This document shows positions 1-64,000 of a stretch of DNA of 64,000 bases, piece after piece. The translations under genes and the position numbers were made by a program. Source of the DNA: Variovorax sp. V93 (GTDB taxonomy: Bacteria > Pseudomonadota > Gammaproteobacteria > Burkholderiales > Burkholderiaceae_C); assembly GCF_041154485.1 (NCBI RefSeq), contig NZ_AP028669.1:1178001-1242000 (forward strand), in the 5' to 3' direction. The first letter of the stretch is position 1. Each line of letters begins with the position of its first letter. The notes under the pieces were generated by a model. The model saw only the letters and a list, made by a program, of their open reading frames with translations. It was not told the DNA's origin and did not search any database.

Positions 1-2
1 CG

Positions 3-587
3 ACCATCATCGGCCTGCTGATCGCGGCGCCCGCCGCGTACTCGATGGCCTTCTTCCGCACGAAGAAGACGCGCGACATCCTGATGTGGATGCTCTCCAC
101 CAAGATGATGCCGGCCGTCGGCGCGCTGGTGCCGATCTACGTGCTCGCGCAGACCGCGGGCCTGCTGGACTCGCTCACCGCGCTCACAGTCGTGTTCACG
201 CTGTCGAACCTGCCGATCATGGTGTGGATGCTCTACAGCGCCTACAAGGACATTCCGAACGAAATCCTCGAAGCCGCGCGCATGGACGGCGCCAGCCTGT
301 GGACCGAGTTCCGCCACGTCGTGCTGCCGCTGTCGGTGGGCGGCCTCGCATCGACCGGCCTCTTGTGCCTGGTGCTGAGCTGGAACGAGGCCTTCTGGGC
401 GCTCAATCTCAGCTCGGCCAAGGCCGGCACGCTGGCCACGCTGATCGCCTCGTACTCCAGCCCCGAAGGCCTGTTCTGGGCCAAGCTGTCGGCCGCCTCG
501 CTGATGGCGATCGCACCCATCGTCGTGTTCGGCTGGTTCAGCCAGAAGCAACTGGTGCAAGGCCTGACCTTCGGCGCCGTCAAGTAA
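3..587 (+). CDS. Polyol/sugar ABC transporter permease, MalG/MtlG type (5' end cut off)
   Basis: This is the C-terminal ~195 residues of an inner-membrane permease that moves a polyol or sugar across the membrane with the ATPase encoded next. The reading frame is open from the first bases of the window, so the start lies outside. Several hydrophobic segments are visible. The cytoplasmic EAA loop that docks onto the ATPase is clear (EAARMDGASLWTEF, then VVLPL), as in binding-protein-dependent permeases of the MalG group. The gene ends 17 bases before the ATPase start. The arabinitol and sorbitol dehydrogenases downstream suggest the SmoG/MtlG branch rather than maltose, which is an inference from context. 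The binding protein and first permease should lie just upstream, outside the window. Confidence 0.9.
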   Translation, partial: TIIGLLIAAPAAYSMAFFRTKKTRDILMWMLSTKMMPAVGALVPIYVLAQTAGLLDSLTALTVVFTLSNLPIMVWMLYSAYKDIPNEILEAARMDGASLWTEFRHVVLPLSVGGLASTGLLCLVLSWNEAFWALNLSSAKAGTLATLIASYSSPEGLFWAKLSAASLMAIAPIVVFGWFSQKQLVQGLTFGAVK

Positions 588-604
588 AGAAAGGGAGACA
601 CCTC

Positions 605-1642
605 ATGGCCTACCTGCAACTCAAAGACATCAAGAAGAGCTTTGGTGAAGTCAACATCATCAAGGGCGTCGATCTCGAAATCCAGAAGGGCGAGTTCATC
701 GTCTTCGTCGGGCCTTCGGGCTGCGGCAAGTCGACGCTGCTGCGCCTGATCGCGGGGCTCGAGCCGATCACCAGCGGCAAGCTGCTGCTCGACGGCAAGG
801 ACATCACCTGGACGCCTTCGGGCAAGCGTGACCTGGCGATGGTGTTCCAGAGCTATGCGCTCTATCCGCACATGAGCGTGTACGACAACATGTCCTTCGC
901 GCTCAAGCTCGCGGGCGTGCCGAAGGACGAGATCAAGACCAAGGTCGAGTACGCGGCGAAGACGCTCAACCTCACGCAGTACCTCGACCGCACGCCCAAG
1001 GACCTGTCGGGCGGGCAGCGCCAGCGCGTGGCGATCGGCCGCGCGATCGTGCGCGCGCCCAAGGTGTTTTTGTTCGACGAGCCGCTGTCCAACCTCGATG
1101 CCGCGCTGCGCGGCAACACGCGCGTCGAGATCCACAAGCTGCATCGCTCGCTCGGCGCCACCACCATCTACGTGACGCACGACCAGGTCGAGGCCATGAC
1201 GCTGGCCGACCGCGTGGTGGTGCTCAGGGACGGCCTGATCGAGCAGGTCGGCACGCCCCTCGAGCTCTACGATCACCCGGCCAACCAGTTCGTCGCGCAG
1301 TTCATCGGCATGCCGTCGATGAACATGGTGGCGGCAAGCGCGATTCCGAGCTTCTCCGCCGCCACCGGCGGGCGCCTGCCGAGCGACGGCTTCCTGGGCG
1401 TGCGGCCCGAAGGCCTGCGCGTGCATCCGAAGCAAGCTGCCGCCACGGGCGTGCCGGGGCGTGTGGAGCTGATCGAGGCGCTGGGTGCCGACACGCTGAT
1501 CCACGTCGACGTGGGCGGCGTGCCGCTGATCGCGCGCCAGAACGAGCGCACGCCGCTGCATGCGGGCGACGACGTAGCGGTCGAGCTCGATCCGTCGGTG
1601 CTCCATTTGTTCAACCGCGAAGGCCGTTCGGTCTCCGCCTGA
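605..1642 (+). CDS. Polyol ABC transporter ATP-binding protein, MalK/SmoK/MtlK type
   Basis: This 345-residue ATPase powers the polyol importer from the cytoplasmic face. Walker A is GPSGCGKST (residues 36-44), the ABC signature is LSGGQRQRV (about 133-141), and Walker B is VFLFDEP with the following D-loop SNLDA. The switch histidine lies in YVTHDQVEAMTLADR. A C-terminal TOBE-like region (about 245-345) is typical of sugar importers of the MalK group (CUT1). The start at 605 gives the usual N-terminus MAYLQLKDIKKSFG, and the purine-rich run AAAGAAAGGGAG just upstream can serve as ribosome binding site. It follows the permease directly and precedes the dehydrogenase by 19 bases, so the genes look co-transcribed. 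The exact substrate cannot be read from this subunit. Confidence 0.93.
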   Translation: MAYLQLKDIKKSFGEVNIIKGVDLEIQKGEFIVFVGPSGCGKSTLLRLIAGLEPITSGKLLLDGKDITWTPSGKRDLAMVFQSYALYPHMSVYDNMSFALKLAGVPKDEIKTKVEYAAKTLNLTQYLDRTPKDLSGGQRQRVAIGRAIVRAPKVFLFDEPLSNLDAALRGNTRVEIHKLHRSLGATTIYVTHDQVEAMTLADRVVVLRDGLIEQVGTPLELYDHPANQFVAQFIGMPSMNMVAASAIPSFSAATGGRLPSDGFLGVRPEGLRVHPKQAAATGVPGRVELIEALGADTLIHVDVGGVPLIARQNERTPLHAGDDVAVELDPSVLHLFNREGRSVSA

Positions 1643-1661
1643 TTTCTTCCGGAACATTCCC

Positions 1662-3113
1662 GTGACCCTCGCAGCAGCGCCTCTCGATGCGCCAACTCCA
1701 CCCGCGGCTCCGTCGGAGTTCATGGTGCTTCACCTCGGACTCGGCTCGTTCCATCGGGCCCACCAGGCCGTCTATTTGCAACGGCTGATCGATGCGGGCG
1801 ACACCCGCTGGTCGCTCTCGGGCGCCAACATCCGTCCCGACATGGCCGAGGTCGTCGCCGCGCTGCAGGCGCAGGGCGGCCGCTACACGCTCGAAACCGT
1901 GTCGCCGGCCGGCGAGTACCGCTACGAACAGATCGAGGCCATCCGCGAAGTGCTGTCGTGGGAGCCCTCGCTGGCCGCGGTGATCGCGCGCGGCGCGGCG
2001 CCGTCCACGCGCATCGTGTCCTTCACCGTGACCGAGGCTGGCTACTACCTCGACACCAAGGGCCGGCTGGACCTGTCGTTCGGCGATCTCGCGGCCGACA
2101 TCGAGCGCGCGCGTCGCGGCGAGGCGGGTGGCGAGGGCGTGACCATCTATGGCGCCGTCTGCGCGATCCTGCGCGCGCGCAAGGCCGCGCAGGCCGGTCC
2201 GGTGACGCTGCTCAACTGCGACAACCTGCGCCACAACGGCGATCGCTTCCGTGCCGGGCTGCTCGAGTTCATCGAACGCGCGGGCGATGCGGAACTGCTT
2301 GCCTGGGTGCAAGCGAACACTACCTGCCCGAACGCAATGGTCGATCGCATCACGCCGCGCCCGCCGCCCGAGCTGCGCGCGCGCGTGAAGGCCGCGACGG
2401 GGCGCGACGATGCGGCCGCGATCACCGGCGAGAGCTTCATCCAGTGGGTGATCGAGGACAACTTCGCGGCCGGGCGCCCCGACTGGGGCCGCGTGGGCGT
2501 GGAGCTGGTCGAATCGGTGCAGCCTTACGAAGAGGCCAAGATCCGCATCCTCAACGCCACGCACAGCTGCATCGCCTGGGCGGGCACGCTGGCAGGGCTG
2601 AACTTCATCCACGAAGGCACGCACGACGCGGCCATCCGCCGGATGGCCTTCGACTACGTCACCGACGACGTGATCCCGTGCCTCAGCCCGAGCCCGATCG
2701 ACCTCGCGGCCTACCGCGACGTGGTGCTCGACCGCTTCGGCAACCCCGCGATCCGCGACACCAACCAGCGCGTGGCGGCCGACGGCTTCTCGAAGATCCC
2801 GGGCTTCATCGCGCCCACGGTGCGCGAGCGGCTGGCCGCGGGGCAGCCGATCGACAGCGTTGCGATGCTGCCCGCGCTGTTCCTGGCCTTCCTGCAGCGC
2901 TGGCATCGCGGGGCGCTGCCCTATGCCTACCAGGACCAGGGCATGGACGAAGCCGCGGCGCACGCGATCTGCGATGCCGCCGATTCGGTGCTCGCGCTGT
3001 GCTCGGACCCGGGCCTGTGGGGCGCCGCCGCGGGAGATGCACGGCTGGTCGACGCGGTGCGCGCAGCGAGCGGGCGCGTGGCAAATTTCCTGAACTCTGG
3101 AGCAACGACATGA
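1662..3113 (+). CDS. dalD: D-arabinitol 4-dehydrogenase (polyol-specific long-chain dehydrogenase)
   Basis: This 483-residue NAD-dependent enzyme belongs to the mannitol/arabinitol long-chain dehydrogenase family and most likely oxidises D-arabinitol to D-xylulose. The N-terminal dinucleotide-binding part starts LHLGLGSFHRAHQAVYL. The catalytic KxxxxNxxH motif of the family is present as KIRILNATH near residue 290. Long stretches such as TVTEAGYYL, TTCPNAMVDRITPRPPPEL, QPYEEAKIRILN and DTNQRVAADGFSKIPGF match remembered Klebsiella/Ralstonia DalD proteins better than mannitol 2-dehydrogenase. Xylulokinase, the next enzyme for D-xylulose, is in the same operon, which supports arabinitol; activity on mannitol remains possible. 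The GTG start at 1662 is the furthest upstream in frame and encodes a low-complexity Ala/Pro leader. The stop overlaps the next start as ATGA. Confidence 0.87.
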   Translation: MTLAAAPLDAPTPPAAPSEFMVLHLGLGSFHRAHQAVYLQRLIDAGDTRWSLSGANIRPDMAEVVAALQAQGGRYTLETVSPAGEYRYEQIEAIREVLSWEPSLAAVIARGAAPSTRIVSFTVTEAGYYLDTKGRLDLSFGDLAADIERARRGEAGGEGVTIYGAVCAILRARKAAQAGPVTLLNCDNLRHNGDRFRAGLLEFIERAGDAELLAWVQANTTCPNAMVDRITPRPPPELRARVKAATGRDDAAAITGESFIQWVIEDNFAAGRPDWGRVGVELVESVQPYEEAKIRILNATHSCIAWAGTLAGLNFIHEGTHDAAIRRMAFDYVTDDVIPCLSPSPIDLAAYRDVVLDRFGNPAIRDTNQRVAADGFSKIPGFIAPTVRERLAAGQPIDSVAMLPALFLAFLQRWHRGALPYAYQDQGMDEAAAHAICDAADSVLALCSDPGLWGAAAGDARLVDAVRAASGRVANFLNSGATT

Positions 3114-3898
3114 GCGAACGTTTGAAGAACCGCCACGTGCTGCTGACCGGCGCCGGTGGCGGCATCGGTCTGGCCGTGGCCGAGGCCTGCATTGCGGAGG
3201 GCGCGCGCTGCAGCGTGGTCGACCGCGCTGCAGCGGCGCACGAGGCCGTGCGGGCGCTGCAGCAGCGCCACCCCGACAAGCTGGCCTACATCGCGGCCGA
3301 TGTGACCGACACGCAGGCCATTTCGCACATGCTGGCCGAGGCGCAGGTCGCCTTCGGGCCGATCCACACGCTGTTCAACAATGCCGCGGTGTTCGACCTG
3401 GCGCCGCTGCTCGACAGCGACGAGGCTTCGTTCGACCGGCTGTTCGCGGTCAACGTGAAGGGCATGTTCTTCGTGATGCAGGCCGTGCTGCGCCACATGG
3501 TCGAAGCGGGCACGCAGGGCGCGTCGGTCATCAACATGGCCTCGCAGGCCGGGCGGCGCGGCGAAGCGCTGGTGTCGCACTACTGCGCGACCAAGGCCGC
3601 GGTCATCAGCTACACGCAGAGCGCCGCGCTGGCCATGGCGCCGCACGGCATCCGTGTCAACGGCATTGCACCCGGTGTGGTCGACACGCCGATGTGGGAC
3701 CATGTCGACAGCCTGTTCGCCAAGGCCGAAGGGCTGCCGCCCGGCGAGAAGAAGCGCCGCGTGGGCCTGGAGGTGCCGCTCGGCCGCATGGGCGTGCCGG
3801 CCGACATCGCAGGCGCGGCGGTATTCTTGGCCAGCGACGAGGCGCGCTACATCACGGCGCAGACCCTCAACGTCGACGGCGGCAATGTCATGAGCTGA
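3110..3898 (+). CDS. smoS: Sorbitol dehydrogenase SmoS-like, short-chain dehydrogenase
   Basis: This 262-residue classical short-chain dehydrogenase has the NAD-binding glycine motif TGAGGGIG near the N-terminus, NNAA near residue 90, the catalytic serine region INMASQAGRRGEA, and YCATK as the YxxxK catalytic pair. The stretch SQAGRRGEALVSHYCATKAAVISYTQSA and the end TLNVDGGNVMS closely resemble Rhodobacter SmoS, which oxidises D-glucitol to D-fructose and also acts on related polyols. The ATG overlaps the dalD stop by four bases, indicating translational coupling. With the fructokinase-like gene downstream it gives a route sorbitol, fructose, fructose 6-phosphate. The substrate range is inferred from the family. 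Confidence 0.85.
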   Translation: MSERLKNRHVLLTGAGGGIGLAVAEACIAEGARCSVVDRAAAAHEAVRALQQRHPDKLAYIAADVTDTQAISHMLAEAQVAFGPIHTLFNNAAVFDLAPLLDSDEASFDRLFAVNVKGMFFVMQAVLRHMVEAGTQGASVINMASQAGRRGEALVSHYCATKAAVISYTQSAALAMAPHGIRVNGIAPGVVDTPMWDHVDSLFAKAEGLPPGEKKRRVGLEVPLGRMGVPADIAGAAVFLASDEARYITAQTLNVDGGNVMS

Positions 3899-3904
3899 CG
3901 AGTG

Positions 3905-4576
3905 ATGACCGAAGACTTCCATCTGTACCTCGACAGCGCGGACCTGGCCGAACTGAAGACTTGCCTGCCGCACCCGGTAGTGCACGGCGTGACGACCAAC
4001 CCCACGCTGCTGCAGCGTGCGGGCGTCGGCCGTGGCGAAGTGCCCGCTTTGCTGAAACGCTGCATCGAACTGGGCGCGCGGCAGGTGCAGGCGCAGGTGT
4101 ATTCGAGCGAGGTCGACGGCATGCTCGAAGACGCGCAAGCGCTGCTGTCGCACTTCGACCGGGGCCAGCTGGTCGTGAAGATTCCCGCCACGCGCCAGGG
4201 CCTCGATGCCGGCGCGCGGCTCATCGCGCAAGGCGTGCCCGTCACGTGGACGGCCGTCTATGCGCCCGAGCAGGCGCACTTCGCGGCGCAACTGGGCGCG
4301 GCCTATGCGGCGCCGTACCTCGGGCGGCTCGAGGACGCCGGTGTCGACGGGCTCGCGCTGATCGCGCAGATGCAGTCGCTGGTCGCGCAGCGCCCTTCGT
4401 CCGGCACGCGGCTGCTGGTGGCCAGTATCCGATCGCGCGAGGCGTATCTCTCGTTGCTGGGGCTGCGCGTGGGGGCCATCACGATCCCGCCGCGCCTCTT
4501 TGGCGAACTGCTCGACCATCCCGCCACGCTGGCCGCCGAACGCGGCTTCCTGGCCGATGCACGCGCCTTGCCCTGA
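3905..4576 (+). CDS. Fructose-6-phosphate aldolase-like protein (transaldolase family)
   Basis: This 223-residue class I aldolase-fold protein has the length of bacterial fructose-6-phosphate aldolase (about 220) rather than full transaldolase (about 316). The Schiff-base lysine is K92 in VVKIPAT. D10, the TTNPT motif with N32, and Y138 in APYLGR match the FSA active site. Q64 in QAQV stands where FSA has glutamine and transaldolases have glutamate. This favours reversible cleavage of fructose 6-phosphate to dihydroxyacetone and glyceraldehyde 3-phosphate over transaldolase activity. A GTG sits one codon upstream (3902) and could also start the protein. It lies inside the polyol operon, 6 bases after smoS and 20 before the sugar kinase. 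Its real substrate in this pathway is unknown. Confidence 0.8.
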   Translation: MTEDFHLYLDSADLAELKTCLPHPVVHGVTTNPTLLQRAGVGRGEVPALLKRCIELGARQVQAQVYSSEVDGMLEDAQALLSHFDRGQLVVKIPATRQGLDAGARLIAQGVPVTWTAVYAPEQAHFAAQLGAAYAAPYLGRLEDAGVDGLALIAQMQSLVAQRPSSGTRLLVASIRSREAYLSLLGLRVGAITIPPRLFGELLDHPATLAAERGFLADARALP

Positions 4577-4596
4577 CAGAGGAAAATCCGAGCACC

Positions 4597-5565
4597 ATGC
4601 GCATTGCACTCACGGGCGAAGCCCTCATCGATTTCACCGCCAGCGAGGCCGGCACGCTCGCGTTCCTGGGCCATGAGGGCGGCTCGCCGCTCAACACGGC
4701 CGTGGCCTGCGCGCGCCTCGGCCAGCCCACCGGCTTTCTCACGCAGCTGTCGACCGACCTGTTCGGCGAACGGCTGATGGGCTTTCTCGAACGCAACGGC
4801 GTCGACACCAGCTTCATCCTGCGCAGCAATGCGCCGTCGACGCTGGCCTTCGTCGAGCGCACGCCGCGGACCAACCGCTATGCCTTCTACACGCGCGGCA
4901 GCGCCGACGCCACCTGGGCGCCCGAACCGCTGCCGCAGCTGCCGGCGGAGTGCCGCTTCCTTCATTTCGGCTCGATCTCGATGCTGCAGGAGCCGGCGGC
5001 CACGCGCATTGCCGAGCTGGTCACGGCCAGCGCCGGGCGCCGCGTGATCGTGTTCGACCCGAACGTGCGTCCCAGCCTGATTCCCGACATGGCCGCCTAC
5101 CGCGAGCGCGTGACGGGCTGGCTCGCCATGGCCGACCTCGTCAAGCTCAGCGACGAGGACGCCGAACTGCTCGCCCCCGGCCAGCCGGTCGATGCGCTGG
5201 CCGCGGAATGCCTCCAGGCCGGCGCGCACGCCGTGGTCGTCACGCGCGGCGGCGCGGGCGCCACACTTTGGCGCACGGGGCACGCGCCCCTCACCGTGGC
5301 GGCGCCGCAGGTCCAGGTGGTCGACACCATCGGCGCGGGCGACACCTTCACGGCCGGACTCTCGGTGGCGCTGCTCGCGCACGGCGTCGAGCACCCGGCC
5401 CGGCTCGGCGAACTGGGCGACGACGCCTGGCGCGAAGTGATGCGCTTCGCCGCCACCGCCGCCGCACTCAACTGCACCCGCGAAGGTGCCGATCCGCCCA
5501 CGCTCGACGCGGTGCACGCCGCGCTGGCGCAGGAAGACAATGGGGCCGTCGCTTCCCGGCCCTGA
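4597..5565 (+). CDS. PfkB-family carbohydrate kinase, probable fructokinase
   Basis: This 322-residue cytoplasmic sugar kinase of the PfkB/ribokinase superfamily has the C-terminal signature DTIGAGDTFTAGLS with the catalytic aspartate. The N-terminal substrate region GGSPLNTAVACARLGQPTGF is typical of bacterial fructokinases (ScrK/MtlZ type). The start at 4597 follows AGAGGAAAA, a reasonable ribosome binding site. In this operon it would phosphorylate the fructose made by the sorbitol dehydrogenase, giving fructose 6-phosphate, the expected substrate of the neighbouring aldolase-like protein. PfkB kinases with other substrates such as ketodeoxygluconate look similar, so fructose is a context-based call. 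Confidence 0.82.
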   Translation: MRIALTGEALIDFTASEAGTLAFLGHEGGSPLNTAVACARLGQPTGFLTQLSTDLFGERLMGFLERNGVDTSFILRSNAPSTLAFVERTPRTNRYAFYTRGSADATWAPEPLPQLPAECRFLHFGSISMLQEPAATRIAELVTASAGRRVIVFDPNVRPSLIPDMAAYRERVTGWLAMADLVKLSDEDAELLAPGQPVDALAAECLQAGAHAVVVTRGGAGATLWRTGHAPLTVAAPQVQVVDTIGAGDTFTAGLSVALLAHGVEHPARLGELGDDAWREVMRFAATAAALNCTREGADPPTLDAVHAALAQEDNGAVASRP

Positions 5566-5578
5566 CCCCCGTGCTGCC

Positions 5579-6517
5579 ATGACAACGTCCACACGCAAAC
5601 GCTCGATTCCCCGTCAGCGCCAACCCGAGCTGGAGCGTGACATTGCGCGCTCGCCGTCGCTGGGCTACGAGGCCCCCGAAACCGGCCTGGTGCGCTGCCT
5701 GGCGCACGGCTTTCCGAGCCCGCTGGTGCGATGGCATTTCCATGAAGACTACGAGCTGCACCTGATCACCGAGACCTCTGGCAAGGCCTTCATCGGCGAC
5801 TGGATCGGGCCGTTCCAGCCCGGGCACCTCGTGCTGTGCGGGCCGCGGCTGCCGCACAACTGGATCTCGCTCGACGTGCCCGAAGGCGGCGCCGCGGGAC
5901 GCGACCGGGTGATCCAGTTCCGCCACGAGCCCATCGAGCGCGCCGCGGCCGAGATTCCGGAACTGCGCGAGGTGATGCAGCTGTTCGAACGCGCGCGGCA
6001 TGGCATCGAGTTCTTCGGCATGTCGCAGCAGGCGCAGGCGCACTGGGACAACATCAAGGCCGCGCGCGGCGTGCGCCGGCTCGGGCTGTTCCTCGAGTTC
6101 ATGGCCGACCTCGCGCAGTGCACCGACTACCGGCTGCTCTCGAGCGTGCAGATGCAGGGCGCGCAAGGCATCGAGGGCGACGCCCAGGTCGACCAGATCA
6201 ACGACATCGTCAACCGCATCACCAGCAACATGGCGGAGCCGATTTCCATGTCGGAGGTGGCGGCCGAACTGGGCATGAGCGAAAGCCGCTTCAGCCGCTT
6301 CTTCCGGCGCTCCACCGGCAACAGCTTCACCGACTTCGTCAACCGCGTGCGCATCAACAGCGCCTGCCACCTGCTGATGCAGACCGACCATTACGTGACC
6401 GACATCTGCTATCAGGTCGGCTTCAACAACGTGGCCAACTTCAACCGCCGCTTCCTCGAGATCAAGGGCATGACGCCGAGCGAGTTCAGGCGCCAGGCCG
6501 ACACGCGGTTCGGCTGA
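5579..6517 (+). CDS. AraC-family transcriptional regulator of the polyol operon (MtlR-like)
   Basis: This 312-residue regulator has an N-terminal cupin-like sensing region (WHFHEDYELHLITE, then GDWIGPFQPGHLVLCGPRLPHNW) and a C-terminal double helix-turn-helix of AraC type (from about residue 215: MSEVAAELGMSESRFSRFFRRSTG, then ICYQVGFNNVANFNRRF and MTPSEFRR). It matches the layout of MtlR, the AraC-type activator of the Pseudomonas mannitol/arabinitol operon. The gene lies within the operon, 13 bases after the kinase and 39 before xylulokinase, so it probably sets up positive autoregulation. Its target site should lie upstream of the transporter genes, outside the window. Confidence 0.87.
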   Translation: MTTSTRKRSIPRQRQPELERDIARSPSLGYEAPETGLVRCLAHGFPSPLVRWHFHEDYELHLITETSGKAFIGDWIGPFQPGHLVLCGPRLPHNWISLDVPEGGAAGRDRVIQFRHEPIERAAAEIPELREVMQLFERARHGIEFFGMSQQAQAHWDNIKAARGVRRLGLFLEFMADLAQCTDYRLLSSVQMQGAQGIEGDAQVDQINDIVNRITSNMAEPISMSEVAAELGMSESRFSRFFRRSTGNSFTDFVNRVRINSACHLLMQTDHYVTDICYQVGFNNVANFNRRFLEIKGMTPSEFRRQADTRFG

Positions 6518-6556
6518 CCACAGGCTTTTTCCAAGGCGCAATCAGGGGGCACCATC

Positions 6557-8026
6557 TTGTATCTGGGACTCGACCTCGGCACGTCCGAGCTCAAGGCGCT
6601 GCTGCTCGCCGACGATCACCGCATCGTCGGCGTGGCACGCGCGCCGCTCACCGTCGAGCGGCCGCAGCCGCTCTGGTCGGAGCAGGCGCCGAGCCAATGG
6701 TGGCATGCGCTCGAGGAGGCGATGCGCGCGCTCGGAAAGTCGCATCCCGAGGAGCTGGCGGCCGTGCGCGCCATCGGCTTGTCGGGCCAGATGCATGGCG
6801 CCACGCTGCTGGACGCCGCCGGCGAGGTGCTGCGACCCGCCATCCTCTGGAACGACGGACGCAGCGGCCCGCAGTGCGAGGCGCTGGCGCGTACCGTGCC
6901 GCGGCTGGGCGAGATCGCGGGCAACCTCGCGATGCCTGGCTTCACCGCGCCCAAGCTGCTGTGGGTGCGCGAGCACGAGCCCGACATCTTCGAGCGCGTG
7001 GCGCGCGTGCTGTTGCCGAAAGACTGGCTGCGCTTCATGCTCAGCGGCGAGGCCGTCAGCGAAATGTCCGATGCGGCCGGCACGCTGTGGCTCGACGTCG
7101 GCGCGCGCGACTGGTCCGACGAACTGCTCGCGGCCACCGGGCTCACGCGCGGCCACATGCCGCGGCTGGTCGAGGGCAGTGCAGTGTCGGCGCGGCTCAA
7201 GCCCGAGCTGGCCGCGCGCTGGGGTGTGGGCAGCAGCACCGTGCTCATTGCTGGCGGCGCGGGCGACAACGCCGCCAGCGCCGTCGGCATGGGGCTGGTG
7301 GAGCCGGGGCAGGGCTTCGTGTCGCTCGGCACCTCCGGCGTGGTGTTCGTCTCGACCGACCGTTTTTTGCCCAACCCCGCGCAGGCGATGCACGCCTTCT
7401 GCCATGCGCTGCCCGGGCGCTGGCACCAGATGTCGGTGATGCTTTCGGCCGCGAGCGCCGTGAGCTGGGCCGCCAAGGCATTCAAGTTCGCCGACGAGGC
7501 GGCATTGCTCGAAGCTGCCGCGTCGGTTGCACCGGCACAGCGCGAACGTTGCCCGTTGTTCCTGCCGTACCTCTCGGGCGAGCGTTCTCCGCACAACAAC
7601 CCGAACGCGCAGGGCGTGCTGTTCGGGCTCACGCATGCGCACGGTCCGGCGGAGATCGCCTATGCCGTGGTCGAGGGCGTGAGCTTCGGGTTGCGCGACG
7701 GCTTCGACACCCTGCGCCTGCCGGCCGGCATGCCGCTGCGCGAAGTGGCGCTGGTGGGCGGCGGCGCGCGCAGTGTGTGGTGGGGGCAGTTGCTGGCCGA
7801 CATCTTCGAGGTGCCGCTCACGCTCTATGCGGGCAGCGAGACGGGTGGGGCGCTGGGTGCGGCTCGCCTTGCCTGGCTGGCCGACGGAGGCACCGTGGCC
7901 GAGGTGTGCACGCTGCCGCCGGTGAAGCAGCGGCTCGTGCCCTCGCAAGACGGCGCCACCGCGCACGCGGCACGCCATGCGCGCTTCAAGCGCCTCTACG
8001 CAGCATTGCGCGATCAGTTCCGATGA
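6557..8026 (+). CDS. xylB: Xylulokinase (FGGY family)
   Basis: This 489-residue FGGY-family kinase phosphorylates D-xylulose to xylulose 5-phosphate for the pentose phosphate pathway. The phosphate-binding N-terminus YLGLDLGTSELKALLL, the family motif SGQMHGATLLD near residue 75, AILWNDGR, and the C-terminal VALVGGGARSVWWGQLLADI region all fit xylulokinase, and the length is normal. The start is TTG at 6557, preceded by the strong Shine-Dalgarno AGGGGG 7 bases upstream; no ATG in frame would keep the conserved N-terminus. It is the last gene of the polyol operon and supplies the kinase step for D-xylulose made by the arabinitol dehydrogenase. A hairpin terminator follows 24 bases later. Confidence 0.93.
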   Translation: MYLGLDLGTSELKALLLADDHRIVGVARAPLTVERPQPLWSEQAPSQWWHALEEAMRALGKSHPEELAAVRAIGLSGQMHGATLLDAAGEVLRPAILWNDGRSGPQCEALARTVPRLGEIAGNLAMPGFTAPKLLWVREHEPDIFERVARVLLPKDWLRFMLSGEAVSEMSDAAGTLWLDVGARDWSDELLAATGLTRGHMPRLVEGSAVSARLKPELAARWGVGSSTVLIAGGAGDNAASAVGMGLVEPGQGFVSLGTSGVVFVSTDRFLPNPAQAMHAFCHALPGRWHQMSVMLSAASAVSWAAKAFKFADEAALLEAAASVAPAQRERCPLFLPYLSGERSPHNNPNAQGVLFGLTHAHGPAEIAYAVVEGVSFGLRDGFDTLRLPAGMPLREVALVGGGARSVWWGQLLADIFEVPLTLYAGSETGGALGAARLAWLADGGTVAEVCTLPPVKQRLVPSQDGATAHAARHARFKRLYAALRDQFR

Positions 8027-8049
8027 GCGCCGCATTGTGAAGCGCCCAT

Positions 8050-8080
8050 AAAAAAACCCGTCGAGAGACGGGCTTTTTTG
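8050..8080. terminator. Bidirectional intrinsic terminator between xylB and groEL
   Basis: CCCGTC (8057-8062), a GAGA loop and GACGGG (8067-8072) form a 6-bp stem. An A run lies on the left and T6 (8074-8079) on the right, so the hairpin can end transcripts coming from xylB on the plus strand and from groEL on the minus strand. Confidence 0.8.
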
Positions 8081-8112
8081 TTCAGGAGGCACCGCGGATC
8101 CGGCTCCGCCGG

Positions 8113-8176
8113 TCCGCAGGTGTCGCCCCCCTGGAGGGGGAGGCGGCTACACGCAGTGAGCCGCTTCGGGGGTGGG
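8113..8176 (-). repeat. REP-like palindromic intergenic repeat
   Basis: The segment between the terminator and the groEL stop is a GC-rich structured repeat. On the minus strand a GTAG tetranucleotide (8147-8150) is followed by a palindrome whose core is CCCCC-TCCA-GGGGG (8127-8140). Next to it, GCGGCT and AGCCGC (8143-8164) form a second hairpin. A GTAG tetranucleotide before an imperfect palindrome is the hallmark of REP elements. I recall very similar sequences being common in intergenic regions of Variovorax and Acidovorax, but copy number cannot be checked here. Confidence 0.6.
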
Positions 8177-8179
8177 CAA

Positions 8180-9835
<1,656 letters not shown>

Positions 9836-9862
9836 TTATTACTCCGAATGGGGATGGATGGA

Positions 9863-10153
9863 TTACTTCTCGACGACTGCGAACAGGTCGTCTTCCTTCA
9901 TGACCAGCAGTTCGTCGCCATCGACCTTGACGGTCTGGCCGCTGTACTTGCCGAACAGGACGCGGTCGCCGACCTTGACGGTCAGTGCGGTCAGGTCGCC
10001 CTTGTCGGTGCGCTTGCCCGGGCCCACGGCCAGGACTTCACCCTGATCGGGCTTTTCAGCGGCTGCGTCGGGGATGACGATGCCGGAGGCGGTCTTGGTT
10101 TCGCTGTCGATACGCTTGACGATCACGCGATCGGCCAAAGGACGAAGTTTCAT
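9863..10153 (-). CDS. groES: Co-chaperonin GroES (Hsp10)
   Basis: This 96-residue co-chaperonin forms the heptameric lid of the GroEL cage. The sequence [29 protein letters not shown] and the mobile-loop and roof regions are of normal length. The start at 10153 is chosen because AGGAGA lies 5 bases upstream and the family N-terminus is MKLRPL. The frame stays open further upstream, but those codons would run through the leader towards the CIRCE operator. It is the first gene of the groES-groEL operon. Confidence 0.98.
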
Positions 10154-10236
10154 TGCATCTCCTGGATAAGAAACGGGGTTGTGGTCGGGCGCCGGCGGGA
10201 AAGACCGGCAGCCCATCGACTGGAAGCGAGGCTTTG

Positions 10237-10263
10237 TTAGCACTCATCAGCAGCGAGTGCTAA
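10237..10263. promoter_or_regulatory. CIRCE operator for HrcA repressor
   Basis: The sequence is TTAGCACTC, nine bases, then GAGTGCTAA, an exact match to the CIRCE consensus. It lies 84 bases upstream of the groES start, inside the leader or promoter region. In bacteria with CIRCE, HrcA binds this inverted repeat and represses groESL until heat or misfolded protein titrates GroEL away. Confidence 0.97.
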
Positions 10264-10291
10264 TCATAAGGGCAATCGGGGGACTTTCAAG
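10264..10291 (-). promoter_or_regulatory. Sigma32-like heat-shock promoter of groESL
   Basis: Read on the minus strand, CTTGAAA (10285-10291) matches the sigma32 -35 element, and after 12 bases CCCTTATGA (10264-10272) resembles the -10 element CCCCATNT. It lies immediately upstream of the CIRCE operator, so HrcA would block transcription started here. Confidence 0.65.
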
Positions 10292-10322
10292 GGCGCGGGC
10301 GCGCATCTGCGGCGCTGCCCGC

Positions 10323-11072
10323 CTATTCCGGCGCGTGCGACAGCACAAAGGAGAGCGATGCCAGGTGCTCCACCTTGTCGGTCTTGAGGGGATCTTCCGG
10401 CGGTGCGGCCCACTGGGCGGTGACGACGTTCAGCCCCTGGTTTCGCACCTTGATGACCACACTGCCGTCGGCGCCGCTTTCCATGGGCCTGGCGTCGGGA
10501 TCGTTGACGAAATCACTCAGCACCAGGGCGCCCGCCACGGGCTTGCCCTGGTAGAGCACGCGCAGGCGCAGGTCTTGCCCGAGCTTCTCGGGCAGGGCGG
10601 CATCGACCGGGACGATCTGCAGCGCATGCCCGGGCAGCGGCGGCAAGGCATTGCGCAGCGGGCTGCGCAGATGCACCGCATATTTGAAGTTGTGGCCGCT
10701 GGTGAGCGCGCCGGGAACTTCGTTCTTGCCCTTCTTGAGCCATTTGCCTTCCGGCGTCTTGCTCCAGATGCCGTTGTCGAGCACTGCCGCGACGATGGCG
10801 GGTTTCTCCCTGGTGTCCACAAGCAGCAGGCGCCCGTTCACCTCCAGGGCGGTCGGCACGGGCTTCCCGTATGCGTCATAGGCGCTGACCGCGGTGATCA
10901 GCGGCTGCCGCTTGACCGTATCCAGGTCGTCGGCGCCCTCGCCATAGATCAATGCGAGATCGCCCGAGCGCTGGGCAAACCAGATGCCGTGCGCCTGCGC
11001 GCCCGCGGAAGAAAGTACGGCCGCCGCTGCGAGCGTGGCCAGGGCGGCGATCCGGTGCAGCCTGTTCATCAT
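10323..11072 (-). CDS. DUF4198 domain periplasmic protein, metal-uptake associated
   Basis: This 249-residue exported protein has a Sec signal peptide of about 27 residues (MMNRLHRIAALATLAAAAVLSSAGAQA) followed by HGIWFAQRSGDLALIYGEG. The mature start HGIW and the beta-rich body fit the DUF4198 family, whose members often sit beside TonB receptors and nickel/cobalt or iron uptake genes. The N-terminal histidine of the mature protein could bind metal, which is inference. It starts with tandem ATGs (11072 or 11069) and lies 47 bases downstream of the siderophore receptor on the same strand, so the two are probably one operon under the same Fur-type control. Its molecular function is not established. 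Confidence 0.75.
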   Translation of the reverse strand: MMNRLHRIAALATLAAAAVLSSAGAQAHGIWFAQRSGDLALIYGEGADDLDTVKRQPLITAVSAYDAYGKPVPTALEVNGRLLLVDTREKPAIVAAVLDNGIWSKTPEGKWLKKGKNEVPGALTSGHNFKYAVHLRSPLRNALPPLPGHALQIVPVDAALPEKLGQDLRLRVLYQGKPVAGALVLSDFVNDPDARPMESGADGSVVIKVRNQGLNVVTAQWAAPPEDPLKTDKVEHLASLSFVLSHAPE

Positions 11073-11119
11073 TGGGAGTCCAGTCGAAAAAATGCGGATA
11101 CGGGGTGAATGCACGGGCT

Positions 11120-13225
11120 TCAGAGGTCCAGCTTCAGGCTGGCCACGACGCTGCGCTTGGCGCCCGGAATCACATACAGGTTGCCCCACGAGGCGGTGTA
11201 GAAGTTCCGGTTGAAGAGGTTGTGCACGTCGATCGACACGCGGGCGGTCTTGTTGATCTGCCAGAAGCTCACCAGCTTGACGGTGGTGTAGGCCGGCAGC
11301 GCGTAGGTGTCGGCGCTGTTGCCCGAACGGTTGCCGACGTAGTTGATGCCGGCACCCACCCCATAGCGGCTGCCGTCGGCCAGCGCATCCTCGCGGATGG
11401 CGAACAGGCCGGCGCTCGTCTTCGGGATGTTCACGATGCGTGTGCCGGGCGCCAGCGTTGCGTCCTTCGAGATCCGGGCGTCGACGTAGGCGAAATTTCC
11501 GCTCACCCGCCAGTTCCTGTCGATCTGGCCATAGACGTCCGCCTCGAAGCCACTGCTCTTGACCTCGCCGGCCGCCACGGAGAAGCCGGGCGTGTCGCTG
11601 GCCGTCAGCACGTTCGTCTTCTTGATGTCGAACACGGCCAGGTTGGCGCCCAGGCGCTGGTCCCGTGTCTGCAGCTTCACGCCGGCCTCGAGCGCGGTGG
11701 AGCGCTGCGGATCGAAAGCCTGGCCGTTCTTGTCGGTGCCGCTGTTGCCGCGAAACGATTTGCCGGCGGAGACGTACCAGGAACTCCAGTCGTTCGGCAG
11801 GTAGGTGAGGCCTGCGCGCGGCGAAACGGCATCGTGCTTCTGGGCGCTGTTGCGGTTCACGCGGTCCTCGATGCTCTGCCTGAAGTGGTCGTAGCGGGCG
11901 CCCACCAGCAGCTTCCACTGCGGCGACAGGCTGATCTGGTCTTGCAGGAAAACGGCGCTCGCGCGCTGGTGCTCGTCCGAACTGGAGGTGAGCGATGTGA
12001 GCGGTGGCCGGGGCCTGCCATAGACAGGCTGGTAGATGTCGATCGGGTAGTTGCCCGAGCGGAGGATCTCGGTGTTCATCCACAGCCTGGAGGCTTCCAC
12101 GCCGACCAGCAGCGTGTGGGCCAGCGCGCCGGTCGTGAACTTGCCTTCCAGCTCCGCCTGGAAAGAAGTGTCGCGCGACGGCAGCTGGCGCCAGGTGGCG
12201 CGGCGGTTGAGCGTCCGGTTGTCGCTGGCCAGCGAAGTCGCTTCGGTGTAGTTGCCGGAGAAGGTGCTTTCCTTGTAGCTCGCACCGATGCGCGCGCGCC
12301 AGTTTTCCGACAGCTGGCGGTCCAGGGTGAGCTGGTGGGTATTGCTGGTGAGCGTCATGTTGCCGTCGCCGGGCTCGTTGAGCACCCGGTCGCGCGGCAG
12401 GGTTCCGAGCAGGCCGCGAACGTTGATCAGCCCGCGGTCCAGCGGCGTTTTCGAACGCAGGAATTCGGACTCGTAGTTGAGCACTGTCTTGTCGTCGATG
12501 ACCCAGGTCAGCGCCGGCGCGACCAGGGTGCGCCTGTTGCTCAGCAGGTCGCTTCGGCTGTCGCCTTCTTCCACCGCCAGGTTCAGCCGGTAGGCCACGT
12601 TCTGGCTCAGCGCGCCGGTGCTGTCCAGCGTGCTGCGGCGCAGGCCCTGGCTGCCGATGCTGAAGTCGGCCGTGTTGCGACGCGTGAATTCCGGCTTTTT
12701 CGTGACGATGTTGATGGTGCCGCCGGGTTCGCTGCTGCCGTAGACCGCCGAAGCCGGGCCCTTGAGGAACTCGAAGCGCTCGACCGTGGCGGTGTCGCGC
12801 GGCGGGTTGTAGCCGCGCGATCCGGGAAAGCCGTTGACCAGGAATCCCATATCGGTACTGCTGAACCCGCGGATGCCGAAGTTGTCCCAGGTGCCACCGA
12901 AGTCGTTGAGGCGCGTGATTCCGCTGACAAAACCCACCGTGTCGGCCAGGCGCGTCGCACCCATGTCTTCGATCAGCTGGCTGGAGACGATGCGCACCGA
13001 TTGCGGCACCTCCCGCAGCGGCGTGCTGGTGCGCGTGGCGCCGCTGCTGGTCGTGGGGTTGTAGCCCCCGGATTCGGGCTCGGCGACAACATGCACTTCG
13101 GGCAGCGATGTGCTCGCAGGGTCCGGCTGTCCGGTGCCGGTGCCTTGTGCCATGGAGAGCGGGGAAATGGAAGCGAGGGGGAGCAAGGCAAAAGCGATGC
13201 GTGACGAGCGGATGCGGGATCTCAT
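11120..13225 (-). CDS. TonB-dependent siderophore receptor
   Basis: This is a 701-residue outer-membrane receptor for an iron-siderophore complex. A signal peptide ends near SMAQ. The plug domain follows with the typical TSTPLREVPQSVRIVSSQLIEDMGA, then FGIRGFS, FEFLKGPASAVYGSSEPGGTINIVTKKP, and a 22-strand barrel ending in SVVASLKLDL. TonB supplies energy from the inner membrane. There is no N-terminal signalling extension, so it is not a surface-signalling transducer of FecA/FpvA type. A Fur-box-like palindrome lies 29 bases upstream of the ATG, and a DUF4198 gene follows. The ligand cannot be told from sequence alone. Confidence 0.92.
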   Translation of the reverse strand: MRSRIRSSRIAFALLPLASISPLSMAQGTGTGQPDPASTSLPEVHVVAEPESGGYNPTTSSGATRTSTPLREVPQSVRIVSSQLIEDMGATRLADTVGFVSGITRLNDFGGTWDNFGIRGFSSTDMGFLVNGFPGSRGYNPPRDTATVERFEFLKGPASAVYGSSEPGGTINIVTKKPEFTRRNTADFSIGSQGLRRSTLDSTGALSQNVAYRLNLAVEEGDSRSDLLSNRRTLVAPALTWVIDDKTVLNYESEFLRSKTPLDRGLINVRGLLGTLPRDRVLNEPGDGNMTLTSNTHQLTLDRQLSENWRARIGASYKESTFSGNYTEATSLASDNRTLNRRATWRQLPSRDTSFQAELEGKFTTGALAHTLLVGVEASRLWMNTEILRSGNYPIDIYQPVYGRPRPPLTSLTSSSDEHQRASAVFLQDQISLSPQWKLLVGARYDHFRQSIEDRVNRNSAQKHDAVSPRAGLTYLPNDWSSWYVSAGKSFRGNSGTDKNGQAFDPQRSTALEAGVKLQTRDQRLGANLAVFDIKKTNVLTASDTPGFSVAAGEVKSSGFEADVYGQIDRNWRVSGNFAYVDARISKDATLAPGTRIVNIPKTSAGLFAIREDALADGSRYGVGAGINYVGNRSGNSADTYALPAYTTVKLVSFWQINKTARVSIDVHNLFNRNFYTASWGNLYVIPGAKRSVVASLKLDL

Positions 13226-13253
13226 TGAAAGTTGTTGACGTTTTATTTATAGT

Positions 13254-13274
13254 TAATGAGAATAAATCTCATTA
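13254..13274. promoter_or_regulatory. Fur-box-like palindrome before siderophore receptor
   Basis: TAATGAGA, five bases, then TCTCATTA form a perfect 8-bp inverted repeat in an AT-rich patch directly upstream of the minus-strand receptor gene. This resembles beta- and gammaproteobacterial Fur sites. Fur-Fe(II) would repress the receptor and the DUF4198 gene when iron is plentiful. Confidence 0.7.
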
Positions 13275-13291
13275 CCTATTGTAGACGTCCG

Positions 13292-14896
13292 CTACAGCTG
13301 GTCGGTCGGCACGAACCAGGAAAACAGCAGCAGCTGCAGCCGCGTGAGCAGGCTCGAGTCGGGCTCGCTGTCGAGCACCTCGTTGTCCACGTCGCCGGTG
13401 CCTATCCATTGCACGTTCTCGCCGTCGGGCAGCAGCACGACGCGGTAGACGCCCTCGATGTCGTCGAGCTGGTAGGCATAGAGAAGCGCCTGGGTCAGCT
13501 CGAAACTTCGCACGCGAACGCCGAACTCGGTGTTCAGCCGCGCCGAGCGCGGGTCGAGGTTCATGGAGCCCAGCAGCACCCATTCGCGGTCGACCAGCGC
13601 GAGCTTGGCGTGCAGCCGGCCGCGCGCCTTCTTGAGCAGGTCGCGCAACTGCCGGTTGCGCTTGAGCTGCCGGGTGCTGACCTCGTACAGGTTCACGCCC
13701 AGCTTCAGCATGTCGACGCGATAGCGGTTGTAGTTGATGTTGACCAGCGGCTCGTCGCTGTCGGCCAGCGAATTGGTGATGACACTGATGCGCACGCCGC
13801 GCGCCCGGCCCTCGCGGATGCGCACCATGCCTTCCTCGCCCGGAATGAAGTAGGGCGAGATCACCACCACGTCCGAACGCGCCGTGGCGGTCATTTCATG
13901 GAAACGCGCGGCCAGCGATTCGGCCGGGGACGCGAGGGTGCCCAGCGCCTTGTTGGGGCTATCGGCCGCGGCATGGGCGTCGGCGCGCATCCACTTCATG
14001 CGGCCGACGTCGGCCAGCTGGGCGCCGAGCGGCGGATCGCCCATCAGGTCGGTGCCCTGCAGGGCGGCGGGCGGCGGGGCATGGGTCGGCGAGGTGGCGG
14101 CTTCGAACTCGGACTTCAGCGCCTCCGGGGTGCCGCTGGCGTTGGCGATCCGCTGGAGCGGGTAGACGACGTCGCTGTTCCAGTAGGTGTCGAAGATGCG
14201 GGCGGCCTCCGGAACCACGGGGCCGGCCATGATCAGTTCGAAGTCGATGAAGTTGGCGCCCTCGCTGCGCAGGAAATACTCGTCGGCCAGGTTGCGGCCG
14301 CCGGCAATGGCCATGGCGCCATCGGCCACGAAGAGCTTGTTGTGCATGCGATGGTTGAGGCGGCGGAAATCGCCGAAGAATTCCATCCAGCGCGTGGCCG
14401 AATGGTCGCGGGCGTTCACGAAGGGGTTGAACAGCCGGACTTCGGCGTTGGGTTCCGCGGCCAGGCCGAGCAGGAGGCGGTCCATGCCGGCCGTGTAGAA
14501 GTCGTCGAGCAGCAGGCGCACCCGCACGCCGCGCCGCGCGGCATCGCGCAATTCGCGCAGCAGCAGGCGGCCGGTCTTGTCGTTGCCGAGCTGATAGGTC
14601 TGTACGTCCAGCGAGGCCTGCGCCCGCCGCATCAGCTCGAAGCGCGCATCGAGCGCAAAGGAGGCCTCCACCAGCGGCCGGATGCTCGACAGGCCGTCGT
14701 GCGCGTCGTCCAGGCTGGCCGCGGCGCGGCCGAGCGCGGTGGAAGGGGAGGCGGCAATCGAGAGCGTTGGCGGCTCGGGCGTGCGCGGAGGCAGGCCGGC
14801 GCAGCCTGCGAGCACCCAGGCGATGCCGGTGGCCACCAGCCAGAGCGCCAGGCCGCGCAGCGCAGGAAACGAAGAGGCGATGAGCTTGTCGGGCAT
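13292..14896 (-). CDS. Phospholipase D-family lipoprotein (cardiolipin synthase-like)
   Basis: This 534-residue protein carries two HKD motifs, HNKLFVAD near residue 190 and HAKLALVD near 430, each followed by GGRNLAD or GSMNLD as in the PLD superfamily. The N-terminus MPDKLIASSFPALRGLALWLVATGIAWVLAGC is a lipoprotein signal with an LAGC lipobox, so the mature enzyme is a membrane-anchored periplasmic lipoprotein. Many betaproteobacterial homologues are annotated as cardiolipin synthase-like PLD proteins, but the substrate (phospholipid, nucleic acid or other phosphodiester) is not known. The start at 14896 is chosen to give the lipoprotein signal. It sits between two iron-receptor genes and is transcribed away from the second. 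An operon with the first receptor is unlikely, given the Fur-like site in between. Confidence 0.82.
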   Translation of the reverse strand: MPDKLIASSFPALRGLALWLVATGIAWVLAGCAGLPPRTPEPPTLSIAASPSTALGRAAASLDDAHDGLSSIRPLVEASFALDARFELMRRAQASLDVQTYQLGNDKTGRLLLRELRDAARRGVRVRLLLDDFYTAGMDRLLLGLAAEPNAEVRLFNPFVNARDHSATRWMEFFGDFRRLNHRMHNKLFVADGAMAIAGGRNLADEYFLRSEGANFIDFELIMAGPVVPEAARIFDTYWNSDVVYPLQRIANASGTPEALKSEFEAATSPTHAPPPAALQGTDLMGDPPLGAQLADVGRMKWMRADAHAAADSPNKALGTLASPAESLAARFHEMTATARSDVVVISPYFIPGEEGMVRIREGRARGVRISVITNSLADSDEPLVNINYNRYRVDMLKLGVNLYEVSTRQLKRNRQLRDLLKKARGRLHAKLALVDREWVLLGSMNLDPRSARLNTEFGVRVRSFELTQALLYAYQLDDIEGVYRVVLLPDGENVQWIGTGDVDNEVLDSEPDSSLLTRLQLLLFSWFVPTDQL

Positions 14897-15037
14897 GGGG
14901 CCTGCGGACGCACACGACGTGCGGCCGGGATCGTAGCCGCTTTGCCTTGTGGCGCGCCGCACCGCTGGCGCGAGCGCTGCCGGAACGCCCCCTTGTCCAG
15001 GCGGGGAAATCGGAACAAATGAGACTTTATAACTATT

Positions 15038-15056
15038 AGAATGCGAATCGTTCTTA
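15038..15056. promoter_or_regulatory. Fur-box-like site before second TonB receptor
   Basis: AGAATGCGAATCGTTCTTA lies 25 bases upstream of the receptor start. It has the GAATGCGAAT-type core often seen in betaproteobacterial Fur boxes and sits in an AT-rich patch between the divergent phospholipase D and receptor genes. Dyad symmetry is imperfect. Confidence 0.65.
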
Positions 15057-15080
15057 ATAATGTTTCGGAGTGGAGAAGGA

Positions 15081-17201
15081 ATGAAGAGGTTCATGGCGGG
15101 GCGCAAGGTCGCATCGGTGCTGGCAGGCTGCATGGCGATTTACGTGCATCACCAGGTTCTGGCCCAGACCACGGCGCCCGGCGCCCTGCCGGAAGTGAAG
15201 GTCGATGCAAGCGCCGAGCTCGAAACCGCGACTTCGCCGGTGATCGGCTACCGCGCCAGGAACGCCGCCACCGCCACCAAGACCGACACGCCGCTGGCAG
15301 AAACGCCTCAGTCCGTGACCGTGGTCACGCGCGACCAGATGGTGGATCAGGGCGCAACCAACGTGCAGGACGCGCTCAACTATGCGGCCGGTGTGCGCTC
15401 CGATGCCTATGGCCTGGACTCCCGCACAGACAGCTTTCTAGTGCGCGGGAGCGAGCCATCCGGGTACCTCGACGGGCTGCAGATGAATTCCGCCGGCTGG
15501 TACACCGCGACTGCGCGCCCCGACCCCTATACGCTGGAGCGCCTCGAAGTGCTGCGCGGGCCGGCGGGCATGTTGTTCGGCGCCGGCACCGCAGGTGGGG
15601 TGGTCAACATGGTCAGCAAGCGTCCGCAGCAGCAGACATATCGTGAGGTGGGGGTGCAGATCGGCTCCTGGGGCCGCAAACAGCTGCAGGCCGACCTGAC
15701 CGGCCCGCTGACGGCGGACGGTGATTGGTCGTACCGCCTGGTGGCGCTTCAACGCAAGGCCGATACGCAGGTGGACTATGTACCGGACGACCGCTCGCTC
15801 GTCATGCCCTCGCTTACCTGGCGACCCAATGCCGGCACCTCGCTGACGCTGCAGGGCCTGTGGCAAAAGGACAAGACTGGCAGCACGTCGCAGTTCTTCC
15901 CTTGGCAGGGCACCATCTTGCCGAATGTCAATGGCCCGCTGCCGGTCAACCGGTTCATCGGCGAGCCGGGCGACGGTTACGACACCGAGCGCAAGACCTT
16001 CGGCTGGCTGTTCGAGCATAAATTCAATGACCAGTGGACCTTTCGGCAGAACTTCCGCATGTCGCGGACGTTCAACGACTCGCACTACCACTACGGTGAC
16101 TTCTTTTCGCTTCCTGGTGGCTGGGGGCTGGACCCCGTCGGTCAGCGCCTGCTTGGCCGTGTCAATGACAAGTCGCTGACCTGGACTCGAATGACAGGCG
16201 TCGACAACCATGTCGAGGGCCATTTCAACACCGGCGCGCTGCGCCATACGCTGCTGATCGGCGCCGAATATTCCCGCCAGCGCCAGGACAAGCGCGAGGG
16301 CTCTGCCTACAGCTCCATCGACGCCTATGCCCCTGTCTACGGTATCGGCTACGTGCCGGTGACCGAGTTCAACGACCGTCCCCGCACCACCCAGCGCAAT
16401 GCCGGCGTCTACGTGCAGGACCAGATGAAGTGGAACAACTGGATCTTCGTTGCCGGCCTGCGCCATGACCGCAGCACCTCGGGGACCGCGGGCAGCGCGT
16501 CGGAGACGACCAGCGCCGACTCGGGCCGACTGGGTGTGATGTACACGCTTCCTTCCGGTTGGTCGCCCTATGTCAGCTTCACGCAATCCTTCACCCCGCA
16601 AGCCGGCACCGATATCAATGGCACGCTGTTCAAGCCGTTGCGCGGCGAGCAGGTGGAGGCGGGTGTCAAGTACCAGCCGGAAGGTTCGGCGACGAGCTTT
16701 ACCGCCTCGGTCTACTCGCTCAAGGAAAAGAACCGCATCGTCTCCGACAGTACCAATCCTGATTACGGCCGACAAGTCGATTCGACGAAGAACAAGGGGC
16801 TGGAACTCGAGCTGAAGACAACCGTGGCGCGTGACCTAGATCTCATTGCCAACTACACCTACATCGACGTTGATCACAAGCTCACCGACATGCCGCGCAA
16901 TCAGGTGTCAGTCTGGGGTAAATACCGATTCTCCATCGCCGGTGTGCCGGGCTTCTCGGCCGGTGCCGGATTGCGCTACATGGGAGGTTTTCGCGACGTG
17001 GAGGGCAGCAGCGTGGGACCGCGCCTGCCTGCCGTGGCCCTGCTGGACCTGATGTTTGCCTATGAGTCGGACAAGTGGCGCTATGCCCTGAACATCAACA
17101 ATGCGGCCGACAAGATCTATTTCAGCACTTGCCTGTCGCGCGGCGACTGCTGGTACGGCTCGCGCCGAAACATCGTGGCCAGCGCGACCTACCGTTTCTA
17201 A
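15081..17201 (+). CDS. TonB-dependent siderophore receptor (second)
   Basis: This 706-residue outer-membrane iron-siderophore receptor has a signal peptide ending near VLAQ. The plug contains KTDTPLAETPQSVTVVTRDQMVDQGATNVQDALNYAAGVR, FLVRGSEPSGYLDG and RLEVLRGPAGMLFGAGTAGGVVNMVSKRP; the barrel ends at the C-terminal aromatic of NIVASATYRF. The start at 15081 follows GGAGAAGGA. Codon choice is slightly less GC-biased than in neighbours: rare CTA leucine codons appear (15439, 16837). This may reflect a more recently gained gene. The PepSY gene follows 30 bases downstream, suggesting one Fur-controlled operon for uptake plus periplasmic or inner-membrane reduction of the ferric complex. Confidence 0.92.
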   Translation: MKRFMAGRKVASVLAGCMAIYVHHQVLAQTTAPGALPEVKVDASAELETATSPVIGYRARNAATATKTDTPLAETPQSVTVVTRDQMVDQGATNVQDALNYAAGVRSDAYGLDSRTDSFLVRGSEPSGYLDGLQMNSAGWYTATARPDPYTLERLEVLRGPAGMLFGAGTAGGVVNMVSKRPQQQTYREVGVQIGSWGRKQLQADLTGPLTADGDWSYRLVALQRKADTQVDYVPDDRSLVMPSLTWRPNAGTSLTLQGLWQKDKTGSTSQFFPWQGTILPNVNGPLPVNRFIGEPGDGYDTERKTFGWLFEHKFNDQWTFRQNFRMSRTFNDSHYHYGDFFSLPGGWGLDPVGQRLLGRVNDKSLTWTRMTGVDNHVEGHFNTGALRHTLLIGAEYSRQRQDKREGSAYSSIDAYAPVYGIGYVPVTEFNDRPRTTQRNAGVYVQDQMKWNNWIFVAGLRHDRSTSGTAGSASETTSADSGRLGVMYTLPSGWSPYVSFTQSFTPQAGTDINGTLFKPLRGEQVEAGVKYQPEGSATSFTASVYSLKEKNRIVSDSTNPDYGRQVDSTKNKGLELELKTTVARDLDLIANYTYIDVDHKLTDMPRNQVSVWGKYRFSIAGVPGFSAGAGLRYMGGFRDVEGSSVGPRLPAVALLDLMFAYESDKWRYALNINNAADKIYFSTCLSRGDCWYGSRRNIVASATYRF

Positions 17202-17231
17202 CAGCTCACTTTCGACGAGGGCAGCAACGAC

Positions 17232-18419
17232 ATGAACAGCCGAAAGATCAAGACCTGGGCCTGGGTGCACAAGTGGAGCAGCCTCGTGTGCACCGTGTTC
17301 ATGCTGCTCCTGTGCATCACGGGCCTGCCGCTGATCTTCCATCACGAGATCGGGCACCTGCTGGGCACCGAGGTCGAGTCGCCCAAGATGCCCGCGAACA
17401 CGCCGCGCGTGAGCCTGGACCGCGTGCTCGAAACGGCGCGTGCGAAACACCCTGACCGCGTGGTGCAGTTTGTTTCGCAGCCCGAGGACGACGATGGCCT
17501 CTGGTTCGTCACGCTCACGCCAACGCCTGCGCCCACGGACGACTTCAAGTCGGTGGCGGTGGACGCCCGCACCGGCGCCGTGCTTGCCCAGCCCAAGCTC
17601 GACGAAGGCTTCATGTACGTGATGTTCAAGCTGCACGTCGACCTGTTTGCCGGACTCGCGGGCAAGCTGTTCCTGGGCTTCATGGGCCTGCTGCTGCTGG
17701 TGGCCATCGTCTCCGGCGTGGTGCTCTATGCGCCGTTCATGCGCAAGCTCGACTTCGGCACCGTGCGGCGCGAGAAGCGCCCGCGCCTGAAGTGGCTCGA
17801 CCTGCACAACCTGCTGGGCATCGTCACGCTGGTCTGGCTGTTCGTGGTGGGTTCCACCGGCATGATCAACACCTGGGCCGACCTGGTCATCAAGTACTGG
17901 CAGTACGACCAGCTCAGCGCGCTTCTTGCGCCCTACAAGGACGAGCCGACGGTGCCGGTGGCACAGCGCGCATCGGTGCAGCGCTCGATGGAGGTCGCGC
18001 TCCAGCAGACGCCCGGCATGAAGCTGTCCTTCGTCGCGTTCCCCGGCACCGCGTTCTCGAGCCCGCACCACACCACCTTCTTCATGCGCGGCAGCGAGCC
18101 CTTCACCTCGAAGCTGCTGCAGCCGGTGCTGGTCGACGCCAAGACGGCCCAGGTGACCGCCGCGCCGAAGATGCCCTGGTACCTGACGGCGCTGCTGGTG
18201 TCGCAGCCGCTGCACTTCGGCGACTACGGCGGCATGCCGATGCAGATCATCTGGGCGCTGCTCGACATCGCGACCATCATCGTGCTCGGCAGCGGGCTGT
18301 ACCTGTGGCTCAAGCGCGGCAACAGCGTGCCTGCTGCAGCCTCGCCGGTGGGCCAGCGGCCGCCGCATGGTGGGCATCAGCAGCCTGATCCGGCGCCCGC
18401 CATGAAGGTGCAGGCATGA
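17232..18419 (+). CDS. PepSY-associated TM protein (PiuB-like iron uptake)
   Basis: This 395-residue inner-membrane protein has about four transmembrane segments: one near residues 15-40 (VCTVFMLLLCITGLPLIF), one near 135-165 (LFLGFMGLLLLVAIVSGVVLY), one near 190-220 (LLGIVTLVWLFVVGSTGMI) and one near 335-360. PepSY-type periplasmic regions lie between them. Histidines in or near the membrane segments (HKWSSL, FHHE, KLHVDLFAG, LHNLLG) fit haem-binding ferric reductase-like proteins of this family, which are regularly found beside TonB siderophore receptors. It probably helps release or reduce siderophore iron in the periplasm; this is inferred from family and context. The stop overlaps the next gene as ATGA. 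Confidence 0.82.
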   Translation: MNSRKIKTWAWVHKWSSLVCTVFMLLLCITGLPLIFHHEIGHLLGTEVESPKMPANTPRVSLDRVLETARAKHPDRVVQFVSQPEDDDGLWFVTLTPTPAPTDDFKSVAVDARTGAVLAQPKLDEGFMYVMFKLHVDLFAGLAGKLFLGFMGLLLLVAIVSGVVLYAPFMRKLDFGTVRREKRPRLKWLDLHNLLGIVTLVWLFVVGSTGMINTWADLVIKYWQYDQLSALLAPYKDEPTVPVAQRASVQRSMEVALQQTPGMKLSFVAFPGTAFSSPHHTTFFMRGSEPFTSKLLQPVLVDAKTAQVTAAPKMPWYLTALLVSQPLHFGDYGGMPMQIIWALLDIATIIVLGSGLYLWLKRGNSVPAAASPVGQRPPHGGHQQPDPAPAMKVQA

Positions 18420-18598
18420 AGCCGCGCCACAGCTTCCGGCACATGTGGGGCTGGCCGATCGTGCTCGGCATGCTGACCACCTTCGGGCTGGTCTCGGCGC
18501 TGTTCAGCGACGGCGGCCTGGGGGACATGCTGGCCTGGTTCGCGCTGGGCGTTCCCGTTGCCGTGTGCGGCTGGTACGGCTGGCGCAGAAGAAGCTGA
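18416..18598 (+). CDS. Small inner-membrane protein of 60 residues, function unknown
   Basis: I do not recognise a named family. The protein has a basic start (MKPRHSFRH), a hydrophobic segment WGWPIVLGMLTTFGLVSALF, a short GDGGLGD-like turn (SDGGLGDML), a second segment AWFALGVPVAVCGWYGW and a basic tail RRRS. This fits a two-helix inner-membrane protein with both ends in the cytoplasm. The ATG overlaps the PepSY gene stop by four bases, which strongly supports translation and a shared job, perhaps as an accessory subunit of the PepSY iron reductase. Similar small genes after PiuB-like genes are familiar in betaproteobacteria, though without an assigned role. Confidence 0.75.
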   Translation: MKPRHSFRHMWGWPIVLGMLTTFGLVSALFSDGGLGDMLAWFALGVPVAVCGWYGWRRRS

Positions 18599-18661
18599 AT
18601 CCGGCCCGACCGGGTTCCTGCTAGTACGGGCAGGGGCGCGCGCCGACGCAGAATCGGCGCA

Positions 18662-20791
18662 ATGAAGCCTGCACTTTCCGCTACCGCCACTGCCGCCGTC
18701 CGCCTGCTCCTGCTGGGAGCTCCGCTCGCCGCGGCGGCGCAGCAGGCCGACCGCGGCAGCCTGCCCGAAGTCACCGTCTCCACGCCGCGCGGCGAGGTCG
18801 CGCCGTTCAACGTGCCTGGCTCGGTGGACCGGGTCGATGGCGCCGAGATGCGCGACAGCCGGCTGCAGGTCAATCTTTCCGAAAGCCTGGGCGGCGTTCC
18901 GGGCCTGCAGGTGCAGAACCGCATGAACTATGCGCAGGACCTGCAGCTGTCGATCCGCGGCTTCGGCGCGCGTTCCACCTTCGGCGTGCGCGGCGTGCGG
19001 CTGTATGTCGACGGCATTCCCGCCACGCTGCCCGACGGCCAGGGCCAGACCTCCAACATCGACATCGGCTCGCTCGACCGCATCGAGATACTGCGGGGGC
19101 CGTTCTCGGCGCTCTACGGCAACTCGTCGGGCGGCGTGCTGCAGGCCTTCACCGCGTCGGGCGAGGGGGCGCCGCGGCTTTCGTACTCGGCGGCCGGTGG
19201 CAGCTTCGGCACCTGGCGCCAGTCGCTGCAGGCCAGCGGGTCGCAGGGCGCGGTCGACTACCTGCTGAACGCCAGCCGCTTCCAGACCGATGGCTGGCGC
19301 GAGCACAGCGCGGCGCGGCGCGACATCGCCAACGGCAAGCTCGGCATCGCGCTGGACAACGGCGACAAGCTCACGCTGGTGCTCAACAGCGTGCGCATCA
19401 GCGCGCAGGATCCGCTGGGCCTGACGGCCGGGCAGTACGCGCTGGCGCCGCGCAGCGCACCGCTCGCCACCCAGTTCGACACCCGCAAGACGGTGGAGCA
19501 GACGCAGGCGGGGCTGCTGTACGAGCGCCGAGTAAGTGCCGCGCAGTCGCTGCGGCTCATGGTCTATGGCGGCGAGCGCAAGACCGTGCAGTACCAGTCG
19601 ATTCCGCCTTCGGCGCAGCAGAACCCGCTGCATGCGGGCGGCGTGATCGACCTCACTCGCCAGTACGGCGGGGTCGATCTGCGCTGGACCGCCGCGCTGC
19701 AACTGGCCGACCGGCCGCTCGAGTTGGCGGCGGGCCTGGGCTACGACAGCCTGCGCGAACAGCGCCGCGGCTACGAGAACTACCTCGGCCGCGTGGCTTC
19801 GCCCGTGCTGGGCGTGCAGGGGCGCCTGCGGCGCAGCGAACGCAACGAGGTCTGGAATCTCGACCCTTACGCGCAGGCCACCTGGCGCCTCGCGGAGCAA
19901 TGGACGCTCGAGGCCGGCGTGCGCCGCAGCAGCGTGCACTTCGATTCGCAGGACCGCTACATCGTGGGCGCCAACCGCGACGACAGCGGCAGCGCGCGCT
20001 ACAGCAAGACGCTGCCCGTGGCTTCGCTGCGCTACCAGGCCACGCCCGCTCTCGCGCTGTATGGCTCGATCGGCCGCGGCTTCGAGACGCCGACGCTCAA
20101 CGAGCTTTCCTACCGCGCGGGCGGTGCCAGCGGGCTCAACTTCGCGCTGCGGCCCTCGGTCAACGACAGCGTCGAACTGGGCGCGAAGGCGCGGTTGGGC
20201 GGAGGGCTGCTGACGGCCGCGCTGTTCCAGACCCGCACGCGCGACGAGATCGTGACCGACACCAACACCGGCGGCCGCGCCACTTTCCAGAACGCGGGCC
20301 GCACGCGGCGCAACGGCCTCGAACTGGCCTGGCAGCACGAAACGGTCGACCACTGGCGCACCCAGCTGGCCTACACCTGGCTTGACGCGCGCTACCGTGA
20401 TGCCTTCTGCTCGCCGTCGCCCTGCGCGGCATCCAACACGGTGGCGGCGGGCAACCGCATTCCGGGCATCGCGCGGCAATCGCTCTTCGCATCGCTGGGC
20501 TGGGTGCCGCCCGAAGGCTGGCGCGCCGGTGTCGAGATGCGCGCGCTCGGGCGCATGCAGGCCAACGACGCCAACACCGCCAGCGCGCCGGGCTATGCCG
20601 TCGCCGCGCTGTACGCCGGCTACCTGAAGAAGTGGGAGCGCTGGGAGTTCAACGCCTTTGCGCGCGTCGACAACCTGTTCGACCGCCGCTACGTGGGTTC
20701 GCTGATCGTCAACGAGGGCAACGCGCGCTACTACGAGCCCGCGCCGGGCCGCAACTGGACGGTGGGCCTGAGCGGGGCCTACCGCTTCTGA
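18662..20791 (+). CDS. pqqU: TonB-dependent PQQ receptor PqqU (YncD family)
   Basis: This 709-residue outer-membrane receptor aligns along its whole length with E. coli YncD, now named PqqU, which imports the redox cofactor pyrroloquinoline quinone. Shared stretches include NLSESLGGVPGLQVQNRMNY, DLQLSIRGFGARSTFGVRG, RLYVDGIPATLPDGQGQT, RGPFSALYGNSSGGV, QYQSIPPSAQQNP, GRGFETPTLNELSYRAGG, DNLFDRRYVGSLIVNE and RYYEPAPGRNWTVGL. A signal peptide ends near AAAAQQ. It lies 63 bases after the small membrane gene on the same strand; no Fur-like site is visible in the gap, so it may be read through from the iron operon or have its own promoter. The stop is only three bases from that of the convergent oxidoreductase gene. 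Confidence 0.85.
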   Translation: MKPALSATATAAVRLLLLGAPLAAAAQQADRGSLPEVTVSTPRGEVAPFNVPGSVDRVDGAEMRDSRLQVNLSESLGGVPGLQVQNRMNYAQDLQLSIRGFGARSTFGVRGVRLYVDGIPATLPDGQGQTSNIDIGSLDRIEILRGPFSALYGNSSGGVLQAFTASGEGAPRLSYSAAGGSFGTWRQSLQASGSQGAVDYLLNASRFQTDGWREHSAARRDIANGKLGIALDNGDKLTLVLNSVRISAQDPLGLTAGQYALAPRSAPLATQFDTRKTVEQTQAGLLYERRVSAAQSLRLMVYGGERKTVQYQSIPPSAQQNPLHAGGVIDLTRQYGGVDLRWTAALQLADRPLELAAGLGYDSLREQRRGYENYLGRVASPVLGVQGRLRRSERNEVWNLDPYAQATWRLAEQWTLEAGVRRSSVHFDSQDRYIVGANRDDSGSARYSKTLPVASLRYQATPALALYGSIGRGFETPTLNELSYRAGGASGLNFALRPSVNDSVELGAKARLGGGLLTAALFQTRTRDEIVTDTNTGGRATFQNAGRTRRNGLELAWQHETVDHWRTQLAYTWLDARYRDAFCSPSPCAASNTVAAGNRIPGIARQSLFASLGWVPPEGWRAGVEMRALGRMQANDANTASAPGYAVAALYAGYLKKWERWEFNAFARVDNLFDRRYVGSLIVNEGNARYYEPAPGRNWTVGLSGAYRF

Positions 20792-20794
20792 GGC

Positions 20795-22099
20795 TCAGAC
20801 GCCGCCGTCCGTCATGCGGTACCAGCCGATCACGGCCGACACATAGAGGCGGCGCAGGCCATAGAGCGGGAATGGCCGCATCTCCGAGGGCCGCACCGGC
20901 AGCGCCCTCCTGTCGCCCGTGGCGATGTACTGCGCCAGGGCCTGGCCCATGCGCGTCTGCAGGCCGACCCCGCGGCCCTGGCAGCCGATGTCGATCAAGA
21001 GGCCCGGCGCGGGCTCGTGCAGGTGCGGCAGGTAGTCGCGCGTGATCGCGACATGGCCGCACCAGCGGTAGGCAATGGGCACGCCCGCCGCCTGCGGGAA
21101 CAGCTTGGCAATCACGTGCTCCAGGTGCGACCAGTCGCCCGGCTGGCCGGCATCGGGCTCGCGGAAGGTGCCGCGCCCGCCCATCAGCAGGCGGCCGGCG
21201 TGGTCCAGGCGGTAATAGAGCAGCAGGTTGCGCGCATCGGAGGAGACGTGGCCTTCGGGCAGCACGGTCTTGCGTATTGCCTCGGGCAGCGGCTCGGTCG
21301 CGACCTGGAACGAGTTCGCATTGATGATGGTCTTGCGCAGGCCGGGCCACAGGCCGTCGGTGTAGCCGTTGGTGCACATCACCACGCGCTCGGCCGTCAC
21401 GCGCGGGCCGCGTGCGGTGGCGGCCTGCCACTTGCCGTGGGCCTGGGTGAGCTGCGTCACGGGCGTGCCGGTGTGGATGACCACGCCGGCCGCCTGCGCC
21501 GCGCGCGCCAGTTCGCGCGCGTAGCTCAGCGGCTGCACGCCGCCGCCGCGCGGATCGAGCCAGCCGCCGAAGTACTTGTCGGTGCCCAGCAGGCGCGCGG
21601 TTTCGTTGCGGTCGAGCTGGCGCGCGGCCACGCCCTGCATCTGCCAGTCGCGCGTGCGGCGCTCGGCCAGCTGCAAGGCGGCCGGCGTGTGCGCGCCCTG
21701 GATCCAGCCCTGGCGCGCGCGGGGCACGTCCATGCCGTGCTTGTCGATCAGATCGAACACCGCGTCGGCCGTGCCCTTGGCAAAGTCGACCAGGCGCTGG
21801 CCTTCGTCGGAACCGAACATGCGCAGCAGTTCGCTCGGGTCGTGCTTGAGGCCCGGGATGACCTGGCCGCCGTTGCGGCCCGAGCCGCCGAAGCCGATCT
21901 CCTTCGCTTCGAGCACCACCACGCGCACGCCGCGCTCGGCCAGATGCAGCGCCGTGCTGAGGCCGCAGTAGCCGGCGCCGACCACGATCACGTCGGCCTG
22001 CGCGTCGGTGTCCAGCGGCGCGGTTGCCGGTGCGGGCACCGCGGTGGCGGCCCAGAGCGATGGGGCGAGCGGAAAGAATTCCTGCGGCGCGTTCGGCAT
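20795..22099 (-). CDS. FAD-dependent amine/amino-acid oxidoreductase (DAO family, PuuB-like)
   Basis: This 434-residue flavoprotein has the N-terminal dinucleotide-binding motif [47 protein letters not shown] and the C-terminal FAD-contacting [21 protein letters not shown] of the DAO/DadA superfamily. GSGRNGGQ is typical of the gamma-glutamylputrescine oxidase and amino-acid dehydrogenase branch. It is last in a minus-strand unit after a polar amino acid ABC transporter, 12 bases downstream of the ATPase gene. It therefore probably oxidises the imported amine or amino acid, releasing ammonia and an aldehyde or keto acid. The substrate is not determined; the PuuR-like regulator at the head hints at a polyamine derivative, but weakly. 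Confidence 0.82.
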
Positions 22100-22111
22100 G
22101 AATGAAGGCCT

Positions 22112-22843
22112 TCAGAGCGGATGGAGCACGCGGCGCAGGAAGTCCTGCGTGCGCGGGCTCTGCGGGTTGTTGAGCAGCTCGGCGGCAGGGCCCTGTTCGA
22201 CGATCACGCCGCCGTCGATGAAGATCACGCGGTCGGCCACCTCGCGCGCGAACTGCATCTCGTGCGTGACCACCACCATCGTCATGCCGGTGCCGGCGAG
22301 CTTGCGCATCACCTGCAGCACGTCGCCGACGAGTTCGGGGTCGAGCGCCGAGGTGGGCTCGTCGAACAGGATGGCCTTGGGGCGCATCGCCAGCGCGCGC
22401 GCAATGGCCACGCGCTGCTGCTGCCCGCCCGAGAGTTCCGGCGGATGCGCCCCGGCCTTGTCGGCCAGGCCGACGCTCGCGAGCAGCTCCTTCGCATGCA
22501 CGATGGCAGCGGCGCGGTCTTCGCCCTTCACGTAGACGGGCCCTTCGATCACGTTCTCGAGCACCGTGCGGTGCGGGAACAGGTTGAAGCGCTGGAACAC
22601 CATGGCCACTTCGGCGCGGATCGCCTTGATCGACGCATGGCGGTTGTCCACGCGCCGGCCATCGATGCCGATGCTGCCGCCCGAGTAGCTCTCGAGCCCG
22701 TTGATGCAGCGCAGGATGGTCGACTTGCCCGAACCCGAAGGCCCGACGATGCAGACCACTTCGCCCTGCGAGATCGAGGCGTCGATGCCCTTGAGCACAT
22801 GGTGGCTGCCGAAGGATTTCTGCAGGCCGCGGATCTCGATCAT
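22112..22843 (-). CDS. Polar amino acid ABC transporter ATP-binding protein (GlnQ/HisP type)
   Basis: This 243-residue ATPase has Walker [10 protein letters not shown] (near residue 34), Q-loop [10 protein letters not shown], signature [17 protein letters not shown], Walker [16 protein letters not shown] and switch [20 protein letters not shown]. The last element is diagnostic of the polar amino acid (PAAT) ATPases. The ATG overlaps the permease stop by four bases, so permease and ATPase are translationally coupled. It drives import of the ligand captured by the binding protein encoded two genes upstream. Confidence 0.94.
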
Positions 22844-23490
22844 TTCCTGCCCCGCTTCTCGAAGTGGCGCACCAGCAGGATGAGCGGCACGCACATGATC
22901 AGGTAGAGCAGCGCCACCAGCGAGAACACGGTGGCGTTCTGGAAGGTGGAAGTGGCGATCAGCTTGCCCTGCAGTGCGAGCTCGGCCACGGTGATGGTCG
23001 AGGCCTGCGACGAGTCCTTGAGCATCATGATCATGATGTTGCCGTAGGAGGGCAGCGTGATGCGGAAGGCCTGCGGCAGCACCACGCGCCGCATCGTGAG
23101 CCGCCAGCTCATGCCCATGGCCTGTGCCGCCTCCACCTGGCCGTGGTCCACGGCTTCGATGCCGGCGCGGAAGTTCTCCGACTGGTAGGCCGAGTAGGCG
23201 ATGCCCAGGCCCAGGATGCCCGCCTGCAGCGCCGTCAGCGAGAGGCCGAAGTCGGGCATCACGAAGTAGATGAAGAACAGCAGCACGATGATCGGAATGC
23301 CGCGCAGCAGGTTGATCACGCCCGCGCTGATCTTTGCGAGCAGCGGAATGCCCGAGACCCGCATCGCGGCCCAGACCAGGCCGAGCAGCGTGGAGATCAC
23401 CAGCGAGCCCAGCGTCACCAGCACCGTGAGCTTGGCGCCCTGGAGCAGGATCGGCAGGAACTCCCAGACGTTGTGCAGGAAGGTGCTCAT
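22840..23490 (-). CDS. Polar amino acid ABC transporter permease (HisM/GlnP type)
   Basis: This 216-residue inner-membrane permease has about five membrane segments. The cytoplasmic docking loop [25 protein letters not shown], then [13 protein letters not shown], is the classic PAAT permease sequence. It is the only permease gene in the unit, so it probably works as a homodimer. It lies 39 bases downstream of the binding-protein gene. Confidence 0.94.
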
Positions 23491-23529
23491 GGGCAGGGTC
23501 TGTCAGAGGGCAGGCAATGCAAGTGCCGC

Positions 23530-24291
23530 TCAGCTGTTGAGGCCCCACTTCTTGAGGATCGCGTCGATGCTGCCGTCGGCCTTGAGCTTGGTGAGCGCCG
23601 CATTCACCTTGCCCATGGTTTCGGTGTCGCCCTTGCGGGTGGCGATGCCGATGCTGTTGACCATGGTCGGCTGGTAGGTCGTCACCAGGCGCAGGTTCGG
23701 GAACACGTTCTTGGAGATCGCGTAGGCGGCGATCGGCGAGTCGAGCACGCCCGCGTCGATGCGCCCGGCATTGGCGTCGCGCATCAGGTCGGCGGTGGTG
23801 TCGTAGAGCTTGACCTCGCTGAAGATGCCGAGCTTCTGCAGCGGCTCGACAAAGGCCGTGCCCACCTGCACGCCCATGCGCTTGCCCTTGAACTCGGCGA
23901 AGCTGCGGTAGGCGGTGGTGTCCTTCACCGGCACCACGATGCCTTCGCCGTAGCTGTAGATCGGTTGCGAGAAGTCCACCACCTCCTGGCGCACCGGCGT
24001 GATGAACATCGCGGCCGAGATCAGGTCGATGCGCTTGGAAGTGAGCGAGCCGATCAGCGCCGAGAACTGCATCGGCTCGATCTGCACCTCGAAGCCCGAG
24101 GTCTTGCCGACGGCCTTGACGATGTCCGCCATGATGCCGTCGATGGTGTTGGTCTTGGTGTCGAGAAAGGTAAAGGGGTTGCCGGTGGGCGTGGACCCGA
24201 CCTTGAGCACGGTCTGGGCCGAGGCCTGGCTGCCGAAGGCCATGGTCAGCGTGGCCAGCAGGAAGGCCGCGAGGGAAGAAGCGATTTTCAT
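23530..24291 (-). CDS. Periplasmic amino acid-binding protein of ABC transporter (SBP family 3)
   Basis: This 253-residue exported binding protein has a signal peptide ending at QASA (about residue 25), then [36 protein letters not shown]. The family 3 features are present: [41 protein letters not shown], and the hinge [17 protein letters not shown]. Many family 3 proteins bind the alpha-amino group of the ligand through an Arg-Asp pair; [11 protein letters not shown] supplies the arginine, supporting an amino-acid-like ligand. No specific ligand can be assigned. Confidence 0.92.
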
Positions 24292-24365
24292 GGGGGTTCC
24301 TCTTCAAAAAAAGATCGAATGCCATGCGGCAGCCGGATGGCTTGCCCTGGATGCTTGCTTCAGTC

Positions 24366-24391
24366 GGACAGCCCCGCGGTCGGGCCGGGGC
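24366..24391. other. GC-rich hairpin between regulator and binding-protein genes
   Basis: AGCCCCG and CGGGGCT pair around a short GC loop just past the stop of the regulator gene on the minus strand. It could partly terminate or stabilise transcript ends, but no T run follows, so it is only a weak terminator candidate. The rest of the 100-base gap shows no clear promoter. Confidence 0.3.
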
Positions 24392-25039
24392 TTATCCGGG
24401 TGAACATGTGATTGCCCATAGGACGGTGGTGGGTGTGGTGCCGGGGTTGCGCCAGCGGCGCGGCATGCCCCCGTCGTAGCAAAAACTGTCGCCGGCCTTC
24501 AGCTTGAGCAGGCGCTCGCGCACGAAGAGTTCGAGCTGCCCCTCGATGACGTAGCCGACCTGTTCGCCCTTGCGCGTGAAGAACAGGTCGTCGCCCGTGG
24601 AGCCGCCCGGATCGATCACCGCCCGGTACATCTCGACGCCACCCGCGGCGGCGGGCGGCGTGAGGTTTTCCTTGTGGATGCCCTTGTCGCCGAGGTCGAT
24701 GCGCTTGTGCGTGCCGGCGCGCGCCACCGCGCCTTCGGCCTCGCCCTCGCTGTACTGGGTGTTGCGCACCAGGGTCTCGATGGGCAACTGCAGTTCCTGC
24801 GCCAGCGCGCCGAGCGTACGGATGGAGATGGAGCGGTGCCCGCGTTCGAGCTGGCTCAGCAGGCTGACCGAAATGCCGCAGGCCTGTGCCACCTGCTGCA
24901 GCGAGCGGCCGAGGGCCTGGCGCCTTCTGCGCAGTTGCTCCCCGAGCCAGAGGTCGATGACCGAATGGATGCGCTGTGCCCGGCCGGCATCGGGGGCCGG
25001 AGTGGGGGCGGGAGGCGGACGAACCGGCAATTGCGACAC
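24392..25039 (-). CDS. XRE-family regulator with cupin sensor domain (PuuR-like)
   Basis: This 215-residue regulator has an N-terminal helix-turn-helix of XRE type (about residues 30-90: LGEQLRRRRQALGRSLQQVAQACGISVSLLSQLERGHRSISIRTLGALAQEL) and a C-terminal cupin domain (about 130-213: RAVIDPGGSTGDDLFFTRKGEQVGYVIEGQLELFV and KAGDSFCYDGGMPRRWRNPG). This layout is shared by PuuR and other repressors of amine and amino-acid use genes. The start is GTG at 25039. It heads the minus-strand unit of ABC transporter and oxidoreductase and most likely controls it, sensing the imported compound through the cupin. A near-perfect palindrome just upstream is a candidate operator. Confidence 0.85.
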   Translation of the reverse strand: MSQLPVRPPPAPTPAPDAGRAQRIHSVIDLWLGEQLRRRRQALGRSLQQVAQACGISVSLLSQLERGHRSISIRTLGALAQELQLPIETLVRNTQYSEGEAEGAVARAGTHKRIDLGDKGIHKENLTPPAAAGGVEMYRAVIDPGGSTGDDLFFTRKGEQVGYVIEGQLELFVRERLLKLKAGDSFCYDGGMPRRWRNPGTTPTTVLWAITCSPG

Positions 25040-25047
25040 CAGAGCCT

Positions 25048-25064
25048 TTGTAAAATTTTCACAA
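25048..25064. promoter_or_regulatory. Candidate operator palindrome before XRE-cupin regulator
   Basis: TTGTAAAATTTTCACAA is a 17-bp palindrome with one mismatched pair, 9 bases upstream of the GTG start of the minus-strand regulator. A related half-site with TTTTACACA follows at about 25075-25083. Position and symmetry suit autoregulation by the regulator's own HTH, which is inference. Confidence 0.5.
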
Positions 25065-25128
25065 GACGCTCAAGTTTTACACACAACGCCGCGCACCGCC
25101 AGCAAATTCGGCGGGGGTATTCCAGAAG

Positions 25129-25159
25129 CGCAAATGCCGGCGCGAGGCCGGCATTTGCG
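25129..25159 (-). terminator. Hairpin terminator downstream of metK
   Basis: CGCAAATGCCGGC (25129-25141), a 5-base loop, and GCCGGCATTTGCG (25147-25159) form a perfect 13-bp stem, 29 bases past the metK stop. There is no long T run after it on the minus strand, so termination may be imperfect, or the stem may protect the 3' end. Confidence 0.65.
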
Positions 25160-25188
25160 TGGGAGGAGGGCGGAAAGCCCCCGGGAAA

Positions 25189-26370
25189 TTACAGGCCGGC
25201 CGCAGCGCGCAGCGCAGCCGCCTGCGTGGTCGCTTCCCAGGTGAACTCGGGCTCCTCGCGGCCGAAGTGGCCGTAGGCGGCGGTCTTCTGATAGATCGGG
25301 CGCAGCAGGTCGAGCATCTGGATGATGCCCTTGGGACGCAGGTCGAAGAACTCGCGCACGAGTTCCGCGATCTTGCTGTCCGGGATCACGCCGGTGCCTT
25401 CGGTGTAGACCGTGATGTTCATCGGCTGGGCCACGCCGATGGCGTACGCCACCTGGATCTGGCACTGGCGCGCCAGGCCCGCGGCCACGATGTTCTTGGC
25501 CACGTAGCGCGCGGCGTAGGCCGCCGAGCGGTCGACCTTCGACGGGTCCTTGCCCGAGAACGCGCCGCCGCCGTGCGGGCAGGCGCCGCCGTAGGTGTCG
25601 ACGATGATCTTGCGGCCCGTGAGGCCGCAGTCGCCCTGCGGACCGCCGATGACGAAGCGGCCGGTCGGGTTGATCAGGTAGCGCGTGTCCTTGAGCCATT
25701 CCTTCGGCAGCACGGGCTTGATGATCTCCTCGATGATGGCTTCGTTGAACGAGGCCTTCATCTTGGTGGGCGTTTCGCTCTGGTCGGGGCTGTGCTGGGT
25801 GGAGAGCACCACGGTGTCGATGCTGTGCGGCTTGCCGTCCACGTAGCGCATCGTGACCTGGCTCTTGGCGTCGGGGCGCAGGAAGGGCAGGCGGCCGTCC
25901 TTGCGCAGCTGGGCCTGGCGCTCGACGAGGCGGTGCGCGTAGTAGATGGGCGCGGGCATCAGCTCGGGCGTCTCGTCGCAGGCGTAGCCGAACATCAGGC
26001 CCTGGTCGCCGGCGCCGGTGTTCAGGTGGTCGTCGCTCGCGTGGTCCACGCCCTGGGCGATGTCGTTGGACTGCTTGTCGTAGCAGACCATCACGGCGCA
26101 GCCCTTGTAGTCGATGCCGTAGTCGGTGTTGTCGTAGCCGATGCGCTTGATGGTGTCGCGCGCGACCTGGATGTAGTCGACGTGGGCATTGGTCGTGATT
26201 TCGCCGGCGAGCACCACGAGGCCGGTGTTGGTCAGCGTTTCGGCGGCCACGCGGCTGCGCGGGTCCTGCTCGAAGATCGCGTCCAGGATGGCGTCCGAGA
26301 TCTGGTCGGCGACCTTGTCGGGGTGGCCTTCGGAAACCGATTCGGACGTGAAGAGGAAGTCGTTCGCCAT
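25189..26370 (-). CDS. metK: S-adenosylmethionine synthase
   Basis: This 393-residue methionine adenosyltransferase makes S-adenosylmethionine from methionine and ATP. The start at 26370 gives the family N-terminus [32 protein letters not shown]. The active-site loops [12 protein letters not shown] and [27 protein letters not shown] are intact. The length is normal. The 216-base divergent gap to the acyltransferase genes carries its promoter; I see no recognisable SAM- or SAH-riboswitch fold in the leader. RBS-like AAGGAGC lies 11 bases upstream of the ATG. Confidence 0.98.
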
Positions 26371-26586
26371 TTTGTTCAAAGCTCCTTGAAGTGACTTGGC
26401 GCGTTGCCAACTCTGCGGAGCCCTGGCGAACGCTTTAGCAGATGCCGAAGAATCGGCGGGGCACAATCGCTTTTGCGCTTGTGTTTGTCGCCCTGCAAGT
26501 TGTTCCGTAACTCGGCGACAATTTGCATTCTATTCGAGCCGCGCCAAATCGTGCGCGCGCGTCCTGGTTTTCACTCCCTGTTGCCT

Positions 26587-27483
26587 ATGGTCACCCTGTT
26601 CCGCCTGCTTGCCCGCGTACCGATGCCCGTGATGCATCGACTCGGCGCACTGCTGGGCTGGATCGTCTGGTATTGCGCGCCCGACTACCGCCGCCGCTTC
26701 AAGGCCAATGCCGAAAGCGCCGGCTTCACCCTCGGGCAATACCGCCCCGCCATCGCAGCCGCCGGCCAGATGGCCGCCGAGCTGCCTTGGCTCTGGCTGC
26801 GTCCGCAGGGCGAAAGCGTGCTGCGCCGCGTGGTGCGCTGGGAAGGCGTGGAGGCGTTCGAGGCCGCCATGCGGGAGAAGAAGGGCGTGATCCTCGTGGC
26901 GCCGCACCTGGGTAGCTGGGAGATGTGCGGCCAGGCGATCGGCGAACGCTTTCTCGAGACCTTCGGGCCGATCACCGCGCTGTTCCGTCCTGCGCGCAAG
27001 AAGTGGATGGCCGAGCTCATCGCCGCCGGCTCGCGCGACCGGCCCGGCCTGCAGACGCTGCCCACCAACAACACCGGCGTGCGCGGCCTCATCCGCACGC
27101 TGCGCAGCGGCGGCTACACCGGCATCCTGCCCGACCAGGTGCCGCCGCTGGGGCAGGGGGTGTGGGCGCCCTTTCTCGGCCGGCCGGCCTACACCATGAC
27201 GCTGCTGCCGCGGCTCGCGCAGCAAACCGGCGCCGCCTGCTTCCTGAGCGTGTGCGAAAGGCTGCCGCGCGGCGCGGGCTACGTGATCCGCTTCGAGCCG
27301 ATCGTGGGTACGCCGCTCACCGATCCGGCGGCGCCCATCGAGGCCGCGGCCGCCGCCATGAACGACGCCATCGGGCGCCTGATCCACAGCCTGCCGGGGC
27401 AGTACGTGTGGGACTACGCGCGCTACAAGGAGCCGCGCGGCGAAACCGCGGTGGCGGCCCAGCCCGGGGAGCAGGCACGATGA
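26587..27483 (+). CDS. Lipid A-type acyltransferase (LpxL/HtrB family), first of a pair
   Basis: This 298-residue membrane-associated acyltransferase transfers a secondary acyl chain from acyl-ACP to lipid A precursors or a related lipid. The catalytic HX4E motif appears as HLGSWE in ILVAPHLGSWEMCGQAIG, and the downstream DQVPPLGQGVWAPFLG matches the family. A hydrophobic N-terminal segment anchors it at the cytoplasmic side of the inner membrane. The start at 26587 is chosen from the family N-terminus (MVTLFRLLARVPMPVMHRLG). The frame is open further upstream, but those residues are unlike the family. The stop overlaps the next gene as ATGA, so two different acyltransferases are made together. 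Confidence 0.88.
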   Translation: MVTLFRLLARVPMPVMHRLGALLGWIVWYCAPDYRRRFKANAESAGFTLGQYRPAIAAAGQMAAELPWLWLRPQGESVLRRVVRWEGVEAFEAAMREKKGVILVAPHLGSWEMCGQAIGERFLETFGPITALFRPARKKWMAELIAAGSRDRPGLQTLPTNNTGVRGLIRTLRSGGYTGILPDQVPPLGQGVWAPFLGRPAYTMTLLPRLAQQTGAACFLSVCERLPRGAGYVIRFEPIVGTPLTDPAAPIEAAAAAMNDAIGRLIHSLPGQYVWDYARYKEPRGETAVAAQPGEQAR

Positions 27484-28364
27484 GTCTCGGTTCCCGGCTC
27501 GGCATCGCCTTCATGCGCGCGATCGCGCCGCTGCCCCTGCCGCTGGTGCGCGGTTTCGGCGCGCTGCTCGGTCGCGTGCTGCACACCATCGCCCTGCCGC
27601 GGCGGCGCGTGGTCGACACCAACCTGGCCGTGTGCTTTCCCGGCAAATCCGAAGCCGAACGCCGCCGCATCGCGCGCGAGACCTTCGTCTACGTGGCGCA
27701 GTCCTGGCTCGACCGCAGCTGGCTCTGGCATGCGCCCGAAAAGGTGGTGGCCCGCCGGCTCAAGGTGGTCGGCGCGGCGGCGGAGATCCGCGAGATTGCC
27801 GATGGCGACGAGCCGATGATCCTGTTTGCGCCGCACTTCTACGGCCTCGATGCCGCGGCCACGGCGCTGACCATGCACACGGCAAGGCCTTCGGCCACCA
27901 TCTACACGACCCAGCGCGATCCGATGGTCGACGAATGGATCCGCGAAGGCCGCACGCGCTTCGGCAACGTGGCGGCGCTGAACCGCGTCGACGGCATCAA
28001 GCCGGTGCTCGCGGGCCTGCGCAAGGGCGGCCTCCTGTACCTGCTGCCCGACATGGACTTCGGCCGCGACCAGACGATCTTCGTGCCGTTCTACGGCGTG
28101 CAGGCGGCCACGGTGCCCTCGCTCTCGCGCTTCGCGCGGCTGGGCAAGGCGAAAGTGGTGCCGGTGATCGCGAAGCTCACGCCTGGCGGCTACGAGATCG
28201 AAGTGCGGCCGGCCTGGCAGAACTTCCCGACCGACGACGCCGAGGCCGACACGGCGCTCATGAACCAGCGGCTGCAGGGTTACATCGACACGATGCCTTC
28301 GCAGTACTACTGGGTGCACCGCCGCTTCAAGACGCGGCCCGAAGGCGCGCCGCCGATCTACTGA
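27480..28364 (+). CDS. Lipid A-type acyltransferase (LpxL/HtrB family), second of a pair
   Basis: This 294-residue acyltransferase is paralogous to the preceding gene and is coupled to it by a four-base ATGA overlap. Its catalytic motif is HFYGLD (HX4D) in ILFAPHFYGLDAAA, and the region YLLPDMDFGRDQTIFVPFYG matches LpxL/LpxM-type enzymes. Together the two would add the two secondary acyl chains of lipid A; which adds which cannot be read from the sequence. The stop is 12 bases from the convergent hydrolase gene, leaving no room for an ordinary terminator. Confidence 0.88.
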   Translation: MSLGSRLGIAFMRAIAPLPLPLVRGFGALLGRVLHTIALPRRRVVDTNLAVCFPGKSEAERRRIARETFVYVAQSWLDRSWLWHAPEKVVARRLKVVGAAAEIREIADGDEPMILFAPHFYGLDAAATALTMHTARPSATIYTTQRDPMVDEWIREGRTRFGNVAALNRVDGIKPVLAGLRKGGLLYLLPDMDFGRDQTIFVPFYGVQAATVPSLSRFARLGKAKVVPVIAKLTPGGYEIEVRPAWQNFPTDDAEADTALMNQRLQGYIDTMPSQYYWVHRRFKTRPEGAPPIY

Positions 28365-28376
28365 AGCGGAGCCGCT

Positions 28377-29288
28377 TCAACCCCTGGCAAGAAAGGCTTC
28401 GATCTCGCGCGCGACCAGCTGCGGCTGCTCGTGCACGATCCAGTGGGTGGCGTTGGGCACCTTCTTGACCTCGAGCTTCGGTACGTAGTCTTCCAGGCCT
28501 TCGAGCAGGCCCGGCAGCAGCGCAGCGTCGTCGAGCGCCCAGAAGACGAAGGTCGGCACGTCGATGGTGAGCCGCTCGCGCGGCAGCACCGGAATGCCGT
28601 CGATGCTCTGGCCCGGCAACGGCGGCTTCATCGGCGTGACGCGATACAGGTTGCAGGCGCCCGTGAGGCCCGCATTCCACACTTCTCGGTAGCGCTGCTT
28701 CACATCCTCGGTCAGCCAGCCGAAGCCATCGGGCCCGGCCTTCATCAAGGTGAAGAAGGGCCACATGCGCTTGAAGTCGTCGGCCGAGAGCAGGGCCTCG
28801 GCATCGGGCCTGGCGAGAAAGTTCATGTAGGCGCTGGCTTGCTGCTGCGCCGGGTTGTGGCGCAGCTCGCGCGTGAAGGTGCCGGGGTGCGGCGAATTGA
28901 TGATGACCAGCTTGCCGACCTGCTGCGCAAAGGCATTGGCATAGCCCCAGCCGAAAGCGCCGCCCCAGTCGTGCGCGACCAGGGCAGCCATGGTGCCGTC
29001 GGCGCTTTCGGTGGCCGCCAGTTGCTGGATGTCCTGGATCAGCAGGTGGGCCTTGTATGCGGCCACCTCGGTGGGCGCACTCGACTTTTCGAAGCCGCGC
29101 AGATTGGGCGCGACGCAGCGATAGCCGCCGTGTTCAGGCTGGGCGAAGTGCTCGAGCAGTTCGTCCCAGATGAAGGCGGCTTCGGGAAAACCATGAAGGA
29201 ACATCATCAGCGGTCGCCCGGGCGTGCCGGTTGCGCGGCAGCTCAGCGTGATTCCGTTGGGCAGGCTGCGCTGGAACGTCTCGATCAT
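28377..29288 (-). CDS. Alpha/beta hydrolase, epoxide hydrolase/dehalogenase-like
   Basis: This 303-residue cytoplasmic alpha/beta-fold hydrolase has the oxyanion motif HGFPE, the nucleophile elbow VAHDWGGAFG with an aspartate nucleophile, an acid residue around FWALDDAALLP, and the catalytic histidine in NATHWIVHEQP. An aspartate nucleophile in HDWGG points to epoxide hydrolases and (fluoro)acetate or haloalkane dehalogenases rather than esterases. AAGGAGA lies 7 bases upstream of the ATG. It is a single gene with a 78-base gap to engB upstream on the same strand. The physiological substrate is unknown. Confidence 0.85.
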   Translation of the reverse strand: MIETFQRSLPNGITLSCRATGTPGRPLMMFLHGFPEAAFIWDELLEHFAQPEHGGYRCVAPNLRGFEKSSAPTEVAAYKAHLLIQDIQQLAATESADGTMAALVAHDWGGAFGWGYANAFAQQVGKLVIINSPHPGTFTRELRHNPAQQQASAYMNFLARPDAEALLSADDFKRMWPFFTLMKAGPDGFGWLTEDVKQRYREVWNAGLTGACNLYRVTPMKPPLPGQSIDGIPVLPRERLTIDVPTFVFWALDDAALLPGLLEGLEDYVPKLEVKKVPNATHWIVHEQPQLVAREIEAFLARG

Positions 29289-29310
29289 GCGGGGTCTCCT
29301 TCAACTTTCG

Positions 29311-29328
29311 TTGCTATTGTTTTCATAG
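29311..29328. repeat. Short AT-rich GCTAT...ATAG repeat
   Basis: TTGCTATTGTTTTCATAG lies upstream of the hydrolase gene. It resembles a small AT-rich palindrome (GCTAT, spacer, ATAGC) that also occurs at 61024-61044 and in part at 52274-52290, standing out from the GC-rich background. Confidence 0.4.
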
Positions 29329-29366
29329 TGGATCACGCAGATGAAACGGCCCGCGCCGGTTTTCGC

Positions 29367-30110
29367 CTAGGTGTCTTGCGGCGCGGCCGGCTGGGCCGCC
29401 TCCGGTTTTTCTTCTCCGGGTGGATGCGCCCAGCGCCACAGCAGCTCGGCGGCTTCGCCCACGCCCTGTTTCTTGAGGGCGGAGAACAGTTTGACCTCGC
29501 CACCGCCGGCCTGCAGTCGCGTAATGGACAGCACCTTGGCGCCCTCGCTGCGCGTGAGCTTGTCGGACTTGGTCAGCAGCACGAGGAACTTGAGCCCCTG
29601 CTCCACGCGCGGACGGATCACGTCGAGCAGGATCTCGTCGAGCTCGGTCATGCCGTGGCGCGGGTCGCACATCAACACCACGCCGCGCAGGTTCTCGCGC
29701 GTCATCAGGTAGTTGCCCATGACGCGCTGCCAGCGCAGCTTGGCTTCCCTGGGAACGGCGGCATAGCCGTAGCCGGGCAGGTCGGCCAGCACGGCGTCGT
29801 CGGCCTTCTGCTTGCCGACGCCGAACAGGTTGATGTGCTGCGTGCGGCCCGGCGTCTTGGAGGCGAAGGCCAGGCGCGTCTGCTGCGTGAGCGTGTTGAT
29901 GGCGGTCGATTTGCCCGCGTTCGAGCGGCCGACAAAGGCGATTTCGGGCAGGTCGAGCGGGGGCAGATGCTCCAGCTGCGGGGCGCTGGTGAGGAAGTGC
30001 GCCGTGTGCAGCCAGCCGAGCGCGGTGCGTTCGCGCTCGGCGACAAGAGGGTCCACGGCAGGGGTCGCGCGGGAAGGGGGAGCAGCGTGCTTGCGCGACG
30101 GGGTGATCAT
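29367..30110 (-). CDS. engB: Ribosome biogenesis GTPase EngB (YihA/YsxC)
   Basis: This 247-residue GTPase needed for large ribosomal subunit assembly has G1 GRSNAGKS, the G2 region KTPGRTQHINLF, G3 DLPGYG and G4 TKSD. The C-terminal tail after WRWAHPP is Pro/Ala/Glu-rich and dispensable-looking. The start is uncertain: ATG at 30110 (247 residues) or 30137 (256 residues), with no strong ribosome binding site for either. I chose 30110 because the extra residues are not family-like. It is divergent from the cytochrome c4 gene, with a 70-base shared promoter region. Confidence 0.93.
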   Translation of the reverse strand: MITPSRKHAAPPSRATPAVDPLVAERERTALGWLHTAHFLTSAPQLEHLPPLDLPEIAFVGRSNAGKSTAINTLTQQTRLAFASKTPGRTQHINLFGVGKQKADDAVLADLPGYGYAAVPREAKLRWQRVMGNYLMTRENLRGVVLMCDPRHGMTELDEILLDVIRPRVEQGLKFLVLLTKSDKLTRSEGAKVLSITRLQAGGGEVKLFSALKKQGVGEAAELLWRWAHPPGEEKPEAAQPAAPQDT

Positions 30111-30180
30111 CAATGAGCTTTCGGAACGGGCTGCCATTGTAGAATCGCGCGGTTTTGCGCCAATAAATCGAGCCCCCGAT

Positions 30181-30849
30181 ATGAAGTTGTTTGCCAATTT
30201 TCTGCTTGCAGCCCTCATGGGCGTCGCAGCCAGCGCTAGCCTCGCGGCCGACGAGCACGCCGCCGCGCCAGCTGACGGACCCGTCGCGGCCAAGCCGGCC
30301 AAGCCCGATCCCGCCAAGGGCGACGCGCTGTTCAATTCCGCCGCCCAGGCCTGCGCTTCCTGCCACAACGCGGACGGCAACTCGGCCATTGCGGCCAACC
30401 CCAAGCTGGCGCAGCAGCACCCCGAATACATCCTCAAGCAGCTGCAGGAATTCAAGTCCGGCAAGCGCAAGAGCGCGATCATGCAGCCCATGGCGGCCAA
30501 GCTGTCCGACGAGGACATGCGCAACATCGCCTGGTTCGTGGGCTCCAAGAAGATCAAGACCGGCTTCTCCAAGGAGAAGGACCTGGTCGCGCTGGGCGAG
30601 AAGATCTACCGCGGCGGCGTTTCCGATCGCCAGATCCCGGCCTGCGCCGGCTGCCACAGCCCCAATGGCGCCGGCATGCCCGCGCAGTACCCGCGCCTGG
30701 GCGGCCAGCATGCCGACTACACGGTGGCACAGCTTGTTGCTTTCCGGGACAACGTGCGCCAGAACAGCGCTCCCATGACCGGCGTGGCCGCAAAGCTCAA
30801 CGACCGCGAAATCAAGGCTGTTGCAGATTACATCGCCGGCCTGCGCTGA
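30181..30849 (+). CDS. Di-haem cytochrome c4
   Basis: This 222-residue periplasmic electron carrier has a signal peptide of about 22 residues ending at SLAA, then two haem-binding motifs, CASCH and CAGCH, one in each half. Axial methionines are likely in MQPMAAK and SAPMTG. This is the tandem-domain layout of cytochrome c4, which passes electrons to terminal oxidases such as cbb3. The mature start has an Ala/Pro/Lys-rich linker (about residues 25-45). A TAGAAT -10-like sequence lies at 30140-30145. The cytochrome c assembly genes resB and ccsA follow, a common betaproteobacterial neighbourhood. Confidence 0.92.
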   Translation: MKLFANFLLAALMGVAASASLAADEHAAAPADGPVAAKPAKPDPAKGDALFNSAAQACASCHNADGNSAIAANPKLAQQHPEYILKQLQEFKSGKRKSAIMQPMAAKLSDEDMRNIAWFVGSKKIKTGFSKEKDLVALGEKIYRGGVSDRQIPACAGCHSPNGAGMPAQYPRLGGQHADYTVAQLVAFRDNVRQNSAPMTGVAAKLNDREIKAVADYIAGLR

Positions 30850-30897
30850 CACCACGCGCTTCAGCGTGAACTAACCGCCGATAAAAAACCCAAACAG

Positions 30898-30940
30898 AGG
30901 GCGGGCCGATCCAGCTGGATGGCCCGCCCTTTGCTTTTTC
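30898..30940 (+). terminator. Intrinsic terminator after cytochrome c4 gene
   Basis: AGGGCGGGCC (30898-30907) and GGCCCGCCCT (30921-30930) form a perfect 10-bp stem followed by TTGCTTTTTC, a good rho-independent terminator. It separates the cytochrome gene from resB. Confidence 0.88.
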
Positions 30941-30965
30941 CCTGTTTCTTTTTTCCCATCGACCG

Positions 30966-33134
30966 ATGTCTGTCTCCACCCACGGCCTTCGCGTTCATCG
31001 CGGCCCGCAAGTGCTCCGCGCTGCGGTGGAACTGTTTTCGTCGATGCGCTTCGCGATTGCGCTGCTCACCGTCATCTGCATCGCATCGATCATCGGCACC
31101 GTGCTCAAGCAGCACGAGTCGATCAACAACTACATCAACCAGTTCGGGCCGTTCTGGGCCGAGCTGTTCCGCGCGGCCAGGCTCGATTCGGTCTACAGCG
31201 CCTGGTGGTTCCTGCTGATCCTGCTGTTCCTGGTGATCAGCACCTCGCTGTGCATCGCGCGCAACACGCCGCGCATCTTCATCGACCTGAAGACCTTCAA
31301 GGAAGGCATCCGCGCGCAGAGCCTCAAGGCCTTCGGCCAGCGCGCCGAGAGCCGGCTCGACGAGGCGCCCGCCGCGGCGGCCAACCGCATCGGCCAGTTG
31401 CTGGTGAGCGGCGGATGGAAGGTCAAGCTCCAGCAGCGCGAAGCCGCGGGCGGCCATGCCGAAGCCGGCTGGATGGTGGCCGCGCGCGCGGGCGGTGCCC
31501 ACAAGCTGGGCTACATCGCCGCCCACAGCGCGATCGTGCTGGTGTGCATCGGCGGCCTGCTCGATGGCGACCTGGTGGTGCGGGCCCAGACCTGGTTCAA
31601 CGGCAAGAGCGTGTTCACCGGCGGCGGCATGATTGCCGACGTGCCGGCGCAGCACCGGCTGTCGCCGCGCAACCCGACCTTCCGCGGCAACATCCTGGTG
31701 CCCGAGGGCGCGCAGGGCAGCGTGGCCATCCTGCAGCAGTCCGACGGCGTGCTGCTGCAGGAGCTGCCGTTCTCGATCGAGCTCAAGAAGTTCATCGTCG
31801 ACTACTACTCGACCGGCATGCCCAAGCTGTTCGCGAGCGAAGTGGTGCTGCACGACCGCGAGACCGGCGCCCAGGTGCCCGCGCGCATCGAGGTCAACCA
31901 TCCGGCCAGCTACAAGGGCGTGGAAATCTACCAGTCGAGCTTCGACGACGGCGGCTCCAAGGTGAAGCTCAAGGCGGTGCCGATGGCGGCTGCGGCCAAG
32001 CCCTTCGAGGTCGAGGGCGTCATCGGCGGGCCGAGCACCGAAATCACCAACGGCCGCGAAAAGCTCACGCTCGAATACGCCGCGTTGCGCGTGATCAACG
32101 TCGAGAACTTTGCCGACGGCGGCGCCATGGGCAGCGGCGCCGACGTACGCAAGGTCGACCTGCGCCACGACATCGAATCGCGCCTGGGCGCCGCCAACAA
32201 GACCAGCAAGCCCAAGGTGCTGCGCAACATCGGCCCGAGCATCGGCTACAAGCTGCGCGATGCCGCCGGCCAGGCGCGCGAGTACCAGAACTACATGGTG
32301 CCGGTCGATACCGGCGACGGCCAGCCGGTGTTCCTGCTCGGCATGCGCGAGAAGCCCGAGGAGCCGTTCCGCTACCTGCGCGTGCCGGCCGACGAGCAAG
32401 GCTCCATGGACGGCTTCGTGCGCATGCGCAGCGCGCTGGCCGACGCCGACACCCGCAACCGCGCGGTCGAGCGCTACATCGCCAAGGCGGTCGATCCGAA
32501 GCGGCCCGAAATGGCCGAGCAGCTGCGCGTTTCGGCGGCGCGCGCGCTCGCCCTGTTTGCTGGCAGCGAGCGCGCCAAGGCCGACGCCACCACGCTGGGG
32601 GGCTGGCAGGCGATTGCGGAATTCATGGAGGCCAACGTGCCCGAGGCCGAGCGCGAACGTGCCGGTGCGGTGCTGGTGCGCATCCTCAACGACGTACTGT
32701 TCGAGGCGCTCAACCTGAGCCGCGAAGGCGCGGGGCTCGCGGCGTTGCCGAGCGACGAGAAGTCGCAGGCCTTCCTGACCCAGGCGGTGCTGGCCATCAG
32801 CGACGCGTACTTCTACCCGGCGCCGGTCGCCATGATGATGACCGACTTCACCCAGGTGCAGGCCAGCGTGTTCCAGGTGGCGCGCGCGCCCGGCAAGAAC
32901 GTGGTCTATCTGGGCTGCCTGTTGCTGATCGTCGGGATTTTTGCCATGCTGTACGTGCGCGAGCGCCGGCTCTGGGTGTGGCTCACCCCCGATGGCGCGG
33001 GCTCCGGAGACAACACCACGGCCGCCACGATGGCCTTCTCGGTCAACCGCAAGACCATCGACAGCGATCGCGAGTTCGAGCACCTCAAGCACAAGCTGCT
33101 TGCCTTGAAGACAGAAGGACCGGCGTCACCATGA
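30966..33134 (+). CDS. resB: Cytochrome c biogenesis protein ResB (Ccs1)
   Basis: This 722-residue inner-membrane protein of system II cytochrome c maturation pairs with CcsA to deliver and attach haem to apocytochromes outside the membrane. N-terminal membrane segments (FAIALLTVICIASIIGTVL and AWWFLLILLFLVISTSLCIARN), a third near LGYIAAHSAIVLVCIGGLLDGDLV, and one near the C-terminus (VVYLGCLLLIVGIFAMLYVRERRLWVWL) bracket a large periplasmic domain. The family fingerprint KQHESINNYINQFGPFW is clear. The stop overlaps ccsA as ATGA. Only a short spacer follows the upstream terminator, so its promoter must overlap that region. Confidence 0.94.
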   Translation: MSVSTHGLRVHRGPQVLRAAVELFSSMRFAIALLTVICIASIIGTVLKQHESINNYINQFGPFWAELFRAARLDSVYSAWWFLLILLFLVISTSLCIARNTPRIFIDLKTFKEGIRAQSLKAFGQRAESRLDEAPAAAANRIGQLLVSGGWKVKLQQREAAGGHAEAGWMVAARAGGAHKLGYIAAHSAIVLVCIGGLLDGDLVVRAQTWFNGKSVFTGGGMIADVPAQHRLSPRNPTFRGNILVPEGAQGSVAILQQSDGVLLQELPFSIELKKFIVDYYSTGMPKLFASEVVLHDRETGAQVPARIEVNHPASYKGVEIYQSSFDDGGSKVKLKAVPMAAAAKPFEVEGVIGGPSTEITNGREKLTLEYAALRVINVENFADGGAMGSGADVRKVDLRHDIESRLGAANKTSKPKVLRNIGPSIGYKLRDAAGQAREYQNYMVPVDTGDGQPVFLLGMREKPEEPFRYLRVPADEQGSMDGFVRMRSALADADTRNRAVERYIAKAVDPKRPEMAEQLRVSAARALALFAGSERAKADATTLGGWQAIAEFMEANVPEAERERAGAVLVRILNDVLFEALNLSREGAGLAALPSDEKSQAFLTQAVLAISDAYFYPAPVAMMMTDFTQVQASVFQVARAPGKNVVYLGCLLLIVGIFAMLYVRERRLWVWLTPDGAGSGDNTTAATMAFSVNRKTIDSDREFEHLKHKLLALKTEGPASP

Positions 33135-34447
33135 ACACCACCACCCTCACGCTCCACGAAAGCTGGTTTTCGCGCCGCAATCTTTTCGACTGGATATTCG
33201 CTGCGCTGGTGCTGGCGGGCGGGCTGTTTGCCTTTGCCCGGTACGCGGGCGCGATGGACTCGTACGAAAAACCCATCCTCGCCGCCGCAATGGTGTCGGT
33301 CATTGCGATTGGCTGGTTCTGGCGTCCGCTGCGGGTGCTGGCCATCGTGGTGGCGCTGGCCTCGCTGCTGGCCATCAGCTCCTACCAGGGCGACCTGGCC
33401 CGCGCGGACACGGTGTTCTGGCTCAAGTACTTCCTGTCGAGCCAGTCGGCCATTCTCTGGATGAGCGTGCTGTTCTTCATGAGCACGCTGTTCTACTGGC
33501 TCGGTTTCTTCGGCGGCAAGCAGGGCGACACCTTCGAGCTGATCGGTTCGCGCCTGGCCTGGGCCGCCATTGCCATGGCGCTCATCGGCACCATGGTGCG
33601 CTGGTACGAGAGCCACCTGCTGGGGCCCGATATCGGCCACATTCCGGTCAGCAACCTGTACGAAGTGTTCGTGCTGTTCTGCTGGCTCACGACGGCTTTC
33701 TATCTCTACTTCGAATCGCGCTACGGCACGCGCACGCTCGGCGCCTTCGTGATGCTGGTGGTGAGCGCGGCGGTCGGCTTTTTGCTCTGGTACACGCTGG
33801 TGCGCAATGCGCACGAGATCCAGCCGCTGGTGCCGGCGCTGCAGAGCTGGTGGATGAAGCTGCACGTGCCGGCCAACTTCATTGGCTACGGCACCTTCGC
33901 GCTCGCTGCCATGGTGGCCTTCGCCTACCTCATCAAGGAGCAGGCTGAGGAAACGCGCTGGTACAAGCTCACGCCGATCTGGCTCCTGGGCGTGGCGCTG
34001 TGCTTCGTGCCGGTGGCCTTCCGCCAGCGCGTGCAGGAGGCCGGCGGCAGCTATTGGGTGATCTATGCGGGCATTTCCGCGCTGATTGCTGCGGGCATCC
34101 TGCTCGGCCGCCGGCGCATTGCCGCCCGGCTGCCCGCCAACGAGGTGCTCGACGATGTGATGTACAAGTCGATCACGGTCGGCTTCGCATTCTTCACCAT
34201 TGCCACCGTGCTCGGTGCCCTGTGGGCGGCCGACGCCTGGGGCGGCTACTGGAGCTGGGACCCGAAGGAAACCTGGGCCCTGATCGTCTGGCTCAACTAC
34301 GCGGCCTGGCTGCACATGCGGCTGGTCAAGGGTTTGCGCGGCACCGTGGCCGCCTGGTGGGCGCTGGGCGGCCTGGCGGTGACCACCTTCGCGTTCCTTG
34401 GCGTGAACATGTTCCTGAGCGGACTGCACAGCTACGGCACGCTGTAG
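33131..34447 (+). CDS. ccsA: Cytochrome c biogenesis protein CcsA/CcsB (ResC), haem handling
   Basis: This 438-residue polytopic inner-membrane protein is the haem-handling partner of ResB in system II. The tryptophan-rich WWD haem-binding motif WGGYWSWDPKETWALIVW lies near residue 375, and conserved histidines (HVPANF, WLHMRL, SGLHSYG) provide haem ligands. Multiple hydrophobic segments fill the rest. Its ATG overlaps the resB stop by four bases, consistent with fixed stoichiometry of the ResBC synthetase. The cytochrome c4 gene just upstream encodes a likely client. Confidence 0.94.
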   Translation: MNTTTLTLHESWFSRRNLFDWIFAALVLAGGLFAFARYAGAMDSYEKPILAAAMVSVIAIGWFWRPLRVLAIVVALASLLAISSYQGDLARADTVFWLKYFLSSQSAILWMSVLFFMSTLFYWLGFFGGKQGDTFELIGSRLAWAAIAMALIGTMVRWYESHLLGPDIGHIPVSNLYEVFVLFCWLTTAFYLYFESRYGTRTLGAFVMLVVSAAVGFLLWYTLVRNAHEIQPLVPALQSWWMKLHVPANFIGYGTFALAAMVAFAYLIKEQAEETRWYKLTPIWLLGVALCFVPVAFRQRVQEAGGSYWVIYAGISALIAAGILLGRRRIAARLPANEVLDDVMYKSITVGFAFFTIATVLGALWAADAWGGYWSWDPKETWALIVWLNYAAWLHMRLVKGLRGTVAAWWALGGLAVTTFAFLGVNMFLSGLHSYGTL

Positions 34448-34564
34448 GCGGGGCTGCCGGCCTTTTCGCGAAGAATTGAAACCACGCGCAGCGATCGCGC
34501 GTAACCGGACCAGGGAATTCCACGAACTACCCTGAGCACAACGATTCACGCGAAAGGCCATCAC

Positions 34565-35575
<1,011 letters not shown>

Positions 35576-35602
35576 GCCGGCACCGCACGCGGCCCTTGCC
35601 CC

Positions 35603-36271
35603 ATGAACAAGCTGCTCATGCATCCGGCGGCCAAGCCGGCCATCTTCCTGCTGTGCCTGCTGCCGTTCGCGCGGCTGGCCTACGGCGCGTTCACCGACGG
35701 GCTGGGCGCGAATCCGGCCGAGTTCCTGATCCGCGCCACCGGCGACTGGACCCTGCGCTTCATCTGCATCGTGCTCGCGGTGACGCCGCTGCGCGTGATG
35801 GCCAAGACCAATGCGCTGGCGCGCTTTCGCCGCATGCTGGGCCTGTTCGCGTATTTCTACGTGGTGCTGCACCTGCTGTGCTACAGCTGGTTCGACATGG
35901 GCTTCGAGTGGGCCGACATCGCCAAGGACATTGCCAAGCGGCCGTTCATCCTGGTGGGGTTCTCGGCCTTCGTGCTGCTGACGCCGCTGGCGGCCACCTC
36001 GTTCAACCGCGCCATCAAGGCCATGGGGGCCAAGCGCTGGCAGATGCTGCACAAGCTGGTCTACCTGATTGCCGGCCTGGGCCTGCTGCACTTCTTCTGG
36101 ATGCGTGCGGGCAAGAACAACTTTGCCGAGGTGTTCGTCTACGCCGCGATCATCGCGGCGCTGCTCGGATGGCGCGTGTGGAACTACGCGAGCAAGCGCA
36201 GGCCGAAGCCGTCGGCCGGCGTGCGCGGCGGCAGCAGCAGCGAGAAGGCGCTGCGCAGCAGCACCGGCTGA
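35603..36271 (+). CDS. msrQ: MsrQ (YedZ), haem-binding membrane subunit of MsrPQ
   Basis: This 222-residue inner-membrane b-type haem protein passes quinol-derived electrons to MsrP. About six hydrophobic segments are present, with the family motifs RRMLGLFAYFYVVLHLLCY, KRPFILVGFSAF and WQMLHKLVYLIAGLGLLHFFW carrying the haem-ligand histidines. It belongs to the ferric reductase-like transmembrane family. A Lys/Arg/Ser-rich tail ends the protein. It follows msrP with a short gap on the same strand. Confidence 0.95.
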   Translation: MNKLLMHPAAKPAIFLLCLLPFARLAYGAFTDGLGANPAEFLIRATGDWTLRFICIVLAVTPLRVMAKTNALARFRRMLGLFAYFYVVLHLLCYSWFDMGFEWADIAKDIAKRPFILVGFSAFVLLTPLAATSFNRAIKAMGAKRWQMLHKLVYLIAGLGLLHFFWMRAGKNNFAEVFVYAAIIAALLGWRVWNYASKRRPKPSAGVRGGSSSEKALRSSTG

Positions 36272-36301
36272 CCGGCGCGAACCACGCCGATCCCGCGCGG
36301 A

Positions 36302-37585
36302 TCAGCCCTCGATCTGCTCGCTGCGCAGCTGGTCTTCCATCGTCTCGCGGCGGCGGATCAGCGTGGCGGTCCGGCCGCTCACCAGCACTTCGGCGGCCCG
36401 GCCGCGCGTGTTGTAGTTGCTGGCCATGCTCATGCAGTACGCACCGGCCGACAGCACCGCCAGCAGGTCGCCGGCCACCACGTTGAGCGCGCGGTCGCGG
36501 CCGATCCAGTCGCCGCTTTCGCAGACCGGGCCGACCACGTCGTAGGTCGGCGCGTCGCCGCCGCGGATGCGCAGCGGCACGATCTTCTGGAACGCCTGGT
36601 ACATCGCAGGCCGCGGCAGGTCGTTCATGGCCGCGTCGACGATGCAGAAATTCTTGTCTTCGCCCGGCTTGGTGTAGAGCACCTCGGTCACGCACACGCC
36701 CGCATTGCCGACCAGCGAACGGCCCGGCTCGACGACGAGCTTGCGCTGTCCGAAGCCGCGGGCGTCGAGCCGTGCGAGCAGCTGCTGCCACAGCGCATCG
36801 GCCTTGGGCGGCACTTCGCCGTTGTAGTCGATGCCCAGGCCGCCGCCGAAGTCGAGGTGGTGAATGGGCACCCCGGCCGCCTCGATGGCCTCGACCAGGT
36901 CGAGCACCCGGTCGCAGGCGTCCAGGTAGGGCGAGGCCTCGGTGATCTGCGAGCCGATGTGGCAGTCGATGCCGACCACCTCGAGTCCCGGCAGCCTGGC
37001 GGCATGCCGATACGCCTCGACCGCACGGTCATGGGCAATGCCGAACTTGTTGCCCTTGAGGCCGGTGGAAATGTAGGGATGCGTCTTCGGGTCGACGTTC
37101 GGATTGATGCGGATGCTGATGGGCGCGCGGCGCCCTTCGGCCAGCGCCACTTCGTTGAGCACGTCGAGCTCGGCTTCGCTCTCGACGTTGAAGCAGGCGA
37201 TGCCGGCCGCCAGCGCCTGCCGCATTTCGGCGCGGGTCTTGCCCACACCCGAGAAGATGATCTTGGCCGGGTCGGCGCCCACGGCAAGCACGCGCGCCAG
37301 CTCTCCGCCCGAGACGATGTCGAAGCCGCAGCCGGCTTCGGCGAACACGCGCAGCACGCCGAGCGACGAATTCGCCTTCATTGCATAGCAGATCAGGGCC
37401 CTGCGGCCCTCGAAGCCGCGCTGGTAGGCGGCCAGCGCGTCGAGCATCCACTGCTTCGAATAGACGAACAGCGGCGTGCCATGCTCGCGGGCCAGCGCGT
37501 CCAGGCCAAGGCCTTCGACGTGGAGCGCGCCGTCGCGATGCGCAATGTGCGGATGGCCGGGAAGGGTCGAGGAAGCGTTCGTCAC
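36302..37585 (-). CDS. lysA: Diaminopimelate decarboxylase
   Basis: This 427-residue PLP enzyme makes L-lysine from meso-diaminopimelate in the cytoplasm. The PLP lysine is in ICYAMKANSS; HIGSQI, GGGLGI, EPGRSLVGNAG and the C-terminal GPVCESGDWIGRDR are family signatures. The start is GTG, overlapping the stop of the upstream lptM gene by four bases (GTGA), so lysine synthesis is translationally coupled to a small outer-membrane assembly lipoprotein. The length is typical. Confidence 0.97.
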   Translation of the reverse strand: MTNASSTLPGHPHIAHRDGALHVEGLGLDALAREHGTPLFVYSKQWMLDALAAYQRGFEGRRALICYAMKANSSLGVLRVFAEAGCGFDIVSGGELARVLAVGADPAKIIFSGVGKTRAEMRQALAAGIACFNVESEAELDVLNEVALAEGRRAPISIRINPNVDPKTHPYISTGLKGNKFGIAHDRAVEAYRHAARLPGLEVVGIDCHIGSQITEASPYLDACDRVLDLVEAIEAAGVPIHHLDFGGGLGIDYNGEVPPKADALWQQLLARLDARGFGQRKLVVEPGRSLVGNAGVCVTEVLYTKPGEDKNFCIVDAAMNDLPRPAMYQAFQKIVPLRIRGGDAPTYDVVGPVCESGDWIGRDRALNVVAGDLLAVLSAGAYCMSMASNYNTRGRAAEVLVSGRTATLIRRRETMEDQLRSEQIEG

Positions 37586-37854
37586 TTTTGCGTTCCGGTG
37601 CTGGGGGTGGCCGGAGCCGGGGCGCTGCTGGCCGCAGCGGGCTTGGGCGCGGCTTCTGCTTCCGAAGCGGCGCGCGGGCCGCCGGGGGTCAGCAGCTGAG
37701 GCAGGGTGGCACGCTGGGCCGCCGCCGGATCGGTCGGCAGGAACAGCGGTCCGCGCTGGCCGCAGGCAGACAAAGCGGCCGCCGCCGCGGCAAGACTGAC
37801 CATGAGCACAGCGCGGGCGGGGGCGCTCACTAGAATTTGACGAACATTCAACAT
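37582..37854 (-). CDS. lptM: LPS translocon maturation lipoprotein LptM (YifL-like)
   Basis: This 90-residue lipoprotein has a signal peptide ending at the lipobox LSAC (cysteine at residue 31) and the family signature [10 protein letters not shown] directly after. In enterobacteria LptM helps mature the LptDE outer-membrane LPS translocon. The rest is a low-complexity Ala/Pro/Ser tail. A later in-frame ATG (37803) would give a signal without positive charge, so the start at 37854 is preferred. The start lies only 12 bases from the divergent cyaY start. It is the first gene of a two-gene unit with lysA, a long-known neighbour of this lipoprotein. Confidence 0.85.
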
Positions 37855-37866
37855 AACGAAATTGTA

Positions 37867-38199
37867 ATGACCGACTCCGAATACATGGACCGCGCCGAAG
37901 CCGCGCTCGCCGCCATCGAGCTGGGCTGCGATCGCATCAACGATGCGACCGACGCCGACATCGACAACCAGCGCGTGGGCGGCATGATCACGATTTCATT
38001 CAAGAACGGCAGCCAGCTGATCGTGAACCTGCAGAAGCCCCTGCAGGAAATCTGGCTTGCCGCGCGCTCCGGCGGCTACCACTACCGCTACGACGGCAAG
38101 GCCTGGGTCGACACCAAGACGGGCGAGGAATTCTTCGGAAATCTTTCGCGTGAGGCGAGCCTTCAGGCCGGGCAGCCGCTGGAGTTTGCGGCTGCCTGA
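37867..38199 (+). CDS. cyaY: Iron donor protein CyaY (bacterial frataxin)
   Basis: This 110-residue cytoplasmic iron-binding protein modulates Fe-S cluster assembly on IscS/IscU. The acidic helix [18 protein letters not shown] and the beta-sheet signature [15 protein letters not shown], then [16 protein letters not shown], are clear. The start at 37867 is chosen as the family start; a further in-frame start upstream would overlap lptM. It is convergent with the PBP1a gene, ending 10 bases away. Confidence 0.95.
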
Positions 38200-38209
38200 A
38201 CCATCAGTT

Positions 38210-40618
38210 TCAGTTCCTGAAGAGGTCGAGGATGCGATTGCGCTCCTCGGGCGGCGGGGGCGGGCTCACCGGAACACCGCTCAGGGACTCGGCCGGCGGC
38301 GATGACGGCGTGTCCACGCCGAGGCTGGACACGCCGCGGCCCGGCGCGTAGTCGTCGTAGTACCACTCGCCGCCCACACTCACGACGCCGGACGGCGGCG
38401 TGGCGGAAAGATCGGTCACGGGCACGCCCTTGATCGCCGTTTCCATGTAGTTGATCCAGATCGGCAGGCTCAGGCCGCCGCCGGTTTCGCGGTCGCCCAG
38501 GTTGCGCGGCGTGTCGTATCCGATCCAGGAGATGGCCGTCATCGTGGGCTGGAAGCCGGCGAACCAGGCATCGAGCGAGTCGTTGGTGGTGCCGGTCTTG
38601 CCGTAGAGGTCGGGCCGCTTGAGCATGGCCTGGGCCTTGGCGGCGGTGCCGGCGCGCGCCACCGACTGCAGCAGCGTGTCCATGATGAATGCGTTGCGCT
38701 GGGGAATGGCGCGGATCGTTTCGTTGAGCAGCGGCGGCTGCTTGTCGACCAGCACCTTGTCCTTGTGGTCGGTGATGCGCGTCACCAGGTAGGGATTGAC
38801 GCGGTAGCCGCCGTTGGCGAACACCGAATAGGCGGTGGCCATCTGCATCGGCGTGACCGCGCCGGCGCCCAGCGCCATCGGCAGGTAGGCCGGGTGCTTG
38901 TCCTTGTCGAAGCCGAAATTGGTGATCCATTCCTGGGCGTAGCGCGTACCGATCGACTGCAGGATGCGGATCGAGACCAGGTTCTTCGATTTCATGAGCG
39001 CGGTGCGCATCGACATCGGGCCGTCGTAGCCCCCGCCGTAGTTCTTGGGCTCCCAGGGCTGGCCGCCGGTGGTGCCGGCATCGAAGAACAGGGGCCCGTC
39101 GTTGATGACCGTGGCCGGCGTGAAGCCCTTTTCGAGCGCAGCCGAATAGATGAAGGGCTTGAAGCTCGAGCCCGGCTGGCGCCAGGCCTGCGTGACGTGG
39201 TTGAACTTGTTCTTGCCGAAATCGAATCCGCCCACCAGCGCCTTGATGGCGCCGTCGCGCGGATCCATGGCGACGAAGGCGCCTTCCACTTCGGGCAGCT
39301 GGGTGATTTCCCAGGTGTTCTTGGGCGTCTTCACCACGCGGATCACCGCGCCGCGCCGAATCTTGATGTTGGGCGGCGCCTTGTCGGAAAGGCCGGACTG
39401 TGCGGGCTTGAGGCCCTCACCCGTGATCTGCACCGGGTCGCCGTTGCCGCGCACGGCCGAGATTTCCTTGGCATTGGCCTTGAGCACCACCGCCGCCATC
39501 ACGTCGCCGTTGTCGGGATGGTCGGTCAGGGCGTCGTCCACCGCATCGTCGAGTTCCTTCGGGTCGTTGGGCAAATCGACGAATTTCTCGGGGCCGCGGT
39601 AAATCTGGCGCCGCTCGTAATCCATGATGCCCTTGCGCAGGGCCTTGTATGCCGCAGCCTGGTCGGCGGCGACCAGCGAGGTGTAGACCTTGAGTCCGCG
39701 CGTGTAGGTGCTGTCGCCATACTGCGCATACATCAGCTGGCGCACGGTTTCAGCCACGTATTCGGCGTGCAGCCGGTTCGGGTCGGCCGCATCGCGCAGG
39801 TGCAATTCCTCTTTCTTGGCTTCGGCGGCCTGCTCGGCGGTGATGAAGCCTGCATCCTGCATGCGGTCGATCACATAGAACTGGCGGCCACGCGCGCGCT
39901 GCGGGTTGTTGACGGGGTTGTTTGCGCCCGGCGCCTTCGGCAGGCCCGCCAGCATGGCCGCCTGCGCAATGGAGAGCTCCTGCAGCGGCTTGCCGAAATA
40001 CGCTTCGGATGCGGCCGCGAAGCCGTAGGCGCGGTTGCCCAGGTAGATCTGGTTCAGGTAGATCTCGAAGATCTGGTCCTTGGTGAGCAGGTGCTCCAGC
40101 TTGAAGGTGAGCAGCACCTCGTAGATCTTGCGGGTCAGCGTTTTCTCGGAGCTCAGGTAGACGTTGCGCGCCACCTGCATCGTGATGGTCGACGCGCCCT
40201 GGCTCTTCACGCGGTTCATGTTGGCCAGCCCGGCGCGCACCATGCCCTTGTAGTCGACGCCGCCATGGTCGTAGAAGCGCGTGTCTTCAGCAGCCAACAC
40301 CGCCTCCTTCACGAGCTTGGGGATTGCCGCGATCGGGGTTAGATTGCGTCGCTCCTCGCCGAATTCGCCAATCAGGATGCCCTCCGCGGAGAAGACCCGC
40401 AGCGGCAGTTTCGGCCGGTAGTCCGACAGCTCGGAGATGTCGGGAAGGTTGGGATAGGCCACAGCCAGGGCGACGGCGATCACGCACAGCAACGCCAGAA
40501 CACCGGCCGCGGCGATGCCGAACCCCCAGACCATGAAGCGCAGCAGCCATTTCAGCCAGGCTGGTCGTGTGGAAGGAGGGGTCTTGGCTGGCCCTTTGGG
40601 GCGTGAAGTTTCTTGCAT
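38210..40618 (-). CDS. mrcA: Penicillin-binding protein 1a (bifunctional peptidoglycan synthase)
   Basis: This 802-residue class A penicillin-binding protein has one N-terminal membrane anchor (LLRFMVWGFGIAAAGVLALLCVIAVALAVAY). The glycosyltransferase domain includes AVLAAEDTRFYDHGGVDYKGMVRA and GASTITMQVARNVYLS, with EDTRFYDH as the catalytic motif. The transpeptidase domain has SXXK as SSFKP (about residue 483), SMRTALMKSKN, and KTGTTNDS as the KTG motif. It polymerises and crosslinks peptidoglycan in the periplasm. An in-frame GTG six codons upstream (40636) is an alternative start. A TATAAT hexamer (minus strand, 40642-40647) lies so close that the transcript must have a very short leader. 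Confidence 0.95.
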   Translation of the reverse strand: MQETSRPKGPAKTPPSTRPAWLKWLLRFMVWGFGIAAAGVLALLCVIAVALAVAYPNLPDISELSDYRPKLPLRVFSAEGILIGEFGEERRNLTPIAAIPKLVKEAVLAAEDTRFYDHGGVDYKGMVRAGLANMNRVKSQGASTITMQVARNVYLSSEKTLTRKIYEVLLTFKLEHLLTKDQIFEIYLNQIYLGNRAYGFAAASEAYFGKPLQELSIAQAAMLAGLPKAPGANNPVNNPQRARGRQFYVIDRMQDAGFITAEQAAEAKKEELHLRDAADPNRLHAEYVAETVRQLMYAQYGDSTYTRGLKVYTSLVAADQAAAYKALRKGIMDYERRQIYRGPEKFVDLPNDPKELDDAVDDALTDHPDNGDVMAAVVLKANAKEISAVRGNGDPVQITGEGLKPAQSGLSDKAPPNIKIRRGAVIRVVKTPKNTWEITQLPEVEGAFVAMDPRDGAIKALVGGFDFGKNKFNHVTQAWRQPGSSFKPFIYSAALEKGFTPATVINDGPLFFDAGTTGGQPWEPKNYGGGYDGPMSMRTALMKSKNLVSIRILQSIGTRYAQEWITNFGFDKDKHPAYLPMALGAGAVTPMQMATAYSVFANGGYRVNPYLVTRITDHKDKVLVDKQPPLLNETIRAIPQRNAFIMDTLLQSVARAGTAAKAQAMLKRPDLYGKTGTTNDSLDAWFAGFQPTMTAISWIGYDTPRNLGDRETGGGLSLPIWINYMETAIKGVPVTDLSATPPSGVVSVGGEWYYDDYAPGRGVSSLGVDTPSSPPAESLSGVPVSPPPPPEERNRILDLFRN

Positions 40619-40641
40619 GTGGGCCCGGGGAGTCACCGCAC

Positions 40642-40647
40642 ATTATA
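40642..40647 (-). promoter_or_regulatory. TATAAT -10 element of the PBP1a gene
   Basis: Exact TATAAT on the minus strand, 23 bases upstream of the ATG, preceded by TTTT. No good -35 hexamer is seen at normal spacing. The rest of the 240-base gap to pilM holds a TTGACA at 40738-40743 on the plus strand but no matching -10. Confidence 0.45.
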
Positions 40648-40858
40648 AAAAGCCGCCCCCTTGCCACGGGCCGAACTTGGGTGCATCGTTTTGCGGGCTA
40701 AACCAAAAGTTACCAAATGTGGCTTCGGCGTCAGCTTTTGACAACGGTCCGCCATTTTGCCGGCGGGGGTTGCTTGGTCGCCGGTACGCCTGCTGCTAGC
40801 ATGCAACCGAACGCAAATTTTTCCATTGGTTACAAATGCAGGGGTAAAGGGACCTAAC

Positions 40859-41938
40859 TTGGCTGCTTTCGGATCATTGTTTCGCCGTCAGAACGCCCCC
40901 ATGCTCGGCCTGGATGTCAGCTCCTCCAGCGTGAAGCTGGTCGAGCTCGGCCGTGAAGCCAGTGGCAAGCTGGTTCTCGAGCGCTGCGCGATCGAACCCC
41001 TGGAACGGGGTTGGATCACCGACGGCAACGTCGAGAAGTTCGACGAAGTGGCCGAAGCCGTCCGCCGCGTCGTGCGCAAGAGCGGCACCCGCACCCGCAA
41101 CGTCGCGCTGGCGCTGCCTCCTTCGGCGGTCATCACCAAGAAGATCATTCTTCCGGGCGGCATGAGCGAGCAGGAGCTCGAAATCCAGGTCGAGTCCGAA
41201 GCCAACCAGTACATCCCGTTCTCGCTCGACGAAGTCAGCCTCGATTTCTGCGTCACCGGGCAGAGCACCGCCTCTGCCGGCGACGTCGAGGTGCTGATTG
41301 CCGCGTCCCGCAAGGAAAAGGTCCAGGACCGCGAAGGCCTGGCCGAAGCGGCCGGGCTGAAGGCGGTGATCCTCGACGTCGAGTCCTATGCCTCCCGGCT
41401 CGCGACCGCCCGCCTGATCGAGCAATTGCCCGGCAAGGGCCTCGATGCCGTGGTGGCGCTTTTCGAAGTGGGTGCCTTCACCACCAGCATGCAGGTGCTG
41501 CGCAACCAGGAAGTGCTGTACGACCGCGACCAGGCTTTCGGCGGCGCGCAGCTGACCCAGCTGATCGTGCGCCAGTACGGTTTCTCGGCCGAAGAGGCCG
41601 AAGCCAAGAAACGCAGCGGCGACCTGCCCGACGACTACGGCTCAGGCGTCCTGAAGCCCTTCGTGGAAAGCATCGCGCAGGAAATTGCCCGTGCGCTGCA
41701 GTTCTTCTTCACCAGCACGCCCCACAACCGTGTGGACTACGTGCTGCTTGCAGGCGGCTCGGCGTCGCTGCCCAGCCTGGCCAGCGCCGTGACGCGCCAG
41801 ACATCGTTCGCCTGTTCGCTCGTGAACCCGTTCGACGGCATGGAACTGGGTCCGAACATCCGCGAGAAGAAGGTTCGGCGCGAAGCGCCTTCCTACCTGA
41901 CCTCTTGCGGTCTGGCCATGCGGAGGTTCGTGCAGTGA
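40859..41938 (+). CDS. pilM: Type IV pilus inner-membrane platform protein PilM
   Basis: This 359-residue actin-like cytoplasmic protein links the type IV pilus alignment complex to the motor by binding PilN. The nucleotide-binding LGLDVSSSSVKLVEL and AGGSASLPSLASAV match the FtsA/PilM fold. I choose the TTG start at 40859 because the resulting N-terminus (MAAFGSLFRRQNAPMLGLD) is family-like and AAAGGGA lies upstream. The ATG at 40902 would remove this segment and has no ribosome binding site. The gene is divergent from the PBP1a gene, as in Pseudomonas and other proteobacteria. Its stop overlaps pilN as GTGA. Confidence 0.93.
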   Translation: MAAFGSLFRRQNAPMLGLDVSSSSVKLVELGREASGKLVLERCAIEPLERGWITDGNVEKFDEVAEAVRRVVRKSGTRTRNVALALPPSAVITKKIILPGGMSEQELEIQVESEANQYIPFSLDEVSLDFCVTGQSTASAGDVEVLIAASRKEKVQDREGLAEAAGLKAVILDVESYASRLATARLIEQLPGKGLDAVVALFEVGAFTTSMQVLRNQEVLYDRDQAFGGAQLTQLIVRQYGFSAEEAEAKKRSGDLPDDYGSGVLKPFVESIAQEIARALQFFFTSTPHNRVDYVLLAGGSASLPSLASAVTRQTSFACSLVNPFDGMELGPNIREKKVRREAPSYLTSCGLAMRRFVQ

Positions 41939-42555
41939 TCCTCATCAACCTGCTTCCGCATCGCGAAGCCGCGCGCAAGCGGCGCCGCGAAGCGTTCTAC
42001 GGCACCCTGGGCGCAGCCGCCTTGCTGGGCGTGCTGATCGCCGGCCTGGGCTATCTGTGGTTCGAGGCTCAGATCTCGGCCCAGCAGGCCAAGAACAATT
42101 TCCTGAAGACCGAGATCACCAAGCTCGAAGTCGAAATCAAGGAAATCTCGACCCTGCAGGAAGAAATTGCCGCGCTGCGCGCACGCCAGCAGGCGGTCGA
42201 AGACCTCCAGGGCGACCGCAACCTGCCGGTGCACCTGCTCAACGAACTGGTTCGCCAGCTGCCCGACGGCGTCTACCTGACCAGCATGAAGCAGGACAAC
42301 CAGACCGTCACGCTGCAGGGCATGGCACAGTCGAACGAGCGCGTCTCGGAGCTGCTGCGCAACCTGGGCAACAACAGTTCGTGGCTGGTCAAGCCCGAAC
42401 TGGTCGAAATCACTTCCGCGACGGTGAGCCTGAGTCAGCGCGACCAGCGCCGCGTGGCGAACTTCACGATGCGCATCGGCCTCAAGCGGCCGACCGACGC
42501 GCAGAAGGCCGCCGCCGACAAGGCGCTGGCTGCAGCGGCGCCAGTCAAGGGGTAG
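41935..42555 (+). CDS. pilN: Type IV pilus protein PilN
   Basis: This 206-residue bitopic inner-membrane protein has the short cytoplasmic INLLPHRE motif that binds PilM, a single membrane segment (AAALLGVLIAGLGYLWF), then a periplasmic coiled coil (about residues 45-95) and a ferredoxin-like domain that pairs with PilO. The start is GTG overlapping the pilM stop. The PilM-binding sequence MILINLLPHRE is perfectly placed at the N-terminus. Confidence 0.95.
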   Translation: MILINLLPHREAARKRRREAFYGTLGAAALLGVLIAGLGYLWFEAQISAQQAKNNFLKTEITKLEVEIKEISTLQEEIAALRARQQAVEDLQGDRNLPVHLLNELVRQLPDGVYLTSMKQDNQTVTLQGMAQSNERVSELLRNLGNNSSWLVKPELVEITSATVSLSQRDQRRVANFTMRIGLKRPTDAQKAAADKALAAAAPVKG

Positions 42556-42562
42556 ACGGATC

Positions 42563-43246
42563 ATGGCAAGCAATCGCCCCTCTCAAAAAATGGACGTCGG
42601 CGCGGCGCTGCGCGGCTTCGGCGACCAGTTCCGCAACCTGAACCCGAACGACCCGTCCGCATGGCCGGCGGTGCCCCGCTACGCCCTGTGCCTGGCGGTG
42701 ACCGCGCTGGTGCTGGCCGGCCTGTGGTTCCTCTGGCTCACCAATTCGAACGACGAGCTCGAGAGCGAGCGCGCCAAGGAAGTCACGCTGCGCGCCGACT
42801 ACCAGAAGAAGGTGGCGCTGGCCGCCAACCTCGATCTGCTGAAGAAGCAGCGCGAGCAGGTGCAGCAATACGTGACGCTGCTCGAGAAGCAGCTGCCCAG
42901 CAAGGCGGAAATGGACGCATTGCTGTCCGACATCAACCAGGCCGGCCTCGGACGCAGCCTGCAGTTCGAGCTGTTCCGCCCGGGACAGGTTTCGGTGAAG
43001 GACTACTACGCGGAACTGCCGATCGCCGTGCGTGTGACCGGCCGCTACCACGACATCGGCTCCTTCGCCGCCGACATCGCGAGCCTCTCGCGCATCGTGA
43101 CGCTGAACAACCTCACGATCACTCCGCAGCAAAAAGACAAGGACGGCACCCTCACGATGGATGCCACGGCACGCACCTACCGCTATCTCGATGACGAAGA
43201 GCGAGCGGCCCAGAAACGCGCCGCGGCGCCGAAGGCGAAGAAATGA
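42563..43246 (+). CDS. pilO: Type IV pilus protein PilO
   Basis: This 227-residue bitopic inner-membrane protein has a cytoplasmic N-terminus, a membrane segment (ALCLAVTALVLAGLWFLWL), a periplasmic coiled coil (ELESERAKEVTLRADYQKKVALAANL) and a C-terminal domain with the typical YHDIGSFAADIASLSRIVTLNN. It dimerises with PilN to form the alignment subcomplex. It overlaps pilP by four bases. Confidence 0.95.
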   Translation: MASNRPSQKMDVGAALRGFGDQFRNLNPNDPSAWPAVPRYALCLAVTALVLAGLWFLWLTNSNDELESERAKEVTLRADYQKKVALAANLDLLKKQREQVQQYVTLLEKQLPSKAEMDALLSDINQAGLGRSLQFELFRPGQVSVKDYYAELPIAVRVTGRYHDIGSFAADIASLSRIVTLNNLTITPQQKDKDGTLTMDATARTYRYLDDEERAAQKRAAAPKAKK

Positions 43247-43785
43247 GGACGACCGCCAAACTCCTTTGGCTGGTTGCGGCCGCCCTGGGCCTGAGCGCCT
43301 GCGCCGACTCGGAGCAGGAAGACCTGCGCCGCTGGATGGTCGAGCAGCGCGCCCAGGTCAAGCCCACGGTGCCGCCGATCACGGAACCCAAGAAATTCAC
43401 CCCCCAGGCCTACACCGAGGGCGCGGCGTTCGAGCCGTTCAACCTGCTGAAGCTGACCCAGGCGCTGCGCCGGGAATCGAACCAGCCCAGCACGTCGGAA
43501 CTGATCGCCCCCGAGCTTGTGCGCCGCAAGGAGGCGCTCGAAGCCTTCCCGCTCGACTCGATGGCCATGGTGGGCAGCATGAACCGCAACGGCCAGCCGG
43601 TGGCGCTGGTTCGCGTCGACAAGCTGCTCTACAAGGTGCGGGTGGGCGAGTACCTGGGCCTCAACTACGGGCGCATTACCCGTATCAACGAAACCGAAAT
43701 CGCCCTGCGTGAGATCGTGCAGGACGCCGCCGGTGAATGGATCGAACGCGTGGCGACATTGCAGCTGCAAGAGAGTGCGAAATGA
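43243..43785 (+). CDS. pilP: Type IV pilus lipoprotein PilP
   Basis: This 180-residue inner-membrane lipoprotein has a signal peptide (MRTTAKLLWLVAAALGLSAC) with the lipobox LSAC. A natively extended segment that runs along PilNO follows, then a C-terminal beta-sandwich (about residues 100-175: MVGSMNRNGQPVALVRVDKLLYKVRVGEYLGLNYGRI) that contacts the secretin PilQ. It overlaps pilO and pilQ by four bases on either side. Confidence 0.95.
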   Translation: MRTTAKLLWLVAAALGLSACADSEQEDLRRWMVEQRAQVKPTVPPITEPKKFTPQAYTEGAAFEPFNLLKLTQALRRESNQPSTSELIAPELVRRKEALEAFPLDSMAMVGSMNRNGQPVALVRVDKLLYKVRVGEYLGLNYGRITRINETEIALREIVQDAAGEWIERVATLQLQESAK

Positions 43786-45932
43786 ATCATAAAAAATCAA
43801 CGATGGCACAGCGGCTGCGAGCTGCGGGGCTGGGTCTGCTGGCACTTGGCGCTTTCGCTTTGGCCCATGCGCAAAACGCCATCGAGGCGGTGACCAGTTC
43901 GACGCAGTCCGGCGCGGAGGTGATCCGCATCGACCTCGCCCAGCCGCTCACGGCCCTGCCGACCGGCTTCGCCGTGCAGACGCCGGCGCGCATCGCGCTC
44001 GATTTCCCGGGCGTCACCAACGCCATCGGCCGCTCCGCCATTGAGGTGAACCAGGGCAACCTGCGTTCCGTCAATGTGGTTCAGGCCGGCGAGCGCAGCC
44101 GGGTGGTGCTCAACCTCAAGCAGGCAACCGCATACAAGACCGAGATCCAGGGCAAGTCGCTGCTGGTGATTCTCGAGCCCGCGGCCGGCACCGCGCTGGC
44201 GTCGTCCACGCCCACCGTCTTTGCCGAGAACCGCAACCGCGACACCCTGCCGCTGCGCGACGTCGACTTCCGCCTGGGCGCGGACAACACCGGCCGCGTG
44301 ATCGTCGACCTGCCGAACAACCAGGTGGGCGTCGACGTCCGCCAGCAGGGCAAGAACCTGGTGGTCGAGTTCACCAAGTCGACCCTGCCCGAAGGACTGC
44401 GTCGCCGCCTCGACGTGGCCGACTTCAACACGCCGGTGCAGCTGATCACCTCGCAGCAGTCGGGCGACCGCGTGCGCATGACGATCGAGGCCAAGGGCGA
44501 CTGGGAGCACAGCGCCTACCAGAGCGAAAACCAGTTCGTGGTGGAGGTTCGCGCCCGCAAGGTGGACCCGACCAAGCTGACGCAGGGCGTGGGCTACACC
44601 GGCGAGAAGCTCTCGCTGAACTTCCAGAACATCGAGATCCGCTCGCTGCTGCAGGTGATCGCCGACTTCACCAACTTCAACATCGTGACCTCCGACTCGG
44701 TCACCGGCGCGCTGACGCTGCGGCTGAAGGACGTGCCCTGGGACCAGGCCCTGGACATCATCATGCAGGCGAAGAACCTGGGCATGCGCAAGAACGGCAG
44801 CGTGCTGTGGATCGCTCCCAAGGACGAGATCAACGCCAAGGAAAAGCTCGAATTCGAGGCCAAGGCCGCCATCGAGAACCTGGAGCCGGTGCGCACCCAG
44901 TCGTTCCAGCTCAACTACACCAAGGCGATCGCCATTGCGCAGGGCCTGACCGGCACCGGCGCCTCGGCCGGCGGTGGGGGCGGCTCCGGCACCACCACGC
45001 GCATCCTGAGCCCGCGCGGCAGCGTGATCGCCGAGTCGCGCACCAACCAGCTGTTCGTGTCGGACATCCCGTCGCGCCTGGCGCAGGTGGCCGACCTGAT
45101 CCAGAAGCTCGACATTCCGGTTCGCCAGGTGCTGATCGAGGCGCGGATCGTGGAAGCCTCCGACACCTTCGGCAAGTCGCTGGGCGTGCGGCTCGGCGGC
45201 GGTATTGCTGGCGAGCGCTTCGCCTCCTCGTCGGGGAACCGGGCCTTCGCCAACCTGGGCATGATGCCCACGGTCACCGCAGGTACCAACGGCAGCGGAA
45301 ACACTGCGACGACCACCTGGACCAACTCCAACTTCATCAACCTGCCCGCAGGCGATGCCGGCGGCACCGGCAATGCGGCAGGCACCTTCGCGATCTCGCT
45401 GTTCAACTCGAGCTTTTCGCGCATGCTGAACCTCGAGATCTCGGCGCTCGAGGCCGACGGCAAGGGCAAGCTGGTCTCGAGCCCCCGCGTCATCACGGCC
45501 GACCAGACCAAGGCGCTGATCGAGCAGGGCGAGGAAATTCCCTACCAGCAGGCCACGTCCAGCGGCGCCACCTCCATTTCGTTCCGCAAGGCGGTGCTGA
45601 AGCTCGAGGTCACGCCGCAGATCACGCCCGAAGGCAACATCATCCTCACGCTCGACGTGAGCAAGGATGCCCGCGGTGTCAACACCTCGGCCGGCCCGGC
45701 CATCAACACCAAGCACGTGCAGACCGAGGTGCTGGTCGAGAACGGCGGCACGGTCGTCATCGGTGGTATCTTCGAACTCACCGAAACCAATGACGAATCG
45801 CGCGTGCCGGTGCTGGGTGAAGTGCCCTACCTGGGTGCACTGTTCCGCAAGCGCGAACGCGTTGCCAACAAGACCGAAATGCTCGTCTTTATCACTCCGA
45901 AGATGATTACCGACCGCAACGCCGCGCGCTGA
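43782..45932 (+). CDS. pilQ: Type IV pilus secretin PilQ
   Basis: This 716-residue outer-membrane secretin forms the multimeric gate through which the pilus passes. A signal peptide ends near AHAQ. Two AMIN-type peptidoglycan-binding regions (residues about 30-270), N0/STN and N1 domains follow (LNFQNIEIRSLLQVIADFTNFNIV). The secretin domain ends with the signature VPVLGEVPYLGALFRKRERVANKTEMLVFITPKMI. A glycine-rich linker (GGGGGSG) lies near residue 405. The start overlaps the pilP stop. It is the last pil gene; aroK begins 23 bases later. Confidence 0.96.
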   Translation: MNHKKSTMAQRLRAAGLGLLALGAFALAHAQNAIEAVTSSTQSGAEVIRIDLAQPLTALPTGFAVQTPARIALDFPGVTNAIGRSAIEVNQGNLRSVNVVQAGERSRVVLNLKQATAYKTEIQGKSLLVILEPAAGTALASSTPTVFAENRNRDTLPLRDVDFRLGADNTGRVIVDLPNNQVGVDVRQQGKNLVVEFTKSTLPEGLRRRLDVADFNTPVQLITSQQSGDRVRMTIEAKGDWEHSAYQSENQFVVEVRARKVDPTKLTQGVGYTGEKLSLNFQNIEIRSLLQVIADFTNFNIVTSDSVTGALTLRLKDVPWDQALDIIMQAKNLGMRKNGSVLWIAPKDEINAKEKLEFEAKAAIENLEPVRTQSFQLNYTKAIAIAQGLTGTGASAGGGGGSGTTTRILSPRGSVIAESRTNQLFVSDIPSRLAQVADLIQKLDIPVRQVLIEARIVEASDTFGKSLGVRLGGGIAGERFASSSGNRAFANLGMMPTVTAGTNGSGNTATTTWTNSNFINLPAGDAGGTGNAAGTFAISLFNSSFSRMLNLEISALEADGKGKLVSSPRVITADQTKALIEQGEEIPYQQATSSGATSISFRKAVLKLEVTPQITPEGNIILTLDVSKDARGVNTSAGPAINTKHVQTEVLVENGGTVVIGGIFELTETNDESRVPVLGEVPYLGALFRKRERVANKTEMLVFITPKMITDRNAAR

Positions 45933-45955
45933 CGCGCGGGCGTAGCAGCCACCGC

Positions 45956-46504
45956 GTGGCGATCGCACTCGTCGGGTTGCCCGGCGCCGGAAAGTCCGCA
46001 GTGGGCCGGCGCCTGGGCGCACGCCTGGACCTTCCCTTCGTCGACACCGACCACGTGATCGAGCAGCGCATCGGCTGCTCGATCCGCGACTACTTCGAGC
46101 GCGAGGGCGAAATCGCCTTCCGCGACCTCGAGCAGGCCGTCATCGCAGACCTCGCCGTCCGGCCCCACGGCGTGCTGGCCACGGGTGGCGGCGCCGTGCT
46201 GCGCGAGGCCAACCGCCGGCAGCTGCGCGACCACTTCCATGTGATCTACCTGCGCTCCTCGCCCGAAGACCTGTTCCGGCGCCTGCGCCACGACGTCAAG
46301 CGGCCTCTGCTGCAGGTGGCCGATCCGCTGGGGCGGCTGCGCGAACTGCACGATGCCCGCGATCCGCTCTATCGCGAGACGGCCCACGAGGTGGTCGACA
46401 CCGGCCGCCCCTCGATCACCATGCTGGTGAACATCATCGTGATGCAGCTGGAGCTCGCCGGCATCGTGGCCGCGGGCACGCCGCCCGAAGAGCCCTCCGA
46501 CTGA
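45956..46504 (+). CDS. aroK: Shikimate kinase I
   Basis: This 182-residue P-loop kinase phosphorylates shikimate in aromatic amino acid synthesis. Walker A GLPGAGKS lies at residues 7-14; the shikimate-binding DTDHVIEQR and the ATGGGAVLREANR motif are present. The start is GTG at 45956, the only codon giving the family N-terminus (MAIALVGLPGAGKS). It follows pilQ and precedes aroB by 31 bases, the classic pilMNOPQ-aroKB order. Confidence 0.96.
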   Translation: MAIALVGLPGAGKSAVGRRLGARLDLPFVDTDHVIEQRIGCSIRDYFEREGEIAFRDLEQAVIADLAVRPHGVLATGGGAVLREANRRQLRDHFHVIYLRSSPEDLFRRLRHDVKRPLLQVADPLGRLRELHDARDPLYRETAHEVVDTGRPSITMLVNIIVMQLELAGIVAAGTPPEEPSD

Positions 46505-46535
46505 AGCGCCGGCGCGCAGCGCCTAAACTCGCTGC

Positions 46536-47648
46536 ATGCCATTGCCCGCACCCTCCGCACCGCCAGAACGCGTCGACATCCAGCTCGGCGAACGCAGCTA
46601 CCCGATCCTGATCGGCGCCGGCCTGCTGGACGACCCCCAGAGCTTCGCCGCCGTGCCCGCGGCCGCCAGTGCGCTGGTCGTCAGCAACACCACGGTGGCG
46701 CCGCTCTACGCCCAGGCCTTGCGAGCGGCGTTGGCCGGGCGCTTCCGCACCGTGCACCTGCTCGAGCTGCCCGACGGCGAGGTGCACAAGAACCTTGAGA
46801 CCCTGAACCTCATCTTCGATGCGCTGCTCGGCCACGGCAGTGACCGCAAGACCGTGCTGTTCGCCCTGGGCGGCGGCGTGGTGGGCGACATGACGGGCTT
46901 TGCCGCCGCCAGCTACATGCGCGGCGTACCCTTTGTGCAGGTGCCGACCACGCTGCTGGCGCAGGTCGATTCGTCGGTCGGCGGCAAGACCGCCATCAAC
47001 CACCCGCTCGGAAAGAACATGATCGGCGCGTTCTACCAGCCGCAGCTGGTGGTGTGCGACCTGGGCACGCTGCAGACGCTGCCGCCGCGCGAGCTCAGCG
47101 CGGGCCTGGCCGAGGTCATCAAGTACGGTCCGATCCACGACATGGCTTTCTTCGACTGGATCGAGGCGAATGTCGACGCGCTGGTGGCGCGCGAGCCGGC
47201 GGCACTCGCCTACGCGGTCAAGCGCAGCTGCGAGATCAAGGCGCTGGTCGTCGGCCAGGACGAGCGCGAGACCGGCCTGCGGGCCATCCTGAACTTCGGC
47301 CACACCTTCGGCCATGCGATCGAGTCGGGCCTGGGCTACGGCGAGTGGCTGCATGGCGAAGCGGTCGGCTGCGGCATGGTGATGGCGGCGCACCTGTCGC
47401 AGCGGCTCGGCGGCGTCGATGCGGCGTTCGTCGAACGGCTCACGCGGCTGATCGGGCGTGCCGGCCTGCCGACCGTCGGCCCCGCGCTGGGAGCGGAGCG
47501 CTATCTCGAACTGATGCGGGTCGACAAGAAATCCGAAGCCGGCGAGATCCGCTTCGTGGTGATCGACAAACCGGGCTCCGCTGCCGTCAGCAGCGCGCCC
47601 GATGCGCTGGTGCGCGAAGTGCTCGCGCGGTGCTGCCAGGCGGAATGA
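46536..47648 (+). CDS. aroB: 3-Dehydroquinate synthase
   Basis: This 370-residue NAD- and metal-dependent enzyme makes 3-dehydroquinate, the first ring of the shikimate pathway. [21 protein letters not shown] (NAD site), [20 protein letters not shown], and metal ligands in KYGPIHD and [10 protein letters not shown] are intact. It is followed by dgt with a 22-base gap, so the shikimate, dgt and downstream genes look like one long transcript. Confidence 0.97.
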
Positions 47649-47670
47649 GCGCGGCGCCGAGGGTGCACCG

Positions 47671-48801
47671 ATGAGCCTCGCGGCTTATGCCTGCCACCCC
47701 GCGCGCTCGCGCGGGAGGCGCCATGCCGAGCCGCCGGCGCCCACGCGCGACGCCTTCCAGCGCGACCGCGACCGCATCGTGCATTCCACCGCGTTCCGGC
47801 GGCTGGTCTACAAGACGCAGGTTTTCCTGAACCACGAAGGCGACCTGTTCCGCACCCGGCTCACGCATTCGCTCGAAGTCGCGCAGCTGGGCCGTTCCAT
47901 CGCACGGGCCCTGCGCATCAACGAGGATCTGGTGGAGGCGATCGCCCTCGCGCACGACCTTGGCCACACGCCGTTCGGCCATGCGGGGCAGGACGCGCTC
48001 AACGCCTGCATGGAAGGCCACGGCGGCTTCGAGCACAACCTGCAGAGCCTGCGCGTGGTCGATGCGCTGGAGCACCGCTATCCGCAGTACGACGGCCTGA
48101 ATCTCAGCTTCGAGACGCGCGAGGGCATCCTCAAGCACTGCTCGCGCGCCAATGCCGAGCGCCTGGAGGCCGGCGAGCCGAACGGCGTGGCGCGTCGCTT
48201 CCTCGATCGCACGCAGCCGGGCCTCGAGGCGCAGCTTTGCAATCTGGCCGACGCGATCGCCTACAACGCGCACGACATCGACGACGGCGTGCGCTCGGGG
48301 CTCATCAACGTCGAGCAGCTCGGCGAGGTGGAGCTGTTCGAGCGCTACCGCCGCGAAGCGCTGGCCGAGTACCCCCGGCTGGAAGGGCGGCGCGTGCTCT
48401 ACGAAACCATCCGGCGCATGCTGAGCGCCCAGGTCTACGATGTGATCGACGCCACCCGTGCGGCCCTGGAAACCGCGAAGCCGGTCGATGCCGACGGTGT
48501 GCGCAACGCGCCGCCGCTCGTTGCGTTCAGCGAAACCATGCAGGCGCAATCCAACGAGCTCAAGACCTTCCTGTTCCGCAACCTGTATCGCCATCCGCAG
48601 GTGAGGCAGACCACCGACCAGGCGCAGCAGGTGGTGCGGGAATTGTTCGAGGCCTATCTGGAGCGCGGCGCCGAGATGCCCGTTTCCTACGCGGACCGCC
48701 ACGACCGGCATCGCGCCGTGGCCGACTACATCGCCGGCATGACCGACCGCTTCGCCATGCGCGAGCATGAACGGCTGACCGGCCGGCGGGGGATTTCATG
48801 A
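47671..48801 (+). CDS. dgt: Deoxyguanosinetriphosphate triphosphohydrolase-like protein
   Basis: This 376-residue HD-domain enzyme of the dNTP triphosphohydrolase family removes triphosphate from dGTP or related dNTPs. The metal-binding motifs are RTRLTHSLEVAQ (first histidine) and ALAHDLGHTPFGHAG (HD pair). It is shorter than E. coli Dgt (about 505) and fits the type 2 Dgt-like group common beside aroB in betaproteobacteria. The stop overlaps the next gene as ATGA. The precise nucleotide preference is not known. Confidence 0.93.
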   Translation: MSLAAYACHPARSRGRRHAEPPAPTRDAFQRDRDRIVHSTAFRRLVYKTQVFLNHEGDLFRTRLTHSLEVAQLGRSIARALRINEDLVEAIALAHDLGHTPFGHAGQDALNACMEGHGGFEHNLQSLRVVDALEHRYPQYDGLNLSFETREGILKHCSRANAERLEAGEPNGVARRFLDRTQPGLEAQLCNLADAIAYNAHDIDDGVRSGLINVEQLGEVELFERYRREALAEYPRLEGRRVLYETIRRMLSAQVYDVIDATRAALETAKPVDADGVRNAPPLVAFSETMQAQSNELKTFLFRNLYRHPQVRQTTDQAQQVVRELFEAYLERGAEMPVSYADRHDRHRAVADYIAGMTDRFAMREHERLTGRRGIS

Positions 48802-50054
48802 ATTCTGCGGCCATCGCCTCCGCGCGCGTTCCCGCCGCCGCCTTTGCCGTGGTGCTCGGCGGCGTCAGCGCCGCGCTGCACCTGGGCAAGCTGCCGCCCG
48901 CGGTGCCGGCGCTGCAGGCGTCGCTCGGCATCGACCTGGTCGAGGCCGGGTTCCTGCTGTCGCTGGTGCAGGTGGCGAGCATGAGCATGGGACTGATCGC
49001 CGGACTCGCGGCCGACACGATCGGCCTGCGCCGCAGCATGCTGACCGGCCTCGTGGTGCTGACGGTAGCGAGCCTGTTGGGCGGCGCCGTCGGCGCGGGG
49101 CTCCTGGGCGGCGCCTTTGCGGTGCAATGGCTGCTCGGCCTGCGCGCGCTCGAAGGCATCGGCTTTCTGCTGGCGGTCATGCCGGGGCCGGGGCTGATCC
49201 GCGCATTGACCCCTGCTGGTGCGGACAAGGCCGCGCTGGGCGTCTGGGGCGCCTACATGCCGCTCGGTGTTGCGCTTGCGCTGCTTTTCGGGCCCGCATT
49301 GATCGCCTGGGGCGGATGGGCCGACTGGTGGTGGACGCTGTCGGCCGTGTCGGCCGCGGCGGCGCTCTGGTTGTGGCTGGCGGTGCCCGCGGACGCGTTT
49401 CGTGCGGCTGGCGGCATGGCCGGCGGCTGGCCGTCGCGCCTGCGCGCCACGGTCGGCGCACGCGCTCCCTGGATGATCGCGCTGACCTTTGCCGTGTATT
49501 CGGCCCAGTGGATGGCGGTGATCGGCTTTCTTCCGGCCATCTATGCCGGTGCCGGCGTACCGGCCGGCTGGGGCGCGGTGCTCACTGCGGCGGCGGCCGC
49601 GATGAACATCGTCGGCAACGTCGCGGGCGGCCGCTGGCTGCAGCGCGGTGTCGCGCCCGAGCGCCTGCTCCAGGCGGGTTTCCTGGCCATGGCGCTGGGC
49701 GGTCTTGCGGCCTTCGCGCAGGTGGGGCAGGGCGCCGACGCATTCGGCCTGCCGCCGGTGCTTCGCTACGCCGCGATCTGCGTCTTTTCGCTCGGCGGCG
49801 GCATGGTGCCGGCGACCCTGTTTTTGCTCGGTGTCCGGCTGGCGCCGGGCCCGTCCACGGTTTCCACCACCGTCGGGCTCATGCAGCAGGCGTCTTCGCT
49901 GGGGCAGTTTCTGGCGCCGCCGGCGGTGGCCTGGGTGGCGCTGCGCGCCGGCGGCTGGCACTGGACCTGGACTGCCACGCTCGCATGTTCGCTGGCGGGC
50001 ATGGCCCTGGCGCGGCGCCTCGGCAAAATTCGCCCTGCGGCGGAGGTGGCATGA
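48798..50054 (+). CDS. MFS transporter, CynX/NimT-like
   Basis: This 418-residue major facilitator has about 12 hydrophobic segments. It has a cytoplasmic loop between helices 2 and 3 resembling the MFS motif (AADTIGLRRSMLTG), and a second half beginning at ARAPWMIALTFAVYSAQWMAVIGFLPAIY. The overall look is of the cyanate/nitroimidazole-type (CynX) branch. It overlaps dgt upstream and the DUF1415 gene downstream by four bases each. No substrate is suggested by its neighbours. Confidence 0.82.
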   Translation: MNSAAIASARVPAAAFAVVLGGVSAALHLGKLPPAVPALQASLGIDLVEAGFLLSLVQVASMSMGLIAGLAADTIGLRRSMLTGLVVLTVASLLGGAVGAGLLGGAFAVQWLLGLRALEGIGFLLAVMPGPGLIRALTPAGADKAALGVWGAYMPLGVALALLFGPALIAWGGWADWWWTLSAVSAAAALWLWLAVPADAFRAAGGMAGGWPSRLRATVGARAPWMIALTFAVYSAQWMAVIGFLPAIYAGAGVPAGWGAVLTAAAAAMNIVGNVAGGRWLQRGVAPERLLQAGFLAMALGGLAAFAQVGQGADAFGLPPVLRYAAICVFSLGGGMVPATLFLLGVRLAPGPSTVSTTVGLMQQASSLGQFLAPPAVAWVALRAGGWHWTWTATLACSLAGMALARRLGKIRPAAEVA

Positions 50055-50626
50055 CCGGTCCGGCGACAATCGATGCCATCCAGGCCGAAGCCGACATGCG
50101 GCGCTGGCTCGAACGCGCGGTGATCGGTCTCAACCTGTGCCCGTTCGCGAAAGCGGTGCACGCGAAGGCGCAGATCCGCTATGCCGTGTACCTGCCCACC
50201 GACGAAGCCGCGCTGATCGACATGCTCCTGGCAGAGGCCGATGAACTCGCCGCGCTCGATGCCTCCGTGCGCGACACCACCTTGCTGATAGCACCCAACA
50301 CCTTGGCCGATTTTCTGGACTTCAACGACTTCACGGCGCGCGCCGAACGCCGGCTCGCGCGCGCGGGTTTCGACGGCGTGTTTCAGCTCGCGAGCTTTCA
50401 TCCGCGGTTCCAGTTTGCAGGTACCGAGGCCGACGACATTGGCAATGCCACCAACCGCGCGCCGTACCCCACGCTGCACCTGCTGCGCGAAGACAGCGTG
50501 AGCCGCGCGGTCGAGGCCTTTCCCGAGGCCGAAGCCATTTTCGAACGCAACATCGAGACGCTTGAAGCGCTGGGGCCGGATGGCTGGGCCGCGCTGGATG
50601 TAGGCCCGGGGAGCGCCCGGCCATGA
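50051..50626 (+). CDS. DUF1415 family protein, function unknown
   Basis: This 191-residue soluble protein has the DUF1415 fingerprint: WLERAVIGLNLCPFAKAVH near the start (with a conserved cysteine), DTTLLIAPNTLADFLDFNDF, and QLASFHPRFQFAGTEADDIGNATNRAPYPTLHLLREDSV. The invariant Cys, His and Asp residues could form an active or metal site, but no activity is established. Four-base overlaps with the MFS gene before and the methyltransferase gene after show tight translational coupling. Confidence 0.88.
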   Translation: MTGPATIDAIQAEADMRRWLERAVIGLNLCPFAKAVHAKAQIRYAVYLPTDEAALIDMLLAEADELAALDASVRDTTLLIAPNTLADFLDFNDFTARAERRLARAGFDGVFQLASFHPRFQFAGTEADDIGNATNRAPYPTLHLLREDSVSRAVEAFPEAEAIFERNIETLEALGPDGWAALDVGPGSARP

Positions 50627-51507
50627 GCGCGCAAGCAACCAGCAGGGCCGTGAAGACGGCCAAGACCGCCAAGGCCGAGGCCGAACTGGCGGAGGTCCTG
50701 CGGCCCGGCCAGTCCATCGAGCTTTTGAAGGAGCTACACATCCTCACGCGCGAAGGCCGGCTCAACCAGGATTCGCGGCGCAAGCTCAAGCAGGTCTACC
50801 ACCTGTTCCAGTTCATCGAGCAGCTGCTGCGCGAACTGCCGGGCGGCGGCGCGGAAGCCACGCTGGCCGACCATGGCGCCGGCAAGTCGTACTTGGGCTT
50901 CATCATCTACGACCTGTTCTTCCGCTCGCGCCAGGGTGGCCACGTCTACGGCATCGAGACGCGCAGTGAACTGGTCGAGAAATCGCGCGCATTGGCACGC
51001 CAGCTCGGCTTCGACCGCATGTCCTTCCTGAACCTCACCGTGGCCGAGTCGGCCCAGGCGAGCGAGCTGCCGGAGCGCATCGACGTGGTCACCGCGCTGC
51101 ACGCCTGCGACACGGCCACCGACGACGCGATCGCCTTCGGGCTCGCGAAGAAGGCGCGCTGCATGGTGCTGGTGCCCTGCTGCCAGGCCGAGGTGGCGGC
51201 CTGCCTGCGCGAAACCAAGGCGCTGGCCCTGTCGCGCACGCCATTGGCCGAGCTTTGGCGCCATCCGCTGCACACGCGCGAAATCGGCAGCCAGCTCACC
51301 AACGTGCTGCGCTGCCTGTACCTCGAGGCCCATGGCTACAGCGTCACCGTCACCGAACTGGTGGGCTGGGAGCACAGCATGAAGAACGAGCTGATCCTGG
51401 CGCGCCACACCGGGCAGCGCAAGGCCGGTGCGGCGGCGCGGCTCGGCGAACTGCTGTCGCAGTTCGGGCTCGACACTCTGGGCGAGACGCGGTTCCGCCT
51501 GCACTGA
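50623..51507 (+). CDS. SAM-dependent methyltransferase-like protein (Methyltransf_32 type)
   Basis: This 294-residue protein has a Rossmann-type SAM site, LADHGAGKSYLGFIIYDLFF, with YGIETRSELVEKSRALARQLGF as the acidic strand 2, VTALHACDTATDDAIAFGL and LVPCCQAEVAACL. The pair of HACD and PCCQ motifs fits the Methyltransf_32 group related to tRNA- or protein-modifying enzymes such as TRMT13 and GSTCD. The N-terminal 30 residues are Ala/Lys-rich. It is translationally coupled to the DUF1415 gene. Its substrate is unknown. Confidence 0.8.
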   Translation: MSAQATSRAVKTAKTAKAEAELAEVLRPGQSIELLKELHILTREGRLNQDSRRKLKQVYHLFQFIEQLLRELPGGGAEATLADHGAGKSYLGFIIYDLFFRSRQGGHVYGIETRSELVEKSRALARQLGFDRMSFLNLTVAESAQASELPERIDVVTALHACDTATDDAIAFGLAKKARCMVLVPCCQAEVAACLRETKALALSRTPLAELWRHPLHTREIGSQLTNVLRCLYLEAHGYSVTVTELVGWEHSMKNELILARHTGQRKAGAAARLGELLSQFGLDTLGETRFRLH

Positions 51508-51541
51508 GCTCCCTCCAAAGCGCATAGCGTCACGTCACGCC

Positions 51542-52237
51542 ATGGCCCGTCTGCCCCGTCTCACGCTCCCCGGCCTGCCACACCACGTGATCCAGCGCGG
51601 CAACAACCGCCAGGCCATCTTCATCGACCGCGCCGACCACGAGCGGCTGCTCGGCCTGATGGCGGACGCGGCCCCGCGCTTCGGCGTGGCACTGCATGCC
51701 TACGTGCTGATGGACAACCATTTCCATCTGCTGGCCACGCCCGACACGGCCACCGGGCTGCCGCAGTTCATGCAGGCGGTGGGGCGCAGCTACGTGCGCT
51801 ATTTCAACGACCGCCACGGTCGCAGCGGCACCCTGTGGGAAGGGCGCTACCGATCGACCTTGATCCAGACCGACCGCTATCTGCTGACCTGCATGGCGTA
51901 CATCGACCTGAACCCCGTGCGGGCCGGCATGGTGTCGGACGCGCGCGACTTTCCATGGTCCAGCCATGGGCATTACGCAGGCCTGCGGCATGACAGGCTG
52001 CTGACGCCGCATCCGCTCTACTGGGAGCTGGGCAACACCCCCTTTGCCCGCGAGGCGGCGTACGTCGAACTGGTGCGCGGCGGCGTGCGTGCGGCCGACC
52101 AGGGCACGCTGACCGAGGCCACCTTGCGGGGCTGGGCAGCCGGCGATGCGGATTTTCTTGCGTCGCTTCAGAAAGCGACCGAACGCCGCGTTGCCAAAGC
52201 CAAGGCCGGGCGTCCGCCGGCGGCGTCCGATTCCTGA
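51542..52237 (+). CDS. REP-associated tyrosine transposase (RAYT, Y1_Tnp family)
   Basis: This 231-residue Y1/HUH nuclease is of the IS200/IS605-related RAYT group, domesticated transposases linked to REP palindromes. N-terminal LTLPGLPHHVIQRGNNRQAIF, the HUH motif HFH in YVLMDNHFHLLATP, and the catalytic tyrosine in RYLLTCMAYIDLNPVRAGMV are all present, so the enzyme looks intact. There is no partner tnpB and no terminal inverted repeats, as expected for RAYTs. It lies between the methyltransferase gene and gltB, followed by an AT-rich segment containing a direct repeat. Confidence 0.92.
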   Translation: MARLPRLTLPGLPHHVIQRGNNRQAIFIDRADHERLLGLMADAAPRFGVALHAYVLMDNHFHLLATPDTATGLPQFMQAVGRSYVRYFNDRHGRSGTLWEGRYRSTLIQTDRYLLTCMAYIDLNPVRAGMVSDARDFPWSSHGHYAGLRHDRLLTPHPLYWELGNTPFAREAAYVELVRGGVRAADQGTLTEATLRGWAAGDADFLASLQKATERRVAKAKAGRPPAASDS

Positions 52238-52298
52238 GCTGAAGCTTCCCAGCGCAGTACTTCGAGGGGAGTCTTTGCTATCTTTATTGATATGTCCC

Positions 52299-52345
52299 TA
52301 ATTTTATTCTGACCATAAGAGTCGGGATTTAATTAGAATCTGACC
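52299..52345. repeat. Direct repeat TAATT-N4-TCTGACC in AT-rich segment after RAYT gene
   Basis: Two copies of TAATT, four bases, TCTGACC occur at 52299-52314 and 52330-52345, 31 bases apart. The surrounding 52275-52375 is much more AT-rich than the rest of the window. Motifs with TCTGACC or TCTGACCCC next to AT tracts are familiar around RAYT genes in proteobacteria, so this may be the enzyme's cognate repeat. It also lies in the presumed promoter region of gltB. Confidence 0.6.
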
Positions 52346-52420
52346 CCATTTAAAGTGTTTGGCATTCTTTGTGCATCGCAATATCCTTCTCTTCCCTGCG
52401 AAAAACTGAAGGAGTGCGCC

Positions 52421-57169
<4,749 letters not shown>

Positions 57170-57203
57170 GCGGCAACGAAAACGAAGAACAGAGGAAAGC
57201 ACG

Positions 57204-58682
<1,479 letters not shown>

Positions 58683-58698
58683 TTTTTGTTTCAGTTTT

Positions 58699-58774
58699 GC
58701 GGGGCCGGCCACGGCCCCGCTATCATTCGCGGAAACCGCATGCCGGGATGCCTGAGAAGGTGCCCGGCTTTTTT
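58699..58774 (+). terminator. Tandem hairpins and T-run after gltD
   Basis: A perfect 9-bp stem GCGGGGCCG (58699-58707) with CGGCCCCGC (58712-58720) is followed by a second hairpin, GCCGGG (58742-58747) with CCCGGC (58763-58768), then TTTTTT. The second has the form of an intrinsic terminator for gltBD, just before mlaF. An in-frame ATG for mlaF (58748) lies inside it. Confidence 0.6.
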
Positions 58775-58780
58775 ATTGAG

Positions 58781-59608
58781 ATGGAATCAGCCGCACCACC
58801 GCCACACCCCTTTGTCGAATTCCGCGACGTTTCGTTCGGCTACGGCGCGCGGGCGATCCTCGGCGGTGTGTCGTTTGCCGTGCCGCGCGGCAAGGTGACG
58901 GCGCTGATGGGCGCCTCGGGCGGCGGCAAGACCACCGTGCTGCGGCTCATCGGCGGCCAGCAGCGGGCGCAGCGCGGCGAGGTGCTTTTCGACGGCCAGG
59001 ACGTCGGCAGGTTCGATGCTGCCGGGCTGTACAAGGCGCGGCGCCGCATGGGCATGCTGTTCCAGTTCGGGGCCCTGTTCACCGACATGAGCGTGTTCGA
59101 CAACGTCGCGTTTCCGCTGCGCGAGCACACGCAGCTCTCGGAAGCGCTGGTGCGCGACATCGTGCTCATGAAGCTCGACGCGGTGGGCTTGCGCGGCGCG
59201 CGCGACCTGATGCCCAGCGAGGTGTCCGGCGGCATGGCGCGGCGCGTGGCCCTCGCGCGCGCCATTGCGCTCGATCCCGACCTCGTGATGTATGACGAAC
59301 CCTTTGCCGGCCTCGACCCGATTTCCCTCGGCACGGCCGCGCGGCTGATCCGCCAGCTCAACGACACGCTGGGGCTGACCAGCATCGTCGTGTCGCACGA
59401 TCTCGAGGAAACCTTCCGCATCGCCGACCACGTGATCATCCTGGCCAACGGCGGCATCGCTGCGCAGGGCACGCCTGCAGAGGTGCGCGAGAGCGCCGAT
59501 CCATTGGTGCATCAGTTCGTCAATGCACTGCCCGACGGGCCGGTGCACTTTCACTACCCCGTTGTCGGCATCGAGGAAGATTTCGGCAATGGAGGAGGGC
59601 AGGCATGA
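58781..59608 (+). CDS. mlaF: Phospholipid transport ATPase MlaF
   Basis: This 275-residue ATPase belongs to the Mla inner-membrane complex that maintains outer-membrane lipid asymmetry. Walker A GASGGGKTT, signature VSGGMARRVALARAIALDPD, Walker B LVMYDEPFAGLDPISLG and switch IVVSHDLEETFRIADHVIIL are all MlaF-like. The start at 58781 is chosen; an ATG 11 codons upstream (58748) would add residues encoded by the terminator hairpin. The end of the gene is the ancestral junction with mlaE, now separated by an inserted repeat. Confidence 0.93.
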   Translation: MESAAPPPHPFVEFRDVSFGYGARAILGGVSFAVPRGKVTALMGASGGGKTTVLRLIGGQQRAQRGEVLFDGQDVGRFDAAGLYKARRRMGMLFQFGALFTDMSVFDNVAFPLREHTQLSEALVRDIVLMKLDAVGLRGARDLMPSEVSGGMARRVALARAIALDPDLVMYDEPFAGLDPISLGTAARLIRQLNDTLGLTSIVVSHDLEETFRIADHVIILANGGIAAQGTPAEVRESADPLVHQFVNALPDGPVHFHYPVVGIEEDFGNGGGQA

Positions 59609-59690
59609 GCGCAGCGATGGACCGCCCCCAGCAAGCGAAGACCCCCTCGGGGGGCAGCGAGGACACGAAGTGCCGAGCGTGGGGGCAGCC
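59605..59690. repeat. 86-bp structured repeat inserted between mlaF and mlaE
   Basis: The insert is flanked by the direct repeat CATGAGC (59604-59610 and 59690-59696). An outer stem GCCCCCA (59624-59630) with TGGGGGC (59680-59686) encloses an inner hairpin CCCCC-TC-GGGGG around 59642-59653. I recall near-identical sequences in many Variovorax and Acidovorax intergenic regions. It resembles a small non-autonomous palindromic element. Confidence 0.65.
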
Positions 59691-59694
59691 ATGA
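59605..59694 (+). CDS. 29-codon leader mini-ORF bridging mlaF and mlaE
   Basis: An ATG at 59605 overlaps the mlaF stop (ATGA, 59605-59608) and is preceded by the strong GGAGGAGGG (59591-59599). It opens a 29-residue frame (start MSAAMDRPQQAKTPSGG, end RAWGQP) that stops at 59692-59694, overlapping the mlaE ATG as another ATGA. The frame is not that of mlaE. It is the translation of the inserted repeat and could keep ribosomes flowing from mlaF to mlaE. It is too short and repeat-derived for a functional protein; a role as a coupling leader is inferred. Confidence 0.5.
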   Translation: MSAAMDRPQQAKTPSGGSEDTKCRAWGQP

Positions 59695-60473
59695 GCTGGT
59701 GGAACCCCGCCGACATCGGCTTTGCCGTGCGCAGCAAGCTGGCCGACCTGGGCTACGGCGCCAAGCTGTTCCTGCGCCTGCTGGTGCGGGGGGCACGAAG
59801 CTTGCAGCGCTTCGGCCTGGTGCGCGACCAGATCCATTTCCTGGGCAACTACTCGCTGGCCATCATTGCGGTGTCGGGGCTCTTCGTCGGCTTCGTGCTG
59901 GGCCTGCAGATGTACTACGCGCTGCAGCGCTACGGCTCGTCCGAGGCGCTCGGACTTTTGGTGGCACTGAGCCTGGTGCGCGAGCTCGGGCCGGTGGTGG
60001 CGGCCCTGCTGTTCACGGGGCGTGCCGGCACTTCGCTCACCGCGGAGATCGGCCTCATGAAGGCCGGCGAGCAGCTCAGCGCCATGGAGATGATGGCGGT
60101 CGACCCGGTGCAGCGCATTCTTGCGCCGCGTTTCTGGGCCGGCGTGATCACGATGCCGCTGCTGGCGGCCGTGTTCAGCGCGGTCGGCATCATGGGCGGC
60201 TACGTGGTGGGCGTGCTGATGCTGGGTGTCGACCCGGGCGCGTTCTGGGGCCAGATGCAGGGCGGCGTCGACGTCTGGCGCGACGTGGGCAACGGCGTGA
60301 TCAAGAGCATCGTGTTCGGTTTCACCGTGACCTTCATCGCGCTGCTGCAGGGCTACGAGGCCCAGCCAACGCCCGAAGGCGTGTCGCGCGCGACGACGCG
60401 CACGGTGGTGATGGCGTCGCTCTCGGTGCTCGGGCTCGACTTCCTGCTCACGGCCATGATGTTCAGTATTTGA
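59691..60473 (+). CDS. mlaE: Phospholipid transport permease MlaE
   Basis: This 260-residue inner-membrane permease has the Mla/MCE permease family signature (GLFVGFVLGLQMYYALQRYG, SLVRELGPVVAALLFTGRAGTSLTAEIGLMKAGEQLSAMEMMAVDP). MlaFEDB moves phospholipids between MlaC and the inner membrane. The start at 59691 gives the family N-terminus MSWWNPADIG. There is no good Shine-Dalgarno immediately before it (GGGGGCAGCC only); initiation probably depends on the upstream ATGA mini-ORF. This is unusual among its neighbours. Confidence 0.93.
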   Translation: MSWWNPADIGFAVRSKLADLGYGAKLFLRLLVRGARSLQRFGLVRDQIHFLGNYSLAIIAVSGLFVGFVLGLQMYYALQRYGSSEALGLLVALSLVRELGPVVAALLFTGRAGTSLTAEIGLMKAGEQLSAMEMMAVDPVQRILAPRFWAGVITMPLLAAVFSAVGIMGGYVVGVLMLGVDPGAFWGQMQGGVDVWRDVGNGVIKSIVFGFTVTFIALLQGYEAQPTPEGVSRATTRTVVMASLSVLGLDFLLTAMMFSI

Positions 60474-60511
60474 AGGAGCTCCGGCTCCAATCGTTCTAGA
60501 GAGTGCAAACC

Positions 60512-61003
60512 ATGCAACGTTCCAACAACGACATCTGGGTCGGCCTGTTCGTGCTGATCGGCGGCGCGGCGCTGCTGTTCCTCGCGCTGCAGTCGGCCAA
60601 CCTGCTGAGCCTGAATTTCCAGAAGACCTACAACGTCACCGCGCGTTTCGACAACATCGGCGGCCTCAAGCCGCAAACGGCGGTCAAGAGCGCCGGCGTG
60701 GTGGTCGGCCGCGTGGAATCCATCTCGTTCGACGACAAGTCTTTTCAGGCCAGCGTCACACTGGCATTGCAAAACCGTTACAGTTTTCCCAAGGACAGCT
60801 CGCTCAAGATCCTGACCAGTGGCCTGCTCGGCGAGCAGTACATCGGAATCGAGGCGGGCGCCGAGGAGAAGAACCTGCAAGCCGGCGACACCGTCACCTC
60901 GACCCAGTCGGCCGTGGTGCTGGAAAACCTGATCAGCCAGTTCCTCTACAGCAAGGCGGCCGAAGGAAACACTTCGACGCCGGGAACAGCCAACAAGAAA
61001 TGA
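60512..61003 (+). CDS. mlaD: Phospholipid transport MCE-domain protein MlaD
   Basis: This 163-residue protein has one N-terminal membrane segment (DIWVGLFVLIGGAALLFLAL) and an MCE domain (about residues 38-115: TYNVTARFDNIGGLKPQTAVKSAGVVVGRVESI and LTSGLLGEQYIGIEAG). MlaD hexamers form the periplasmic channel of the complex. A GTG three codons earlier (60503) is possible, but ATG at 60512 fits the family N-terminus MQRSNNDIWVG. It overlaps mlaA by four bases. Confidence 0.95.
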   Translation: MQRSNNDIWVGLFVLIGGAALLFLALQSANLLSLNFQKTYNVTARFDNIGGLKPQTAVKSAGVVVGRVESISFDDKSFQASVTLALQNRYSFPKDSSLKILTSGLLGEQYIGIEAGAEEKNLQAGDTVTSTQSAVVLENLISQFLYSKAAEGNTSTPGTANKK

Positions 61004-61746
61004 AAACAAGCTTTTTTTCGCCATTTGCTATCAATAAAATAGCGAAATACGCCCGCTGGGCGGGTGCAGCCGCCGCTTTTTCGCTCATCGCGGGATGCGC
61101 AACCGGCCCCGGGGCCAATCCGGCCGACCCTTTCGAGCCCATGAACCGAGGCATCACCCGCTTCAACGACACGGTCGACGAGGCCGTGCTCGTGCCCGTG
61201 GCCACCGCCTACCAGCGCGTGCTGCCTTCCATGGTGCGCACCGGCGTGGGCAATTTCTTCGGCAACCTGGGCGACGTCTGGAGCTTCGTCAACAGCGTGG
61301 CCCAGCTCAAGCTGCAGAACAGTGCTGAGACCTTCATGCGGGTCAATGTCAACACTTTGTTCGGGCTCGGCGGCCTTCTCGACATTGCCACCGAGGCGGG
61401 CATCGACCGCCACGAAGAGGATTTCGGCCAGACGCTGGGCCGCTGGGGCGTGGGCGCCGGACCGTACGTGGTGCTGCCGGTGTTCGGCCCGTCGACCCTG
61501 CGCGATACGGCCGCATTGCCGGTGGACCGCGCCGGCAGCGTGCTCGGCAACATGAACGACGTGGCCTGGCGCAATTCGCTGTCTTTCCTAGAGGCTGTCG
61601 ATACCCGGGCGAAGTACCTGCGCGCCGGCCGTTTGCTCGACGATGCGGCGCTCGACAAGTACACCTTCACGCGCGACGCCTTCCTGCAGCATCGCCGCAA
61701 CGACGTCTACGACGGCAATCCGCCTGACGACGAAGGCGGAAAATAA
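61000..61746 (+). CDS. mlaA: Outer-membrane phospholipid-removal lipoprotein MlaA (VacJ)
   Basis: This 248-residue outer-membrane lipoprotein extracts misplaced phospholipids from the outer leaflet and passes them to MlaC. It has a lipoprotein signal (AAAAFSLIAGC, lipobox IAGC), then DPFEPMNRGITRFND, which is the MlaA fingerprint, and TLGRWGVGAGPYVVLPVFGPSTLRD. In E. coli mlaA is unlinked; here it sits between mlaD and mlaC, coupled to mlaD by ATGA. Its first codons (FAINKIAKY) coincide with the AT-rich GCTAT...ATAGC repeat, so a repeat appears to be read as part of the signal peptide. Confidence 0.95.
   Translation: MKTSFFSPFAINKIAKYARWAGAAAAFSLIAGCATGPGANPADPFEPMNRGITRFNDTVDEAVLVPVATAYQRVLPSMVRTGVGNFFGNLGDVWSFVNSVAQLKLQNSAETFMRVNVNTLFGLGGLLDIATEAGIDRHEEDFGQTLGRWGVGAGPYVVLPVFGPSTLRDTAALPVDRAGSVLGNMNDVAWRNSLSFLEAVDTRAKYLRAGRLLDDAALDKYTFTRDAFLQHRRNDVYDGNPPDDEGGK
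61024..61044. repeat. AT-rich GCTAT...ATAGC repeat inside the mlaA signal-peptide region
   Basis: TTTGCTAT, five to seven AT-rich bases, ATAGCG forms a small palindrome within the mlaA coding start. It resembles the copies near 29311 and 52274 and differs sharply in base content from the surrounding GC-rich genes. Confidence 0.45.
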
Positions 61747-61929
61747 AATACAAAAAGGCGCGGAAGAGGGGCTTTTCGCAGCCGGACAAGTGGTTTTCCC
61801 GCTTGCATCCGGTTTCAAGGCTTCACCTGCGCTTCAGGAACCCGGTCGGCTGGGAACCTGTCGAACACGTTCTTTGCAGGAGGCGCGGCCTCCGCCCGCC
61901 TGCAGATTTTCAAACTCGAAGGGATTGTC

Positions 61930-62589
61930 ATGAACAACAAGATCTTGAAACGACGCGGCTTCGGCCGCCTGGTTCTGGCCAGCGCCTTGCTCTTCGGTGC
62001 CGCGACGGCTTTCGTGCGTCCGGCGCAGGCCGCCGACGAAGCGCCTGACGCGCTGGTGAAGCGTTTGTCGACCGACGTGCTCGAAACCATCAAGGCCGAC
62101 ACCTCCATCAAGGCGGGCGACATCAACAAGATCATGGTGCTGGTCGACAGCAAGATCATGCCCAACGTCAACTTCCAGCGCATGACGGCCTCCGCCGTCG
62201 GCCCGGCATGGCGCCAGGCCACGCCCGAGCAGCAGAAGAAGCTGCAGGAAGAATTCAAGACCCTGCTGGTGCGCACCTATGCCGGCGCGCTCGACCAGGT
62301 GAGCGACCAGACGGTCACGGTGCGCCCGTTCCGCGGGTCGCCTGAAGATACCGAGGTGCTGGTTCGCACCGAGGTCAAGGGCCGGGGCGATCCGGTGCAG
62401 CTCGACTACCGGCTCGAGAAAACGCCCGGCCAGGGCGGCGGCTGGAAGGTCTACAACCTCAATGTGCTGGGCGTCTGGCTGGTCGACACCTACCGCACCC
62501 AGTTCTCGCAGGAAATCAACGCCCGCGGCATCGACGGCCTGATTGCAGCGCTGGCGGCGCGCAACAAGGGCAACAACGGCAAGAGCTGA
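61930..62589 (+). CDS. mlaC: Periplasmic phospholipid shuttle MlaC
   Basis: This 219-residue periplasmic carrier moves phospholipids between MlaA and MlaD. A signal peptide with a basic start (MNNKILKRRGFGRLVL) ends near AQA (about residue 34). The MlaC (Ttg2D) family body includes KIMPNVNFQRMTASAVGPAWRQATPEQQKKLQEEFKTLLVRTYAGAL and GGWKVYNLNVLGVWLVDTYRTQF. The 183-base gap after mlaA shows no clear terminator or promoter, so the operon probably continues. mlaB follows after 4 bases. Confidence 0.95.
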   Translation: MNNKILKRRGFGRLVLASALLFGAATAFVRPAQAADEAPDALVKRLSTDVLETIKADTSIKAGDINKIMVLVDSKIMPNVNFQRMTASAVGPAWRQATPEQQKKLQEEFKTLLVRTYAGALDQVSDQTVTVRPFRGSPEDTEVLVRTEVKGRGDPVQLDYRLEKTPGQGGGWKVYNLNVLGVWLVDTYRTQFSQEINARGIDGLIAALAARNKGNNGKS

Positions 62590-62593
62590 GGCC

Positions 62594-62866
62594 ATGCTGG
62601 TCCTGCCCTCCAAACTCACCCACGATGAAGCCCCGGCCTGCATGCGCATGCTGCAGCAGGGGCTGACGGGGCAGACCGACACATCCACGGTGGTGGACGC
62701 CAGCGCGCTCGCGCAGTTCGATTCCTCGGCCTTGGCGGTGCTGCTGGAGTGCCGCCGCGAATCGAGCGCGCTCGGCCGGGGCTTCGCGGTCAAGGGGCTT
62801 TCGCCGCGGCTGCGCGAACTGGCTGCGCTCTACGGCATCGCGGGGCTTCTGCCGGCGGCGCCCTGA
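62594..62866 (+). CDS. mlaB: STAS-domain protein MlaB
   Basis: This 90-residue cytoplasmic STAS-domain subunit of the MlaFEDB complex binds and stabilises MlaF. The core STVVDASALAQFDSSALAVLLECRRESSALGRGFAVKGLSPRLRELAALYG fits STAS proteins (DSSALAVLL is the conserved loop). It lies 4 bases after mlaC, completing the six-gene mla operon. Confidence 0.9.
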   Translation: MLVLPSKLTHDEAPACMRMLQQGLTGQTDTSTVVDASALAQFDSSALAVLLECRRESSALGRGFAVKGLSPRLRELAALYGIAGLLPAAP

Positions 62867-62953
62867 CCGCAGGCGGCCCGGCAGCGGCCGCGTCAGGGCA
62901 TCCGGCCGCCGCCAAGCGGCCTGCGGGGCGGGCCCGTAAAATCGCCGGCTCCC

Positions 62954-63901
62954 ATGCCCGCGATCTCATTCCAATCGGTCTCCAAGACCTACCCTCCCTC
63001 CAGACAGCAGCGGGCCCAAGGCAAGCAGGGGCTGCGCGCCGTCGACGAGGTCAGCTTCCAGATCGAGCCGGGCGAGTTCTTCGGCCTGCTCGGGCCCAAT
63101 GGCGCGGGCAAGACCACGCTCATCAGCATGCTGGCCGGCCTGTCCCGTCCCACGGCCGGCGCCATCAGCGTCCATGGCTTCGACGTGCAGCGCGACTATG
63201 CCGAGGCCCGGCGCCAGCTCGGCATCGTGCCGCAGGAGCTGGTGTTCGACCCCTTCTTCAACGTGCGCGAATCGCTGCGCATCCAGTCGGGCTACTTCGG
63301 CATCAAGAACAACGAGCCCTGGATCGACGAGCTGCTGCAAAGCCTGGGCCTGGCCGACAAGGCCACGGCCAACATGCGCCAGCTCTCGGGCGGCATGAAG
63401 CGCCGGGTGCTGGTGGCGCAGGCGCTGGTGCACAAGCCGCCCGTGATCGTGCTGGACGAGCCCACCGCCGGGGTCGACGTCGAATTGCGCCAGACGCTCT
63501 GGCAGTTCGTCGCCAGGCTCAACAAAGAGGGCAGCACCGTGCTGCTGACCACCCACTACCTCGAAGAGGCGGAGGCGCTGTGCAGCCGCATCGCGATGCT
63601 CAAGCTCGGCAAGGTGATCGCCCTGGACCGCACCAGCGAGCTCCTGAAGTCGGCCGCCAGCAACGTGCTGCGCTTCAAGACCGACGCCATGCTGCCCTGG
63701 GCCATCGCGCAGCATGCGCGCATCACCGGGCGCATCGTGCAGCTGCCGGCGCAGAACGCCCATGAAGTCGAACAACTGCTGGCCGCGATCCGCGAAGCCG
63801 GCGTCGCAGTGGAAGACGTGGAAATGCGCAAGGCCGACCTGGAAGACGTGTTCATCGACCTGATGGCGGGCGAGCAGACGCCGTTGGAGGTTGCAAGATG
63901 A
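62954..63901 (+). CDS. ABC-2 type exporter ATP-binding protein (YadG-like)
   Basis: This 315-residue ATPase of an ABC-2 type exporter has Walker A GPNGAGKTT, signature LSGGMKRRVLVAQALVHKPP, Walker B VIVLDEPTAGVDVELRQ and switch LLTTHYLEEAEALCSRIAML. YadG/YadH-type exporters next to mla genes are common in betaproteobacteria; the substrate is unknown. It follows mlaB by 87 bases that contain a long GC-rich dyad (CCGCAGGC 62867-62874 with GCCTGCGG 62919-62926). The stop overlaps the permease start as ATGA. Confidence 0.9.
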   Translation: MPAISFQSVSKTYPPSRQQRAQGKQGLRAVDEVSFQIEPGEFFGLLGPNGAGKTTLISMLAGLSRPTAGAISVHGFDVQRDYAEARRQLGIVPQELVFDPFFNVRESLRIQSGYFGIKNNEPWIDELLQSLGLADKATANMRQLSGGMKRRVLVAQALVHKPPVIVLDEPTAGVDVELRQTLWQFVARLNKEGSTVLLTTHYLEEAEALCSRIAMLKLGKVIALDRTSELLKSAASNVLRFKTDAMLPWAIAQHARITGRIVQLPAQNAHEVEQLLAAIREAGVAVEDVEMRKADLEDVFIDLMAGEQTPLEVAR

Positions 63902-64000
63902 TGGCCGTGACGGGTTGGCACGCGCTGCTCTACAAGGAAACGCTGCGCTTCTGGAAGGTCGGCTTCCAGACCGTCGGCGCGCCGGTGCTCACCGCGCTGC
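63898..64000 (+). CDS. ABC-2 type exporter permease (YadH-like), 3' end cut off
   Basis: Only the first 34 codons are visible. The start MMAVTGWHALLYKETLRFWKVGFQTVGAPVL matches the N-terminal cytoplasmic helix and first membrane segment of YadH-type ABC-2 permeases. The ATG overlaps the ATPase stop by four bases, so this is the membrane partner of the preceding gene. Confidence 0.8.
   Translation, partial: MMAVTGWHALLYKETLRFWKVGFQTVGAPVLTAL

Follow-up and report, generated by a model that had tools for sequence, protein, structure and literature searches.

How does an 86-bp segment come to lie between two genes that, in most relatives, overlap directly by their stop and start codons, and why is it kept there? 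The question arises in the Mla lipid-transport operon of Variovorax sp. V93, within a 64,000-nucleotide stretch of DNA (the window) in which two ORFs, which we take to be mlaF and mlaE, are separated by an 86-bp insert, with an ATGA overlap at each end of a 29-codon ORF. A reading of the sequence alone had proposed that a repeat entered this junction and became a translational-coupling leader. The analyses below support that proposal and place the insert among many junction copies of one repeat family, so that it is not an isolated accident. The features of the junction, in window coordinates, are:

58781..59608, + strand: mlaF, the ABC-type ATPase gene in the Mla operon for lipid transport (presumed name; ORF, orthologues aligned)
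59591..59599, + strand: GGAGGAGGG, Shine–Dalgarno-like sequence just 5′ of the first ATGA
59605..59608, + strand: first ATGA, overlap of the mlaF stop (TGA at 59606–59608) and the mini-ORF start
59605..59694, + strand: mini-ORF of 29 codons plus stop (MSAAMDRPQQAKTPSGGSEDTKCRAWGQP; ORF reading)
59607..59686, + strand: dispersed structured element (match to covariance model R1, 72.2 bits, the window copy being one of the 15 sequences from which R1 was built)
59642..59653, + strand: central hairpin CCCCCTCGGGGG of the element (covariation alignment)
59664..59672, + strand: small covarying hairpin CACGAAGTG of the element (covariation alignment)
59691..59694, + strand: second ATGA, overlap of the mini-ORF stop and the mlaE start (ORF reading)
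59691..60473, + strand: mlaE, permease (presumed name; start set by orthologues aligned from residue 1)

Several observations of the sequence-only reading were reproduced directly: the two ends of the 86-bp segment are nearly identical (GGGCAGGCATGAGC at 59597–59610 and GGGCAGCCATGAGC at 59683–59696 agree at 13 of 14 positions, with a spacing of 86), GGAGGAGGG lies immediately before the first ATGA, and the old ATG opens a 29-codon frame that ends in a new ATGA shared with mlaE. Judging from this arrangement, GGAGGAGGG would ancestrally have stood before mlaE, and at present it would stand before the mini-ORF. Such overlaps had also been remarked at many other junctions of the window; −4 overlaps occur at 10 of the 45 co-directional neighbour pairs called by our home-made codon-model gene finder, which misplaces some starts (for example, it put the mlaE start at 59670). 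The description of the segment as structured held only modestly for its own single-strand fold (59611–59697; z = −1.94, with 9 of 200 shuffles equally good) and strongly for the covariation of its family.

The insert across relatives

We compared 141 mla loci, four of which were without mlaF, leaving 137 junctions, with some genomes represented twice. Inserts of at least 20 bases were present in 16 of the 137 rows, 15 of them distinct, and all 15 distinct inserts were 3n + 2 bases long (86, 29, 95, 89, 56 or 68 bp), each beginning with an ATGA or GTGA that spans the mlaF stop, lacking internal stops and closing with a stop that overlaps the mlaE start (−4 at both ends). This is the pattern expected under the earlier claim that mlaE stayed translated only behind an insert whose frame ends at its start codon, and most co-directional copies of the family conform to it as well (see below). 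Within the genus (61 genomes searched, 60 with mlaE, two without mlaF on the contig), 10 of the 58 genomes with both genes readable carried an insert.

Insert presence was then placed on a tree of mlaF plus mlaE DNA (68 rows whose MlaE identity was 84% or more and whose length sufficed, identical mlaE sequences being entered once; 14 with an insert). Ten changes were needed, at least nine of them gains or losses forced by well-supported branches, so that the element is not conserved in position; L027 and L029, for instance, are nested inside an insert-bearing clade, yet have the bare overlap. The 54 rows without an insert retain the overlap, mlaF ending in ATGA in 50 and in GTGA in 4, as the proposal of an insertion into a coupled junction would have it. 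The window insert shares 90–93% identity with the inserts at this junction in L026, L028 and L030, 83–85% with those of L047, L051, L058, L137 and L092, 50–77% with those of L066, L067, L075 and L152, and 70–78% with the 14 other own-genome copies in the model. Because it is closer to the inserts of the first three loci than to copies in its own genome, the insert of the window clade looks vertically inherited, and from this pattern of identities the 86-bp form is probably one old insertion that was repeatedly and precisely lost. The inserts of L066, L067, L075 and L152 may be separate events, as perhaps is that of L092.

A dispersed family of multi-hairpin repeats

The element is a member of an approximately 80-bp multi-hairpin repeat family found at stop/start junctions within operons. 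The family was first found by BLAST of 59611–59697 against its own genome, which returned, besides the query itself, 13 further places (14 in all; best other copy, E = 1.4 × 10−14), in line with the expectation of a repeat. In the 15-copy alignment, 38 cells had changed on both sides of a pair versus 2 on one side only, compared with a mean of 11 two-sided cells after shuffling and 0–8 when pairing partners were slid. G–U intermediates were nearly absent from the covarying stems, and for this reason the alignment suggests that the hairpins may be maintained at the DNA level, as in single-strand transposition.

Searched with the model, the genome of origin yielded at least 21 matches (E ≤ 0.01; 150 candidates scored out of 10,352 from the first look). 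Within the genus, 38 of the 41 genomes contained matches at E ≤ 0.001, with 114 candidates scored in each, and within the family, sampled as one genome per genus, 58 of 70 contained matches at E ≤ 1 × 10−5, with 66 candidates scored. A class-wide draw, in which 16 candidates were scored per genome and which is therefore weak on absence, gave matches in 3 of 281 genomes, including the genome of origin. Rfam returned no match at the gathering threshold for the window, and none at E ≤ 1 for 59500–59800.

Some junctions hold tandem copies approximately 81–88 bp apart (L227, L190, L198 and places in G027 and G376), and those of L227 form a single 55-codon mini-ORF. There is also a shorter subfamily (L183–L185, 1501–1571; 77 bp from start to start in L183 and L185), the mini-ORF of which reads MSAAPGRPKQARSR..APRVHQ, with a downstream end of GTGCACCA or GTGCATCA that coincides with the following start or lies close to it; three own-genome copies belong to this subfamily (E of approximately 0.0005–0.002).

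Coding phase at operon junctions

Genomic context was examined for 110 copies, which are best-scoring matches, not a random draw: 21 from the genome of origin, 29 from the genus search and 60 further rows of that search taken in order (from the genus-search rows, two tandem neighbours and one copy near a contig end were dropped, and one tandem pair was counted as one locus). By home-made gene calls, 93 of the 110 lay between co-directional genes; of the other 17, 14 had neighbours that converge or diverge, and 3 fell within a called gene. A strict mini-ORF, starting −8 to +7 from the upstream stop and ending −4 to +5 from the downstream start, was present in 74 of the 93 co-directional copies. 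Shifting the sequence in mid-element by −2, −1, +1 or +2 bases left 12, 10, 12 and 10 of the 93, respectively, and shifts of +3 or −3 bases left all 74. When homologous junctions were collapsed into 52 clusters, 42 had a mini-ORF (weighted count 40.9, versus 4.0–7.7 when shifted), and the probability of such agreement under random phase was approximately 2 × 10−18 by loci and 4 × 10−10 by clusters. Among the 19 co-directional copies failing the strict test, three represent one orthologous junction at which the gene finder fused the element with the gene, two are tandem, and the remainder are wider-spaced or ambiguous.

The same held in other genera of the family, where 55 further copies were examined and 36 were co-directional by the home-made finder: the strict mini-ORF was found in 26 of the 36 (10 failed), versus 5–6 after shifts of one or two bases. 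The remaining 19 of the 55 were not co-directional, 13 of them being inside a called gene. Six plasmid records had an element match, of which five were inspected and two had usable gene tables; in both of these (Variovorax sp. PBL-E5 plasmid 3 and Azoarcus sp. KH32C pAZKH), the NCBI gene calls flank the copy tightly, with a mini-ORF between them. Read from sequence, then, copies of the same repeat family form linking mini-genes at many operon junctions in related bacteria. Relative to transcription, 83 of the 93 copies had the common orientation, 7 the opposite one (the minority to which the mla copy belongs) and 3 were ambiguous; 4 of the 74 mini-ORFs lay on opposite-orientation copies, and all three frames were used on entry into the element.

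A probable coupling cassette and its alternatives

A mobile hairpin element probably persists at these operon junctions as a translational-coupling cassette. Ribosomes finishing mlaF would re-initiate on the mini-ORF, traverse the hairpins and terminate on the second ATGA, where the terminating ribosomes, or the unfolding that they cause, would start mlaE; translation of the mini-ORFs and mobility of the element are both inferred. Copies or later indels that break the chain of coupling would lower downstream expression and be lost, leaving the element as a tolerated, possibly useful cassette for which the identity of the peptide would be irrelevant. Mini-ORFs occur in each of the three frames and, in a few cases, on the opposite strand, so selection would be keeping the coupling rather than the peptide; coupling predicts just such a pattern, in which the phase is conserved and the peptide is not.

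A functional, conserved micropeptide, which the recurrence of one peptide version (26 protein letters) at many loci might favour, is highly improbable and was rejected since the frames differ between copies: other frames of the same element at different loci, some on the opposite strand, yield unrelated peptides, species differ in frame even at one junction (the cluster of L171), and the mlaF/mlaE peptide is down to 10 residues in two genomes. We also find it improbable that the repeat is an ordinary REP- or MITE-like palindrome, acting in mRNA stability, termination or DNA structure, with the open frame a by-product of GC-rich, stop-poor sequence. Its hairpins do covary, the window has a GC content of approximately 67%, and 62 of 79 common-orientation copies have no stop in any of the three sense frames (a further 16 are open in two frames and 1 in a single frame, in a count that leaves out the last six bases of the element). 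However, openness fails to explain the phase, because shifts of one or two bases cut the matches from 74 to 10–12 of 93, and mlaF/mlaE inserts of very unlike sequence and length are all 3n + 2.

Somewhat less remote, though still doubtful in our judgement, is a frame built into the element, with its own start, stop and length, such that no selection after insertion would be needed. Many copies do share start-side ATGAACCCCCAC and stop-side GGCCTGAC motifs, and mycobacterial MIRUs are described with such an ORF (PMC12548453); against this, the start-to-start distance of single copies varies between 77 and 101, the entry and middle frames vary between copies, and mlaF/mlaE inserts with lengths from 29 to 95 all keep the frame.

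As to how the coupling cassette would act, unmasking of the ribosome site by the hairpins was considered and rejected, there being no clear difference from control starts. The predicted opening of the downstream ribosome site rose from 0.31 to 0.46 when the 5′ part was melted (36 of 42 junctions), and the same melting at control mlaE starts without an insert gave 0.31 to 0.43 (38 of 46); with 0.31 against 0.36 for shuffles, the intact element was itself predicted to be slightly less open. Because the predicted masking of the downstream start is not clearly unlike that of controls, we favour termination–reinitiation over pure unfolding, as an inference. On a broader reading we are close to evenly divided, leaning slightly against: that this is a mobile betaproteobacterial element which has become translation-transparent in evolution, being mostly open in the three frames of its usual orientation and so insertable in any phase, and that its mini-ORF is then held in the coupling phase by selection, so that it spreads through operons as a general cassette.

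Proposed mobility and a candidate partner

Of the earlier description of the insert as a small mobile palindromic element, the dispersed repeat stands, and mobility would follow from that dispersal together with presence and absence at one site. The flank comparison did not show a target duplication past the start codon: across 42 mini-ORF junctions, flank identity past that codon was only slightly above that of mismatched pairs, and the long target-site duplication seen at the window locus (13 of 14) was rejected as a general feature, other flanks being near the mismatched-pair level. The spacing nevertheless agreed between the two ends in 32 of the 74 copies, more often than under permutation (mean 17.9, maximum 32 in 10,000). 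MITEs are marked by terminal inverted repeats together with a clear duplication of the target site; for the present family, the flanks gave no consistent duplication past the start codon.

A single-copy Y1_Tnp (RAYT-like) gene lies at 51542–52237 (+) of the window, approximately 8 kb upstream of the element, and 38 of the 41 genomes of the genus have a Y1 transposase gene in single copy. Other members of the genus (for example, G025 and G034) also have the Y1_Tnp match approximately 8 kb from mlaE, on one contig with it, so the gene looks like a fixed resident. One genome (G035) has the element without a transposase match, and three (G036, G037 and G040) have a transposase match without copies. 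The Y1_Tnp gene is a possible partner or mover of the repeat family, which we offer only as a lead.

Relation to known repeats

Mycobacterial interspersed repetitive units (MIRUs) insert at ATGA-type sites with target duplication. The mla inserts have ATGA or GTGA at both ends, but flank identity past the start codon is only slightly above that of mismatched pairs. To our knowledge, dyad symmetry is absent from the MIRU family proper, whereas covarying hairpins are present in the element described here.

In a 2025 review (PMC12548453), MIRUs are short, apparently mobile repeats at start codons with an internal ORF coupled (−4) to the gene, as here; several copies lie side by side at senX3–regX3 (PMC4213456), and tandem copies occur in the present family also. 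The correspondence includes placement at junctions of co-directional genes (93 of 110 copies, and 36 of 55 in other genera) and an ORF overlapping or abutting both neighbours (74 of 93, versus 10–12 when shifted, and 15 of 15 at mlaF/mlaE). The coupling principle is already known from MIRUs, which Supply et al. reportedly treated in 1997, and the present family is the same kind of thing. Unlike MIRUs, it belongs to another phylum and other hosts; it is a covarying multi-hairpin element, three frames and, rarely, the opposite strand serve as its mini-ORF, and its length differs across species in frame-keeping steps. Our literature search, mostly of openly accessible journals, turned up no report of such an element for betaproteobacteria.

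Within the literature searched, this route to operon junctions is described only for mycobacteria. The findings suggest that such junctions, usually deemed closed to insertions, are a preferred home of a mobile repeat, and they caution that tiny ORFs found there may be coupling devices rather than peptide genes. The family offers dozens of natural insertions for measuring what it costs to break or to keep translational coupling, and for those at mlaF/mlaE, sister species provide the empty sites.

Two other groups of repeats share some of these traits. REP/BIME palindromes, paired with RAYT transposases (PMC2817692), are likewise short, palindromic and dispersed, and a single-copy Y1 transposase occurs across most of the genus here; unlike them, the present element lies mostly at operon junctions in coding phase, and its presence does not track that of the transposase (G035 versus G036, G037 and G040). 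The enterobacterial units RU-1 to RU-3 (PMC2759123) are intergenic hairpin repeats with open reading frames, usable also when shifted; those frames are fused to other reading frames, whereas here they form separate mini-ORFs between two genes. An N-terminal fusion is possible at one orthologous junction (L172, L263 and L268), where the element may be the in-frame N terminus of the downstream gene. At three further loci (L169, L220 and L266), a copy lies beside an apparent tRNA gene, as judged by eye, and in L169 and L220 a readable mini-ORF ends at the start of the next gene.
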